A DNA stretch of 64,000 nt from Sabellastarte sp. h YS-2021 (taxonomy: Eukaryota; Annelida; Polychaeta; Sabellida; Sabellidae): NCBI GenBank assembly GCA_964017235.1, contig OZ024931.1:19940189-20004188 (forward strand), written 5' to 3'. The notes beneath the pieces are model-generated. The model was given only the letters and a program-made list of their open reading frames with translations, had not been told where the DNA came from and ran no database searches. This document shows, piece after piece, positions 1 through 64,000 of this stretch (positions are counted from its first letter, which is position 1; each line of letters begins with the position of its first letter). The position numbers and the translations under genes were made by a program.

Positions 1-1700
1 ATGGCTTGTTCCCAGATGAAGCCCTTCGTCGAGGAGGATCGGGTTCTGGTGCTTTTGCATACAAGAAAGGGAACCCTTCCAGTCCTATCGTTTTGCTGTT
101 GCCAGCTCATGGAAAGAGGATTTTCAAAACCCATGCTTACAAACAGTACTCTGTTTAGACTGTTACAAATGCAAATTCTGTTCCCAACACTTTGATGTTG
201 TGCCAGAGGCCTCTGCAAAAGAATGTAGTAAGTCATCCATGCGTAAATCTAAAAGCTTCCTCAAAGTGTCAGTCATTTAGTCTCTGTCAGTCTTGCCACT
301 GTGGTTAATTTTTGGTCCAAACATCCTTACCAGAAAACCCAATCAGGTCAAAGTCAGGAAATGGGTCCTACAAGGTGGTTATATACACAAACTCACAGAT
401 TCATTCATCTAGGGTAAATGTAGATAATGCCCTTGCTGTTGCAATCAATCCTCCTGTAGAGGGCAGGCTACAAATATTCGCAGGCCTGGGCCTCTCAGGG
501 TGCAAGTCACAGAGTGGTTTCCATCTTACAGAAGGGTTACATGCCCCCTTTTCAGGTAAAGCCTACTCTCACCAGATACCCCTTGATCCAGACCAGGTAT
601 GCAAATGCCACCATTCAGGGGGTTTAGCAGGCGGCCCTCAAGTCTCTTCTAGCACAACAAGCTGTAGAACAGGTACCAAAGCCATCCTCCCTGGGTTTTT
701 ACAATCGCTTGTTTTTGGTTCCAAAACCAAATAAGAGATTCTGGATCTCAGTGTCTTAATCCGGTTTTTGATGGTCAAATCTTTCAAAATGGAAACTCTG
801 GAATCAATAAGGCTTTTTCTGCAAGCAAAGGGGGTGGGTGACATCTGTAGACTTCACCGACGCCTATTTCTACATCCCTATAAGCCAGTCCTCAAGGAAG
901 TATCTCAATTTCCATCAACAGGGTCAAATCTTTCACTTTAGAGCCTTACATTTCGGCCTCTCTATGGCTTTGATGGAATTTACCATAGTAGTAAAAGAGG
1001 TCAAACTCATGGCTCAGACAAAGGGAATACGCTTACACCAATATCTGGATGACTGGTTGATCAGCAGTAAATCCAAGTAGTCCTGTTCCCATCAGACTCT
1101 CGGTGGGTCGTAAATCTGAACAAGTGAGAACTGGGGCCCAAGCAAGTCTTTGACTTCGTGGGTTACCAGTATGACCTCAGTCAAGCAGTCGTCAGGGACA
1201 ACACCACTGAGGTATCTTACAACAACAAAGAAGGGCTGTATGAAGTCAAGATTCCTCTGTGCCCTCTTGTGGAGGCTCCTGTCTTGGTGCAACTGCAGGA
1301 CCCTTCAGGCACATCACATTCCAGGACGTCTGAATGTAATTGCAGACAAGTTGTCTTGACATCAGGTGATTCAGACAGAATGGTTGCTTCGGCAGAAGAT
1401 CTTCAGCATCCTTTGCCAGCAATTGCATGTTCCCAAAGTGGATCTCTTTGCAACCAGATATAACAAACTTTCCAAGTTTGCGTCTCCGGTTCCTGATCCC
1501 AAAGCTTTGGCAGTGGATGCTATCACCATTCCATGGGAAGGTCTGGTGTGGATGTCTTTCCACCCATTCCTCTTCTGGGCAATGTGGTGAACAAAATCAA
1601 TACTGCCAATGCGTGATTGTCATAGCCTTGGGTTGGCCAAACATGCCTTGGTTCTGGGATTTTAGTGAGTCTGTCATCTCAGATTCCATTGGGTACTATC
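1..1700 (+). mobile_element. Decayed DIRS1-like YR retroelement (RT to RNase H part)
   Basis: Short stretches read like the reverse transcriptase of DIRS1-type elements. Around 840-1075 the words TSVDFTDAYFYIPI, FRALHFGLSMA and HQYLDDWLIS match the DIRS1 RT core, including its LDD catalytic box. Around 1420-1550 the words VDLFATRYNK and PVPDPKALAVDA match the RNase H region that follows the RT in this group. The piece is a fossil: clearly broken in many places (roughly half a dozen or more), running off the left edge, with no recognisable recombinase part. It belongs to a different lineage from the YR elements at 9-22 kb. The family call is from recalled motifs, not a search. Confidence 0.7.
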
Positions 1701-1908
1701 GGTGGTTATTGATCAGCTGTGGCTGCTAAAGATCGGTAACTCATTCATTAAGCAAGGACAAGAACCTGATCCACCTGTTGAAAACTTTCATAGGGACAGG
1801 CTAAAGGACGTAGGGATATTTCCAGTTGGAATCTTGTCCTTCATCAAGGTACATTATAAACATCGCAAGGGCTTGATGTCCAGCCAAAATTTCATCCATG
1901 CAGAATAA

Positions 1909-3270
1909 ATAAAAATTATTTGTACTCGTCAAACCCCTACAAATGACTGCTTCTGTATTATACATATTCCATTATTTTTACATATGTGTAGCTTTTTGGG
2001 GTCGTGAAAACAGCTGCAACTGATAAAATGATGAGCATATATTCATTATTTAATTTGCCAGTCTTGGATCAGCTGGTTGCAAAATTAGAAACATACGCAT
2101 AAAAATATAAATTAGTAGGTTGAAGAGGCAATTTTTACATGAGTCTGATTTTATTTTTTCATCAAAAATACAAGTTCCTCATGAAGGAACTCTGCAAATG
2201 AGGACAGATTTTGGACGATGTGTTTGAAGAGAACAAGTTTAGGCAGTCTTGGGAGGGGCTATACAATTTTGTGGCAAAAAATCAGTTACTTGAGAATTCA
2301 CTTTTGAAAAAATAATGGTTGAATCCTAGTGAATAATTCGCTAAGCTCATAAAAAAGGGTTAAACTTAGTAAGATTAATTTGAACTTAGTAAGATTAATT
2401 TGAACTTAAGATTGCAGACTAGATGTTCAAAAATTCTTGTTTAAAAAAAAAAAAAGTTAATATACGCTTTCAATATGGGGGGGGGGAGGACAAAAGTGTG
2501 GATGTTCAAAAAGACAGTATTATTAGTACTGATAGGAGGAAGTATCCTGCTAGTAGAAATAGACTTCTATCATTTGGAACCAGGCTGAACAAATTGCTGG
2601 ATACAGTGGCATCAATGGAAGGTCAAATTCAGAAACAAGAAGATAGTGGTCGGATCTTTCATCCATCCCATCTGAAGCTCCAATATGACCCCATGTCCGG
2701 AAAAGACCCAAAAGTAAAGTTACTGACACTTTAAAATCTAGTCATTACAGAACTGCATTGCACAGTTAAAGTAATTTATCCCAAGACTATTTTATATTGT
2801 CTACTTATGATGATTTAAATGGTACTCAATTAGAACAATGGTGTTTTAGAAGTAGCAGTACAGTCCAACATGTTAAAGCACTTTGACAATATAATGCAAG
2901 ATTCCATTAGGTTGTTGCACCCAACAGCCAAATCGACATGTAATGTGATGTTGCTGAAAAAATATTGCAGTTGGAATGCACAGAGTTTTGCAGTCATATA
3001 GGGCGTCTGTCTGGGGAAAATTGGAGAAACACAATGTTTTTATAAAACTGTTCAACAAAGGCACACAATTCAAATATACTGACAAATGTATCACAAACCA
3101 ACTTTACTGCAGCAATCAACATATGGTTATGGGTAAAAATACACTAAGCAGCATTGAAAAATGACAAAAAAGATGGACAATTTTACCTATAGGTAGATGA
3201 CAATGACTGCAGGTATATGGGTGAATAACACGTCCTACAAGAAACTCTTGGTTATTTTAAACTCTAATCT
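1909..3270. other. No gene seen; AT-rich
   Basis: I see no recognisable gene. An open frame at 2423-2734 begins beside an A-run and a G-run and resembles no family I know. Short direct repeats occur near 2345-2405 (a 'gaacttagtaagattaattt' unit twice in a row). Confidence 0.5.
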
Positions 3271-3385
3271 GCCTATGTATTGTAGCTTGACCAGTTCCCG
3301 TCTGTTCACTGAAGCTAAGCGGTAATGTGCTTGGTTAGCACTTGGATTGGTCACTGTCTGAGTTGTGGACCCGGCATTGGCAGAT
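3271..3385 (+). repeat. 5S rRNA-derived SINE head (copy 1)
   Basis: The stretch aligns along nearly the whole length of a metazoan 5S rRNA in plus orientation. It starts GCCTATG, has a CACTGAAGCTAAGC block (5S: CACCGAAGTTAAGC), then GGTTAGCACTTGGATTGGTCA (5S: GGTTAGTACTTGGATGGGTGACC) and ends GACCCGG-CATTGGCAG. The last block covers the internal control region (box C) of 5S genes. It is too diverged to be a working 5S gene and has two relatives at 34.8 and 52.0 kb with their own tail, so I read it as the head of a 5S-derived (SINE3-type) retroposon. Confidence 0.65.
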
Positions 3386-4385
3386 ACAGAGTGATTCACA
3401 TCATCACTAAATTGGTGGTCCAATTGCAATATAAGCAAAACAAGTTACTAGGCCTGATATCAAAATAAGTAGGTCATATCTGTGTTACTGTGTTAATACC
3501 AACGTGAAAAAATGGAATGTGTTTGCAAAGTAAATTTGCCAGATGAGGAGCTTGTACAGTTCAGTACACTACATGCTGGAGTAATCTTTTTTGCCCCTTT
3601 GGTAAATAACAAAACCAAACCAGGTGATGTACAAATAGTGAAACCAGTGATGTCATGTATAGTGTTACAACAACTGCTTAGACATTGGTTTTCAGTCTGT
3701 CAATCGTAGGTTGAACCACAATACAGTTATAACAAGTTAAGATGGTGACTTCCTGAGTTCGGAAGAAGATTTTCAATACAACTAGGGGGCTTGAGTAAAG
3801 TTGTTTTTTATGTCCTCTTGAACAGCAAAGGTCATATTTGGCCAGACCCTCAGCATTGTCAATTATAGTGAGAACAAGGTCAAGAATGATCAAATGTTTA
3901 GGGATCAAAACATTACTCTGATTTTGAATACCCCTCAACTATGAATCTAAAAGATAAAAAAAACTAAAACAGCTAAAATAAAGTCCAAAGCAACTGAACT
4001 CTGGAGATATTTTTGACTGGGTATAAAGCTCAAATGAAATTGTCAAACGTACATGGAAACTTAATGATACAGACGTCTAGTTGTCAGTCCCATCAGGGTT
4101 AACTATTTATAATTGACCCAACAGATTAAATAGTAGACCCAACAGATGATAACTTCCTAGGACTATCTTGGCTCTGGAGCACTTACATTGACGTCACAGT
4201 GCCGTTCAGCTTTTATCAAGGTTCACAATGTTGTCAAATGTGTATGGATTCAGTTGTATATCGTATGTAGCAGTTGCACACTGGGTTATGTCATTGGAGT
4301 ACTATGTGGCTCCTCCTGAGAGAGTGGATGAAGTATTTGAAACTCGGATTAATTTAATTCAACATTAGGTATCCCTATTAAGTAT
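3386..4385. other. No gene seen
   Basis: AT-rich sequence without a supported gene. The first 60 bases or so may be the tail of the 5S-derived SINE. Open frames here are short and show no family motif. Confidence 0.45.
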
Positions 4386-4593
4386 TACTGCTTCTAGGCA
4401 TAACTTGGCCGTGGGCATAAATTGGCCGCCATCATAATATTTTGAAATTTCTATAAATCTAAAGGCCTGTATCTTTCTTGAATGGTCTAATACAATAAGA
4501 TTTATGATAAGTACCACTTTTAAACCCTGTTCAGCCACATATTTGTCTGTTTGACACATTCAAATGAGTGCCAAGTTATGCCTAGAAGTAGTA
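4386..4593. mobile_element. Small TA-flanked MITE
   Basis: Terminal inverted repeats of 22 bp (left 4388-4409, beginning CTGCTTCTAGGCATAACTTG; right 4570-4591) differ at one base. Each end is next to TA (4386-4387 and 4592-4593), the duplication expected for Tc1/mariner-type insertion. The body is only about 204 bp and codes for nothing, which fits a MITE mobilised in trans. I see no second copy in the window. Confidence 0.65.
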
Positions 4594-4872
4594 AAGGTTT
4601 TGGCTCCTAGCTACAAAATTACTTGTTTCAGTATCAAGAGTAATACCCATACTAACAATATCTTCAGTGCCCTAGTGGATTAGTAGGTTTGACATCTAAT
4701 CACAGAATGTGTGTGTGTGACAATACTGAGGATCTTGTCCAATACGACCCTGGCTTGTGAATGGAAGAAAAAACATTAGGTTTAACTTTGAACTTGGCTA
4801 TACTACTACATTACATTTATCTATACAGGAGGGGACAGCGATTCGCCCACAAAAACACCAAAATACAGTTTC

Positions 4873-5925
4873 TTGAGAACAAATATGCAGTGTGGTTTTA
4901 TAAAAGTTATCAGAATGAAAAGAGGTTCCTCAAACTGTAAAATGATAGTAGCATCGTTAGTGGACTCTAGCTGTAAGGTCATTTTTATTTTTAGACTCCC
5001 CACAGTCCTTTTGTATGTTAAGGCTCTGGAGTACGGAAAAATGCACCTTATACGCTGTCTGGTATTGATCAGTCTTCTCCTCATCAGTACGTCCGACCAT
5101 AAAGTACAGGTCAAGGGCTGTTTTATGGGCTCTGTACTACCTCGATCTTTCAAACTGGCTAGTTTTGGTACAAATGCAAGATGCTTTCCCTCATCAGTGA
5201 AGTCACGATCCCTCTGTGTTCTCTTGCTTTTATGTGGGGATATATCCCTTAATCCGGGTCCTATTGTGATGGGTGTTGCTAACTGTCGGTCTGTAAGAAA
5301 CAAGGCTCCAATGATTTCTGACGCTGTGTTCAATCACTCACTGGACATATTATCACTGGTCGAAACTCATATTCGCCCGACTGATACCGATTGTCTGCTT
5401 CAATCCATCACACCACCATCTTATAAATTGTGTCAGAGGCTTCGTGCACATGGCTCGGGTGGCGGAGTTGGCTTTTTCATAAATAGCAGCCTGCCTCATA
5501 GAATTGTGGATCATCCCACATTCACCTACTTTGAATGTCTGGTAGTTAGTATTGGATTGAATGCTCATTCTACTCTGGTTGCATGTGTTTATCGTCCTCC
5601 AGGTTCATGTTCCAATCCTTTTTATGATGAGTATTATACGCTGGTCGAGTTCCTCTCATCTACGAATTCCTCCTTCATCATTTGTGGCGACTTTAATATT
5701 CATATTGACACAACATCAAGGGATAGTCTTAATTTCCTTAATATTCTTGACTCCTGCAATATTACCCAACATGTTCATTCTGCTACCCATCTTCATGGCC
5801 ATACCCTAGATCTCATCCTTACTTCTGATAGTTCTCTGGTTTCAAATGTGGTTGTCAGTGACTACGTCTCCGACCATGCAATGATCAAATGCCAAATTAA
5901 AACTCCAACAATTGTTAATTCATAA
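4873..5925 (+). pseudogene. LINE A N-terminal part: 2A-like motif and APE endonuclease
   Basis: The frame opens with a hydrophobic, poorly conserved leader and reaches the motif GDISLNPGP (about 5236-5262), similar to 2A-like ribosome-skipping sequences known near the N-terminus of some CR1/L2-group LINEs, though the usual glutamate is replaced by serine. The apurinic endonuclease follows: ANCRSVRNK (metal-binding Asn box), LVETHI (catalytic Glu), GGGVGFFI, CVYRPPG, ICGDFNIH (Asp/Asn pair) and YVSDHAMI (final SDH). All main catalytic boxes are present. The frame ends in TAA at 5923-5925; the same frame is open again at once and runs into the RT, so this stop is an inactivating change, not a natural gene boundary. 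Confidence 0.8.
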
Positions 5926-8073
5926 GCCAACAGAGTGACTTACAGGAGATATCATAAAATAAACATGGACACTCTACGCAATGACTTGAGCAATTGTTCC
6001 TTTGTTGCTTGTCCGGGTGACACTGCGAAAAAACTGTATGATCAATACACTAACGATCTTTCCAACCTTCTGGACAAACATGCTCCAAAGGTTACTCGCT
6101 GTCTTGCCAAGGAGCCAGCAAAGTGGCTATCAGATACCTACAAAAATACTAAATCCATCCAACGACAGTTTGAACGCATCTGGCGCAAAAAGAAAACTCC
6201 CCTTAACCGTGCTAGGCTGCGCAAACAAATTGCCAGGTGTAATTCACTAGCTACTAAAGACAAAGCCACATATTTTAGAGCTCTTGTCAAAGAAAACGGT
6301 GATGACCCTAAAAAACTGTGGCAAGTTCTGCGTTCTGCCTTACACCGTATCCCTGACAAGGTTCTTCCATCAAATAGTTCACAAAAACAATTGGCTGATC
6401 AGTTTGCCGCTTTTTTAACTAACAAGATCACTAAAATCCAAGAGTCTTTTTCCAGTTCTTCATCCTTTTCCTTGCCATCTCCTGTAAATCCGCCTGGACT
6501 TGTCAAATTTGATGTTGCCTCTCCTGATGATATTGCGCAGGTAATCAAAAACTCACCTACAAAATCCTGTCTCCTGGATCCTTGGCCTACTTTCCTAGTT
6601 AAGGATTGCCTTGATATACTCCTTCCTTCTATCACAAAACTTGTGAATTGTTCTTTGTCAGAAGGTGCTGTCCCAGATGGTTTCAAAAGTGCTGTTGTCA
6701 CTCCACTGATAAAGAAATCTTCTTTATCAAAAGATGATCCTAAAAACTATCGTCCTGTGTCTGGGCTGAGCTTTATCTCTAAACTCGCGGAACGTGTAGT
6801 TGCCTCACAACTAAGTAGACATGTCTCTCTCCATGGGTTGGAAAATGAGAATCAATCTGCCTATAGACGTGGCCATTCAACTGAAACAGCTCTTTTGTCT
6901 ATAAAGAATCAGATTCACCTATCTCTAGCCAGAGGTGAGGCCACAGCTGTGGTGCTGCTTGATCAATCTGCAGCTTTTGAATGGTTCGGTGTCGGGGGTA
7001 GATGCCTTGACTGGTTCAAGTCATACCTTTCTGATCGTACCCAGTGCATCAAGATTGGCTCTGTTCTCTCTGAGGCTAGAAAGCTTAAGTTTGGAGTTCC
7101 ACAAGGTTCAGTTCTTGGTCCTATTCTTTTTTCATTGTATACCACACCTTTGAGCAAAGTAATCTCTAAACATCTAGATTTCAAATTTCACCTCTATGCG
7201 GACGATACCCAGCTGTTTATTCACCTGACACACAAAAACGCAGAAATTGCCTTCGATCGGCTAGGAAAGTGCCTCGAAGATGTCAAACTGTGGTTGTGTG
7301 CAAATAAACTAAAGCTGAATGCTGACAAGACCGACTTTATTATATTTGGCTCCAAGTGTCAACAAAAAAAGTTAAACCCATTCTTTCCAGTAAATATATT
7401 GGGTGAATCACTGATACCTTCTGATGCCGTTAAGAATTTGGGTGTCTGGTTTGACTCAGACTTTTCCTTCACCAAACTTAAAATGTATGTAAACTTTGTT
7501 TCATCCAGATGAGGGATCTTAGACAAATTCGACAGTACTTGACTCGTGATGCTGCTCTTATGGCTGCAAACGCACTTGTGGGGAGCAGGCTTGACTACTG
7601 TAACTCCTTGTTTAGGGGTCTATCTGTTGCCAACCTACACAAGCTACAATGCATTCAAAACAGTCTGGCCAGAACTTTCTCACACCACTCCACTAAGAAA
7701 AGCCCTTCATTGGCTACCCATAAGGCACCGTTGCATCTTCAAGACTGCCTTGTTGGTATACAAATACCTACATACTAACTGTCCTAAATATTTTAGCCCA
7801 TTTCTCAAAGTTAGACAATGTGCCTATAATACCCGGTTGAGTCAATCTGATGGTATAATTCTACATGTTCCGCAATACCAACCATCTATTTACACATCCA
7901 CAAAGCAGTTTAGTTTAAGCTTTGCATATGATGCTCCCAAAATATGGAATGAACTCCCTGATGATGTACGATCTGCCACTTCCATTGCTTCCTTCAGAAA
8001 AAACTTAAGGCATACCTGTTCTGCCAAGCTTATCCTCCTTAGTATTTTCCACCTCATATGGCGTTCTCCGTGA
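5926..8073 (+). pseudogene. LINE A reverse transcriptase, deleted and frameshifted
   Basis: RT words in order: NYRPVSGLSFISKLAERVV, SAYRRGHSTETALL, VVLLDQSAAFE, GVPQGSVLGPILFSLY and [11 protein letters not shown] (YADD catalytic box), then the C-terminal DYCNSLFRGL and YDAPKIWNELPDDVRS blocks typical of L2/CR1. Motif A is damaged: after SAAF about 17 residues that would carry the TIDH part are missing, judged against the related LINE at 49.3 kb, which keeps AIDTIDHD. The frame is lost near 7490-7512 and shifts again near 7700; the tail reads in a third frame to 8073. Confidence 0.8.
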
Positions 8074-8869
8074 TGTCAACCATTGCTATGGATAAGGACG
8101 ATGATTTTTGTGACTATGATGTTGCGCCTTAGAGTCTGTCACTCTGGCAGAGATTAAGCGCTATAAAAGTTGAATTGGAATTGGAATCATAAAGTATATT
8201 TTGTCATAAGTACAAATACACCCATAGAAATTGTCCCATGGCAATAAGATTAGGGCTGTTGGAAAGTGAACAGCATTTCGCCGATTATTTTGTACTGTTC
8301 CCCAAAAAGTTACAAAGACAGTTGAACACTTTGGAAAAAATAATTAAAGCTAAAGATCAATTCTTCTCATTGTATTCTAGCATATGATGGAGTTATAAAT
8401 AGTATTTATATTGACCCCAGACATAGTTTAGAGAACATACAGCTCTTTGCATCAGTCAGATGCAGTTTGTTAGGCATATTTCTTACTGACATGTAAACAT
8501 TTTTATTCATCTTTATAATCCTGCATGCTGTCAGGTCGAAAATTTTAGAAAAGTATCAAGACATGTTGCACTCTTTTCTATGCTATAAGGCTCCTTCAGT
8601 ATTAACATAGATGTTAGTTTTAAATGAGGTACAATAGAAATTGGCGAATTGCTGTCCCCCGCGAATCGCTGTCCCCCCCTGTACACAAATGTATCCTCTC
8701 AACCAGGCTATTTACAAATCTCATTCTTACCACTCTCAAAAATATGCTTAAATTTTTGTTTTAGGAATTGGAATGGGCCTTTTATCAGAAAAAAAGCTTG
8801 GTTTTGTTGTGTCTTAGAAAATTTAATATTACTGTTAATATTCGGCCACTTGATGTTTAAAATAATATA

Positions 8870-9265
8870 TTTGTTGGTGGTGCTTGAAAGAATACTGTTC
8901 AAGCCATTGACAGATTAAAAACTGATTAGATGAGGTCAAGAAGTGGTTATATGAAAACATGGTGAGGCTTTATATTGGTAAACCCCAATTCATTATATTT
9001 GTTTCAAAGACAAAACATTAAAAACTCAACAAATTATTATATTCTCAGACAACATACTTGATAATCTTTCTCTCTCCTGCATGGCGGTCAGGAACCTTGG
9101 TGTGTGGTTTGACTCACATTTTTCTTTCTTCAGACACATTCAGAAGAGCTGTTATGTTTGTTTTGTTCAAATTAGGGATCACAAACATCTCAGAGGGTAT
9201 CTCTCTTGGGGTGTTTGGGCACCCCGGATGTCAGTCCTGCCTCAAGACAGTTCTGTTGTAGCAGC
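8870..9265 (+). pseudogene. LINE RT fragment (C-terminal half), L2/CR1-type
   Basis: Reads VKKWLYENM, then AVRNLGVWFDSHFSFFRHIQ and RDHKHLRGYLS, the block between the YADD box and the DYCNSLF region of the L2/CR1 RT (compare KNLGVWFDSDFSF in the LINE at 7.4 kb). It is frameshifted and cut off at about 9265, where the flank of the YR retroelement begins. A matching downstream block of the same RT region resumes at about 22660. Confidence 0.65.
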
Positions 9266-9929
9266 AATGTATCAACTCTTTGGGGTACCAGTTTAAGTCT
9301 AATTTGGGGTACCAGTCTAACTTATATAACACAACCTTGAGGTGACCCCTTGTTACTGGGCAACTTAGTAAGCAACTGCTTCTGATTGGTCCTCTCTGGT
9401 TTACAGTTGTGAACCCCAAATTTCCTCCCTGGTTTACAGGTGATATCCCCAGTGTACAAAGTCACTTTGTGATTTGACTTTGAGGGAAGGAAATGATTGC
9501 AAGAATTTTTATTTTTATTTGAACTTTTTAGTTTGGTTATCTTAGTTTTTTATTGAGTGTTTTATTTTTAAAAGTGTAAGATAGTGTACATATACATGAA
9601 CGGTCATTTATTCTGTAACAGATTTTAATATTGGACATGATTGTGCTGTGTACTGGAGAAACTGAACATATTGACACTGTGATATTCTGTGAATGCTGTG
9701 ACACGTCAGATTTTTGACACCTTGAGATTTCAGTCATCTTAACAACAACAGGCTTTATGTGCTAGGGCACAAAGGGACGGTCTAACCTATATTTCATTCT
9801 TGTACAATTTATGCCAATTGGTCGCTTTTGAATATTTGTCCCATTTTATTAAGCCTGAGGTTGCCAAGAGAGAGTCTGAGTATCTTTCTTGTGTATTTAC
9901 AGTAAATGTAAAACTACAAAATAGATCAA

Positions 9930-10332
9930 AAATGCCAGATAACAAACAAAAATGTAAGAATTGCAAGAACAGACACTTGCCACCCACTGGGATGAAGTGC
10001 CGTTATGTGGACAATACTGAATCTGATGCCGAGCCAAATGGACTTAGAGATGCTGCCGCTGCAAGTGTGTCGCTTGCTACGGATCAGGCGGATCCGGGCG
10101 GACAGCGGATCCAGGAGGAGATACTGTTAAAGAAGATGTCTCACAGATTGGAGGCGGTAGAGCAGCAGATTTCTTCCACAGCACAGGACCCAGGGCAGGC
10201 TTCGACCTCAAGTTCCGGATCAGGAAAGTTAAGTAGAAATAGTGACTTTTTAGACCATAGCAAAAGTACTCCAAGTAAAAAGAGTAAGAAAAGTAAAAAG
10301 TTCGTAGCCCCATCAGATTCTAGTGAATCATC
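9930..10332 (+). pseudogene. Gag-like N-terminal part of YR element 2
   Basis: Begins MPDNKQKCKNCKNRHLPP, a short Cys/His cluster that matches the start of the gag-like protein of element 1 (FDCNACGDRHQRPINSKC). A coiled-coil-like stretch (MSHRLEAVEQQISS) and a Ser/Lys-rich linker follow. The piece ends exactly where the terminal repeat of element 1 starts, so element 1 interrupted it. The role is inferred from position: gag-like, nucleic-acid-binding. Confidence 0.6.
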
Positions 10333-11034
10333 CAGTGGCCCATTTACAGTGACACAAGCAGGTGGGGTTTATATATTTATTAGCTTTTCTATGTTATCAA
10401 TCTAACCTTTGTACACAATCAGACAAACAATAGAGTTAACATTAAAGTCACTTTGAGGTGACCTTATATACACTAAAATGATTATACATCAACGCAGCAC
10501 GTGACACTACGTGCCCTGACATTTTAAACTTTGACAGTCACTTAAGGTGACCATAAATTGAAATTTATACAGTTACATTACAGTCACTTTTAAGGTGACC
10601 TTATATATCAAATCACTTTATATTAACACAGCACGTGACACGACGTGCCCTGACATTTACTTTGACAGTCACTTAGGGTGACCATAAACTGACATTTACG
10701 TTTAAGTAAAATTAGGATATGTATAAACCTTAAAGTGGAGGTTGGGAGTTTTTCAGATGAAATTTGAAGAGTTAAGATAATCTTAATCTGAAAAATCAAT
10801 GATAAGAGGGTAACTTAGGGTGACCCTAAAGTAAGATGTTAAAATGGTAGTTAGGGTGGCCGTAAGGTGACCCTAAGACAATTGATTTTGTGGGATAATG
10901 AGAGTACATCTTACTGATGTTAATATTTGTGTGAATGAGGAAAAACTTAAAGTGAAGTTGAAGAAATTGATTTTAGATTTAGAGTAGTTGTAGGTCAGAG
11001 GTAAGCTGCAGTATGAGGAGTAGAAAGAAAACCC
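10333..11034 (-). repeat. B2 split direct repeat of element 1
   Basis: About 700 bp nearly identical to 12015-12710 in the same orientation; both start CAGTGGCCCATTTACAGTGA on the plus strand. The interior is rich in short 'aggtgacc' and 'gggtgacc' motifs spaced 30-100 bp apart (10450-10880). The left edge is the outer boundary of element 1. Confidence 0.75.
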
Positions 11035-11827
11035 CCATTTGAATGGCCAAATTAAGGCGGCCTCAGATAGATAATGTTAACTAAAATAGTAAAAGATAAG
11101 TTCAAGTTATATAACCAACTCGCCAGATTTAACAGGATAAAACACAATAAAACAAAGTACATATAAATACAATACAGCTAAAATGAATGAATATATGAGT
11201 ATAATATATATAAGCATCTTGTGCCTAGGGGCAGGCACTAGCTCATGATTGAGACTCCTTACTGGACTGAGCAATACAGCCCCCTTATCTCAGACTGGAA
11301 CACCCTACTTGACTTCCGGACGCCGCGGCTGCCCCCAGCCACAAGATACATGTGATTTAAAAGAAAATCTTGCTTTCACAAATAAGTTACATATCAATGG
11401 TTGCATCATGGCTGTATTACTTGTATTCAGACCAAGACAATTATATTACTGCTGAGCAGGAAGAGACAGTCGCACTACATGAGACAAATTAAGACTTTAC
11501 TGATTTTATTTGTAGAAATATTATGTCCTTTGGACCAGAAGCAGGGCCACAACAGCCCCTCAACAACTGTGAGAACCAAATCTTCTGGCAAGTTAAGGAA
11601 GTGCAGAAGGTGCGACATGTCCGACCTCTCCATGGCCGTTGGTTATGACTTGGAGCATTGCCACCAGGATGCAGCTTTCTGTCTATTCACGTTTTATTCA
11701 TGTATTATCTGAAAATAAACTACACCAGCAGAATATGTTTTATTATGTACAGGCCTCAGTGAGGCAAATGATACATACAAATGACCTAAGCCTAAGCCCC
11801 TACCTTGGGCCTTGGGTGGGTTTAGGG
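11035..11827 (-). other. Unique segment between A2 and B2 of element 1
   Basis: About 0.8 kb with no gene. In textbook Ngaro elements A2 and B2 touch, so this segment is either an extension of the B2 end or an added sequence. The equivalent position in the related non-autonomous element (58611-59433) is also filled by about 0.8 kb, so it is probably a regular part of this group. It holds a small hairpin (GTGCCT...AGGCAC near 11221-11240). Confidence 0.5.
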
Positions 11828-12014
11828 AAGCTTTTGATTTTATAAAAGGGGTGTTTCCCCGTTGAAAACTTAAAAGTTAATGAAAATGGCTGCATTTGGC
11901 GGGAATATGAAGTTCAAAGGTCATGACCCCATTATTTACAGGAAGGTTACATAAACAAGAATATTTTTTGCCATCGCCACTGACAGTTCAGACACCCACC
12001 ATGCCTGACCAACA
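11828..12014 (-). repeat. A2 split direct repeat of element 1
   Basis: 187 bp matching 17657-17843 in the same orientation, with no difference that I noticed. It abuts B1 at 12014/12015, the A2-B1 junction expected from a circular intermediate of a YR element. Confidence 0.75.
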
Positions 12015-12710
12015 CAGTGGCCCATTTACAGTGACACAAGCAGGTGGGGTTTATATATTTATTAGCTTTTCTATGTTATCAATCTAACCTTTGTACACAA
12101 TCAGACAAACAATAGAGTTAACATTAAAGTCACTTTGAGGTGACCTTATATACACTAAAATGATTATACATCAACGCAGCATGTGACACTACGTGCCCTA
12201 ACATTTTAAACTTTGACAGTCACTTAAGGTGACCATAAATTGAAATTTATACAGTTACATTACAGTCACTTTTAAGGTGACCTTATATATCAAATCACTT
12301 TATATTAACACAGCACGTGACACGACGTGCCCTGACATTTACTTTGACAGTCACTTAGGGTGACCATAAACTGACATTTACGTTTAAGTAAAATTAGGAT
12401 ATGTATAAACCTTAAAGTGGAGGTTGGGAGTTTTTCAGATGAAATTTGAAGAGTTAAGATAATCTTAATCTGAAAAATCAATGATAAGAGGGTGACTTAG
12501 GGTGACCCTAAAGTAAGATGTTAAAATGGTAGTTAGGGTGGCCGTAAGGTGACCCTAAGACAATTGATTTTGTGGGATAGTGAGAGTACATCTTACTGAT
12601 GTTAATATTTGTGTGAATGAGGAAAAACTTAAAGTGAAGTTGAAGAAATTGATTTTAGATTTAGAGTAGTTGTAGGTAAGCTGCAGTATGAGGAGTAGAA
12701 AGAAAACCCC
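12015..12710 (-). repeat. B1 split direct repeat of element 1
   Basis: Same-strand copy of 10333-11034. It begins right after A2 and ends about 15 bp beyond the end of the recombinase gene, the position of B1 in split-repeat YR elements. Confidence 0.75.
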
Positions 12711-12724
12711 AAAGCCCAGGTAGT

Positions 12725-13700
12725 CTAGGGGTGTAGTAGTTGTTTGAAAGCTAAGGCCACTTTGTCAGAAGCTCGGTGGTCTTGTGTAATATAAGACCAG
12801 ACGCACTCCGACGTCCAGGTGCCATGACTCTGGATGTCTTGAATAGGAACACTGGAATTAAAGGCGAGGGTGGCACCTGAACGTCGAAGTGAGTGAAAAG
12901 TAATTTTTGACTGGGTCAGGTTGAGGTTATTTAATATTGTTGAAAAATTTTTCCTCAATCTAGTATCTGTAAGAGGGACCCACTTTGAATAACACTTTAC
13001 CTGAAAGAGGGGACTGTTTGGTTGATGAGGGGTGTTACGAAGTAGGTGTTGTAAGGCTGTGACAGGGCAAAGGGGGGAAGCCCCAAGGGCAGGGATTTTG
13101 ATGACCCGAACTGAGTTGTTCATTTGCATAGTCTTGGACCATTTTAACAATACGTGGGCCCCAGGGGGTTCAAAGAAAATATCTGCCCTGGCTAACTGTT
13201 TCAGGGGATCATAAGCGTTGATGGTGTGGGGGACCAGGTTGGAAATTCTCAAAAATGCAAAATAGGCTAAGAGAATGGCCGCTTTAAAGACATAGCCCAT
13301 ATAAAGGTAGTCACATTGTTGAATAATTTGGATGAGGAGAGAGGGTTCGACAATGGCTTTAAGCTTAACAGTGAGAGGAGCGCATCTTGCCACAGCCTTG
13401 GTGAAGTATTTAATCCTCTGGTCAAAGAAAGGAGAGATATCTAAAGCCAGCATGGAGTAGTTTGCCTTTGTAGCTGACAAGTAATTGGAGATCTGTGAAT
13501 GAGAAACTTTGTTATATACCAAAAATTCGAGAAAAGCTAGAATATGGTTGGAAGAGATACATAGTGGATGAATGTCTATAAAAGTTAAGAACGCAAGGAA
13601 CATTTTAAACATAGCTGTATACGACCTTCTAGTGGATTCTGCAAAAGCCAACTGCATTCTACGAGCTGCCTTGGTGTATAATATTGTCAAGTGGGAATTG
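12725..13700 (-). pseudogene. Tyrosine recombinase of element 1
   Basis: A phage-integrase-like recombinase. It has an N-terminal SAM-like region (STRRSYTAMFKMFLAFL) and a catalytic domain with FLRISNLVPH (first Arg), FHSLRRSGATLAF (His-x-x-Arg), a SHGTWTSECVW block and the tyrosine in WSYITQDH. In YR retroelements this enzyme inserts the circular DNA copy, taking the place of an integrase. It is the last gene before B1. It looks whole over its domain. Confidence 0.8.
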
Positions 13701-13799
13701 GCACCTGGAATTAGATAGACCAATCCAATGTCAGTACATTGGCCGAAGGATTGACCCATGTGTGTCCAGGGACCAACTGAGGGATTTTGTGAATCAAAG

Positions 13800-14300
13800 C
13801 TGGATTTATAGATAATCTAGATAAAGTGTCAGCTATTATGTTTAACTTGCCCTCAATGTGGACTGTGATAAGGTCTATGTCCTTAAATGCAGTAATCATG
13901 TTAATATTGCGAGCTATGGCAGCCAAGGTCATATCCCTAGTGTGGCCAGAGGTCAATACTGATACAACTGCCTGATTGTCACAATGAATGACTACTTTAC
14001 GACCTTGCCATTGATGGGCCCAAGTTCGAACTGCCACCAGAATGTTTATCATTTCCAGGTGTACTATATTGTAGTTGTGGTAGCCCTTAGGGAGTGCAAT
14101 TGCGTAAATTTCTTGGCCACACATGGCTCCTAGGCCTTGGAGAGAGGCATCTAATTCAACATGAGTGTGTATTGGTGTGTGGCTAAAAAAGGCGACCCCA
14201 TTGAATTTTGGTAAGAAATTGGTAAACCAATTTAGGTCTCTATGAAATTCGCGGTCTATGATAATGGTGTCCGGCTTATGAGCTGCTCTCAGAGTGTCTA
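13800..14300 (-). pseudogene. RNase H region of element 1
   Basis: Shows HVELDASLQGLGAM (first Asp), HLEMINILVAVRTW (Glu), VVIHCDNQAVVSVL (Asp) and NIIADTLSRL (last Asp), the four acidic boxes of a DIRS-group RNase H. It removes RNA from the RNA-DNA hybrid during reverse transcription. It lies between RT and recombinase, as expected. Confidence 0.75.
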
Positions 14301-14339
14301 GCATTCTATTTAAGAAGGGCCTAGAGGCTCGAACTCATT

Positions 14340-16368
14340 TGGTTACATAAAGAAGTTTTCCAAGCAATGACTGAAGTTGGCGCTTGTTGCAGGATCTTTT
14401 ACTTAGCCATTGTTTACATTCTTGCCTTATGTCATTTAATTTATCTTGGGGCACAGCGACTGTGAATTTCTCAGTGTCTAGTTCGACGCCTAGGCAGGTA
14501 GCCCTTGTAGTAGGTTCAACCAACTTGTTTTTACTAATCTTGAAACCTAGGTCCTGAAGAAGGTTATATAGGTTATCAAAAGAGGCCTGAGCCTGGGATT
14601 TAACTGCATATCCGATGATATCATCAATGTAGTTTGTCACATTGTGACCCCTGGTACCCATGATGTATCTGACGGCGTCGCTGACGCGTTGGAAGATTGC
14701 CGAACCGTGCCGAAAGCCGAAGGGTAGGCAACTATCAAGAAAGTAGTCTTGGAAGTGAAGTCCTAAGTACTTATAATCAGCCGGATCTATTTTTGCATGT
14801 CTAAACGCTCTTGATATGTCAATTTTGTAAATTAGGGCTCCTCTACCTAATTTAACCAATTTACTAGTGATTGTATCTATAGTGGGAAGAGTAAGGAGGA
14901 ATTTTGAACCCAGGTACTGCTCAGAGTTGACTCCAGCATTAACAGACTCGCCAGCAGGGAAACTTAGGTCTATAATGACTCTGCGATGAGGGGCTCCTGG
15001 CTTTTCACGAGTCATAAATGGAGATATATGAAGATCTGTTATTGGGGGACTGTGAAATGGGCCTAAAATGGCATTGTGTTCCATTTCTTCTGATAAATAT
15101 GCTTTAATATCTTCTGGAAACTTATTGCCTGAACCATGGTTGCCCAACTTATGCGATAGTTGTATATTTTTGTTGAAGTCTAGAGGGAACCCATATCTTA
15201 TGAGGAATTTCAACTGCGTATCCCAGTATTCGCCCAAGTATTGTTCCCAGACATCAGCATTTAATTCCGACTGAACTTGGATTTGACATTGTAAAAAACT
15301 GTAAGTTTCTGACTTATTTATTATGTCATGCATTTTTAACACATCAGTAGTGCTACCTCTTTTATGATCCTTATCCGGAATAATCTGATCCTGAAGAGGA
15401 ATATATCCAAATTTATCCGACATTTGGGCGTCCCAAAGTTTAAAAGTGTGACAATCTTTGGCTTCCTGAATTCTAAGTCGATGACGAGGACGAAATCTCA
15501 AGTCCAAAGCGTATTTGTCCGGATCCGTAAGTAAACTACTTTGATTTGAATTCACTGTTGCTGTGGGTTCCAGGGATACAACTGTGTCCTGACTACTACC
15601 TTGATTTGGACACTGTATACGGTTATTGACACTTGGTGATTGACACTTACTATTACTAGTGACGCGAGTTGACACCTTTTTGACACTTTTATTGTCACTG
15701 ACACACGGACCCCTTAAGAATTCGTGACCATGTGAACTGTGTTTAACACTATCTTCGGTGCACAAGGGCCAAAATCTATTTTTGACACTTGTTGCGTAAT
15801 TGTCTAGACCTTGGGTTCTATTGTCATGTTTTGAAGTGCGACTTTGGCCATTGACTGCAAATTCGCACCTCTGTGCAAAACCATCATTAATTACATGGCT
15901 ATTGTCTTTAGAGTCGCACCTTTGACCATTTTTGCTGTTTGGATATTGAATCATTGTTGTTTGTGATTTTTTAGTAGTTTTGACATGAGAACACTGGCTA
16001 TTTGTGTCCTTTGTTTTGGTACCAGAAGCAATACTAGTATTGACCTTTGCTAATGACCTTTTCCAGGCCATATGGCTACCTGTTGGTGTGATGTTTTTAC
16101 TGCAATAACTTTTGATGTTTTTATCAGCAATACACTCACCTTGTGTGCGTGTGTTTCTGTGTTTTTCAACACCTTGCACTTCAGGGCCATCAATACTTTG
16201 CACTCGAACTTTACTGACACTTTTACACTTGTTTTTTACAACATCAGCATACGATACATTATTACAAAACCACCAATCTTGCTTCCAGTCCCTACTTTGT
16301 ACAAAGCACTTTTTACTATTTACTACAGTTCGAGTACTGAAATACTTTTTATTTGCATTTTCTGGCAC
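14340..16368 (-). pseudogene. Reverse transcriptase of element 1 with long N-terminal extension
   Basis: The N-terminal 300 residues or so are low-complexity, rich in Ser/Asn/Lys. The RT core follows (about 14400-15200): HRRVIIDLSFPAGESVN, GALIYKIDISRAFRHAKIDP (motif A), CLPFGFRHGSAIFQRVSDAV (motif B) and YIDDIIGYA (catalytic YIDD). The 'PHRRVIIDLSFP' and 'FRHGS' words are characteristic of DIRS/Ngaro-type RTs. Confidence 0.75.
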
Positions 16369-16385
16369 TGCAATACTGCAGTGCC

Positions 16386-17336
16386 CTACTCGTTTTTTGA
16401 TGGTTTTTGCCTACATTCTTTACCTGGGTGGGGATGAGACTTTCCTTTTACAAAGCAATGCTCACACACATGAATATACAACTGACCCCCATTTTCGTGT
16501 TCAGTTTTTTGCCCACAGGTACCCTTTTGGAAAAAACGACATGGGATGCCCTTTTCTTTGGATTTCAATTTCCGACCCAATGATACACTTGAATTGTGAG
16601 TTTTCTGGGCATGGACCCGTCTTAGACGGTCCAGTTTATTGGTTTCTTCCCAAGTAACTTTGCTTTCCTCCATGTGGCACAAAACTACTGCGTGAGCCCC
16701 CTTGGCTGACTGCCACCCAAAGTCGTGGCAGTCCTCCATGAGGTCAGCTACATAACTTAACATGTTATTTTTGGTCTGAACATTACTCTCATCTTTCATA
16801 ATTGTACAGAAACCAGCGACCCATTGGGCCATCGACAAACTGTCATAAGAAACCCTGGACTTGCTAGCTCCACTTAATATATGATTTTGGGGCCAGGGAA
16901 CTTCCTTTTTACACCAATAAGTATCAGAACCACCCCTTTGGGATTTGAACTTGCCTTGTGGGTGCATGGCTTGAAGTTCCTTGATCCTGTCGTCCACTCT
17001 GGCCTGTATACTGTCTGACGCTCTCAGGAAGTCCATAGATGGGATGACACTGTCTGATACTGTGCTTGACGCTGTGTTTGACGCTGTTGCTGTAGATTCT
17101 GCTGGCTTGGAAGCTGCCTGAGGCTTCTCTACCTTGTCCACTCTTTCCTCCATGGCCTGCATCCGACCACTCAGGCTTTTCAATTCGCTTAATATTTGAA
17201 GGTTAATGTCAGATTGTCCCGCACTTGTAATACTAATGTTATCCTCTGTTTCACTGTCAATAACTCGTCTGCATTTACTATTAATGGGTCTCTGGTGCCT
17301 GTCCCCACAGGCGTTACAATCAAATGTCTTTGGCAT
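16386..17336 (-). pseudogene. Gag-like ORF1 of element 1
   Basis: I chose the start at MPKTFDCNACGDRHQ because the same MP-x-x-x-x-C start recurs in element 2 and in the non-autonomous element (60716). It has an N-terminal Cys/His cluster (CNACGDRHQRPINSKC), a coiled-coil-like stretch (LKSLSGRMQAMEERVDKVE), a central domain (YDSLSMAQWVAGFCTIM, VADLMEDCHDFGW) and a C-terminal CCCH-like finger (CRFFQKGTC...HVCEHC). Taken to be the RNA-binding structural protein; the function is inferred from order and fingers. Confidence 0.65.
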
Positions 17337-17568
17337 ATTGAAATCTAGAAACACAAACAGTGTGATCAGATCACTGCTACACGCGCACTAGGTCTGTGAT
17401 GACTTATTTAGAAGATAATAAAATAAATACAGCCCTTCAATGCTGCTCCAAGTCACCCCAGAGCCAGTATCGCCTGTCTCAATAATCTGAGATAGATATG
17501 CAGCCAACAGCCAACATCAGATCCTCAACATCCGAACTTCATCAGAAAACAGCCACGACTCTGAAAGT

Positions 17569-17594
17569 ACACTGAAACTCTGAGGTTTCAGTGT
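17569..17594. other. Hairpin in the element 1 leader
   Basis: Perfect 10-bp arms ACACTGAAAC (17569-17578) and GTTTCAGTGT (17585-17594) with a 6-nt loop, between A1 and the gag-like start. The non-autonomous element has the same hairpin at the same place (60933-60960) though its surroundings have diverged. Confidence 0.6.
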
Positions 17595-17656
17595 TTTTGA
17601 AGCTTCAGAGTTTCCAAAAGTTAAAACAAAAATCGACTAAAATCGAACATGTAAAA

Positions 17657-17843
17657 AAGCTTTTGATTTTATAAAAGGGGTGTTTCCCCGTTGAAAACTT
17701 AAAAGTTAATGAAAATGGCTGCATTTGGCGGGAATATGAAGTTCAAAGGTCATGACCCCATTATTTACAGGAAGGTTACATAAACAAGAATATTTTTTGC
17801 CATCGCCACTGACAGTTCAGACACCCACCATGCCTGACCAACA
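17657..17843 (-). repeat. A1 terminal repeat of element 1
   Basis: 187 bp, same-strand copy of 11828-12014. Its outer edge at 17843 is the right boundary of element 1; the interrupted gag-like region of element 2 continues directly beyond it. Confidence 0.75.
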
Positions 17844-18560
17844 ATCTGATGAAAGTGTCAGTCCCTCTTTGTCATTTTTGAAATCTCAATCTATGCAAAG
17901 AAAAGTTGACAAGCGAATCAGGGAAGTAAATGGTTGTTCACACTTATCAGGTACAGAATGTTCAGGCAAATATAAATCAAAAAGGGGGGAAACATTGATG
18001 TCTCAGTCAAAAACAAAGTATTATGGCCACATGAGGCAATTTTGGGTGGAGTTAACAGACAGAGGGTCACCTACGACCAACTGTCTCTCACCCAGTGGGT
18101 TCAAGGATTTTGTAAAAATATTTTGGAGGAAAAATCGAGTCAGAGAAGAGACACCATGGTTTCCTACCTTGGGGATCTGATGGAAGATGCCACAGATTTC
18201 ACCTGGCAAGGGGCAAAGGCAGCACACGCTGTCTTGATGTGTGAAATGGAGTGGGGTTCCCTCCAGTGGGAAGATACAGATTGAATAGACAGGATCCGAA
18301 GGGCCCATGCCCAAAAACATGCTCCAGGGAAAGGGGGTTGGGCCAAGCCATCAGATCCGGGTAGGAAACCATGGTTCTGTAAAAACTTCCAATCTGGTAA
18401 CTGCACCCACACTCGGGACCATGAGTTTAATGGGAAATTACAAAAACACATATGTGCTTTCTGTTTGATGGGTGGGAAACAATTGGGTCATGCAGAAAAA
18501 GACTGCATTTTCAAGAAACAAAACCCCAAAAATGACCAAGCAGCTGCCCATCATTAGGAA
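17844..18560 (+). pseudogene. Gag-like C-terminal part of YR element 2
   Basis: Similar to the middle and end of the element 1 gag-like protein: YDQLSLTQWVQGFC (element 1: YDSLSMAQWVAGFC), LGDLMEDATDFTWQGAKAAH and a C-terminal Cys/His finger (CKNFQSGNC...HICAFCLMGG). It is the continuation, on the far side of element 1, of the region begun at 9930. Fossil with breaks. Confidence 0.65.
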
Positions 18561-19085
18561 GGGACAGCTGCAGTAGTGGTTCTCAGTATAAAGTTCAAGT
18601 AAAGGCTTGTAAAAGTAGTGTCAAAGCTGATGCTAGTCATATATTTGAGAAGCCAAGAAAGCATGAGTGTAAAAGTAGTAATGTTAAACACTACAGAACT
18701 AGGTTTTTCTATAATTCTAGTGTCAAACCAAAGGTCATTGGAGCTTCTTTGGCTAGGAAAAGTAGTGATAGCATAACTCATGTCAAAAATGTTGTCAAGA
18801 CCAGGAGTTTTAACTTAGGTTCTACCCCTAAGAGATGTCAAAACCAGAATTGCAGTGACATAAATGTGTCCAGTGTTGTAAAAAATGGTACTCAGTGCAA
18901 TCTCAGCCCCCCTTGTGTTCATCCTGTGGCGTCAAGTTCGAATGGTAATAATAACGTGAGAGATGAACAAAATCTCGGGGGTGGAGGAAGCTCATGCTGA
19001 TGTCAAACAAGGTACTGTTTCAGGTTTGGGTTTGAATCCCAATATGGCCCAACATAGTGATCATAATGATCCCTGAGGTCGTGGT

Positions 19086-20420
19086 TTGAATCCTCCAAAG
19101 CAATATACCAAACACATTGTTAATCAGCAAGTTGCTTCTGAGTCGGATCCGGAATATCGAGTTTGTGTGAACACAACCTGTGCAAATGACCCACAATTAA
19201 CAGATCAATTTATGCCAATATATGATGTCAATTATGCGGGTGTGGAAGAGAAGTTTGTCAATAGTATTATGCATTTTAATCAGTTTAGTGATCACATTGA
19301 CATTGCTGACTCCCAATCCCACACTTTTCAACTATGGCGTGAACAGTCTGATTTTGACTTTGGTTTTATACCATTAGGGGAGCAACAAATGCCCAACACT
19401 TTTGAAACAAATGTCATTGACACAAATAATTTGATTGAAATTCATGAAATTGTCAGAAGAACAAAAAAGCCCAACTTTATGCAGGCACGTATTCCTGTGA
19501 CGTCACAGTTGAATGTTGAAGTTTGGCAAGAGTTGCTTAAAGATTATTGGGATCAGCAACTGTTGCTTAGATTTGGCTTCCCTTTAGACTTAGAAATGGG
19601 CAGTTACACTGTGAAGGGGGTAATCACTCCTCAGCTACACAGTACCCAAAAGATGTTGATGCTTATATACAGGAGGAAACTAGTTATGGTGCCATACTGG
19701 GACCTTTCAAAGAAAATCCAATCAAAAACTCACACACCTCACCTTTTATGACCAGAAATAAGCCCAACTCTGATAGGGGTAGGGTCATTATTGACTTGAG
19801 CTGACCCTTAGGGGCCTCAGTGAATGCAGGTATTGACAAAGATACATACTTGGGTAGTCCTTTTGCCTTGACATTTCCCACTGTGGACGTCATTACTGGG
19901 GAGTTGAAATGCCTAGGGAGGGGGGCCCTTCTATACAAGATAGATGTGAGCAGGGCGTTCAGGCATGTGCGCATAGAGCCTGGCGACTATGACCTCCTTG
20001 GGTTACACTGGCATGACGCGTACGTGGAGCCAAATTTTTCAATGTTTGAGCAATGCTGTGCATCACGTCATGTGTCAGAGAGGTTTCTGCGTCATCGACT
20101 ATATTGACGACTATGTTGGAGTGGGCATTCCGGATGTCGCGCGTGCATCATTTGCGTCACTGTTCAAACTCATGAATAACCTTGGCCTTACCATCAGCGA
20201 TAGCAAGCTGGTACCCCCCAGTACCCAAGTTGTGTGCCTGGGGGTTCTGATTAATACAGAAAATGGCACTGTCTCCATCCCTCCAGATAAACTGAGTCAG
20301 ATAAACGACACAGTGCGTCAATGGATGCAAAAAATTACATGCACAAAACGTCAGTTACAATCACTCCTGGGACTTTTACTGTATGTACACAAATGTGTCG
20401 AGCCAGCCAGGGTATTTTTG
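19086..20420 (+). pseudogene. Reverse transcriptase of YR element 2
   Basis: The order matches the element 1 RT: QSHTFQLWREQSDFDFGFIP, then GALLYKIDVSRAFRHVRIEP (motif A), and YIDDYVGVG (catalytic YIDD), then KRQLQSLLGLLLYVHK at the RT to RNase H boundary. The stretch 18560-19085 upstream is a Ser/Asn-rich linker like that of element 1. Broken. Confidence 0.7.
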
Positions 20421-21020
20421 AACAGAATGCTGGCTCTTCTTAGGTCTGGCCATGCTAGTCAAAAAATTCATCTGACCCCTGAGTTTAGGCGTGACCTTAG
20501 GTGGTTTGCGAAATTTTTACCACTTTACAATGGGCTATCATTGTATGATCACAGAACCATTGACCACACACTGGAGCTTGATGCATGTCTCACAGGCCTT
20601 GGGGGGTGTTGGTGCAATTTTGTATACCATCTCCCCATACCCCTGGGATTTATGAATTGGTCCATAGTCCAGTTGGAAATGGTCAACATATTGCTAGCAG
20701 TTCGGTTGTTTCAGGCACATTGGGCTGGTAAGAAAGTGCTGATCAAATGCGATAATGAGGCAGTGGTCTCAGTGCTAAGGTCTGGCAAGACCAGAGACCC
20801 CTACCTAGGGGCGTGCGCCAGAAATATTTGGTATGTCTGTGCATTGGCTGATATTGATATCCAGTATGTACATGTTAGGGGGTTGGACAACAGAGTGGCT
20901 GACCTGTTGTCCCGTTGGACAGGTAGTGGCAAAGATAGCCTTGAATTAAAAATGTATGTGCAAGATCCAATATGGATCCCCGTTGATATAAGTTTTCTGG
21001 ACATAGATCCAGAGTTATAA
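20420..21020 (+). pseudogene. RNase H region of YR element 2
   Basis: Contains HTLELDACLTGLGGCW, QLEMVNILLAVRLFQ, VLIKCDNEAVVSVLRSGKTR and DNRVADLLSRW, the four acidic boxes in the same order as in element 1. Confidence 0.7.
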
Positions 21021-21122
21021 AGTGATATTGTGTTATTCTTGTCAGGGGCCATAGGTGTCATCCTTTCTTGGGCCCAATTTTCTTTTGTGTTTCATACCCT
21101 TGCAGGGGTCTGAAAATTATAT

Positions 21123-22133
21123 TTGATAACTAACAGTATACTATGCTTTGTTGTAAGAAATGTGCCCTTGGAAATTCTGTCAGAAAAAGCAGCCTATAGA
21201 ACCCAGGCAGCTTACAGACCCAAGACCAGGCAGGCCTACAAGAGAATGTTTGAGGTGTTCATGGCCTTTTGTATTCACATGCGTGTGTTGCTTCATAGTG
21301 TTGATGTCAAAACATTATTGTCTTTCTTAGAATGTCTTGTTAGTAACAATTGTACTTACAGTATGCTTTGTAATTATGTGTCGGCCATAAAGGCCTCATT
21401 TGTCTTATATGACCTTCCGCATGACCTTTTGGATCACCCAAGATTGAAACTGTTTCTCAAATCTGTTAGAATCAACAGGCCATTGACCTTGGTCCCTCAT
21501 AATATCATTGACCTTGACATGTTGGAAAAGATTTCTGTGGCCTGTGATAGTCTTAAGTCTCCAAAAGTTTTCAGAGCTATTTTCCTGACTGGATTCTTTG
21601 GCTTCTTGAGGTTCTCCAATTTGGCTCCTCACTCCCTGGCTACCTTTGATTACACACGTTACCTCACTGGGTAGAATTTGTTTTTCAGTCATAAATTGGT
21701 AAAGATAATGGTCAAGTGGACCAAAACCATGCAAAACAGAGATACTCTAAAGGTCATTTGCCTTCCAAAATTAAAACATTCATTAATTTGTCCTTTTAGG
21801 GTCCTTAAGGCCCTGTGTAAATTGTACCCCATGTCTGCAAGTACTTCAGTTTTTCAAGTGCAGGGCAAATCAGGTTGGCAACCTCTCACTGACACTAAGG
21901 TCAGAAAATGCCTGAAGGCAATCAATGTGTCCTTGGGTTTGAATCCACACTTCTTCACCTTCCATTCCTTCAGAAGGTCAGGTGCCACTTTTGCATACAA
22001 TTCCCACGTGCCCATCCAACAAATAAAGCTTCATGGCACCTGGTCTTCTGATTGCTTGTGGCGCTACATTCAAGCTGATCACTCGGCAGGTGAAAACCTA
22101 GCTCTCTCACTGGCTGCTGCTATAAATGTGTAA
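21123..22133 (+). pseudogene. Tyrosine recombinase of YR element 2
   Basis: Contains TRQAYKRMFEVFMAFC, GFLRFSNLAPHS (first Arg), FHSFRRSGATFAYN (His-x-x-Arg), LHGTWSSDCLW and a Tyr in WRYIQADH. Same domain and order as the element 1 recombinase, with many amino-acid differences. The downstream 22134-22640 stretch has 'gtgacctt' motifs like those in the element 1 B repeats and is probably the 3' repeat region. Confidence 0.7.
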
Positions 22134-22659
22134 TGTCCCTACTGTTGGGGTTGAGGGCCTTCATATGTCACTACCTTCTATAAAATTTAATTGTATACCT
22201 TTAGGTCTCATCACCTCCAGCTGTTAGGGTGACCTTAAATTCATGCCAAATTACATATCTTCAAACCTCAACCTCACTTTCAGAGGTCATTTGCAATGTT
22301 AAAGTTTGACCTTTTACAGGTCAGGTTGGAATGTGACCTTTAACAAGGTCAACCCTTCTGCTGGGATTTTTAGACTTTCAGGATTTTATGTTAATTGTTA
22401 AATCAAGTAATTTTAAATGTATCACTTTATCATGATCTATATGGACAATGACTCTAGATTGATTGATCATGAATTTAACAAGTTATTTATGCATTACTAA
22501 TTTCTGATACTTTATTTACATATTTTAATGAGATTGTGTATATCAATTGACTTGTATATAATTTTTAGTAGTAACTATATATATACATTTGCTTTGTTAA
22601 CTGTATTAAAATAAAGAGCCCTCAACTTCATGTTTTACTGTCTTGGGGTGGGGACTGTC

Positions 22660-23165
22660 ACACTTGATACTGCTCTTTTGGCTGCCAGATTTGGAAAATT
22701 CTACTCAACTACTGCAATTCCTTGGCTAGGAGTCTCTCAGCTTTTGATCTTTGCAAGCTGCAATGTATTAGTACAGTCTTTACCAGAATCATTACCAGTA
22801 TAACCAAGTATTCACACATCACTCCTGTAAGAAAGACCCTCCATTGTCTTACTTTTGAACATTATTCTGTGTTTAAGGATGCCTTTCTGGTGTACAAATT
22901 CTTACAATGTGATTATCGTAAATACTTTAATCCTCTTCCTAAACCTAGACACAGAGTGTCAAGCCAATGGTTTGATGCTTGAGGGCCACACTTTGCCTCA
23001 TCACTCTCTAAGTCTACTGAGCACTTTGGTCTCAGCTTTACATACGATGCTCCAAAGATTTGGAATGATCCATCTAATGATATACACTGCCACTGTCCTC
23101 TTTTAGAAAGAAGTTGCAAACTTATCTCTTTGCAAAAACATACCTTCCCAAGTTATTTTGAGTAT
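22660..23165 (+). pseudogene. LINE RT C-terminal fragment, L2/CR1-type
   Basis: Frames here give NYCNSLARSLSAFDLCKLQC, KYSHITPVRKTLHCLTFEHY, FKDAFLVYKFLQCDYRKYFNP and TYDAPKIWNDPSND, the end of the L2/CR1 RT, closest in style to the fragment at 30.8 kb. It is frameshifted and has no recognisable 3' tail. It begins about where the LINE fragment at 8870-9265 stops in RT order. Confidence 0.65.
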
Positions 23166-23976
23166 ATTGATCTCCCTTGAGGTCTGGGCTGATAAATTGG
23201 AAATCAGCAGTGTGCTGTTTGGTGCGACAAGAATGCTGTGGACATAGTATTTACAAATCACAGAATGAAACTTCCTTTTTTGACGTCTTTTGTAACATCA
23301 GCTTGGTTGGTATGTGTTATATTTAATATAAAACTCTTGGTGAAAACACAAGGGCTTATTCTCAACTCTTAGTGGAAATACTATCTAGATAAATGTCTTC
23401 AAAGTAATGAGGTTAATTTTGTAAATACATATACTTGGCCAAAATTGAGGACATCTTTCCCAATTTTGAAATATAAAACAAGTATATACTCATTGTAGAG
23501 AGAGAGTTAGTCCCTATAGTTTACTTTACCAGTGCTGTCCTGCTGCTAATTATTCAAGTTAACAGTACTCTTAACAGTACTCTACAATGGGTGATTCCAG
23601 GAGAATCTGGTCAAGCCTGTTGTGGACTTCTGCATAGTACCTATAGCAGTCCACAGCCATGGGGTCCACCAATTCTTTGGCTTTGACAGTGTTGTTCTTG
23701 GAGTACTTAATAGAGAATGCTTAGCAGGAGTAAAATTACGTAATCCTTTGAAGCCAAAAATCAAGGTTATCTTGTCTTTTCTATGTTGAAACAGTTTTAA
23801 ATTTGTGTAATGCAGTGATATATAAAGTTTTATATTTGTTGGCCTACTTTTTTTTGGTTGGCGTTTTAACTACTGCACATGATTTGATAGAACTAGATAG
23901 CTTCTGGTTAAACATCAGACTATCAGACCAATTGATAGTGTTTTTGTGGCATGACAAAATTGTACTTATCATATTA
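23166..23976. other. No gene seen
   Basis: AT-rich sequence between LINE debris and the poly(A) signal of the lengsin-like gene. Short open frames have no family motif. Confidence 0.5.
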
Positions 23977-23982
23977 TTTATT
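23977..23982 (-). promoter_or_regulatory. Candidate poly(A) signal of the lengsin-like gene
   Basis: AATAAA on the minus strand, about 260 bp past the stop codon at 24243. The 3' UTR between them is AT-rich and codes for nothing. Other A/T hexamers could serve, so this is a candidate only. Confidence 0.45.
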
Positions 23983-24242
23983 TAATTTTGTTATAGTGAC
24001 ATGTATTATACAATTTGTAGTTACAAACAATAAACACAAGAAAAGGAAAATACCAAAGCCCTCTAATGGGCTTATAAATCAGTTTAAGTGATATTTTAAG
24101 TATTGATAGTACATTAGACAGAATATAATCTGAAGGATTTCTATGAAAATTTAATCTACATATATATAATATGTCTATATATAAAGCACACACATATGCA
24201 ATATTTAGTGCAGATGACATAAAAATACACAGAAAGTTGAAT

Positions 24243-25314
24243 TTACATGAATTCAAAATACTCTTTCCTCTCTGCTTCAAACTCGTCTTCATTGGATTTC
24301 TTCATATCATGATGTCCAAATTTGACCAAATCACCTTGATGTTTCATAGCCAAAAACCATTGAACAAAATCAGTTCCAAGAGCTTCATTTAGCACTCGGT
24401 CTTTGGCTAAACCATCTAGAGCTTCCTGCAGGGTTGAAGGTACTAAAGGCATGTCAGCATAGTCACCTTTCGGAGGTGGTTCAATCTTGTTCTGAATCCC
24501 ATCAATACCAGCAGCTAAAGTAGCAGCAAGTACAGTGTAAGGGTTGCAAGAACCACTAGGCAAACGGTTTTCAAAGTATGTTAACTTTTCACTAGAGTTT
24601 CTTACCCTGTACAATGTTGTTCTATCTCCAATACCCCAAATACATTTGCTGGGAGCAAGCGGATTATGTAGCCTCCTATAACAATTCATTGTTGGACAGC
24701 AGATTGCAGTTAAACCATCTACATGATTAAAAATACCACCAAGGAAATAGCGTGCAACATCTGATAGGTTGTCTGGCCTTGTAGGATCATAAAAGACATT
24801 TTTGCCAGCTTTGTCCCATAGACTGTGATTAAAATGGGTTCCATTGGCAGATCCAGTAAAGACAAAGGGACATGTCATGTATGTCACATGAAACCCTTTT
24901 TTATCACACAACTCTTTCAATGCCTCTCTGAAACGAAATATCATATCTGCTGTTTCAATACCATATTTTGGTATAAAAGAAAATTCAAATTTTCCTGGGG
25001 AGAACTCACAGTGAAAGGTTTCAATATCAATTCCCAATGGCTGCATGAACATGTCAAACTCATACAACATTTTCTCATGTCTACTAAAAGGAAATGCAAA
25101 AGCAAAGTCATTCCCCTTAGTAAGAGGCTTCAGAGAGTCCTTCTCAAACATCATGCATTCTATTTCAAAGGCTGACATTATTTTATACCCCATTTCATTG
25201 AGTCTATCTATCTGTTGTCTTGCTACATAGCGTGGCCCAGCTAATTGAATTTTTCCACTTTCCCAGAAAGTCTCACACAGTATTTCACCAACACTTGCAC
25301 CTTCTTCAGAACAC
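24243..25314 (-). CDS. LGSN-like: Lengsin-like / glutamine synthetase type I, last coding exon
   Basis: Codes residues 93-449 (numbering from the ATG at 52649), the catalytic beta-barrel of a type I glutamine synthetase. Visible boxes: FEIE (142-145; Glu 143 and 145 match the metal-binding pair), CEFSPGKFEF (195-204; Glu 196 and 203), GSANGTHFNHSLW (247-259; His 253), NCYRRL (303-308), GIGDRTTLYR (320-329) and FENRLPSGSCNPY (340-352; Glu 341, Arg 343). The family ligates ammonia to glutamate or acts on related amines; vertebrate lengsin has lost catalysis and is structural in the lens, but here the listed residues are kept, so an enzyme is possible. The exon begins after an AG at 25316-25315, and its first base completes a codon of the previous exon. 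Confidence 0.92.
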
Positions 25315-25715
25315 CTGCAATACAGAATGCCCATGCATTGGCTTAGCATAAGATTAAAAAAAGTCTATGGGAACTAATTAAATGTTGCAACAAATGCAGA
25401 TAAAATTACCAATACCTATATGTGATTGAACAATACCTTCCAGCTAAGTTTCACAAAAGCAATTCATAATAAAAATTATGCATGAAAACTAATTGAAAAA
25501 AACAAAGAATAAAAGTGTTCCTAAATATCACTGTTTTATGTTTTTTTTACTTTCTATTTTGGGCTTGCATGACTTGAAAATGATAGTTGATCATGTTTTC
25601 TCAAAATTAAGTCAGTGTGTGTTTACAAAATACAGAGCAGGCTTTAAAAAGGTGTTTACTTATGTCAACTTTCCTTATTTAAAAATAGTAAATACACAAC
25701 ATCATACTGTCATAC

Positions 25716-25830
25716 CATGACACTGGAGTAATCTGTTCACATGCTGGTCTAAGAAATGCATTTGGAAATCCAGCTTCTACAACTTCTGGTAATATTGTCA
25801 GATGGTTGGTACCTCCCATAGCAAGTGTAC
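25716..25830 (-). CDS. LGSN-like: Lengsin-like gene, middle coding exon
   Basis: 115 bp, residues 55-92. Reads TLAMGGTNHLTILPEVVEAG and GFPNAFLRPACEQITPVSW, the link between the small N-terminal domain and the barrel in this family. Acceptor AG at 25832-25831, donor GT at 25715-25714 (GTATGA). A nearer-looking acceptor upstream (at 'cttatag') would put a stop in frame, so I chose the GTACAC start. Phases fit both neighbours: one base of a codon comes from the previous exon and two bases pass to the next. Intron 2 is 401 bp. Confidence 0.88.
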
Positions 25831-25947
25831 CTACAAAGATGTATATGCTTTCAATGTCAGATTTCTCCACCTATAAGTAACAACAGCTTTCTACTGTGTA
25901 ACAAGTACAACAATAATTATGATAAACGTGCTTGTATATATGCCAGT

Positions 25948-26575
25948 AATGCAGGTGTGCAGGTGGAGCCGACCGGTCGGTAACTTAGCATTTTTGGAGA
26001 GTCGGGACCAATGTTTACATGGTCGGTTAGGGTCGGTTGTAAGTTCCCGGCCTGTCAGAGAGAGTCGGTGAAATAGCAAACATGTTTGATATTTCCCCGA
26101 CTCTTGTTCCCGACCTAGGCTCCGTCCCCCCTGGTAACCAGCTTGTCCTAGTCACTTCATGTTTTGTCCTATGACTTCAAATCTTGTCTGTAACCCTTCC
26201 AGGCTTGTCATTATCATTTACAGGGCTATCGTAACATGAAGCCGGCTTGTCTTTTGTAACTTAAGTACTGCTCATTTGTAGTCCATTTCAAGCATGAGGT
26301 AAAAATATGATAAAAAATTATGTCAAGAATGACAAAAAACAGTGTAAGTGATCATAATTTGGAAGTTAACAGATAGAAAAGTTCCACATGTATGCTTTAA
26401 ATAATTGAGAAACCTGAAAAAGTGGTTTATTTAGTGACATAATAAATAAATTCTCGGCCTATTTTACCAGAATAATTCAACTATTTAGATCCAATCACAA
26501 GATATTTTTTTCCTACTGTAAAACCCATAAACAAATTTTGGGAAAAAAGAGGATCAAGTGTCGACCAATGAACAA
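25948..26575 (+). repeat. Left copy of a divergent intronic repeat (inverted partner at 32.7-33.1 kb)
   Basis: Starts near ATGCAGGTGTGCAGGTGGAG and ends in a GAGGATCAAGTGTCGACCAA block. The reverse complements of both blocks occur at 33105-33135 and 32745-32790. Between them are many 'cttgtc' words and no gene. Together the pair bounds about 7.2 kb of repeats, like degraded ends of a large inverted-repeat element. 26300-26570 also has a same-strand copy at 32143-32420. Confidence 0.5.
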
Positions 26576-26806
26576 ATCTAAAACAAGAGTAGAGTGCCCG
26601 TGAACAGGCACTGTGTCAGCTGACTGAGTGTTTTTGAGTTGTGAAGGTGATAATGAGAGGAAAGCATAATTATCAGGGAAAGTGCTGTACTGAAGTACAG
26701 TAAATGGTAAATTCCGAAGCTGCCAGAATTTTAAAGATATGAGCCACCCACTCATTAAGTAAGTGCTGAAAAATAGTTATTACTGACTTACCTGAAAAAA
26801 TGATTG

Positions 26807-26915
26807 TAGGACAAAAGTATCTGGACAAAAAGTATTGACCTTAAAATGAGTAGGACAAATAGTATCTGGACAAAAAGTATTGCATATCCGGACAAAAAGT
26901 ATTAATTTTTTTATT
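26807..26915 (+). repeat. Short minisatellite with inverted partner at 27.63 kb
   Basis: About five imperfect copies of a GGACAAAAAGTATT unit in about 110 bp. The reverse complement ATACTTTTTGTCCTA recurs once at 27627-27641, so the segment between may be a small inverted-repeat element of about 835 bp. I saw no clear target duplication. Confidence 0.45.
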
Positions 26916-27169
26916 TTACATTTATTGTTGTATAAAACATATGGTAGTCACTGCACATTTACAGCACAAAGGTGCTTAGGCTTTTGAAATCTTTATTATG
27001 ATCCTTTGTTACTCAAACCTACCAGAGTACACTTAAAAAGGAACACTTAATAATGTGTTTTGTAGTTTTTATCCCAATTGCATTGTCAAGTGTTCCCATA
27101 TCAAAGATGGAATTAATTACAATTACATTAATCTCTTCACACATTCTTGCTTTTGTGTTGTAAAAACAA

Positions 27170-27500
27170 TAACTGTTCTTCAATTGAAAAGGAAAGAAAG
27201 TTCAAAGACAGTGAAGCTATATCTAATATAATACAAAAAATTATAGATTTCATTTGATTGCAAAGGATACAAGATTAAAAGGCAGTGAAGCCACAGGTAT
27301 TATAATTCAAAGGGTTTCACTTCATAATAGTATTTCTTTGATTGAAAAGAAGGAAGGTTGTGAAGCCATCTAATATACTTCATACAATTTCACTTCATCA
27401 AAGTTTTTCTTTGATTTTAAAGGATAGAATGCTGTGAAATCACATCTAATATGCTTCAAAAGATTTCACACCATAATAGTTGGGCTTTGATGCATCAGGC
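27170..27500 (+). repeat. Degenerate tandem repeat, about 75-85 bp unit
   Basis: Blocks of the form TTTGATT-AAAGGA-GTGAAGCCA-TTCAC recur at about 27175, 27253, 27337 and 27410. Similarity is partial and spacing varies (73-84 bp). Confidence 0.4.
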
Positions 27501-27907
27501 AAAACAAAAAGCAATGAAGCCACTTGTGATAATGTTAATCCCAAAACTTATATTGAAATTTAAAGGACCATGTAAATCCCAAACACTGTTTTGCAATGTA
27601 CAAAAAATCTATAAAAATATTATGAAATACTTTTTGTCCTATGCCTAAGACTTTTTACCTCCATTCACCACCGCAGTGGTGTAATGCAAGGATTTTGCTA
27701 AAATAACCATCTTTTCCACAGTAGCAGCAAAAGGTAGGCATATATTTGTAGAACTTGAGTAACCTTCGTCCAATGTATTTGTAGAAGTCCAGTTCCTAGC
27801 AAAACTATGACACAAATCTGTCTCCAACCTGCGCATGGATCGCATGATACCCAAAAATCCACAGAATTGTAAGGTATTTACTTGTATAACGTGTCCAACT
27901 GAAGATT

Positions 27908-28298
27908 ATTTCTTGTTGATATGTCATAAGAATCCATATTGTAAGACATTTTGTAAAGAAAATGTCCACAATCAGAGCTTTCCAAAACACGTCTTGACTA
28001 CTAAGATGGCCAACAAAATATGGTAAACAAAGAGTGGTCAGGTGACCTAGTGGCAGGAAGACAGACTACTATGTAGCCCTTTGGCTGATTAAGGTTGTTA
28101 TATTTCTTGTTGATATGTCATAAGAGTCCATATTGTAAGACATTTTGTAAAGAAAATGTCCACAATCAGAGCTTTTCAAAACACGTCTTGACTACTAAGA
28201 TGGCCAACAAAATATGGTAAACAAAGAGTGGTCAGGCGACCTAGTGGCGGGAAAACAGACTACTATGTAGCCCTTTGGCTGATTAAGGTTGTTATATA
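27908..28298 (+). repeat. Recent 194-bp tandem duplication
   Basis: Unit 1 (27908-28101) and unit 2 (28102-28298) are nearly identical, differing at a handful of bases. No gene. The duplication lies inside lengsin intron 1. Confidence 0.75.
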
Positions 28299-28689
28299 AC
28301 CTTAAAAATGCTTTTTGACGTTGACAATTGGGTTGGATGGCTCCAACATAATAGCTACTTTTAGGAAATGGTAGGAGTATTTTGCTATAAAAATGTAAGA
28401 TTTCAGATAAATCCCTATCATAGTGACTGAGAAAATGGCGACTAAGTGTGTAATTTTATGTTTTTCAACACAAAAAAAATATTTAAAATAAATTAAGATA
28501 GATGTGGGGCTGATACTCACACAAGAGAATCTACTAGTACTCCACTAAATATAAATACTAGAAGTGACAGAAGAAAAGGACACAAAAGTTGTGCCCTGCA
28601 AATGGTATTATGAAGGAAAGTAACAATGTAACTGTTTAAGTGTAAAAAGTAGGTTAAAACATATTTAAAGAAATAGTGCAAATGCAATA

Positions 28690-29712
28690 TCCTCGTTCGA
28701 CCTTGAAGGATGGGTCCAAGGTCAAATCCGACCACACAAAAACATTCCCAGCCCATGATTTCCTATAGGTTGGTTTACCATCCCAAACCTCTAGGACCAA
28801 TAATAAGCGAGTTATAAGCACTTTTAAGTTTGGCTGCCCTCATTTGACCTTGAAGGAGGGGTCCAAAGGTCAAATCTGACCACACCAAAAGATTCCCAGC
28901 CCATGATTTCCTATAGGATGGTTTACCATATCAAACCTCTAGAACCAATAATAAGCGAGTTATAGGCACTTTTAAGTTTCGCTATCCTTGTTTGACCTTG
29001 AAGGAGGGGTCCAAGGTCAAATCTGACCACACCAAAAGATTCCCAGCCCATGATTTCCTATAGCTTGGTTTACCATCCCAAACCTGTAGGACCAATAATA
29101 AGCGAGTTATAAGCAATTTTAAGTTTGGCTATCCTCAAATGACCTTGAAGGAGGGGTCCAAGGTCAAATCTGACCACACCAAAAGAATCCCAGCCCATGA
29201 TTTCCTATATGTTGGTTTACCGTCCCAAACCTCTAAGACCAATAATACGCGAGTTATAAGCACTTTTAAGTTTGGCTATCCTCGTTTGACCTTGAAGGCA
29301 GGGTCCAAGGTCAAATCCGACCACATCAAAAGATTCCCAGCCCATGATTTCCTATAGGTCGGTTTCCATTCCAAACCTCTAGGACCAATAATAAGTGAGT
29401 TATAAGCACTTTTAAGTTTGGCTATCCTCATTTGACCTTGAAGGAGGGGTCCAAGGTCAAATCGGATCACATCAACAGATTCCCAGCCCATGATTTCCTA
29501 TATGTCTGTTTACCATCCCAAACCTCTAGGACCAATAATAAGCGAGTTATAGGAACTTTTAAGTTTGGTTATCTTTGTTTGACCCTGAAGGAGGGATCAA
29601 AGGTCAAATCTGACCACACCAAAAGATTCCCAGCCCATGATTTCCCATAGGTTGGTTTACCATCCCAAACCTCTAGGACCAATAATAAGTGAGATATAAG
29701 CACTTTTCATGA
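28690..29712 (+). repeat. 147-bp tandem satellite array, seven units
   Basis: The GACCTTGAAGG or close variant starts at about 28699, 28846, 28994, 29141, 29288, 29434 and 29581, a period of 146-148 bp. Every unit carries a short inverted repeat, TTTGACCTTG then CAAGGTCAAA about 11 nt later, followed by a conserved ATTCCCAGCCCATGATTTCC block and an AATAATAAGCGAGTTATA block. No unit codes for a plausible protein. Units are similar but not identical, so the array is moderately old. Confidence 0.85.
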
Positions 29713-30000
29713 CTGACAAAGAAACACCCGTGGCAGCCATCTTGTTTTTCAAAATAAGTCCAAAAATATTCCCAGTCAAGATTTTTTAATGATGAACATA
29801 TCCTGCCAATTTGACATCTATACCTATAATACCCTTTGCTCTAGGGGGCCAACAAAAGTCCTTGCTTTAAATCGAATAAACGTCCCTGGCGGCCATCTTG
29901 GTTTTCAAAATGAGGCCAAAAATATTCCCAGGCAACATTTTGTGGTTATTAATATATCCTGCAAACTTGAGAAGGCTAGCTATAATATTTTTTTCGTTAG
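29713..30000. other. No gene; diverged repeat sequence
   Basis: Two related stretches with GGCAGCCATCTTG or GGCGGCCATCTTG and AAAAATATTCCCAG words (29732-29780 and 29887-29935) suggest a two-copy repeat of about 155 bp. No gene. Confidence 0.4.
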
Positions 30001-30800
30001 AGCGGTAATGGTGAAATCTCTTTACACACTGCGGCTATCCAGTGGATACAATGATTTACTCAACAGTGAGAACCTCAAAGTAGTTATTACTCAGCTATGC
30101 AATGAGCTACATGTCTGAATTTTTACTATGTTATAGCTGACCCAAAAGTAGGTGAACAACATATTTAAGCAAAATACTGTAAATGCAGTAGTTTTCAAAT
30201 TACAACTGATTTACTCAATAGTGAGAACCTGAAAATAGCTATTGCTCAGCTATGCCATGAGCTATAGGTCTGTAATTTCACTATGTTATAGCTGACCCAA
30301 AAGTAGGTGAACAACATATTTTAACAAAATACTCCAAATGCAATATTTTTCAAGTTACAACTGATTTACTCAACAGTCATTACCTGAAAATAGCTATTGC
30401 TCAGCTGTGCCATGAGCTACAGGTCTGTAATTTCACTATTTTATAGCTAACCCAAAAGCATGTGAACAACATATTTAAACAAAATACTGTAAATGGAATA
30501 GTTTTCAAGTTATAACTGATTTACTCAACAGTAAGAACCTGAAAATAGCTATTGTTCAGCTATGTAATGAGCTACAGGTCTGCAATTTCACTATGTTATA
30601 GCTGACCAAAAATTAGGCGAATAACATATTTACACAAATACTCTAAATGCAATAGTTTTCAAGTTAGAACTGATTTACTCAACAGTGATAACCTTAAAGT
30701 AGCTAGTACTCAGCTATGCACTGAGCTACAGGTCTGAAATTGTACTATGCTGTAGCTGACCCAGAAGTAGCTGAATAACATATTTAGTATAACATAGTGC
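30000..30800 (+). repeat. 155-bp tandem array, about five units
   Basis: GATTTACTCAAC or close variant recurs at 30053, 30208, 30363, 30518 and 30672 (period 154-155 bp), each followed by AGCTATG, GAGCTAC, GCTGACCCAAAAGTAG and AACATATTTA blocks. A further diverged unit continues at 31183-31400 beyond an inserted LINE fragment. Confidence 0.75.
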
Positions 30801-30805
30801 ATATA

Positions 30806-31172
30806 GCACTCGTCAAAGTCAATCTGATGGCATGTTTCTTGAGGTTCCCCACTTTGCTTCAGTTTTCAAGTCTCGAAAGCATTTTGGACTCAGTTTTGCG
30901 TATGACGCACCTATGATTTGGAATGACCTTCCTGACAAGGTCCATTCTGCAAACTCACTTGCCTCCTTCAGGTCAAAGCTGAAGTCAAGTCATACCTCTT
31001 TGGAAAAGCATATCCACCCTAAATTTCCAATCTCCTCCTGCTTTCTCCACGGTGCTGACCCCTGCAATGTCTCTGGTTTATGAATATTGAACAATGTTTT
31101 TGTGTGATGCACCTTAGAGTCTGTCTTTTTGACAGAGATTAAGTGCTATAAAAGTGCTATTAGAATTAGAAG
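30806..31172 (+). pseudogene. L2-type LINE 3' fragment
   Basis: Reads SQSDGMFLEVPHFASVFKSR, HFGLSFAYDAPMIWNDLPDK and HSANSLASFRSKLK, the last RT block, then a 3' UTR with CACCTTAGAGTCTGTC and AGATTAAGTGCTATAAAAG as in the LINE at 8.1 kb. This 5'-truncated copy sits inside the 155-bp array. Confidence 0.8.
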
Positions 31173-31400
31173 TTATACAAAATTCTGTATATGCAATAGT
31201 TTTCAAGTTATAGGTGATTTTACTCATTATGGGAGGTACTGAAAAATCAGAAAGTAGCTATTACTCACTTAGCTATTGGGATAGACACTCAAGTTACTCA
31301 CCATGTTGTAGTTATGAAAGAAGTAGTTGAATAACATATTTTAACAAAGTGCTCTAACTGCAATACTTTTCAAGTTATAAGTGTTTTAGTGCATGATTTC
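31173..31400 (+). repeat. Continuation of the 155-bp array
   Basis: TTTTCAAGTTATAGGTGATTTTACTC and AGTAGTTGAATAACATATTT words match the array at 30.0-30.8 kb; the LINE fragment separates the two parts. Confidence 0.55.
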
Positions 31401-31769
31401 ATGAATTTTATTGCATTAAAAATTATTTTAAAAATTAATTTAAAAAGAATTAAGACAGATCCAGGTCTAATTATCATACAAGGTAATCTACTAGTGGCCT
31501 AGTACATATATGCAAGATATGAGAAAAATCCCTGCAATAGTGAATGAGAAAATTGTGATAAAGGGTTGAAATTTTCACACTTTGGGTGGGGGTACCTGAC
31601 TTTTAATGACTCTGGGGAACAGACGAACGAACAGATCTGCATGGCCGGAACAATTTTTCATCCTCGATAGTTAAGGTATCTTTTAAAAAAAACAGCATGT
31701 CTCTGGGTATTGTAGTTTAGGAGAAGTTGTTCACGCGGATGCCCACGCCACAGAATGACGACATAACTA

Positions 31770-32660
31770 GGTCACCAGTAAATATTTGGATCCCATCACG
31801 AGACCAGAACTATAGGGTGTTTACCTTCACATCCAGAAAAAAGTGCTTTCTCAGAGGCTCTAAATTATTTGGTATAAATGTGTAGGAAAATTGCTCAGAG
31901 GGACAGAATTTTGAAGGGGTCCTTCCCAGAAGCTCAAAATTGGAGTTTTAAAGGCAGCAACAAGCAGAAGGTTTACATTGTCATGTGAGAGATTGTTAGA
32001 AGCACATCTCCCTCTGCTTGTTTGCACAGGATATAACATTTTTAATGAAAATTTCATATTTTAAGTGGCTTTTTCGTTCATAATCTGAAACAGACATACA
32101 TTGATTTATTTCTCATTAAATATTAAAGCAAAAACCTGAAGTGAGGTAAAAACATTATGCCAAGAATGATAAAGAAACAATGCAAGTGATCATAGTTTTG
32201 AAGTTAACAGATAGTGAAGCTCATCATGTATGCTTTAAATAATTGAGAAACCTTAAACAAGGGTTTATTTTGTGACATAGTAATCAAATTCTCAGCCTAT
32301 TTCACCAGAGCAGTTAAAAAAAAGTCAACAAACTATTTGGATCCAACCACAAGATATTTCTCACTGTAAAACTCATAAGCAATTTCTGGGAATAAAGAGG
32401 ATCAAGTGTTGACCAGTCACCAGTAAATATTTGGATCCCGTCGTGTGGCCAGAACTTCAGCAGGGTGTAAAAGGCAGCAACACGCAGAAGGTTTCATTGT
32501 CACGTGAGAGATTGTTAGAAGCACATCTCTACTTCCACAGGATTTTACATTTTTAATGAAAATTTTATATTTTAAATGACTTTTTTTGTTCACAAATTGA
32601 AGCAGACATACATTGATTTTATTTTTATGTATGTGAAAGCAAAAACATGGAAACTATTAT
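31770..32660 (+). repeat. Two-copy diverged repeat
   Basis: The order TCACCAGTAAATATTTGGAT, GGCAGCAAC, GAGAGATTGTTAGAAGCACA, TTTTTAATGAAAAT and CAGACATACATTGATTT occurs at 31772-32110 and again at 32415-32620, same strand. Between them lies the 32143-32420 copy of the repeat at 26.3 kb. No gene. Confidence 0.6.
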
Positions 32661-32744
32661 TAAAATAACAAAAAAAAAAAAAATTTGGACATTTTGGTCA
32701 CGTGATGGGATCCAAATATTCAACCTTGACCTAGTTTAAGAATT

Positions 32745-33140
32745 GTTTATTGGTCGACACTTGATCCACTTTTTTTCCCAAAAATTCATCAAAAACTATA
32801 CTTGCAATACCGACTGCACGTCTGGTCGAGGTGATTCTGTCTATTTCTCCAGTCCTGTCTGTTTGTCAGTACGGCTTGTCGGGACCTGCTACGGCTTGTC
32901 TGTTAGGGGTTTAGGGCTTGTCGTAGTACTTCTACGACTGGCTGTGCAATAAATGTCCCCGACCCTACGTCTTGTTGGGTTAGTCACCATGTCCTGTCTG
33001 GAAGTGTACTGTCCTGTCGGGGAGGTGCAACTGACCCAGTATTTTCCCGCCTTTTTTGTGAATTTTGTCCCCGACCCCCTGACTTTTGTAGCTGACCCTA
33101 GACTTGTAGGGTCGGCTCCAGTGGAACACCTGCATAAGCT
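32745..33140 (-). repeat. Right, inverted copy of the repeat at 25.9-26.6 kb
   Basis: On the minus strand it starts with the GCAGGTGTTCCACTGGAGCC block and ends with the GGATCAAGTGTCGACCAATA block, mirroring 25948-26575. The open frames on both strands are artefacts of 'cttgtcggg'-type low-complexity sequence. Confidence 0.5.
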
Positions 33141-33149
33141 AAGATGAGA

Positions 33150-34750
33150 TAAAAGAAGTAATTTTTGAAATGGCTGCAATTTACAGAAGTGATGGATTTT
33201 TAAACCATGTTCTTTTTTTAATTTCATCAATAAATCTACAGTTTTTGATAATTTTGCATTAATTTTACAAGGCATTGGCTGAAGACATGAAATGAACGAA
33301 CGACTGCGAACAATTGTTTTATTCATTGTGGAAAGAAATAAATGGATGTTCTTGATTGAGGCATTAAATAAGACTTAACTATTGAAATGGATGGGCAGTC
33401 TACTTGGTACAGTTCTAATTAGTAGTAGCCAGGCATTCCGTCTAGTTGTCACATGTAGGAAACAATGAGTGTCTCAATCTCGAGTTGTTGATGACTCTAA
33501 TATCTCATTCAGGCGAAGATACTTAATATCTCATGCAGAAGATGGCTCTCAGTATTTCAGTCTCATTGGAATGACAAACTTTATCTCAAGTTTCTGACGA
33601 ATCTCTATCTAAGCAAAGGCTAAATATCTCGAACACTGATGAAAGGCAAATGATCAAATGCCTGTATAATTGGTAGTTTTCAGAGAAAACCTCAGTTTTC
33701 AGATATTTTGCCCAGTATGTGGTTTTATGTGCAAGTGTTCTGGTATTATTATGGAAACTTTGAACATCTAACTTGTGTAAGGCCGGAAGAAATAAAGCTT
33801 GTTAAATATTGAAATTTTTTTTAATAAATTAACAGTAAGTGGTTCCAACAACTAACAGTTCAATAAATAATGTATACAAATAACAACAGTGCAATTCACA
33901 GTATTATGGTTATCATATTAAAGTATTTCTACATCAAATTAAATATTTATCAATTTGAAATAGACACTATGTACAGAACGATTTTCAGGGACTAATCCTG
34001 AAAGGTATCTCAATTAAAATTTGCTACATGTATAGATAGCGGCTACAATATCCAACTATAAACAGATATTACCTACAAAGATGGCCCAAATGTCTGCTAA
34101 ATGAGCCTGGATTGTTTCTATTTAAAACTAGAGAAAGCTTTCAAAAGTTACTACAATCAGTTTATATGAAAATTACTATCAAAGTTGTGAGTTGTAAAGC
34201 TGGAATAAATTAAAGTAACAACTCCTAATATGGGTTGTTTACATGACTTTGACCAAATCTGAGCCAAAAATATATTTGCATAAATTAAGAATAAATAAAT
34301 AAAAGGTAATCTTTACTGGAACTGGCACTAAAACACAACAAAAATTACTGACTTTTATTTCTGAAGAAAGTCTTGAATAAAATCGGTCTTCTCTCAGTAT
34401 TTCTTAAAAATGCTCCATACTAAAGAAGCTCTGTCATAGAGCTATTGTAAATTACAACCCATATGAACTATAAACAGAAGCATCAAAAAGCTTTATTTAG
34501 ATGCACTAAAACATCCCTAACCTTCATAATATCTGTATTATATTATTTACAATATATTAACAATATTATTTAAGACAGGCCACTATTTAATCAATAACAG
34601 AGGCCTAAATAAAGCCACAACTTAAACAAAGTGAATAAAAGAGGGAATTACCCAAAATAAATAACTCAGCATTATTATCAACACATCTCTGGTGATTTAC
34701 CCAGTAGTGACTCACTTGTCACTTCAGGACAGCTTTTTTAAAAACAAAAA
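33150..34750. other. No gene seen; AT-rich intron
   Basis: About 1.6 kb of AT-rich intronic DNA with no supported gene or repeat structure. Confidence 0.5.
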
Positions 34751-34754
34751 TAAG

Positions 34755-34935
34755 GCCAAAAGGGGTTTCGGTCTACTAGCATGAGCTGCATGCCATCAGA
34801 GACATGAGTGGTGCATTGAGGCGGTCACCCATCTAAGTACTAATGTAGCCCATTGCTTCTTAATTTCAGTGATGGAACAGGTACTCATCACCCTACACCA
34901 CAATTCATGACAGTCCGGAGACCATGAAAGAAAAA
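34755..34935 (-). repeat. 5S rRNA-derived SINE (copy 2)
   Basis: On the minus strand TTAGTACTTAGATGGGTGAC followed by CGCC matches 5S box C almost exactly. The upstream part (CATCACTGAAATTAAGAAGC) matches the 5S block before it. A tail with CTCTGATGGCATGC and CCGAAACCCCTTTTGGCCT follows, shared with the copy at 51.9 kb. Confidence 0.7.
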
Positions 34936-35189
34936 AAGAAAAAGTTATCTCTAGAAGCACGTCCCAGATCCATTACACCATGATGGTGGTTATGTGGCAG
35001 CCCTATTCAGGTTATTTTGCCTAATGGCATAAAGAGGCCCCACTGAAAAAAACGTTTACATGGCATGCACAGTCTATACAGGGTAAATCAGCAGTGGTCC
35101 TGAGAAGGACCTTTGAAGCAGCAATGGTCCCACCAAGTAATGGGAGTCAGCTAAATGTCAAACATGTAGTCTCAGTCGGGAAGTGTTGG

Positions 35190-35333
35190 CTCCAGTGGAA
35201 TACCCTCATAAGTCAAAGCAGAGGAAGCATTCTCATGGGATAAATGAAAATACAACTGGGTATCGTTTGCGTACAAATGGAATATAATATTGGGATGAGA
35301 GCCAACGATTTTACTTGGTAGAGTTGCATAGAC
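35190..35333 (-). pseudogene. Old LINE RT fragment, half split by the PLE insertion
   Basis: The minus strand reads IIFHLYANDTQLYFHLSHEN, the YADD box region of an L2/CR1 RT with the first Asp changed to Asn. The block that should precede it in the RT (VPQ-box region) lies on the other side of the PLE at 47512-47620. Confidence 0.65.
35320..35333. repeat. Left target-site duplication of the PLE insertion
   Basis: AGAGTTGCATAGAC, identical to 47512-47525. The last one or two bases also match the element end, so the length could be 12-14 bp. Confidence 0.85.
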
Positions 35334-35885
35334 TAAGGAAAAGGTCTGCTTCCTGCTTATGCAAAGACTGAAGGATGATAAGCTTTGTTTATCTGCCTTA
35401 TATAATTTACCTTGTGTAAATTATATTTCGACTGGTGTAAATATTCTCAGTCTCATCAGAGGCTATGGGATTTTCAGGTTTATGGTCCCTAAGGTACTTT
35501 TTGCTTCAACAGGGGGAGCCCCCGGTTCGGAGCCGGTTCAGAACCGGTTCAGGAGCCTGGTTGCAGGCTCCAGGTTGTGTAGGGAAGTCCTGAAGTGTGA
35601 AGTGAAGATAACTCAATTATCATAATTTTTTGTGGATTTTGATAATTTCACTTTGAGGTAGGTACTATAAACATACAACTGTGTTGTCCTCATTTGGAAG
35701 TTGGTGGTGAGTATGGGTATCTCATTTCCAGGCTTTTGTTAAGTCTCTATTTATAGGTTCCACCAAAATGAGTGTAGTTGTTAGCTTCATTAGAATTTTA
35801 TTATTATGCTTCCATATGTAATTATATTCAGTTATGAATATAATTCATATTATAAGTCATACAGAGACCAATCTGAGTCGTATAA
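35334..35885 (-). repeat. PLE pseudo-LTR, copy 1
   Basis: 552 bp, same-strand copy of 41231-41782 and inverse of 43444-43995. On the sense (minus) strand it ends just before the ORF1 start region. It contains the hammerhead ribozyme, and its left edge is the outer end of the insertion. Confidence 0.85.
35395..35463 (-). ncRNA. Hammerhead ribozyme in PLE pseudo-LTR 1
   Basis: Same fold as the copy at 43866-43934: stem I GCCU/AGGC, core CUGAUGA, stem II GACUG/CAGUC, GAAA and a long stem III. Here stem III is perfect over 11 bp because the base that mismatches in the other two copies is U, pairing with A. Cleavage is expected just before the 3' AGGC. Confidence 0.85.
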
Positions 35886-36391
35886 ATATTTATTCTAATA
35901 AGCTTCATTTACCATACTACTTTATTTATAATAGGCAGTCATATTATTTATAATTTATGAAAATAATAATAACTTTGTATACATTATCTGTAATAGTCTG
36001 CGTACCTTGTTTTTAACATTATACTAATTATGTTCAGATAAATATTAAAAAATAATATTGGTTCATAATATACCAAGTATTTAAATATATTGTTTTATTA
36101 CATATATTTATTATATTTTCTGTATAATAAAATCAGTCTAAAAATAATAAAACGTGTTTTATTATTGTTGTGTTTTAATACAGTGTTTATTATATTAAAA
36201 TCTAGTGGTGGTGTATGACCAGCTCCCATCTTGTGGTGGTGGTGGTAATACTAGTTTCCTTGGTGAGGTGACCAGGGTGGGGCGTGTAGGTTTTCTACTA
36301 CAAATGGCCTCATAAGTTGGGTTGTCAATGGTCAATGTACTTGGTTTTCTCACTTTGCTGTGTGTTGTCTCAGCTTGTTTACTGGTGATCT
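35886..36391 (-). other. PLE non-coding AT-rich segment, copy A
   Basis: Very AT-rich, downstream of the zinc-finger gene and before the pseudo-LTR on the minus strand. It matches 42938-43443 inverted. No gene. Confidence 0.6.
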
Positions 36392-37312
36392 TTATTTACT
36401 CTTGGTATGGGTTCGAGGTGTGGCAGCTTTAGGGAACTCTTTTGGTGTCCTGGGGATTAGACTTGGTCTCAATCTGGAGAACCATTTCCAATATCTAGCT
36501 GTACATGGGAGTGGCATGTTTTGTCGGTCCTCCCTGGAGGTAACAGGTTCTACATGATTTACCTGGGTGTTGCGAACAGCATCATCGATTATGTACTGTT
36601 GTCGCTCAACTATAAGGTGTTCATTATAGTCACAAGACTGGCACTTCTGGTTGTCAGTTTGGGCTGATTTATCCTTTAGAAATGTGACAGGTACACATCC
36701 TATCTGAGTGGTGGCTTTCTTTGACACTTTTAAAGTGGTCTTGGCTTCCTCTGGTAAATTATGTGTTGAGAGGAGCGCTGATACTGTGGGAGTTAAGTTA
36801 TAAATCCCCAGTGGTGATGTGTTCATACTTTTGTTTTCTTCAGTGGAAAAACTCTTATCTGTGTTCACTCCTATACAGATTCTAGGTGGTACCAGGGGAG
36901 CAGGCTGTGACTCATCATCGCTTAACGCAAGGTCCTTGGTTAAGATTGTTTCCCAGTCAGTGACCCCTGTTATGGCATTAGTGGTGGCTTCTAAAGTATG
37001 GTTATTGCTTGTAGTGGCCTGGGGTTGATGGGTAGTGGTATTGGCTTCCATCATTGTAGAGGTGTTTGGTTTACCATAAGTGACATTATCTGGCCCTTGT
37101 TTCATTATTAGAGGTGGATGGGTTTTGCTTATGTGGCCTATATAGTCCACATTTCTGGTGTATTTCTTATTGCAGATTCCACATATGAATCTCTTTTCAT
37201 TGTGAATAGTATTAATATGGCGTCTTAAGCTTGATTTGTGCTTAAAACTTTGGTTACAATGTCCACATAAGTATTTATTTCTATCCATAATGACACTATG
37301 TGATTTTTCCAT
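36392..37312 (-). CDS. PLE two-finger C2H2 protein, copy A
   Basis: 306 residues, open throughout. Two adjacent C2H2 fingers near the N-terminus: Cys16-Cys19-His32-His37 and Cys44-Cys47-His60-His65, each C-x2-C-x12-H-x4-H with a TIHNEKRF linker. The rest is Thr/Ser/Asn-rich with a Pro-rich patch (SQPAPLVPPR) and ends in a basic tail. It probably binds nucleic acid. It lies about 460 bp 3' of the RT stop in copy A and 5' of the pseudo-LTR in copy B, so it is a regular part of the repeating unit. A companion zinc-finger ORF is not part of the textbook PLE plan; a captured host gene or an overlooked element gene are both possible. It looks the same as copy B. Confidence 0.8.
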   Translation of the reverse strand: MEKSHSVIMDRNKYLCGHCNQSFKHKSSLRRHINTIHNEKRFICGICNKKYTRNVDYIGHISKTHPPLIMKQGPDNVTYGKPNTSTMMEANTTTHQPQATTSNNHTLEATTNAITGVTDWETILTKDLALSDDESQPAPLVPPRICIGVNTDKSFSTEENKSMNTSPLGIYNLTPTVSALLSTHNLPEEAKTTLKVSKKATTQIGCVPVTFLKDKSAQTDNQKCQSCDYNEHLIVERQQYIIDDAVRNTQVNHVEPVTSREDRQNMPLPCTARYWKWFSRLRPSLIPRTPKEFPKAATPRTHTKSK

Positions 37313-37771
37313 CCAAGTGCTAAAAATGACTTAGTGACTGATTTTGTGATGTCATTTGATTGTATGACGTTTTTGTGCCATGACGTAATTATTAAGATTA
37401 CGTCATAGCTATAAATCACTTTTTACATAATATTCAGGTGTTATTTTATTTTTAAATAATTTTTTATTTTATTTAAAAATATTTTATTATTTTTAATTTT
37501 ATTTGAAGTGATATATATTGTTAAATCTCATGCTCTGGAATATATAAACATGCTTATTTTAATGAAAATAATCTTAATTACGATTATAAACACCAATTTT
37601 GCGATGTTTATAAATTGTCTATTTAATGGCTTATTTTTAATAGTGATTATTTTTAAACTATGTTGGGTTGTTTTTAGGTGAATTCTGGTGATCTTCATGG
37701 CTATATAAAACACAGAAGAGGGAAGGGGTGATTACTGAGTGCATTGTAATCAAGATAATAACCAAGAAGAT

Positions 37772-40186
37772 TCACACAAATTGGTTAATGCCAATAGGAG
37801 CCAGAGAGTGCAATTTAAATATCCAAGACAACTCAATACGCCTACGCTTGGAAGTGTTGGATGCTTCAAATTTAGGTGTGCACCACTCTAGCACAGAGAA
37901 TTGCATGTTCTTGTGGTTATGTCCATCACTTGTGAAGTGACGCGAGACAGGAGTGTCTATTGTATCTGCCTTTTGTACAGAATGTCTGTGTTCATACATT
38001 CTTTGTCTAAATGCACGTGAGGTTTCCCCCACATAGTGTTTATTGCATTTGGAGCAGGTAATCAGGTATATGACATTATTAATTTCACATGAGAAATTCT
38101 TGGGTAAGTTTTGTGTGTTGAATAACTTGTGTGTAAAGTTACATTTTACCGATCCCTTCTTTTTGATTAGGGGGCAGTAAGTGCATTTACCGAGTCTGGT
38201 GCATACAGGTAAGTATGGTTTTGTCTCTATGTCAGTAGTAGGAGGGTAAATGAGAGTGGCATTTGTTAATTTGTCTCTCAAGTTTGGTAGTCTCCTAAAA
38301 CCTACCAAAGGTTTGTCTTTAAAGATTGGTCCACAGTCCTGGCTATTTGTTATAATATTCCAGTTTTTGTGGATCAGTTCCTTAATGTTGGGGTTACCTG
38401 GGTTATAATTGGTTACCATTACTGGTGTCTTGACAGGTTCTTTCCTTGTCACTTCTAGTAATTCATCTTGTGTGAATTTTGAGGCTCTATTGTAATGTTT
38501 GCGTAGGGCCTTTTCTGGATATCCTCTTTTTAAGTAATAGCCAATGAGTTTATCAGCATTCATATTAAAGTCATTGTCATATGTACAAATTCTTCTGAGT
38601 CTTAAGAATTGGCCATATGGTCCCTTTGTCTTACTTGGTGCGTGGTGTGCAGATGTATAGTGTAGGCACAGATGGGTGTCTGTGGGTTTTTCATATAGGG
38701 TTGTGTATAGTTCCCTATCTTGGTTAATCTTTACTGTGGTATCTAGAAAGTTAATGTGTGTTAGGCTGCTTTCATGAGTGAACTTAATAGTAGGGTGTAT
38801 ACTATTAAGATATGTGATGAACTCATTGAGCTGATCTTCTCCATGTGTCCACACCATCCATATGTCGTCGATGAACCGAAGCCATAATAGAGGTTTTAAT
38901 GGCCAATTTGCTAGTGCTTTAGTCTCAAATCTGTCCATGAATAGGTTTGCATAGTTCGGTGCTGTTGCCGTACCCATTGCTGTGCCTCCTATTTGGAGAT
39001 AATGGTCTCCATTGAAACTGAAGCTCATAGAATGTAGTACTAGTTTGAGTAGGTTCAATATGTGAGGTCCCATTTTTCGTTTATCTGGGTCCTTCCTCAA
39101 GTGTTCTGCCACAGCTATTAGACCTTCCTGATTTGGAATGTTTGTGTATAGTGAACTAACATCTAGTGTAACTAGTAAAGCTCCTTCTGGGATTTTGCCA
39201 AGTTGTTTGATCCTACTTATGAAGTGTTGTGTGTCTCTTACATAAGATTTTGTTTGAGGAACATATTTCTTTATGTGTTCGTCTACAAATTTGCTAATGT
39301 TGGCTGTGGGATGGTTTATTGAACTACATATTGGTCTACCAGGTACTCCCTTTTTGTGGATTTTTGGTAGCATGTAGAACCTGGCTTCTTTTGGATTGGG
39401 CACATTGAGATAATCAAAGTTTTTCTCTGTGATTAAGTTTAGCGATCTCATTTGTGTTAATTCCTCAGCAATTTTCTCAGAAATTTGAGGTGTTATGTCC
39501 TCAGGTATTTTCTGGTAAAACTTTTCATCTTGTAGTTGCCTGTAACCTTCTCGTAGATAGTCAATAGTGTTCATTACTACTACTGCTGACCCTTTATCTG
39601 CCTTCTTTATGATTATATGGGGGTTAGAAGTTAGTTTGTTCATACCTATGTTTTCACCTTTGGTGGTGTTTTTGTGTCTAATAGGTTTGAATTTTGACTT
39701 TAGTATTTCTTGCTTGACTGATCGTTGGAATAAGTCAAGGGTTCTGTTTGGTGGTTTTGGCCTCCAGGTTGATTTGGGTTTGAACTTTTGTTGAAGTTCT
39801 TTATTGAGTGTGGATTCATTGTCAGAGTCAGATTGATCCTCCCTAGCATTTTGATTCATAAAATCTATGATGCTTTGGCTGACTTGTGGTTGCATTGAGT
39901 CAGTCTGATCTCTACTGAAGAATTCCATTAATTCTAATCTTCTGTGGAACTCTTTAAAATCTAACCATATCTGAGATTTGTCAGGTAGGCCAGGGGTTGG
40001 ACAGAAGGTAAGTCCCTTTTCTAAGGCCGATATTTGGTCTTGGTCCAAGTTGACATTTGATATGTTTATAACAGTATGTCCAATGTAACTTTCGAACTTG
40101 GTATTCTTAGGTAAGATACCAGGTTGTGCTGTTTTGGCCTCAGTTCTGAGGGTGTCTAAAAAGTTAGGTTCCTCAATGCTAGACAT
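37772..40186 (-). CDS. PLE reverse transcriptase with GIY-YIG endonuclease, copy A
   Basis: 804 residues, uninterrupted. The N-terminal region (1-190) has the PLE word GILPKNTKFESYIGHTV. RT core: KKADKGSAVVV (194-204), MLPKIHKKGVPGRPICSSIN (272-291), TLDVSSLYTNIP (340-351, catalytic Asp), GGTAMGTATAPNYANLFMD (400-418) and RFIDDIW (437-443, the YxDD equivalent). A Cys cluster CTRLGKCTYC (662-671) precedes the GIY-YIG nuclease: NVIYLITC (704-711), HYVGETS (717-723), FRQR (726-729) and a late Glu (767). The protein copies PLE RNA by target-primed reverse transcription after nicking. It differs from copy B at about three residues. The start MSSIEEP follows about 230 bp after the ORF1 stop. Confidence 0.92.
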   Translation of the reverse strand: MSSIEEPNFLDTLRTEAKTAQPGILPKNTKFESYIGHTVINISNVNLDQDQISALEKGLTFCPTPGLPDKSQIWLDFKEFHRRLELMEFFSRDQTDSMQPQVSQSIIDFMNQNAREDQSDSDNESTLNKELQQKFKPKSTWRPKPPNRTLDLFQRSVKQEILKSKFKPIRHKNTTKGENIGMNKLTSNPHIIIKKADKGSAVVVMNTIDYLREGYRQLQDEKFYQKIPEDITPQISEKIAEELTQMRSLNLITEKNFDYLNVPNPKEARFYMLPKIHKKGVPGRPICSSINHPTANISKFVDEHIKKYVPQTKSYVRDTQHFISRIKQLGKIPEGALLVTLDVSSLYTNIPNQEGLIAVAEHLRKDPDKRKMGPHILNLLKLVLHSMSFSFNGDHYLQIGGTAMGTATAPNYANLFMDRFETKALANWPLKPLLWLRFIDDIWMVWTHGEDQLNEFITYLNSIHPTIKFTHESSLTHINFLDTTVKINQDRELYTTLYEKPTDTHLCLHYTSAHHAPSKTKGPYGQFLRLRRICTYDNDFNMNADKLIGYYLKRGYPEKALRKHYNRASKFTQDELLEVTRKEPVKTPVMVTNYNPGNPNIKELIHKNWNIITNSQDCGPIFKDKPLVGFRRLPNLRDKLTNATLIYPPTTDIETKPYLPVCTRLGKCTYCPLIKKKGSVKCNFTHKLFNTQNLPKNFSCEINNVIYLITCSKCNKHYVGETSRAFRQRMYEHRHSVQKADTIDTPVSRHFTSDGHNHKNMQFSVLEWCTPKFEASNTSKRRRIELSWIFKLHSLAPIGINQFV

Positions 40187-40420
40187 GTTTGAAATGAACC
40201 TTTATTTTATTAATAGGTGGGTTGTCCTTGAGGTAGTTTTTGGCTATTCAGGGGGAGCCTGTTATGTTACAGGTTCTGAACCAGGTTTTCTATGGGTTGT
40301 ACCTGGTTTGGAGTAAGGTCATTTAAAACACTGATTCAAATACTATATCTGTTTATTGAATACGCCACATATGATATCAGATATTAGAAGGTATGAGTAG
40401 AAAGATAGTCTATTATTCCT

Positions 40421-41221
40421 TTATTTAAGGAGTGCTTTAAGAGTATTAAGGAGTTTGTCCATTTTTGGATCATTCCTTTGCCTTCTTTGGTTTGGAGCCT
40501 GGTTCTGCCTTCTTCTTGGAGCCTGGTTGAAGCGTTTCTTTGGCTGCTTGTCTGCGAATTGCTTCTGTGTTTTGTCTATCTGAATGGGTGCCATTTGTTG
40601 AAATTTATCGAGCAAGGAGTCCTTTATTTCTTGGGACTGCTCCTTGGTGAGGAGTGTATCCACCTCGGTAAGATCTTTGGCAATGGAGGCTTTGGTCCTG
40701 CTATATGCGGCTTGGAGGTCATCAATAAGTGTAGTAGTTAGTTCAAACTTACATCTTCTGATGATTCTTGACCAGTGGTCTTTCAGTTTTGGACTCCTGG
40801 TGCTATTGATGTTGAATTTGAAGTCAACACTTGTCGGGTATTGGTTCTTGGCTAACCTACCCTCCATTACTTTAATGGTTGAGGCTAAGGAGAGCTTCTT
40901 TCTATGAAGATTCTTCAGTCTCAAGTAAATGGGTTTGGTGGCGGCTGGGTAGTTGTCCCTAAGGTCTGTGTAATCCTTTTTAGCTGATGGGCCACTTTGG
41001 TTGGGGGAATTAACTCTCTTTCGTTTTTGAGGTTTATTCCTGTTGGACATTGGTAGCTCAAGTTGTTCTTTAACTGCATTGAGAGTTCTTAATGTCTCTT
41101 CAGATATCCTGTTTTCTGGCATGGGGGTATCATAACCACTCGCAGGTTCTGAGGTCACTCTGACACTAGACATGGTGTTGCAGAATTCAGTCTGGCTAGC
41201 AGTGGTTGAAGGAGCACTCAT
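40421..41221 (-). CDS. PLE ORF1, basic protein, copy A
   Basis: 266 residues from MSAPSTTASQTEF. The frame is open 44 codons further up, but that stretch lies in the pseudo-LTR and ribozyme, so I chose the ATG just after it. The middle is Lys/Arg-rich with a predicted helical part (LRLKNLHRKKLSLASTIKVM); the C-terminus is strongly basic and Gln-rich (KKRFNQAPRRRQNQAPNQRR). It resembles a nucleic-acid-binding chaperone; no named domain is recognised. Tandem partner of the RT gene on the same strand. Confidence 0.82.
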   Translation of the reverse strand: MSAPSTTASQTEFCNTMSSVRVTSEPASGYDTPMPENRISEETLRTLNAVKEQLELPMSNRNKPQKRKRVNSPNQSGPSAKKDYTDLRDNYPAATKPIYLRLKNLHRKKLSLASTIKVMEGRLAKNQYPTSVDFKFNINSTRSPKLKDHWSRIIRRCKFELTTTLIDDLQAAYSRTKASIAKDLTEVDTLLTKEQSQEIKDSLLDKFQQMAPIQIDKTQKQFADKQPKKRFNQAPRRRQNQAPNQRRQRNDPKMDKLLNTLKALLK

Positions 41222-41230
41222 AGTGAAAAC

Positions 41231-41782
41231 TAAGGAAAAGGTCTGCTTCCTGCTTATGCAAAGACTGAAGGATGATAAGCTTTGTTTATCTGCCTTATAT
41301 AATTTACCTTGTGTAAATTGTATTTCGACTGGTGTAAATATTCTCAGTCTCATCAGAGGCTATGGGATTTTCAGGTTTATGGTCCCTAAGGTACTTTTTG
41401 CTTCAACAGGGGGAGCCCCCGGTTCGGAGCCGGTTCAGAACCGGTTCAGGAGCCTGGTTGCAGGCTCCAGGTTGTGTAGGGAAGTCCTGAAGTGTGAAGT
41501 GAAGATAACTCAATTATCATAATTTTTTGTGGATTTTGATAATTTCACTTTGAGGTAGGTACTATGAACATACAACTGTGTTGTCCTCATTTGGAAGTTG
41601 GTGGTGAGTATGGGTATCTCATTTCCAGGCTTTTGTTAAGTCTCTATTTATAGGTTCCACCAAAATGAGTGTAGTTGTTAGCTTCATTAGAATTTTATTA
41701 TTATGCTTCCATATGTAATTATATTCAGTTATGAATATAATTCATATTATAAGTCATACAGAGACCAATCTGAGTCGTATAA
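41231..41782 (-). repeat. PLE pseudo-LTR, copy 2 (5' of copy A genes)
   Basis: 552 bp, nearly identical to 35334-35885. It starts at the inversion junction (41782/41783) and leads into ORF1 of copy A. Confidence 0.85.
41292..41360 (-). ncRNA. Hammerhead ribozyme in PLE pseudo-LTR 2
   Basis: Stem I GCCU/AGGC, CUGAUGA core, stem II GACUG/CAGUC, GAAA, stem III of 11 positions with one C-A mismatch. Type I topology, like the ribozymes reported in PLE pseudo-LTRs. Confidence 0.85.
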
Positions 41783-42016
41783 GCTATATTCCAGAGCATG
41801 AGATTTAACAATATATATCACTTCAAATAAAATTAAAAATAATAAAATATTTTTAAATAAAATAAAAAATTATTTAAAAATAAAATAACACCTGAATATT
41901 ATGTAAAAAGTGATTTATAGCTATGACGTAATCTTAATAATTACGTCATGGCACAAAAACGTCATACAATCAAATGACATCACAAAATCAGTCACTAAGT
42001 CATTTTTAGCACTTGG

Positions 42017-42937
42017 ATGGAAAAATCACATAGTGTCATTATGGATAGAAATAAATACTTATGTGGACATTGTAACCAAAGTTTTAAGCACAAATCAAGC
42101 TTAAGACGCCATATTAATACTATTCACAATGAAAAGAGATTCATATGTGGAATCTGCAATAAGAAATACACCAGAAATGTGGACTATATAGGCCACATAA
42201 GCAAAACCCATCCACCTCTAATAATGAAACAAGGGCCAGATAATGTCACTTATGGTAAACCAAACACCTCTACAATGATGGAAGCCAATACCACTACCCA
42301 TCAACCCCAGGCCACTACAAGCAATAACCATACTTTAGAAGCCACCACTAATGCCATAACAGGGGTCACTGACTGGGAAACAATCTTAACCAAGGACCTT
42401 GCATTAAGCGATGATGAGTCACAGCCTGCTCCCCTGGTACCACCTAGAATCTGTATAGGAGTGAACACAGATAAGAGTTTTTCCACTGAAGAAAACAAAA
42501 GTATGAACACATCACCACTGGGGATTTATAACTTAACTCCCACAGTATCAGCGCTCCTCTCAACACATAATTTACCAGAGGAAGCCAAGACCACTTTAAA
42601 AGTGTCAAAGAAAGCCACCACTCAGATAGGATGTGTACCTGTCACATTTCTAAAGGATAAATCAGCCCAAACTGACAACCAGAAGTGCCAGTCTTGTGAC
42701 TATAATGAACACCTTATAGTTGAGCGACAACAGTACATAATCGATGATGCTGTTCGCAACACCCAGGTAAATCATGTAGAACCTGTTACCTCCAGGGAGG
42801 ACCGACAAAACATGCCACTCCCATGTACAGCTAGATATTGGAAATGGTTCTCCAGATTGAGACCAAGTCTAATCCCCAGGACACCAAAAGAGTTCCCTAA
42901 AGCTGCCACACCTCGAACCCATACCAAGAGTAAATAA
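42017..42937 (+). CDS. PLE two-finger C2H2 protein, copy B
   Basis: 306 residues, apparently identical to the copy at 37312-36392, with fingers at residues 16-37 and 44-65. In copy B this gene comes first, about 230 bp from the inversion junction, then the pseudo-LTR, ORF1 and RT. No difference from copy A is seen in the protein, although the copies have had the chance to drift, which fits a recent origin of the pair. Confidence 0.8.
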   Translation: MEKSHSVIMDRNKYLCGHCNQSFKHKSSLRRHINTIHNEKRFICGICNKKYTRNVDYIGHISKTHPPLIMKQGPDNVTYGKPNTSTMMEANTTTHQPQATTSNNHTLEATTNAITGVTDWETILTKDLALSDDESQPAPLVPPRICIGVNTDKSFSTEENKSMNTSPLGIYNLTPTVSALLSTHNLPEEAKTTLKVSKKATTQIGCVPVTFLKDKSAQTDNQKCQSCDYNEHLIVERQQYIIDDAVRNTQVNHVEPVTSREDRQNMPLPCTARYWKWFSRLRPSLIPRTPKEFPKAATPRTHTKSK

Positions 42938-43443
42938 AGATCACCAGTAAACAAGCTGAGACAACACACAGCAAAGTGAGAAAACCAAGTACATTGACCA
43001 TTGACAACCCAACTTATGAGGCCATTTGTAGTAGAAAACCTACACGCCCCACCCTGGTCACCTCACCAAGGAAACTAGTATTACCACCACCACCACAAGA
43101 TGGGAGCTGGTCATACACCACCACTAGATTTTAATATAATAAACACTGTATTAAAACACAACAATAATAAAACACGTTTTATTATTTTTAGACTGATTTT
43201 ATTATACAGAAAATATAATAAATATATGTAATAAAACAATATATTTAAATACTTGGTATATTATGAACCAATATTATTTTTTAATATTTATCTGAACATA
43301 ATTAGTATAATGTTAAAAACAAGGTACGCAGACTATTACAGATAATGTATACAAAGTTATTATTATTTTCATAAATTATAAATAATATGACTGCCTATTA
43401 TAAATAAAGTAGTATGGTAAATGAAGCTTATTAGAATAAATAT
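42938..43443 (+). other. PLE non-coding AT-rich segment, copy B
   Basis: Mirror of 35886-36391. No gene. Confidence 0.6.
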
Positions 43444-43995
43444 TTATACGACTCAGATTGGTCTCTGTATGACTTATAATATGAATTATATTCATAACTG
43501 AATATAATTACATATGGAAGCATAATAATAAAATTCTAATGAAGCTAACAACTACACTCATTTTGGTGGAACCTATAAATAGAGACTTAACAAAAGCCTG
43601 GAAATGAGATACCCATACTCACCACCAACTTCCAAATGAGGACAACACAGTTGTATGTTTATAGTACCTACCTCAAAGTGAAATTATCAAAATCCACAAA
43701 AAATTATGATAATTGAGTTATCTTCACTTCACACTTCAGGACTTCCCTACACAACCTGGAGCCTGCAACCAGGCTCCTGAACCGGTTCTGAACCGGCTCC
43801 AAACCGGGGGCTCCCCCTGTTGAAGCAAAAAGTACCTTAGGGACCATAAACCTGAAAATCCCATAGCCTCTGATGAGACTGAGAATATTTACACCAGTCG
43901 AAATACAATTTACACAAGGTAAATTATATAAGGCAGATAAACAAAGCTTATCATCCTTCAGTCTTTGCATAAGCAGGAAGCAGACCTTTTCCTTA
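43444..43995 (+). repeat. PLE pseudo-LTR, copy 3
   Basis: 552 bp, inverse of the other two. In copy B it lies between the zinc-finger gene and ORF1, so it probably supplies promoter and ribozyme for the ORF1-RT transcript. Confidence 0.85.
43866..43934 (+). ncRNA. Hammerhead ribozyme in PLE pseudo-LTR 3
   Basis: GCCU (43866-43869) and AGGC (43931-43934) form stem I. CUGAUGA lies at 43870-43876. GACUG (43877-43881) and CAGUC (43895-43899) form stem II. GAAA lies at 43900-43903. AUACAAUUUAC pairs with GUAAAUUAUAU as stem III, with one C-A mismatch and an ACAAG loop. The cleavage site would be after A43930 (AUA, allowed by the NUH rule). All invariant core bases are present. Confidence 0.88.
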
Positions 43996-44004
43996 GTTTT
44001 CACT

Positions 44005-44805
44005 ATGAGTGCTCCTTCAACCACTGCTAGCCAGACTGAATTCTGCAACACCATGTCTAGTGTCAGAGTGACCTCAGAACCTGCGAGTGGTTATGATACC
44101 CCCATGCCAGAAAACAGGATATCTGAAGAGACATTAAGAACTCTCAATGCAGTTAAAGAACAACTTGAGCTACCAATGTCCAACAGGAATAAACCTCAAA
44201 AACGAAAGAGAGTTAATTCCCCCAACCAAAGTGGCCCATCAGCTAAAAAGGATTACACAGACCTTAGGGACAACTACCCAGCCACCACCAAACCCATTTA
44301 CTTGAGACTGAAGAATCTTCATAGAAAGAAGCTCTCCTTAGCCTCAACCATTAAAGTAATGGAGGGTAGGTTAGCCAAGAACCAATACCCGACAAGTGTT
44401 GACTTCAAATTCAACATCAATAGCACCAGGAGTCCAAAACTGAAAGACCACTGGTCAAGAATCATCAGAAGATGTAAGTTTGAACTAACTACTACACTTA
44501 TTGATGACCTCCAAGCCGCATATAGCAGGACCAAAGCCTCCATTGCCAAAGATCTTACCGAGGTGGATACACTCCTCACCAAGGAGCAGTCCCAAGAAAT
44601 AAAGGACTCCTTGCTCGATAAATTTCAACAAATGGCACCCATTCAGATAGACAAAACACAGAAGCAATTCGCAGACAAGCAGCCAAAGAAACGCTTCAAC
44701 CAGGCTCCAAGAAGAAGGCAGAACCAGGCTCCAAACCAAAGAAGGCAAAGGAATGATCCAAAAATGGACAAACTCCTTAATACTCTTAAAGCACTCCTTA
44801 AATAA
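44005..44805 (+). CDS. PLE ORF1, basic protein, copy B
   Basis: 266 residues, identical to copy A except one Ala/Thr difference (YPAATK versus YPATTK). It begins 10 bp beyond the pseudo-LTR end, and the ribozyme cut site lies about 75 bp upstream, so an RNA cut there would start just before this gene. The C-terminus is basic and Gln-rich; probable RNA-binding partner of the RT. Confidence 0.82.
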   Translation: MSAPSTTASQTEFCNTMSSVRVTSEPASGYDTPMPENRISEETLRTLNAVKEQLELPMSNRNKPQKRKRVNSPNQSGPSAKKDYTDLRDNYPATTKPIYLRLKNLHRKKLSLASTIKVMEGRLAKNQYPTSVDFKFNINSTRSPKLKDHWSRIIRRCKFELTTTLIDDLQAAYSRTKASIAKDLTEVDTLLTKEQSQEIKDSLLDKFQQMAPIQIDKTQKQFADKQPKKRFNQAPRRRQNQAPNQRRQRNDPKMDKLLNTLKALLK

Positions 44806-45039
44806 AGGAATAATAGACTATCTTTCTACTCATACCTTCTAATATCTGATATCATATGTGGCGTATTCAATAAACAGATATAGTATTTGAATCAGTGTTT
44901 TAAATGACCTTACTCCAAACCAGGTACAACCCATAGAAAACCTGGTTCAGAACCTGTAACATAACAGGCTCCCCCTGAATAGCCAAAAACTACCTCAAGG
45001 ACAACCCACCTATTAATAAAATAAAGGTTCATTTCAAAC

Positions 45040-47454
45040 ATGTCTAGCATTGAGGAACCTAACTTTTTAGACACCCTCAGAACTGAGGCCAAAACAGCAC
45101 AACCTGGTATCTTACCTAAGAATACCAAGTTCGAAAGTTACATTGGACATACTGTTATAAACATATCAAATGTCAACTTGGACCAAGACCAAATATCGGC
45201 CTTAGAAAAGGGACTTACCTTCTGTCCAACCCCTGGCCTACCTGACAAATCTCAGATATGGTTAGATTTTAAAGAGTTCCACAGAAGATTAGAATTAATG
45301 GAATTCTTCAGTAGAGATCAGACTGACTCAATGCAACCACAAGTCAGCCAAAGCATCATAGATTTTATGAATCAAAATGCTAGGGAGGATCAATCTGACT
45401 CTGACAATGAATCCACACTCAATAAAGAACTTCAACAAAAGTTCAAACCCAAATCAACCTGGAGGCCAAAACCACCAAACAGAACCCTTGACTTATTCCA
45501 ACGATCAGTCAAGCAAGAAATACTAAAGTCAAAATTCAAACCTATTAGACACAAAAACACCACCAAAGGTGAAAACATAGGTATGAACAAACTAACTTCT
45601 AACCCCCATATAATCATAAAGAAGGCAGATAAAGGGTCAGCAGTAGTAGTAATGAACACTATTGACTATCTACGAGAAGGTTACAGGCAACTACAAGATG
45701 AAAAGTTTTACCAGAAAATACCTGAGGACATAACACCTCAAATTTCTGAGAAAATTGCTGAGGAATTAACACAAATGAGATCGCTAAACTTAATCACAGA
45801 GAAAAACTTTGATTATCTCAATGTGCCCAATCCAAAAGAAGCCAGGTTCTACATGCTACCAAAAATCCACAAAAAGGGAGTACCTGGTAGACCAATATGT
45901 AGTTCAATAAACCATCCCACAGCCAACATTAGCAAATTTGTAGACGAACACATAAAGAAATATGTTCCTCAAACAAAATCTTATGTAAGAGACACACAAC
46001 ACTTCATAAGTAGGATCAAACAACTTGGCAAAATCCCAGAAGGAGCCTTACTAGTTACACTAGATGTTAGTTCACTATACACAAACATTCCAAATCAGGA
46101 AGGTCTAATAGCTGTGGCAGAACACTTGAGGAAGGACCCAGATAAACGAAAAATGGGACCTCACATATTGAACATACTCAAACTAGTACTACATTCTATG
46201 AGCTTCAGTTTCAATGGAGACCATTATCTCCAAATAGGAGGCACAGCAATGGGTACGGCAACAGCACCGAACTATGCAAACCTATTCATGGACAGATTTG
46301 AGACTAAAGCACTAGCAAATTGGCCATTAAAACCTCTATTATGGCTTCGGTTCATCGACGACATCTGGATGGTGTGGACACATGGAGAAGATCAGCTCAA
46401 TGAGCTCATCACATATCTTAATAGTATACACCCTACTATTAAGTTCACTCATGAAAGCAGCCTAACACACATTAACTTTCTAGATACCACAGTAAAGATT
46501 AACCAAGATAGGGAACTATACACAACCCTATATGAAAAACCCACAGACACCCATCTGTACCTACACTATACATCTGCACACCACGCACCAAGTAAGACAA
46601 AGGGACCATATGGCCAATTCTTAAGACTCAGAAGAATTTGTACATATGACAATGACTTTAATATGAATGCTGATAAACTCATTGGCTATTACTTAAAAAG
46701 AGGATATCCAGAAAAGGCCCTACGCAAACATTACAATAGAGCCTCAAAATTCACACAAGATGAATTACTAGAAGTGACAAGGAAAGAACCTGTCAAGACA
46801 CCAGTAATGGTAACCAATTATAACCCAGGTAACCCCAACATTAAGGAACTGATCCACAAAAACTGGAATATTATAACAAATAGCCAGGACTGTGGACCAA
46901 TCTTTAAAGACAAACCTTTGGTAGGTTTTAGGAGACTACCAAACTTGAGAGACAAATTAACAAATGCCACTCTCATTTACCCTCCTACTACTGACATAGA
47001 GACAAAACCATACTTACCTGTATGCACCAGACTCGGTAAATGCACTTACTGCCCCCTAATCAAAAAGAAGGGATCGGTAAAATGTAACTTTACACACAAG
47101 TTATTCAACACACAAAACTTACCCAAGAATTTCTCATGTGAAATTAATAATGTCATATACCTGATTACCTGCTCCAAATGCAATAAACACTATGTGGGGG
47201 AAACCTCACGTGCATTTAGACAAAGAATGTATGAACACAGACATTCTGTACAAAAGGCAGATACAATAGACACTCCTGTCTCACGTCACTTCACAAGTGA
47301 TGGACATAACCACAAGAACATGCAATTCTCTGTGCTAGAGTGGTGCACACCTAAATTTGAAGCATCCAACACTTCCAAGCGTAGGCGTATTGAGTTGTCT
47401 TGGATATTTAAATTGCACTCTCTGGCTCCTATTGGCATTAACCAATTTGTGTGA
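45040..47454 (+). CDS. PLE reverse transcriptase with GIY-YIG endonuclease, copy B
   Basis: 804 residues, the same domains and positions as copy A; about three residues differ (for example NIL/NLL near 379, NEL/NEF near 456, LYL/LCL near 507). RT catalytic Asp residues (342; FIDD 438-441) and GIY-YIG residues are intact. The element ends 57 bp after the stop, at the right target duplication. With copy A it gives two potentially working enzymes in one intron, on the strand opposite to the host gene in this copy. Confidence 0.92.
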   Translation: MSSIEEPNFLDTLRTEAKTAQPGILPKNTKFESYIGHTVINISNVNLDQDQISALEKGLTFCPTPGLPDKSQIWLDFKEFHRRLELMEFFSRDQTDSMQPQVSQSIIDFMNQNAREDQSDSDNESTLNKELQQKFKPKSTWRPKPPNRTLDLFQRSVKQEILKSKFKPIRHKNTTKGENIGMNKLTSNPHIIIKKADKGSAVVVMNTIDYLREGYRQLQDEKFYQKIPEDITPQISEKIAEELTQMRSLNLITEKNFDYLNVPNPKEARFYMLPKIHKKGVPGRPICSSINHPTANISKFVDEHIKKYVPQTKSYVRDTQHFISRIKQLGKIPEGALLVTLDVSSLYTNIPNQEGLIAVAEHLRKDPDKRKMGPHILNILKLVLHSMSFSFNGDHYLQIGGTAMGTATAPNYANLFMDRFETKALANWPLKPLLWLRFIDDIWMVWTHGEDQLNELITYLNSIHPTIKFTHESSLTHINFLDTTVKINQDRELYTTLYEKPTDTHLYLHYTSAHHAPSKTKGPYGQFLRLRRICTYDNDFNMNADKLIGYYLKRGYPEKALRKHYNRASKFTQDELLEVTRKEPVKTPVMVTNYNPGNPNIKELIHKNWNIITNSQDCGPIFKDKPLVGFRRLPNLRDKLTNATLIYPPTTDIETKPYLPVCTRLGKCTYCPLIKKKGSVKCNFTHKLFNTQNLPKNFSCEINNVIYLITCSKCNKHYVGETSRAFRQRMYEHRHSVQKADTIDTPVSRHFTSDGHNHKNMQFSVLEWCTPKFEASNTSKRRRIELSWIFKLHSLAPIGINQFV

Positions 47455-47511
47455 ATCTTCTTGGTTATTATCTTGATTACAATGCACTCAGTAATCACCC
47501 CTTCCCTCTTC

Positions 47512-47525
47512 AGAGTTGCATAGAC
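47512..47525. repeat. Right target-site duplication of the PLE insertion
   Basis: AGAGTTGCATAGAC, perfect match to 35320-35333. Confidence 0.85.
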
Positions 47526-47620
47526 CGTAGAATGAGAACCATGGCCCAAGCACTGAATCTCTGAGGGACTTCACAATACCTTGGGATTTAGATGCAAATT
47601 GGGATTTAACACATTGCCTC
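47512..47620 (-). pseudogene. Old LINE RT fragment, other half
   Basis: The minus strand has a diverged CEVPQ-like start of the VPQGSVLGP block and leads, across the PLE, into the YANDTQLY block at 35190-35333. Both lie on the same strand in the right order, which shows the PLE landed in a pre-existing LINE. Confidence 0.5.
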
Positions 47621-48039
47621 ATATATTTAATTATAAAGGATACATTGGTATGTAAAATGGTTATTTTCATTCATTCAACCACATTCAGAGGGATATTTGA
47701 GCCCATTAAATTACAACACATGCTGCACTTAATGGAGGGCCTTTTACGATTGCATCATATGGATAGTGTCTCTTTATCATATTACAATTACATTACATTA
47801 AAATCATATTTGTAGATTTTATGAGAGTTATTTTTTTTTAAAAAAAGCCCTTTTACAAAAAAAAAATGATAAATAAAATATTAGTAACCAACCGTGATGA
47901 TGCATTACTGCCTCATTAGTATTTACTACTCTTCAGAAATCATAACCTTTTTATTTATGTATTTATTTATTATTATTGTTTGTAATTTAAGATGATAAAC
48001 TAACTTAAAAATAATAGGTTTTGCAAATTAAACCATTAG
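47621..48039. other. No gene seen
   Basis: AT-rich intronic DNA with short T/A runs. Confidence 0.45.
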
Positions 48040-48187
48040 CATCAATCAATCAAGTGTCCAAGTGCTTAATCACCGTATCTACAGATTCTAAGGCACACCA
48101 TCCAGTTCGTAAGGAATAAATCATCAAGACATTAGACATGTTCCAAGTCGTACCAAGGGAGGCGATCCGGTGTTCGGTAGTTAAAAG

Positions 48188-49706
48188 CTAAGGTGGAAAT
48201 GATTTCTGAAATAGGTAGGTTTTTAGTCGACTTTTGAAACAGGAGAGATTTGGAGCACTGCGGATATCATGGGGAAGATCATTCCATAACTTCGGGGCAT
48301 CATATGAGAAACTGTTGTTGAAGTGGACCTTTGATTTATGGATGGAAGAACAATAATGAGGAACCTGGAGGAACAAATTTTTTGGGTTGGAACGTCTTGT
48401 ATTCACGGCAGATTTGTACAAGGAGAAATGGTGCAAAATACTTAGGCTGGCCAGTGGTGAGGTACTTATACACCAGAACTAGGGATTTGAAGATAATTCG
48501 TTGTCTGATGGGTAGCCAATGAAGTGTCCTAAGGCTGGATGTGATGTGAGTGTACTTAGAAGCACCAGTGACAAACCGTGCAAGAGCATTTTGAACATAT
48601 TGCAGCCTGGTTGCATTACGGGATCACAAACTGCAAAATAGAGAATTGCAATAATCCAAATGACTGCTGACCAGACCATTTGCAATCACCACTGATGTAT
48701 CAACGGAGAGAAACCTCCTGATACGATGAAGGTCCCTGAGGCTAATAAAACAAGATTTGATGACAGAATTTACGTGATTGGTGAAACAGAACTTTGCATC
48801 AAACAAAACACCCAAATTGCGTACAACATCTGTGGGAGAGAGACAATTACCCAGGATATTGACAGGAAATGAGTCACTGAGCCATTTGTATCTGTCTTTG
48901 GCACCAAAGACTATGAATTTTGTTTTATCAGGGTTTAGCTAGAGTTTGTTTTCAGACATCCAGACCTGAATATCATTCAAACAGGATTTAAGACGGTCAA
49001 AAGACTTAAGACTATCATCAGGGGATAAGTGAATGAACAGCTGGGTATCATCAGCATAAAAGTGGTATTTAACTCCAGTATATTTTCTGATGACTTGACC
49101 AAGAGGTGTTGTATAGAGGGAAAATAGAAGAGGACCTAAGACAGAACCTTGGGTTTCAATTTGAACAAGTTCGAAAAACTAGAACCAATCTTGACTGACT
49201 GAAAATGATCCTGGAGGTAGGATCTAAACCATTTTAGTGCAGATCCAGCAAAGCCAAACCTAGCTGACAAACAGAAAAGGAGTGTGTCATGATCGATAGT
49301 ATCGATAGCTGCAGACAGGTCGAGCAGCACCAGTGCTGTAGGCATGCCCTTGGACAGAGATAAGTGAATCTCATTTTTAATGCACAACAAGGCAGTTTCT
49401 ATTGAGTGCCCCACCTTATAGGCTGACTGGAAAGTTTTTCCAAGATTGTGACAATCCATGTGAGACCTAATTTGGGCTTGGCGGTGGTTTGATGAGCTGT
49501 TTAGTCTTCACTGGTGCATTAATATCTAGAAGGCCAGACAAACCAGACATATACTGTTCATGCAATAAATCAATGTCATCAGATGGTGAACTTACCAACG
49601 GAATAGCCAGGAGGTCACTTCTGAATTTATCAATATTCAATTTATGATACTGACGGAAGGTAACAACTTTCTGCATTGGAGTATCCGAAGATGGAAAGTC
49701 AACCAC
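48188..49706 (-). pseudogene. LINE C reverse transcriptase, deleted and frameshifted
   Basis: Pieces in order: TFRQYHKLNIDKFRSDL, FQSAYKVGHSIETALL, LVLLDLSAAIDTIDHDTLL (motif A kept), a YADD region near 49045, VLFDAKFCFTNHV, SSHLDYCNSLF and SYDAPKLWNDLPHDIRSAPN. About 150 residues between the linker and the SAYKVGHS box are missing. Confidence 0.75.
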
Positions 49707-49752
49707 ACAAGAGATAATTTTATGATCACTTATGAAGCCTGAACCTTTTACA

Positions 49753-50669
49753 TCAGAAAACTTGGAAGGAGCCCAAATCTAAGGTATGACCGTGAAGGTG
49801 AGTTGGAAAATCAATGTATTGGGACAGACAGCAAGAATCAATGACTGATTTAAATTCAGAGACTGTTGGAGACATAGTGCTGACATGAAAATTAAAGTCC
49901 CCACAAATCACAAAGGAGGAGGATAAGGAAGACAAAAAACCCACGTATGACAGAAAATCTTCAAAAAATTTTACAACGGATGAGGCAGGGTTCTGGTAAA
50001 CGACCCCAAGAAACATGCGACGCCTGTCGAGAGTGAGACAGACAGTGTGATTTTCGAGGGAGGAGAACTCAGGGGAATGGAATGGATGGTTTTGAAATCC
50101 AGAGCTGATTTAATAAAAAAGCCAACACCGCCACCACGTTTGTTTTCTCTGTTGGTGTGAACAAGGGAGAAATCTTCAGGTGTTAACTCGTTTAGAAATG
50201 AGGGTGTGTCTAGAGCTTTAATATGGGTCTCAGTGAGGCCAAAAACATCAAAATTTCCAGTTTTAACTTCTTCACAAAGAGTTGGGCCTTTATTCCTAAT
50301 GGACCGGCAGTTAGCGAATCCAAACTTCACTGGCCCAGGATTGAGAACGACATTGCCCAACAACAGAACCAGAGTGAGCTGCCTGAAGGACGCCCTTTCA
50401 CAAAATGTAACTCTATGTGACTTGAACAAAATGGATTTGGCAGTAGGTCCATTATAATTACATACATGCAGGCCAACATCACACCTGCTCTGAATTCTGT
50501 TTTGAGTCTTATGGCAATGCACAAAGAGACCAACAATACAAAGGAGGAGCCTAACAATCTGCATCTTAAGGAAATCAGAGACCGCAGAATAAAACGGAAC
50601 ATGCAGAAATTCATAAAAGTAAAACCAAACCACAGTTATGAAATATTTAAAAGTACAGACCACGACCAA
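49753..50669 (-). pseudogene. LINE C N-terminal part: 2A-like motif and APE endonuclease
   Basis: LLLGNVVLNPGP is followed at once by KFGFANCRSIRNKGP, the same arrangement as GDISLNPGP plus ANCRSVRNK in the LINE at 5.2 kb. Endonuclease boxes: GLTETHI, GGGVGFFIKS, FVICGDFNFHV. The frame shifts near 49990 and the SDH end lies just past 49753 in another frame. Inactive. Confidence 0.75.
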
Positions 50670-50815
50670 AAATCACTGAGTAACTCCCGGTAAAGGACAG
50701 TAATACCCACAATATCAACTAGCAAAATAATTAAAATACAAACCACAACCAAAAAATCACCGAGTAACATCCGGTAGTGGGCGATAATAGCCGCAATATC
50801 AACTAGCAGGCTATT
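50640..50815 (-). repeat. Two-copy tandem repeat at the LINE C 5' end
   Basis: Units of about 85 bp (50640-50728 and 50729-50815) share CACGACCAAAAATCAC / CACAACCAAAAAATCAC, GAGTAAC-TCCGGTA and CAATATCAACTAGCA. Tandem 5' UTR units are common in LINEs and may act as promoter units. Confidence 0.6.
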
Positions 50816-51139
50816 GATCAATTAAAAACAATTCAGAACAACATAAAAACTCTAAATAATTGAAGGTATATTATGGAAAGCAATAATAAGTACTAAAAGT
50901 ACAACTAAAAGCCCAGATTTTTTGGGTAAATTTAACTACTTTTATATATTTTTGAAATACGCGTCCGTTTACGGTCCTACTGAACACCGAACCTTCGATC
51001 ACACAAGTTGTTCCAATAAGCAGTATACTAGTTAACTTCTTAAAAGCACACATATAGAATTTATAAACAAACTTTTATATACATAATTTTGCATACAATA
51101 ATAAGAAATTCACCACATGTAAAACTTAGTGTTTGTCAA

Positions 51140-51255
51140 AACGTATACCCAAAAGCAATCCCAACTGGGCATTTTGCCCAAAGGAAAGAGAATGGAGAGT
51201 TTTCTTGGCCATACAGTGGTTAACCTATCAGACCTGACATTATCTAAACACTTGC
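51140..51255 (+). pseudogene. Relic of a second Penelope-like element family
   Basis: Reads SQLGILPKGKRMESFLGHTV then VNLSDLTLSKH, which aligns with residues 20-50 of the 804-residue PLE protein (QPGILPKNTKFESYIGHTVI, NISNVNLDQD). About half the residues differ, so it is another family. Only this N-terminal scrap is visible. Confidence 0.65.
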
Positions 51256-51264
51256 GATTTTATA

Positions 51265-51904
51265 GCAGAATTTCAAGTTGCAGAGCCCCCGCAATGAAAA
51301 TTGACATGTACATTATTCTCTGCGTGCACGCAGTATGTCTACAAAGGCATCCATGTCTCAAGCGGAACTTACCAGAGACTTGAGCATGTACATTCTCCTT
51401 GCAAGTGTTGTAGGTTCTCCCCATTTACTTGCATTGTTTGCACATGCTGTAAGATACACTCACATGTACCTTGCATGTATAGAAACCCTTTGTACAACCT
51501 GTAGCTAGTAACAGACTGTTCTTTGATCTTCAAGTTGTGACACTCTTGTTGGGAGAATACACCTTGTTTGCACGTGCAAATCTCTACTACCCCACTACCA
51601 GGTTACGTTCATAATTTTCAACAATATTTGCAGCAAACTTACATGTGTATAGACGTACAATGGGGTGTAAGAGAAACTTAAGGTGTGTATGTATCAATTA
51701 CTACTTTTATTGTCCAATGCAATTGGTTAATCCTTCCACCTATTGCAACTGGCTCATTATTTTTAACCCAATTTGGCTTGTAATTGTTACATGAAGAAGT
51801 TGAACTGTATGTTCTACTTGCAATATATTTGAGTTTAATATCAAAGGTACAATTTACATTACACCTCAATTCTCACAAAAATGTTTAAAGAAATGTTTAT
51901 AAAT
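51265..51904. other. No gene seen
   Basis: Intronic DNA with repeated 'ttgca' and 'catgta' words (51300-51500); no gene or clear repeat. Confidence 0.4.
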
Positions 51905-52160
51905 AGGCCAAAAGGTGTTTTGGTCCCCTAGTGCGAGTGCAAAGCCATCAGAGGCACGAGTAGTGCACTAGAGTTTACGAAAGTCTGGAGACACAAAGAA
52001 AATTCCAACTCAGACACATCCCACAGCTGGTCTAGAACTCAGACAGTCACCCATCCAAGTACTAGCGTAGCCCATTGCCGATTACCCTCAGTGATCAGAC
52101 AAATACTCATCATGCTGCGCCACAATTCATGAAAGTCCAGAGACAAAAAAAGTGATCTGT
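51905..52160 (-). repeat. 5S rRNA-derived SINE (copy 3)
   Basis: The minus strand has GTCTGATCACTGAGGGTAAT, then GCTAGTACTTGGATGGGTGA, a near-exact match to 5S rRNA over the last block (box C). A tail with CCTCTGATGGCTTTGCACTC and CAAAACACCTTTTGGCCT matches copy 2. Its middle is about 75 bp longer than in copy 2. Confidence 0.75.
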
Positions 52161-52486
52161 AGAAGCGCGAGCCGCGAGCTTAAAAATCAGAATATATATT
52201 TTGTACAAGTGTTGAGATGCAATTAAGATAAAATGTCAAGCCAGGCAACACAAGGATAAGTGTATAAATCCCACCATTTTGGTAACCTTTCACAACATCC
52301 AATCAAGATGTTGAAGCACATAAGATGTTTATTTTATTTTTGCCCCTTGTATTTGCCTTTGCAAGTTGGAACATAATAAATACATTAGAAAGATATTATA
52401 AAATATGGTCTACATATTAGTTTTGTACATTGTTTAAATGGGACATCACTCATATAAGTATTTACTGGTCACATAAACAAACTTAC

Positions 52487-52663
52487 CACTGTAACAACCA
52501 AGACCATCTTCAAAAAATCTACTTGCATATTTTGATGGAACAGTTTTACTTCGTGCAATCCCATGAATGTCAGATGAACAAAAGCGAATATAGTTGTACT
52601 TGTTTGCCTCTTCTGTGAGCTTGGCAATATCAACTGTAATTCCTGACATAATATCAAAACAAC
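52487..52663 (-). CDS. LGSN-like: Lengsin-like gene, N-terminal coding exon
   Basis: From the ATG at 52649 it codes residues 1-54: MSGITVDIAKLTEEANKYNY, then FCSSDIHGIARSKTVP (the GS type I N-terminal box, usually D-x-N/H-G-x-x-R-x-K) and FFEDGLGCYSG. The donor GTAAGT begins at 52486. Upstream, a T-rich tract and CAG end at 52664, and the frame stays open to that point (CFDI before Met), so this is an internal exon. The true start may be this ATG or lie in an upstream exon I could not find. Joined to 25830-25716 and 25314-24243 the phases agree. Intron 1 (52486-25831) spans 26.7 kb. Confidence 0.85.
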
Positions 52664-52989
52664 CTGAAAAAAAGTAATATAAACAACATTATATGTCTCT
52701 ATATGGGCAAGCTATGATAACATATCTGTAAAAACAATGTCAAATTAAGTGAAAAGCATGCCAAAGTATCTGAACATGATTTGAGAATTATGATAGGGGA
52801 TGAGCAATTCTGCTATTTTGGGGATCCTAAATAAACACCAAAAACCCCCACTGTTTTTGCAAATCCATAAATAACCCACCTTCAAAATGACAGGAGGAAT
52901 GAAAACCACACTCTGTACATTTTAAATTGGGTTTTAAAAAGATGTAGTTATTGTAATTATAATTTTAACTATTCTGATAGTACCAAAAC
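52664..52989. other. Lengsin upstream intron; nothing else seen
   Basis: AT-rich; contains the splice acceptor region of the exon at 52663. No gene or repeat. Confidence 0.4.
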
Positions 52990-53230
52990 GTTAAACATAA
53001 TAGAGAAATGATTCTACTTTCAACAGTATTTTTATAGTGCTTAATCTCCATCTAAAGACAGACACTAGGTGCACCAGACAGAAAAAGAAGAGAACTATAA
53101 TCATTAACCTGAGACATAGTAGGGTCAGCGCCACAGAGAGAAACCAGGAAAAGCAGAAATTAGGGTGAATATGCTTGTGCAGAGAGATAGCTTTTGAGCT
53201 TTTTCTGTATGAGTGGAGAGAAGTGGTCAA
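52990..53230 (-). pseudogene. L2-type LINE 3' fragment
   Basis: The minus strand carries SYRKSSKAISLHKHIHPNFC and a 3' UTR ending in a CTGTC...GATTAAGCACTATAAAAA block, as in the LINE tails at 8.1 and 31.1 kb. Confidence 0.7.
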
Positions 53231-53237
53231 ACATACA

Positions 53238-53260
53238 TCTAATCTAATCTAATCTAATCT
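53238..53260. repeat. Pentanucleotide microsatellite at a LINE 3' end
   Basis: About four to five copies of TCTAA on the plus strand. The same tail with fewer units marks the related fragment at 57027. Confidence 0.8.
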
Positions 53261-53910
53261 ACTGCTTTGCAAGCGCAATATCTTCCCCACAATGAGGAAC
53301 TCAGTGCACTAATTAAACGAAATCATTATCATATGGAAGTCGAGGGGCATTCAAGGTCGGTAATCCAGGATTGTGGGTGTGACTAGGAGGGAAGGAAGAC
53401 TAAGTTGGGAAGCTAGAGCTGAAGAGGTGAGTTTTGAGGTGCTTCCTAAAAGATGCAACAGAAGGACTATTTCTTACATGGAGAGGGAAAGAGTTCCAAA
53501 GGGCAGGGGCATAGTGACTGAAGGAATTCGAAAAGTGTTTAATTGATTTGTGAACTCTACGATCAAAAGTGGGGGTTTGAAGGAACTTGAGTTTGGGGGT
53601 ACTTCGCCTTGTATTTCTAAAAGAGGTGTAGGGGTGGATTAATCCTCTTAGGTAAACTGGTTGACCTTGGGTGAGAATTTTGTATGTAATAAGACCAATT
53701 TTAAATTGTACCCTGTATCTAACCATTTTCCCTGTAGCCAGTGGAGTTTTTTTAGTTGAGGGGTAATGTGAGAGAATTTGGAGGAACGGGTGACAACCCT
53801 GCAGAGTGAGTTTTGGACTAGCTGCAATCTCCTTAACTCAAGATCAGTGAGGGATAAGAAGAGTGAATTGCTCACCAAAACATTCGCTAACAGCACTGAT
53901 GTATTCAGGT

Positions 53911-55149
53911 CTAGAAGGGGACAAATTCTGTAGAGGTCTCTTGCTTGTACTCTAGTGGACTTAATGACCTGTGACACATGGTTTGAGAAAGTGAAATTAG
54001 GGTCAAACACCACTCTGAGGTTCCTGACACTTTGTGCTGGCGAGACTTGATTTCCCAGAATATTGATAGGGAAGTGAGGGAGGAGCCGGTTATGTTTTTT
54101 CGGGAGCCTATGAGAATGAACTCGGTTTTGTCTGGGTTAAGTTTTAATTTATTTGCGAACATGAAATTTTGAATGTTGTTTAGGCAGTTCTTTAGTTTTT
54201 GGATAGAGTGAGAGAGATTTTCTGGTGAAAGTGTTATGTATAACTGGGTATCATCAGCGTAAAAGTGGTAGTTGATGCTACTGTGGGAATGAATGATTGA
54301 GCTGATTGGGTTAGTGTAGACAGAGAACAGGATTGGTCCAGATAGATCCAGAAGGGTAAGGGCAGTGACAGAACCCTTGGCCATGTTAAGAAGAATATCA
54401 TTTTGTATATTAAGAAGGGCGCTTTCAGTAGAGTGGTGTTTTCTATAAGCCGACTGGAAGGCAGTCATAAGACCGGCTTCATCAAGATGAATTTGTAGCT
54501 GGACGGCTTCAAGAATCTTTGAGATAAAGTTTAAATTTGAGACAGGCCTGTAGTTTTTAAAAACTTCTTTGTCTAGGGATGGTTTTTTGAGGATAGGGGT
54601 AACATGGGCCTGCTTGAAAAAGTTTGGACACTTACCTTGCTCAAGAGAAGCATTGATTATTGAGGTGATGGGGGTAATCAGAATATCCAGATAATCCAGA
54701 ACAAGGGAGGTAGGCCAAGGGTCTAGGGAACATGATTTACTAGGAAAGTTGGTAATAACTTTAGTAACTTGATCCTCTCTTACAGTCAAAAAGGTGGAGA
54801 ACATAGGGGGAGGAGAGTCAGGGGTGATGTGTTGCAATTTGGCAGAAGCAGAAAATGTTGAGCATATTTTTTCTGTGAAGAACTCCACAAACCTGTCAGC
54901 CAAAAGCTGAGGGGGCTTTATCGATGGGAGGATCTTGGCTGGAAGTCTTTGCAATACATCGACCAGGACACACCATAATTTTTGTGGATTGTTGTGATTG
55001 TCCCGAATTTTCGCTTTAAGGAATTGAGATTTGGCTTGCATGCAGATTCTATTATATTGATGGACTTTCTGCATGTACCGGGATCTATTGAAGGTGGATT
55101 TATCTCTTCGCCAAATGCGTTCAAACAAATGTTTGACATCATCAGGCAA
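53911..55149 (-). pseudogene. LINE B reverse transcriptase, central frame
   Basis: 412 codons open on the minus strand despite the motif A deletion, because the deletion keeps the frame. It has the thumb-side words but cannot be catalytic, since the first catalytic Asp is absent. It begins, through the shared 5' segment, with LPDDVKHLFERIWRR, where a C-terminal RT word (LPDDV) is fused to an internal word (FERIW). Confidence 0.75.
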
Positions 55150-55557
55150 ATAATTTCAAATCTTTGGAGCATTATAAGTAAAGCTATAGTATGCTGTAGT
55201 TTTTTTGTCAAATAATGCAAAAAAACATTAATCTCAAAATTCTAAAGATTTTACAAGACATAATAATTCTGAGAAACTCCATAACAAAATTTTAAAAAAG
55301 TTAAATAAAATATATTTTAAATTAATGTGTAATAATGTGACATATATTTTGTATGAAGGGCTTTTCATAAAAAAAGTTTTTTATGCATCTTACAATTTTG
55401 AAGGTGGGGTTCTTGTGGGACTATTATATTGATGGACTTTCTGCATGTACCGGGATCTATTGAAGGTGGATTTATCTCTTCGCCAAATGCGTTCAAACAA
55501 ACGTTTGACATCATCAGGCAAATAATTTCAAATCTTTGGAGCATTATAAGTAAAGCT
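55055..55557. repeat. Local duplication, segments E1, D1 and E2
   Basis: E1 (55055-55192) recurs as E2 (55421-55557), almost base for base. D1 (about 55192-55413) recurs at 56158-56400. The order E1-D1-E2-X-D2 means a block was duplicated and one copy lost its middle (X). E is the chimeric LINE joint (LPDDV fused to FERIW). Confidence 0.75.
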
Positions 55558-55815
55558 GAGGCCAAAATGCATAGTAGACTGATTTGCTGAAGTGGCAAAG
55601 TATGGGGCATCAAGGAACATACCATCAGCCTGGCTTTTTCTAATGTTATAAACACTATGTCTAGGTTAAAGGAAAGGTACAAAGTATTTTGGATAGCCAC
55701 TATGTAGGAACTTGTACACCAGTAAGGTAGTCTTGAATATAGAACGGTGATCAATAGCCAACCAATCAAGGGTCTTTCTAACAGGAGTGATGTGTGAGTC
55801 CAAAAGTCCATTCAT
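55558..55815 (-). pseudogene. L2-type LINE C-terminal fragment
   Basis: The minus strand in mixed frames gives HITPVRKTLDWLAIDHR, FKTTLLVYKFLHSGYPKYF and MHFGLSFTYNAPKI, the last RT block, then passes into E2. It resembles the fragment at 22.7-23.1 kb. Confidence 0.65.
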
Positions 55816-56157
55816 TTATTTAATCAACTGTATGTAATAACCAAATAACAATACCACAATAAATGGACAATAGCAAGTGAGTGAAATTAATAATAAACTA
55901 GAGCATGACACGACCCCATTTGACATCCTTCTGTCAGTTATAAAGGAGGCCATTTTTCTGTCAATTATAATGAAGCTATCATTCATCTAAAGCTATATTT
56001 AATGTTTCAAAGGGGTAACTAATCTTTATAGAGACAGATTATGTGTCTTCTCATTAAGAACCCATTCATTATAGAATGGGTTTTTACTGAGAATACGCAT
56101 AATTTGTCCCTATACAGGAGCCATTTGTCTCTGTCCTTTATAAACTACATCCAGTTA
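55816..56157. other. No gene; AT-rich
   Basis: Part of segment X. It holds a small inverted repeat (ACCCATTCATTATAGAATGGGT near 56065-56090). No gene. Confidence 0.4.
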
Positions 56158-56400
56158 CTATAGTATGCTGTAGTTTTTTTTGTCAAATAATGCAAAAAAA
56201 CATTAATCTCAAAATTCTAAAGATTTTACAAGACATAATAATTCTGAGAAACTCCATAACAAAATTTTAAAAAAGTTAAATAAAATATATTTTAAATTAA
56301 TGTGTAATAATGTGACATATATTTTGTATGAAGGGCTTTTCATAAAAAAAGTTTTTTATGCATCTTACAATTTTGAAGGTGGGGTTCTTGTGGGGTTGCT
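56158..56400. repeat. Duplicated segment D2
   Basis: Same-strand copy of 55192-55413, nearly identical; AT-rich, non-coding. Confidence 0.75.
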
Positions 56401-57026
56401 AAAAAGAAAATGGGGTTTTCTATGGTACTGTTTATGGTGGTTTTTTTAAATAGATCGCATTTTTTCTTGACATTGCTGGGTTCACAAATTCAAAAGGTTT
56501 TACTGAGATCAGTTGTATGCTGCTTTTTCATGAGATTTTATTTCTGTACAACAGGATGAGTTTAAATGTTAAGCAATTGGAAAGTTATTTCATCTCTGGT
56601 ACATCTAGGACTTGGAGATACATGATCAAATAAATATATATAGCTGGCCACTCAGAGTACCAGTATGATAAAAGGTGTAAATTAAGATCTCAGTACAAAC
56701 CTAACTGTGCCTCAATTAGTGTCATGTACACAGAGAGTCTAGAACATAATTACCTCAGCATTTTGTCAGTGTTGTAATGATCTGTACTTACATCCCTATG
56801 TCTCAGAGATATGACTCTATTACTTCAAAATTACTAAAGCAACTACATACGGTACTTCAACACCATATTTTTATAATGTTGAGCACAAATTCCACGGTGC
56901 TGGTCTTACTGTGTGCCTCAAAGACATCCAGAAGAAAAAATTCCTCTAAATAATAAGTTATCAAGTGTTAAAACTTTAAAAAAAAGCTCCAGTAGGGCAG
57001 GGGAAGGGGAAAAAGATGGAATAGAA
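56401..57026. other. No gene seen
   Basis: AT-rich DNA without a supported feature. Confidence 0.4.
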
Positions 57027-57290
57027 ATCTAATCTAATCTACTGCTTTGCAGACGTAATATCTTGCCCACCAAGGGGAACTCAGTGCGCTAGTTAACAAA
57101 AATCATTTTTAATAAGGAGAGTCGAAGGGTGTTCAAGGTCAATATTCCAGAGTTGTGGGTGAGACCGAGAGGGAAGGAGACTAAGTTGGGAAACTAGAAT
57201 TGAAAAGATGGGTTTTGAGGTATTTCCTGAAAGATGCGACAGAGATACTGTTTCTTATTTGGAAGGGAAAAGAGTTCCAAAGAACTACCA
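57027..57290 (-). pseudogene. LINE B family 3' fragment
   Basis: Starting from the same (TTAGA)n tail, it follows the 53.24-53.5 kb sequence: CTACTGCTTTGCAGACGTAA, GAACTCAGTGCGCTAG and the FRKYLK / RNSISVASF end of the RT. 5'-truncated. Confidence 0.75.
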
Positions 57291-58154
57291 TTATTCAAAA
57301 TCTAAAAGCCTTTTTAATAAAGTTGGTTGAAAAAAATAAACATATAATATGACATTAATACTATTACTTGTGACCATAATGTAGTAGTGTATGTAATTTG
57401 TGGTACAGGGTGTCCAGTGGCAAAACATAATAACCTGGAGAAGCCTTGCACCGAATAACCCATGGGTCAAAAGGGGTTAAATTAAGAAATTTTGTAAAGG
57501 GGTCAAACACTGGGAAAGCCAAAAAGGAAACTAAGGGACAAAAGAAGCCCACGGGTGAAGTTTTCATTAAAAATGTATCTACACCAGATATTCATCACAA
57601 TCAATTTCTTAAGTTTTTTTGGAATTTGGATTAAATGTAAAATATCACAGAAAACAAATAGTTCCTCATTGAGACCCATGATAAGATGTGAGATAAAAAA
57701 TACTAGACTTTGAAAAGGAAAAAGCCCCCACCCCCAGTTCTCAATCTTTTATACTGAATATAAATATCAAGATTCATTAGAATCATAAGCAGCATAAGCA
57801 TTAATAGAATTCACAAAATAAACAAAATAGTGGAAAGTGTCTGAAGAAACCCCAGATAAAATAAGAAAACTATTCCAAGATATTTAGATCTAATTCAAGA
57901 TTTAGACAGAGACATAGGTCAGAGATCAAGGGGTTTAAAAGGTCAAAATCTGTGACATGATGTCACAAAATAGGACCCCCAAGGTCAGAAACCGAGCCAT
58001 GACTAAATGGTCACACGGCTGATCAAGATAAGGTTTAAAATGAGTCATAAGATCTAAATCACAAGTGATAAATACAGTATACAGCCTGGTCAACAAGCAA
58101 TAAAAAATATAACACATAATACTAAAATATGATTATAAATACAAAAAAGCACCC
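57291..58154. other. No gene seen
   Basis: Intergenic or upstream-intron DNA. Open frames at 57364-57634 lack any family motif. Confidence 0.4.
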
Positions 58155-58610
58155 CAGTGCCCCAGGTGAGGTGGAAATACAGGAATAATAACCCATATGG
58201 GATAAAATTATTTATTCTTTAATCTAATATATATACAATACTAAGATTTATTTACATACTGACTAAGGCCACCTCAGCAGAATATGATGATGACTAATAT
58301 AAGATTACCCTTAAACAGCTGTATACTTAATGACTTTACATATCACAGATCAGATGAGGTGGCCCTAAGTGAAGGTCAAGTTACTGTAAATTTTACACAT
58401 TGTTATGATACGACTGTCAGAGTAGTTTACGACCATATTTTGACATTGAGGTGGCCATAATTTAAGGTTGGCCCAGATTAAGGCTAAGAAAATACTGGTG
58501 ATGGTTTACAAATACATATTTTAACCTACATAAGCCCTAAAAGTCCTGGTGATGGTTCACACCATATTTGACGTTAAGTAGGGCCTAAGTTAAGGTTGGC
58601 CCAGATTAAG
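58155..58610 (-). repeat. B2 repeat of the non-autonomous YR element
   Basis: 456 bp; its reverse complement is at 59683-60137. The first 49 bp are also present in direct orientation at 59634-59682. Confidence 0.8.
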
Positions 58611-58980
58611 GTTCAGAAAGTACTGGTAATGCTTTACAATTACATATTTTAGGCTACATAAGCGACAAAATGAGGTGACCACATATTTGAGGTCAGTTAT
58701 GAAGATCAAAGTGATGATATATTTGTTTACATGATGCAGTGGGGATGTTGGGTTCAAACCCCATATTTTAACATTTAAGAACTGTTTCAAGCTTTATCAT
58801 TTACAGAGCAGCCCCCAAGGGGGTAATTAAAAACCATTAGGTGGTCAAAATGCCACTGGAAGCCGGGTTGCTCCCACCTAGCTCATAAGTTCAGATCCTT
58901 GGGTAGCTAGCGCAATGCAGCCCCTTAAAATCAATTAAAACCCTAAAAACCTTACAGGAGCAATTGACACGGCCCCAGTG

Positions 58981-59021
58981 TTATATCTTAGTTCTTGGAT
59001 CACCCAAGAACTAAGATATAA
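58981..59021. other. 18-bp perfect hairpin
   Basis: TTATATCTTAGTTCTTGG (58981-58998), a 5-nt loop, and its exact complement (59004-59021). It lies in the spacer between B2 and A2 of the non-autonomous YR element; element 1 has a shorter hairpin in its equivalent spacer. Confidence 0.8.
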
Positions 59022-59433
59022 GGTCATAAAAGACAATAAAACACAAGTAATTGTAAATATAAAATATGGTAAAATATGAGTAAATGCAATATAGTAAATG
59101 TAAATCAGTTAGCCACTGAATAATGAAGTAAATTAATTATTGTAAAGTTAAGCATAACAGTGCATGGTGATACGACTCAGAGCCTCGAATAAGAAAACAC
59201 TCGAGGCAGATGTCTGTGATAACACTACAGAGTGGCATGACTGTTCTATAACTTTGATCTTCCATTATGACACACGGCCAACCAGAGGACGAGGACGCAT
59301 TCTTTCACACATCTTACTGTGATGCTTTGTGTCTTGTCCCCAGGAGGGTCACACACACAAACGTGGTCCACTCCGCTATCATCTGAAACTACAAGAGTAA
59401 TCTTAGAAAAGTGGAAATAGGGCGGGTTTGGGG

Positions 59434-59633
59434 AGAATTAAACAAATAAATGTGTTAAAATATTTAAAAGGGCGTGTTGCCCGCTTGATTTCTGATTTAT
59501 AAATGAAAAATGGCCACCAAAAGCGGGAAAACAAAGGTCAGAGGTTGTAGTTAGTAGTTACTAGGTCGGTCACAACAAGAATGTTTTTTACAGGGAGCAC
59601 TAAATGAGGTAGCACCCGAATGCCACCCCCCCA
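59434..59633 (-). repeat. A2 repeat of the non-autonomous YR element
   Basis: 200 bp; direct copy at 60984-61182 (A1) and inverted copy at 60138-60338. Confidence 0.8.
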
Positions 59634-59682
59634 CAGTGCCCCAGGTGAGGTGGAAATACTGGAATAATAACCCATATGGGAC

Positions 59683-60652
59683 TTAATCTGGGCCAACCTT
59701 AACTTAGGCCCTACTTAATGTCAAATATGGTGTGAACCATCACCAGTACTTTTAGGGCTTATGTAGGCTAAAATATGTATTTGTAAACCATCACCAGTAT
59801 TTTCTTAGCCTTAATCTGGGCCAACCTTAAATTATGGCCACCTCAATGTCAAAATATGGTCGTAAACTACTCTGACAGTCGTATCATAACAATGTGTAAA
59901 ATTTACAGTAACTTGACCTTCACTTAGGGCCACCTCATCTGATCTGTGATATATAAAGTCATTAAGTATACAGCTGTTTAAGGGTAATCTTATATTAGTC
60001 ATCATCATATTCTGCTGAGGTGGCCTTAGTCAGTATGTAAATAAATCTTAGTATTGTATATATATTAGATCAAAGAATAAATAATTTTATCCCATATGGG
60101 TTATTATTCCTGTATTTCCACCTCACCTGGGGCACTGTGGGGGGGGGGGTTGTCGGCATTCGGGTGCTACCTCATTCATTGCTCCCTGTAAAAACCATTC
60201 TTGTTGTGGCCGACCTAGTAACTACTAACTATGACCTCTGACCTTTGTTTTCCCGCTTTTGGTGGCCATTTTTCATTTATAAATCAGAAATCAAGCGGGC
60301 AACACGCCCTTTTAAATATTTTAACACATTTATTTGTTTAATTCTCTCCAAACCCACCCTATTTCCACTTTTCTAAGATTACTCTTTTAGTTTCATATGA
60401 TAGCGGAGTGGACCACGTTTGTGTGTGTGACCCTCCTGGGGACGAGACACAAAGCGTCACAGTAAGATGTGTGAAAGAATGCGTCCTCGTCCTCTGGTTG
60501 GCCGTGTGTCATAATGGAAGATCAAAGTTATAGAACAGTCATGCCACTCTGTAGTGTTATCACAGACATCTGCCTCAAGTGTTTTCTTATTCGAGGCTCT
60601 GAGTCGTATCACCATGCACTGTTATGATTAACTTTACAATAATTAATTTACT
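59683..60652 (+). repeat. Inverted copy of the B-A-spacer block
   Basis: The reverse complement of B (58155-58610), A2 (59434-59633) and the adjoining spacer (59127-59433), in one continuous run. Similarity is high throughout. Confidence 0.8.
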
Positions 60653-60716
60653 TAGAGTTAATTGGGCGCTCGTGGACGCCACCACAATTGTTACAATCAA
60701 ATTGTTTCCTAGGCAT
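60653..60716 (-). pseudogene. Start of a YR gag-like gene in the non-autonomous element
   Basis: On the minus strand from 60716: MPRKQFDCNNCGGVHERPIN, like MPKTFDCNACGDRHQRPIN at the start of the element 1 gag-like protein. Only about 20 codons remain before the inverted block. The leader hairpin lies upstream at 60933-60960. Confidence 0.75.
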
Positions 60717-60932
60717 TGTTCCTTCTACAAATATAATTTCACTGCTTTGATACCTGCGACCATAGGAGGAAATAATCCACACAATTCGGCACTTAAGAAT
60801 AAAGTGGATACAGCCCTCAAACTCTGCTCCCGAGAGCTATAATCGCAGGACTCAAAGAGTCAGTATAAAGGCTAAACAGCCTGGGCTCCGTCAACCAAAC
60901 AATAACATGCAGTCGTGGCTTCGTCACTGAAA

Positions 60933-60960
60933 TACACTGAAACTTGGGAGTTTCAGTGTA
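60933..60960. other. Leader hairpin of the non-autonomous YR element
   Basis: TACACTGAAAC (60933-60943) and GTTTCAGTGTA (60950-60960), an 11-bp stem with a 6-nt loop. Equivalent to 17569-17594 in element 1. Confidence 0.65.
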
Positions 60961-60983
60961 AATGAAACTCGAAAGTTTCTAAT

Positions 60984-61182
60984 AGAATTAAACAAATAAA
61001 TGTGTTAAAATATTTAAAAGGGCGTGTTGCCCGCTTGATTTCTGATTTATAAATGAAAAATGGCCACCAAAAACGGGAAAACAAAGATCAGAGGTCGTAG
61101 TTAGTAGTTACTAGGTCGGTCACAACAAGAATGGTTTTTACAGGGAGCACTGAATGAGGTAGCACCCGAATGCCACCCCCCA
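60984..61182 (-). repeat. A1 terminal repeat of the non-autonomous YR element
   Basis: 199 bp, same-strand copy of 59434-59633. Its right edge is the outer end of the element. Confidence 0.8.
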
Positions 61183-62869
61183 CTACTGTTACATCACATC
61201 TAGCTGCAATAAAACCCCTTACTGTGCTGACCATTACAGTCCACCCTTATGTCAAAAAAACAACAAAAAAGCCTGCCTTGGCTTTAGCAGTGTAATGGTG
61301 CGGTTTATTAACAGTCTTCTAAACTTCTGATAAAACACACACCGTGCCTGGCCACCAGAAGAAACTACATAAACTCCACTGACAATGTCAACTGCAAAAA
61401 ACACTCAGAGGAGTACAAGGAGAAGACAAATAACATTAACTCTCCCACTGGCTAGGCAACATCCCGCGTATAATAATCTCCACAGTGTAATTAAAACTCC
61501 TAGCTTGATATTCCATCAGTCCAGTGATGTCACCTACAATATAAAGAAGACCACAGCAAACCTGCCCTACTAATATCAGAACAAGGAGGGGGCAGGGTTC
61601 AGAGTGAGAAATTCATAGATGTGATCCCTTCAGTGCCTGCAGAGCAAATGGCAGAATGAAGGGACAGATGCTGTGTGCACTAAAATTATACAGAAATTCG
61701 AACCCTAGAACTTCCCCAAGCAATGATCTTGCCGCACCCAGGTGCCAGTCCGAAATCTCTTGTGCTTCTTCTGTTGTGTGTCATCTGTGCATACGGTACT
61801 GACTTCACTATATGATTTGCTGTTTAAAGAACTTGATAAACATGTATTACATTGACCAATTAAACATTTAAAATTGCTTACCATAAGTGACGATTGCACA
61901 TGAAAATCTCCGGATTGAAAATCCCTGAAGATTTTCAAACCCATAAAAAATTCAAAGTGTGACACTAAAAATCACAAATACAAGATTCCTAATACTATAG
62001 TGTTTACAACTGATTATTTTGTCTTATTATTTATTCATTGCTATACATTTGCCTTTAATGATGTGGCTCCCAATTAGTATCTTCAAAACAGAAATGTAGC
62101 TGTTAAATATAATCAGTGAAAGTGGCTCTCATTTGTCCTGGTGTTTATGTTGAAGTTTAACAAAATGTATAATTGAAGGTATACAGCCTATTGGGTCAAG
62201 CCTACTGATTTTGTCTTTGACAGCTGCTTAGAAGTAAATCAAAAGACTGATGCAACATTTTAGCAATTTAATGTATGCTCTGAACCTCACTCAAACGCCT
62301 TTCAAATAAAATTTATTGTATATTATTATTATTATTTTTGATTTTTATCTTGGGGATATCTAATAATTATTTTGTTGTGAAATAAATTTAGTATAATTGC
62401 TGACGGAAACAGTGACCAGACATTAAGCAATGTAATGTATATGTTCTGACTCCAACTTTTGAAATAATATGAATGTGCACACAAAAAAATGCAATGGACA
62501 TAAAATTATGAGGACAAGCATGCCTATTGTGTACACAGTATACCTAATACACACAGTGTACAAATTTTCAACAGGGTAATCAGGTTGGCTTCTAATATCA
62601 AATAAAGAAAATCAAACTTTATATCTCCCAAAAGGAAGGGGACAGAACATGAACAAGGGGGACGTGGGGCGGGGGATCTATTAAACGCCTAAATCTTATT
62701 TAAAATTGTAACCATTCTTAAAATTCCCTATCGTTTACCCATATCTTAAAAATAGAACATATTTGTGATGTCCTAACTTTCTGATATAAATAGTGTTTGA
62801 ACAATCTTTAATCATGCATTGCTAATGACATCTTCTACTTGTTCAGCTTACAGGTTCACTTTAAGCCAG
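61183..62869. other. No gene seen
   Basis: AT-rich DNA. The open frames at 61385-61573 and 61965-61705 show no family motif or splice context I can defend. Confidence 0.4.
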
Positions 62870-62894
62870 CCCCCCCCCCCCCCCCCCCCCCCCC
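62870..62894. repeat. Run of 25 C
   Basis: An uninterrupted C homopolymer in AT-rich surroundings. Its length may partly reflect sequencing or assembly error. Confidence 0.8.
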
Positions 62895-63318
62895 ATCTAT
62901 TTAAGGAGGACATATCGCATAACTTTATAAACTAAATTATTAACACTGGGAACGATACCTTATTTGATAATACAAGAAACACCTATAACCTTCAAGCACA
63001 CTAGAAACCTCTATCAAAATAAAATGGTGAATAAATGTGCTAATTTTTTGACATGATACAAAGACCTTACACAGCTAAAACACAGATATGCCAAATACCT
63101 AATCACTGTCAACCAAAATTTTGTAAGTAATGGTGAATGGCGACTGGCCGGAACAGCTGAATTTTTAGTTCCTGAATTTGTCTTCAAATTAATAATTTTT
63201 ACAAAATATATCAACCCCCCTTGTCTATCTACATAGTAAACTCCAGCAAACTCAGTCACAGTAACAGCTGATATGTTTCTTATGTCCATATCAAGAAATT
63301 GATAACTAGAGTTAGACT

Positions 63319-63595
63319 CAAGAGGCAAATGGTCATGTCTTCTTTCAGAAAAAAACCCTGAAGAATCGTATTTTCAGTCTTATCTTTCCACCATCACAAT
63401 TATATCTCCCCAGTTGGTGGTTCCTTTAGTGTTGATCTTGTGTAGCTGTTCTATTCAAGAGGCAGTCAAGTCTTCTTTCAGAAAAAAAACGAAGACTCGT
63501 ATTTCAGCCTTGTATTTCCACCACCATAATTATCTCTCCCCAGGTGGTGGTTCCTTTATTGTTGATCTTGTTTTAGCTGTTGCACCATCCCTTCA
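63319..63595 (+). repeat. Two-copy tandem repeat, about 137-bp unit
   Basis: Units start at 63319 and 63457 with CAAGAGGCA, then GTCTTCTTTCAGAAAAAAA, TATTTCCACCA, TCTCCCCAG-TGGTGGTTCCT and GTTGATCTTG. The similarity is about 80 percent by eye. No gene; 63596-64000 is featureless. Confidence 0.65.
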
Positions 63596-64000
63596 GATTT
63601 AGATGATGTATCAAAAGCAAAATATGATCTTATCAAGTTATATGCAACAAATTATTTTCTCCAAGTTGCTTCACATCATAAACTTTTATTACCAGAAACA
63701 CGGGAGGGAATATGGCTTTTGGACTCCACAATAGTATTCGTTTTCGAATGAAAGATGTCTCTACAAAGGCTGAATCTAAGCCCCGCAAATAATACACAGA
63801 TGTCTGTTCCACTTTTTGCTGCTAACATTTAGTTATCAATCAGCAAAACCATCTAACTTTGAAGGATGCGTCAAAAGCAAGTATGACTTTCGCAAATATT
63901 AACATTTTAGCTTACCTATCAGTTGTTACCTAACATGGCAAATATCAAAGAGCCACAGTGAGGGAGAGTTTAAGGTATTTACTTGTACAAGTGGGTGGAG

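Follow-up and report, generated by a model that had tools for sequence, protein, structure and literature searches.

The window, i.e., the whole stretch of 64,000 nucleotides analysed here, corresponds to C5:19940189-20004188 of the 1.79-Gb genome. The mitochondrial COX1 is open under genetic codes such as table 5, whereas the vertebrate code gives more than two stops in every frame, so the host is probably an invertebrate. It contains two arms of a Penelope-like element (PLE) that lie head to head and are enclosed by a single target-site duplication (35320-47525). Element positions are given in unit numbering (a1-a6449), which is the reverse complement of arm A, with a period of 5,897. The features of the locus, in positions of the window, are as follows.

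35209-35333: left half of the old target repeat, which resumes at 47526-47570
35320-35333: left copy of the 14-bp target-site duplication, AGAGTTGCATAGAC
35334-41782, minus strand: arm A (P5 arm), with its outer end at the P5 start site and its inner (5') end at 41782
35332-35885, minus strand: outer copy of the pseudo-LTR, a 554-bp direct repeat of 41229-41782
near 35395-35463 and 41292-41360, minus strand: copies of the predicted hammerhead ribozyme in arm A
37545-37714, minus strand: 170-bp stretch present in arm A only, between an internal P3 site and the zinc-finger side
41229-41782, minus strand: inner copy of the pseudo-LTR
41783-41784: filler of the head-to-head junction, two bases (GC)
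41785-47511, plus strand: arm B (P3 arm), whose inner (5') end is at 41785 and whose outer end is P3, the start site that follows the RT-EN ORF
42017-42937, plus strand (arm B), and 36392-37312, minus strand (arm A): C2H2 zinc-finger ORF of 306 aa, proteins identical
43866-43934, plus strand: predicted hammerhead of arm B, with the predicted cut at 43930/43931 (a487/a488)
43873-44805, plus strand (arm B), and 40421-41353, minus strand (arm A): ORF1 of 310 aa, 1 difference
45040-47454, plus strand (arm B), and 37772-40186, minus strand (arm A): ORF of 804 aa with reverse transcriptase (RT) and GIY-YIG endonuclease (RT-EN), 3 differences
47512-47525: right copy of the 14-bp target-site duplication, AGAGTTGCATAGAC, a perfect match to the left copy

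The earlier note on this DNA described a perfect 14-bp duplication around two inverted PLE arms that align without gaps and keep all genes open, and all of this was recovered: 35320-35333 is identical to 47512-47525, the arms differ at 9 of 4,068 and 3 of 2,211 aligned positions with zero gaps, and the three ORFs (zinc-finger, ORF1, and RT with GIY-YIG) are open in both. Its description of the arms as two near-identical copies holds for their inverted orientation and few mismatches, but not for their extent, as the copies are unequal. Arm A covers 1.09 of a unit (period 5,897) in circularly permuted order and, because it exceeds one unit, carries the 554-bp direct repeat (pseudo-LTR); arm B comprises 0.97 unit and lacks the 170 bp of 37545-37714.

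In Pfam, the RT-EN ORF matched GIY-YIG with 32.1 bits (cut-off 22.6) and RVT_1 with 29.5 bits, slightly below the cut-off of 29.6 for that family; a PDB search with the RT gave no match, and ORF1 had no Pfam family above its cut-off. The presence of RT and GIY-YIG together in one ORF identifies the element as an endonuclease-containing GIY-YIG PLE. Further features of PLEs are also present, namely, pseudo-LTRs with (partial) tandem units, which are represented by the 554-bp direct repeat, a period of ~5.9 kb and arrays at several loci, and target-site duplications, which were found at the window and at other pairs. The units of the array at C5:47.4 have lengths of 6,218, 5,884, 6,221, 5,884 and 5,894, which a dimeric template and later unequal exchange fit equally well.

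A search with the two flanks joined listed 38 matches besides the window's own two halves, and four of them run through the join. The paralogues L011 and L012 (76-77%) align over the join with small gaps only; therefore, the flanks were contiguous before the insertion. Thus, the earlier statement that both flanks are halves of one old LINE stands with respect to a contiguous repeat, while an RT-tail-like ORF at 48188-48436 is the sole feature that marks the flank as a putative LINE. Insertion sites of the family are A+T-rich, and no clear asymmetric target motif was seen at them.

These observations lead to a broader question: is a complete inverted pair unusual, as the earlier note held, or is it common in this family? 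The genome was surveyed with two patterns, P5 (the end of arm A) and P3 (the end of arm B), with at most 3 mismatches allowed. P5 gave 83 matches and P3 gave 80, and the reversed controls gave 0. Among the 59 clusters of the element family, 37 hold at least two matches and 44 were resolved; most of the other 15 are lone matches with 2 or 3 mismatches. Of the 44 resolved insertions, 31 are pairs in head-to-head order whose two ends are flanked by matching target sequence, and the head-to-head pair is thus the usual insertion form of this family in this genome rather than an unusual one. In all 31 pairs, one outer end is P5 and the other is P3 (p ~3e-12 if end types follow the proportions of the 13 one-ended copies, 5e-10 if both types are equally likely). 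The outermost matches point outward in 29 of the 59 clusters, with opposite types in 28 of these 29, and tail-to-tail order was found in 0 of the 59 clusters (37 with at least two matches).

The pattern scan yielded 28 of the pairs, and the outer ends of these pairs, found with end-containing patterns, are confined to windows of 6-7 nt. In 27 of the 28, 13-17 bp of target sequence match, of which up to 3 bases per end could equally belong to the element; at C5:8.65, the exact duplication is just 8 bp and becomes longer if one mismatch is allowed. Three more pairs were recognised from their flanks: C14:93.35, whose P3 end carries a small deletion, together with C14:46 and C14:85, in each of which the P5 arm is only about 9-13 nt long. 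Since the patterns include both ends, the survey favours copies with such ends, and copies whose ends are very different would escape it or be taken for one-ended ones; the three pairs whose second end was missed by the patterns are also P5 and P3, and no inverted arm with another outer end occurred in the 44 resolved insertions. In the pattern scan, C1:15.71 resembled a P5+P5 pair, but the element runs on beyond the left match there, so that the left outer end is not reached; at C3:182, the element likewise runs on beyond the leftmost match, and neither cluster is among the 44 resolved insertions.

One defined end only was found in 13 of the 44 resolved insertions, and pairing is therefore not obligatory. 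Nine of these insertions have P3 (C2:155, C2:168, C3:186, C4:85.8, C4:97, C7:116, C4:105, C8:104 and C8:80), and four have P5 (C3:21, C1:65, C5:29 and C5:79). Matching target sequence of at least 8 bp, in some cases with short filler, accompanies 10 of the 13, with the match at C2:168 read by eye and those at C4:97 (8 bp) and C7:116 (9 bp) weak; it was not seen at C8:80, C5:29 and C5:79.

Another important point is whether the pairs travel ready-made or are assembled anew. The inner junctions could be read in 25 of the 31 pairs, and every one is different; the 24 junctions other than that of the window sit elsewhere in the unit. The further copies of the 41782/41783 junction for which the earlier note proposed a genome-wide search did not appear: with a 202-bp query spanning this junction, 40 of 211 candidates were scored, and the window was the only one of them with a match along the full length. 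With 25 of 25 inner junctions distinct and the window's own junction seen just once among these 40 matches, we conclude that the pairs are remade at each insertion and that the pair is not mobile as one unit. The two inner ends lie at most 50 nt apart in 5 of the 25 pairs, compared with 0.68 expected after shuffling (p ~1e-4; the 50-nt limit was picked post hoc, and by-eye estimates were used for the inner ends of C14:46 and C14:85). These near-symmetric junctions suggest that both arms sometimes stop at the same RNA end. Palindromic junctions are present in some copies (C4:90, C6:88 and C5:38).

The kinship of the arms was assessed by sequence divergence. Within one insertion, the mean divergence is 0.32% and the largest is 1.1% (71 segment pairs, 8 insertions), whereas between different insertions the mean is 1.38% (2,034 pairs; smallest 0, over short overlaps), the segment pairs in this comparison being mutually non-independent. 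For 31 of 37 segments, the nearest relative belongs to the same insertion, and 6 of 37 are closer to another insertion. Moreover, rare P3 variants are common to both arms in 6 of 6 informative clusters (the window, C7:103, C5:34, C5:38, C11:24 and C18:87).

The two outer ends mark distant places in the unit. P5 falls early in ORF1, 65 nt beyond the predicted hammerhead cut. In arm B, P3 follows the RT-EN stop codon at a distance of 57 nt; it is ~3.5 kb beyond P5, or 2.4 kb away in the other direction round the unit. A sequence or fold common to P5 and P3 was not found; 92 of 800 other places score equally well.

We consider it highly probable that the pair in the window arose in one integration event by paired target-primed reverse transcription of the GIY-YIG PLE. 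One duplication per pair implies one event, and the earlier claim of a single integration with one target duplication is borne out by the matching duplications and opposite outer ends of the 31 pairs; the expectation that such a locus would bear on how PLEs prime also proved justified. According to the model, the enzyme would cut both target strands with a stagger of roughly 12-15 nt, and each free 3' end would prime reverse transcription on the element RNA, one strand at P5 and the other at P3. The two cDNAs, each with a variable 5' end, would then be joined in head-to-head orientation. Either host end joining or template jumping by the RT could account for this step; one possible form is an end-to-end jump in which synthesis passes from one template to the other cDNA's 3' end. 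Fill-in of the stagger would give rise to the single duplication. In the window, both arms of the pair are long. Of these steps, the double cutting and the joining of the cDNAs are those that we infer. The arms may come from one RNA, from two sister RNAs or from a circular RNA.

Head-to-head inverted arms within a single duplication would also be left by classic twin priming of the L1 type, in which one linear RNA is used and the second strand primes at a chance internal place, inverting the 5' part; the 5 of 25 pairs with inner ends at most 50 nt apart, against 0.68 expected, hint at a shared RNA end that would suit this explanation. We nevertheless regard it as unlikely, since the second start is a fixed site rather than a chance one (6-7 nt windows) and since the arms overlap by 0.8-4 kb in the window and at several other loci, which on one linear RNA needs strand displacement. 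The earlier note allowed that the second copy was made during integration, and one arm might indeed have served as the template for its partner through hairpin self-priming or a template switch, either while the insertion was under way or later; the palindromic junctions at C4:90, C6:88 and C5:38 are compatible with such copying, and self-priming has been proposed for rotifer PLEs in the available part of PMC3846280. However, copying of one arm predicts identical outer ends, and the outer ends are unlike in all 31 pairs, the palindromic cases included, which contradicts this origin of the second copy, disfavours arm copying as a general route and makes it very improbable here.

The tandem arrays of the family show that exchange or multi-unit templates occur, so that an origin from two independent insertions, or from inversion or ectopic exchange among copies at a later time, deserves consideration. 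At 31 loci, though, there is one matching duplication per pair, the two outer ends point outward and always differ in type, and the arms share variants; we see next to no chance that the pair was formed in this way. Long inverted repeats are also prone to misassembly, but an assembly artefact is extremely unlikely because this architecture recurs at 31 loci, all flanked by matches of their own. All 31 pairs have matching target sequence at both ends, the 25 junctions read are all private, and target paralogues without the insert exist.

Which RNA would serve as the template? Fold prediction and a motif scan place a predicted hammerhead in the pseudo-LTR, in which the core and three stems are seen, and the first ATG of ORF1 sits inside the predicted core. 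Rfam reported no hammerhead at E up to 1 over the whole element; on a 171-base stretch, the best match was RAGATH-1-hammerhead with 17.6 bits, well short of the gathering score of 56.3 (E 0.87). The fold exceeds shuffled sequences modestly, with a z-score of -1.69, and 13 of 200 shuffles fold at least as well. A strict three-stem scan, devised after the motif had been noticed, gave one match in the window (the outer copy of arm A) and 0 in 600 randomised 12.2-kb sequences; the other copies have one stem-III pair changed, as judged by eye. In the loci examined, 42 hammerhead regions represent 12 distinct ones, 9 of which retain stem I, the core, stem II and the cut triplet.

Four of the 25 P5 arms terminate at most 4 nt from the predicted cut: C4:90 and C5:126.9 at a488, C5:133.5 at a485, and C1:131 at a492 by alignment (a491 was used in the footprint statistics). 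This corresponds to p ~7e-8 under uniform chance and p ~9e-4 within the 8 short P5 arms, with the limits of 4 nt (hammerhead footprint) and a415-555 (short arms) both set post hoc. Among the 25 P3 arms, one ends within the same 4 nt of the predicted cut (C4:90, at a489). Thus, the P5 arm ends are a possible footprint of hammerhead-cut template RNA. Longer P5 arms extend beyond the cut, and therefore uncut or rejoined RNA also serves as a template.

A more specific proposal, to which we give even chances, is that the RNA carries two start signals, that the complex forces the use of one per target strand, and that hammerhead-processed RNA is a template in the animal. If this two-site rule is true, other PLEs would follow it with their two sites close together, and their tail/no-tail asymmetry would be its result. 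With start sites kilobases apart, the site used by each end can be read from every insertion. The pairs provide in-genome support for the two-strand extension known in vitro, argue against hairpin copying as the origin of inverted pairs, and bear on the integration route of PLEs, the frequent inversion of their copies and the role of their hammerheads.

In L1 twin priming, two target strands prime, part of the copy is inverted, and one duplication results. The pairs described here are similar in all three respects; unlike in L1, the second start is not variable, as both outer ends are fixed within 6-7 nt (28 pairs found with end-containing patterns), and the arms may be multi-unit and overlapping.

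Poseidon of Anolis (PAc), in the available part of its description (PMC11167929), resembles the present element in its RT and GIY-YIG protein, its tandem units with pseudo-LTRs, a hammerhead (a predicted one here) that overlaps the ORF start, and the probable extension of both target strands. The PAc protein cuts and extends both target strands in vitro, with an internal start at two adjacent sites past the hammerhead, near the ORF start (PMC11167929), and P5 matches this position, a short way past the hammerhead cut. The two PAc starts are adjacent and the strands behave alike, whereas here P3 is distant and each pair has one end of each type. No counterpart of P3 appears in the available part of that account. 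Start sites confined to the pseudo-LTR tail, the arrangement of PAc, would put the two outer ends of a pair there, but one end is P3 in 31 of 31. The zinc-finger ORF and the separate ORF1 also distinguish the element from PAc as described there. Hammerhead cutting was dispensable for in vitro insertion by PAc, and no RNA ends were seen at the cut (PMC11167929), which, as far as this account goes, counts against a general role of the cut. PLE hammerheads are presented in the available part of PMC7761336 as minimal, lacking helix III or loop contacts; in the hammerhead predicted here, by contrast, helix III is about 10 bp long.

For Penelope of Adineta vaga, the available part of PMC3846280 reports pseudo-LTRs in head-to-head inversion with a tail that may be present on one of the two inverted ends, partial tandems, and target duplications of 8-10 bp in the quoted cases. 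Head-to-head inversion, partial tandems and target duplications are thus common to both elements, and the earlier remark that inverted PLE arrangements are known is correct. The inverted ends in A. vaga are pseudo-LTR ends, whereas the present pairs have one outer end downstream of the RT-EN ORF; their duplications are mostly 13-17 bp, versus 8-10 bp in the A. vaga cases (PMC3846280). The available parts of PMC12910113 and PMC7599744 contained nothing further for comparison. The literature searches made turned up no description of a PLE with two start sites far apart, one for each strand. Provisionally, therefore, inverted PLE arrangements are already known, while the distant second start site and the use of one site per strand are new.

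Head-to-tail arrays of 5.9-kb units of the Penelope-like element (PLE) were found at three loci on two contigs, C5 and C18, of the same genome.

C5:47433238-47475555, head-to-tail array of PLE units plus an inverted arm, ~42 kb enclosed by a 14-bp duplication
C18:66254744-66287587, head-to-tail array of PLE units plus an inverted arm, ~33 kb enclosed by a 14-bp duplication
C5:79138140-79182159, head-to-tail array of PLE units

Unit spacings in the first of these were 6,218, 5,884, 6,221, 5,884 and 5,894. At C3:182128828-182134141, three P5 sites (outer ends 65 nt past the predicted hammerhead cut) lie ~2.6 kb apart, and no P3 site (outer end just after the RT-endonuclease ORF) was found there; this locus is possibly an array of an internally deleted PLE derivative.

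The window contains a tandem repeat and several RNA-like matches, all of the latter below their gathering scores.

28688-29707, 147-bp tandem repeat
35070-35116, minus strand, histone 3'-UTR stem-loop-like match (26.8 bits vs gathering 34), inside the flanking repeat
3268-3385, plus strand, 5S-rRNA-like match (36.3 bits, slightly under 38)
56034-56107, plus strand, mir-137-like match (33.1 bits, under 56.7)

By eye, the target of a different head-to-head pair, at 51.5 Mb of C5, resembles one unit of the 147-bp repeat. Up to 56 bp around the histone stem-loop-like match recur in 11 of the 40 flank matches listed. The segments 34824-34930 and 52046-52152 are mutually similar, and one of the two is partly similar to the 5S-rRNA-like match; they may represent a 5S-derived repeat.

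The arm B copy of ORF1 has its first ATG (43873) within the core of the predicted hammerhead, and the predicted cut would therefore part this ATG from the remainder of ORF1; a second in-frame ATG (44005) lies downstream of the P5 site. Upstream of the zinc-finger ORF, four inner ends (5' ends of arms) fall at about a4185-a4361 of the unit (41785 in the window; C5, 3.69 Mb; C4, 105 Mb), a region that is a possible transcription start.
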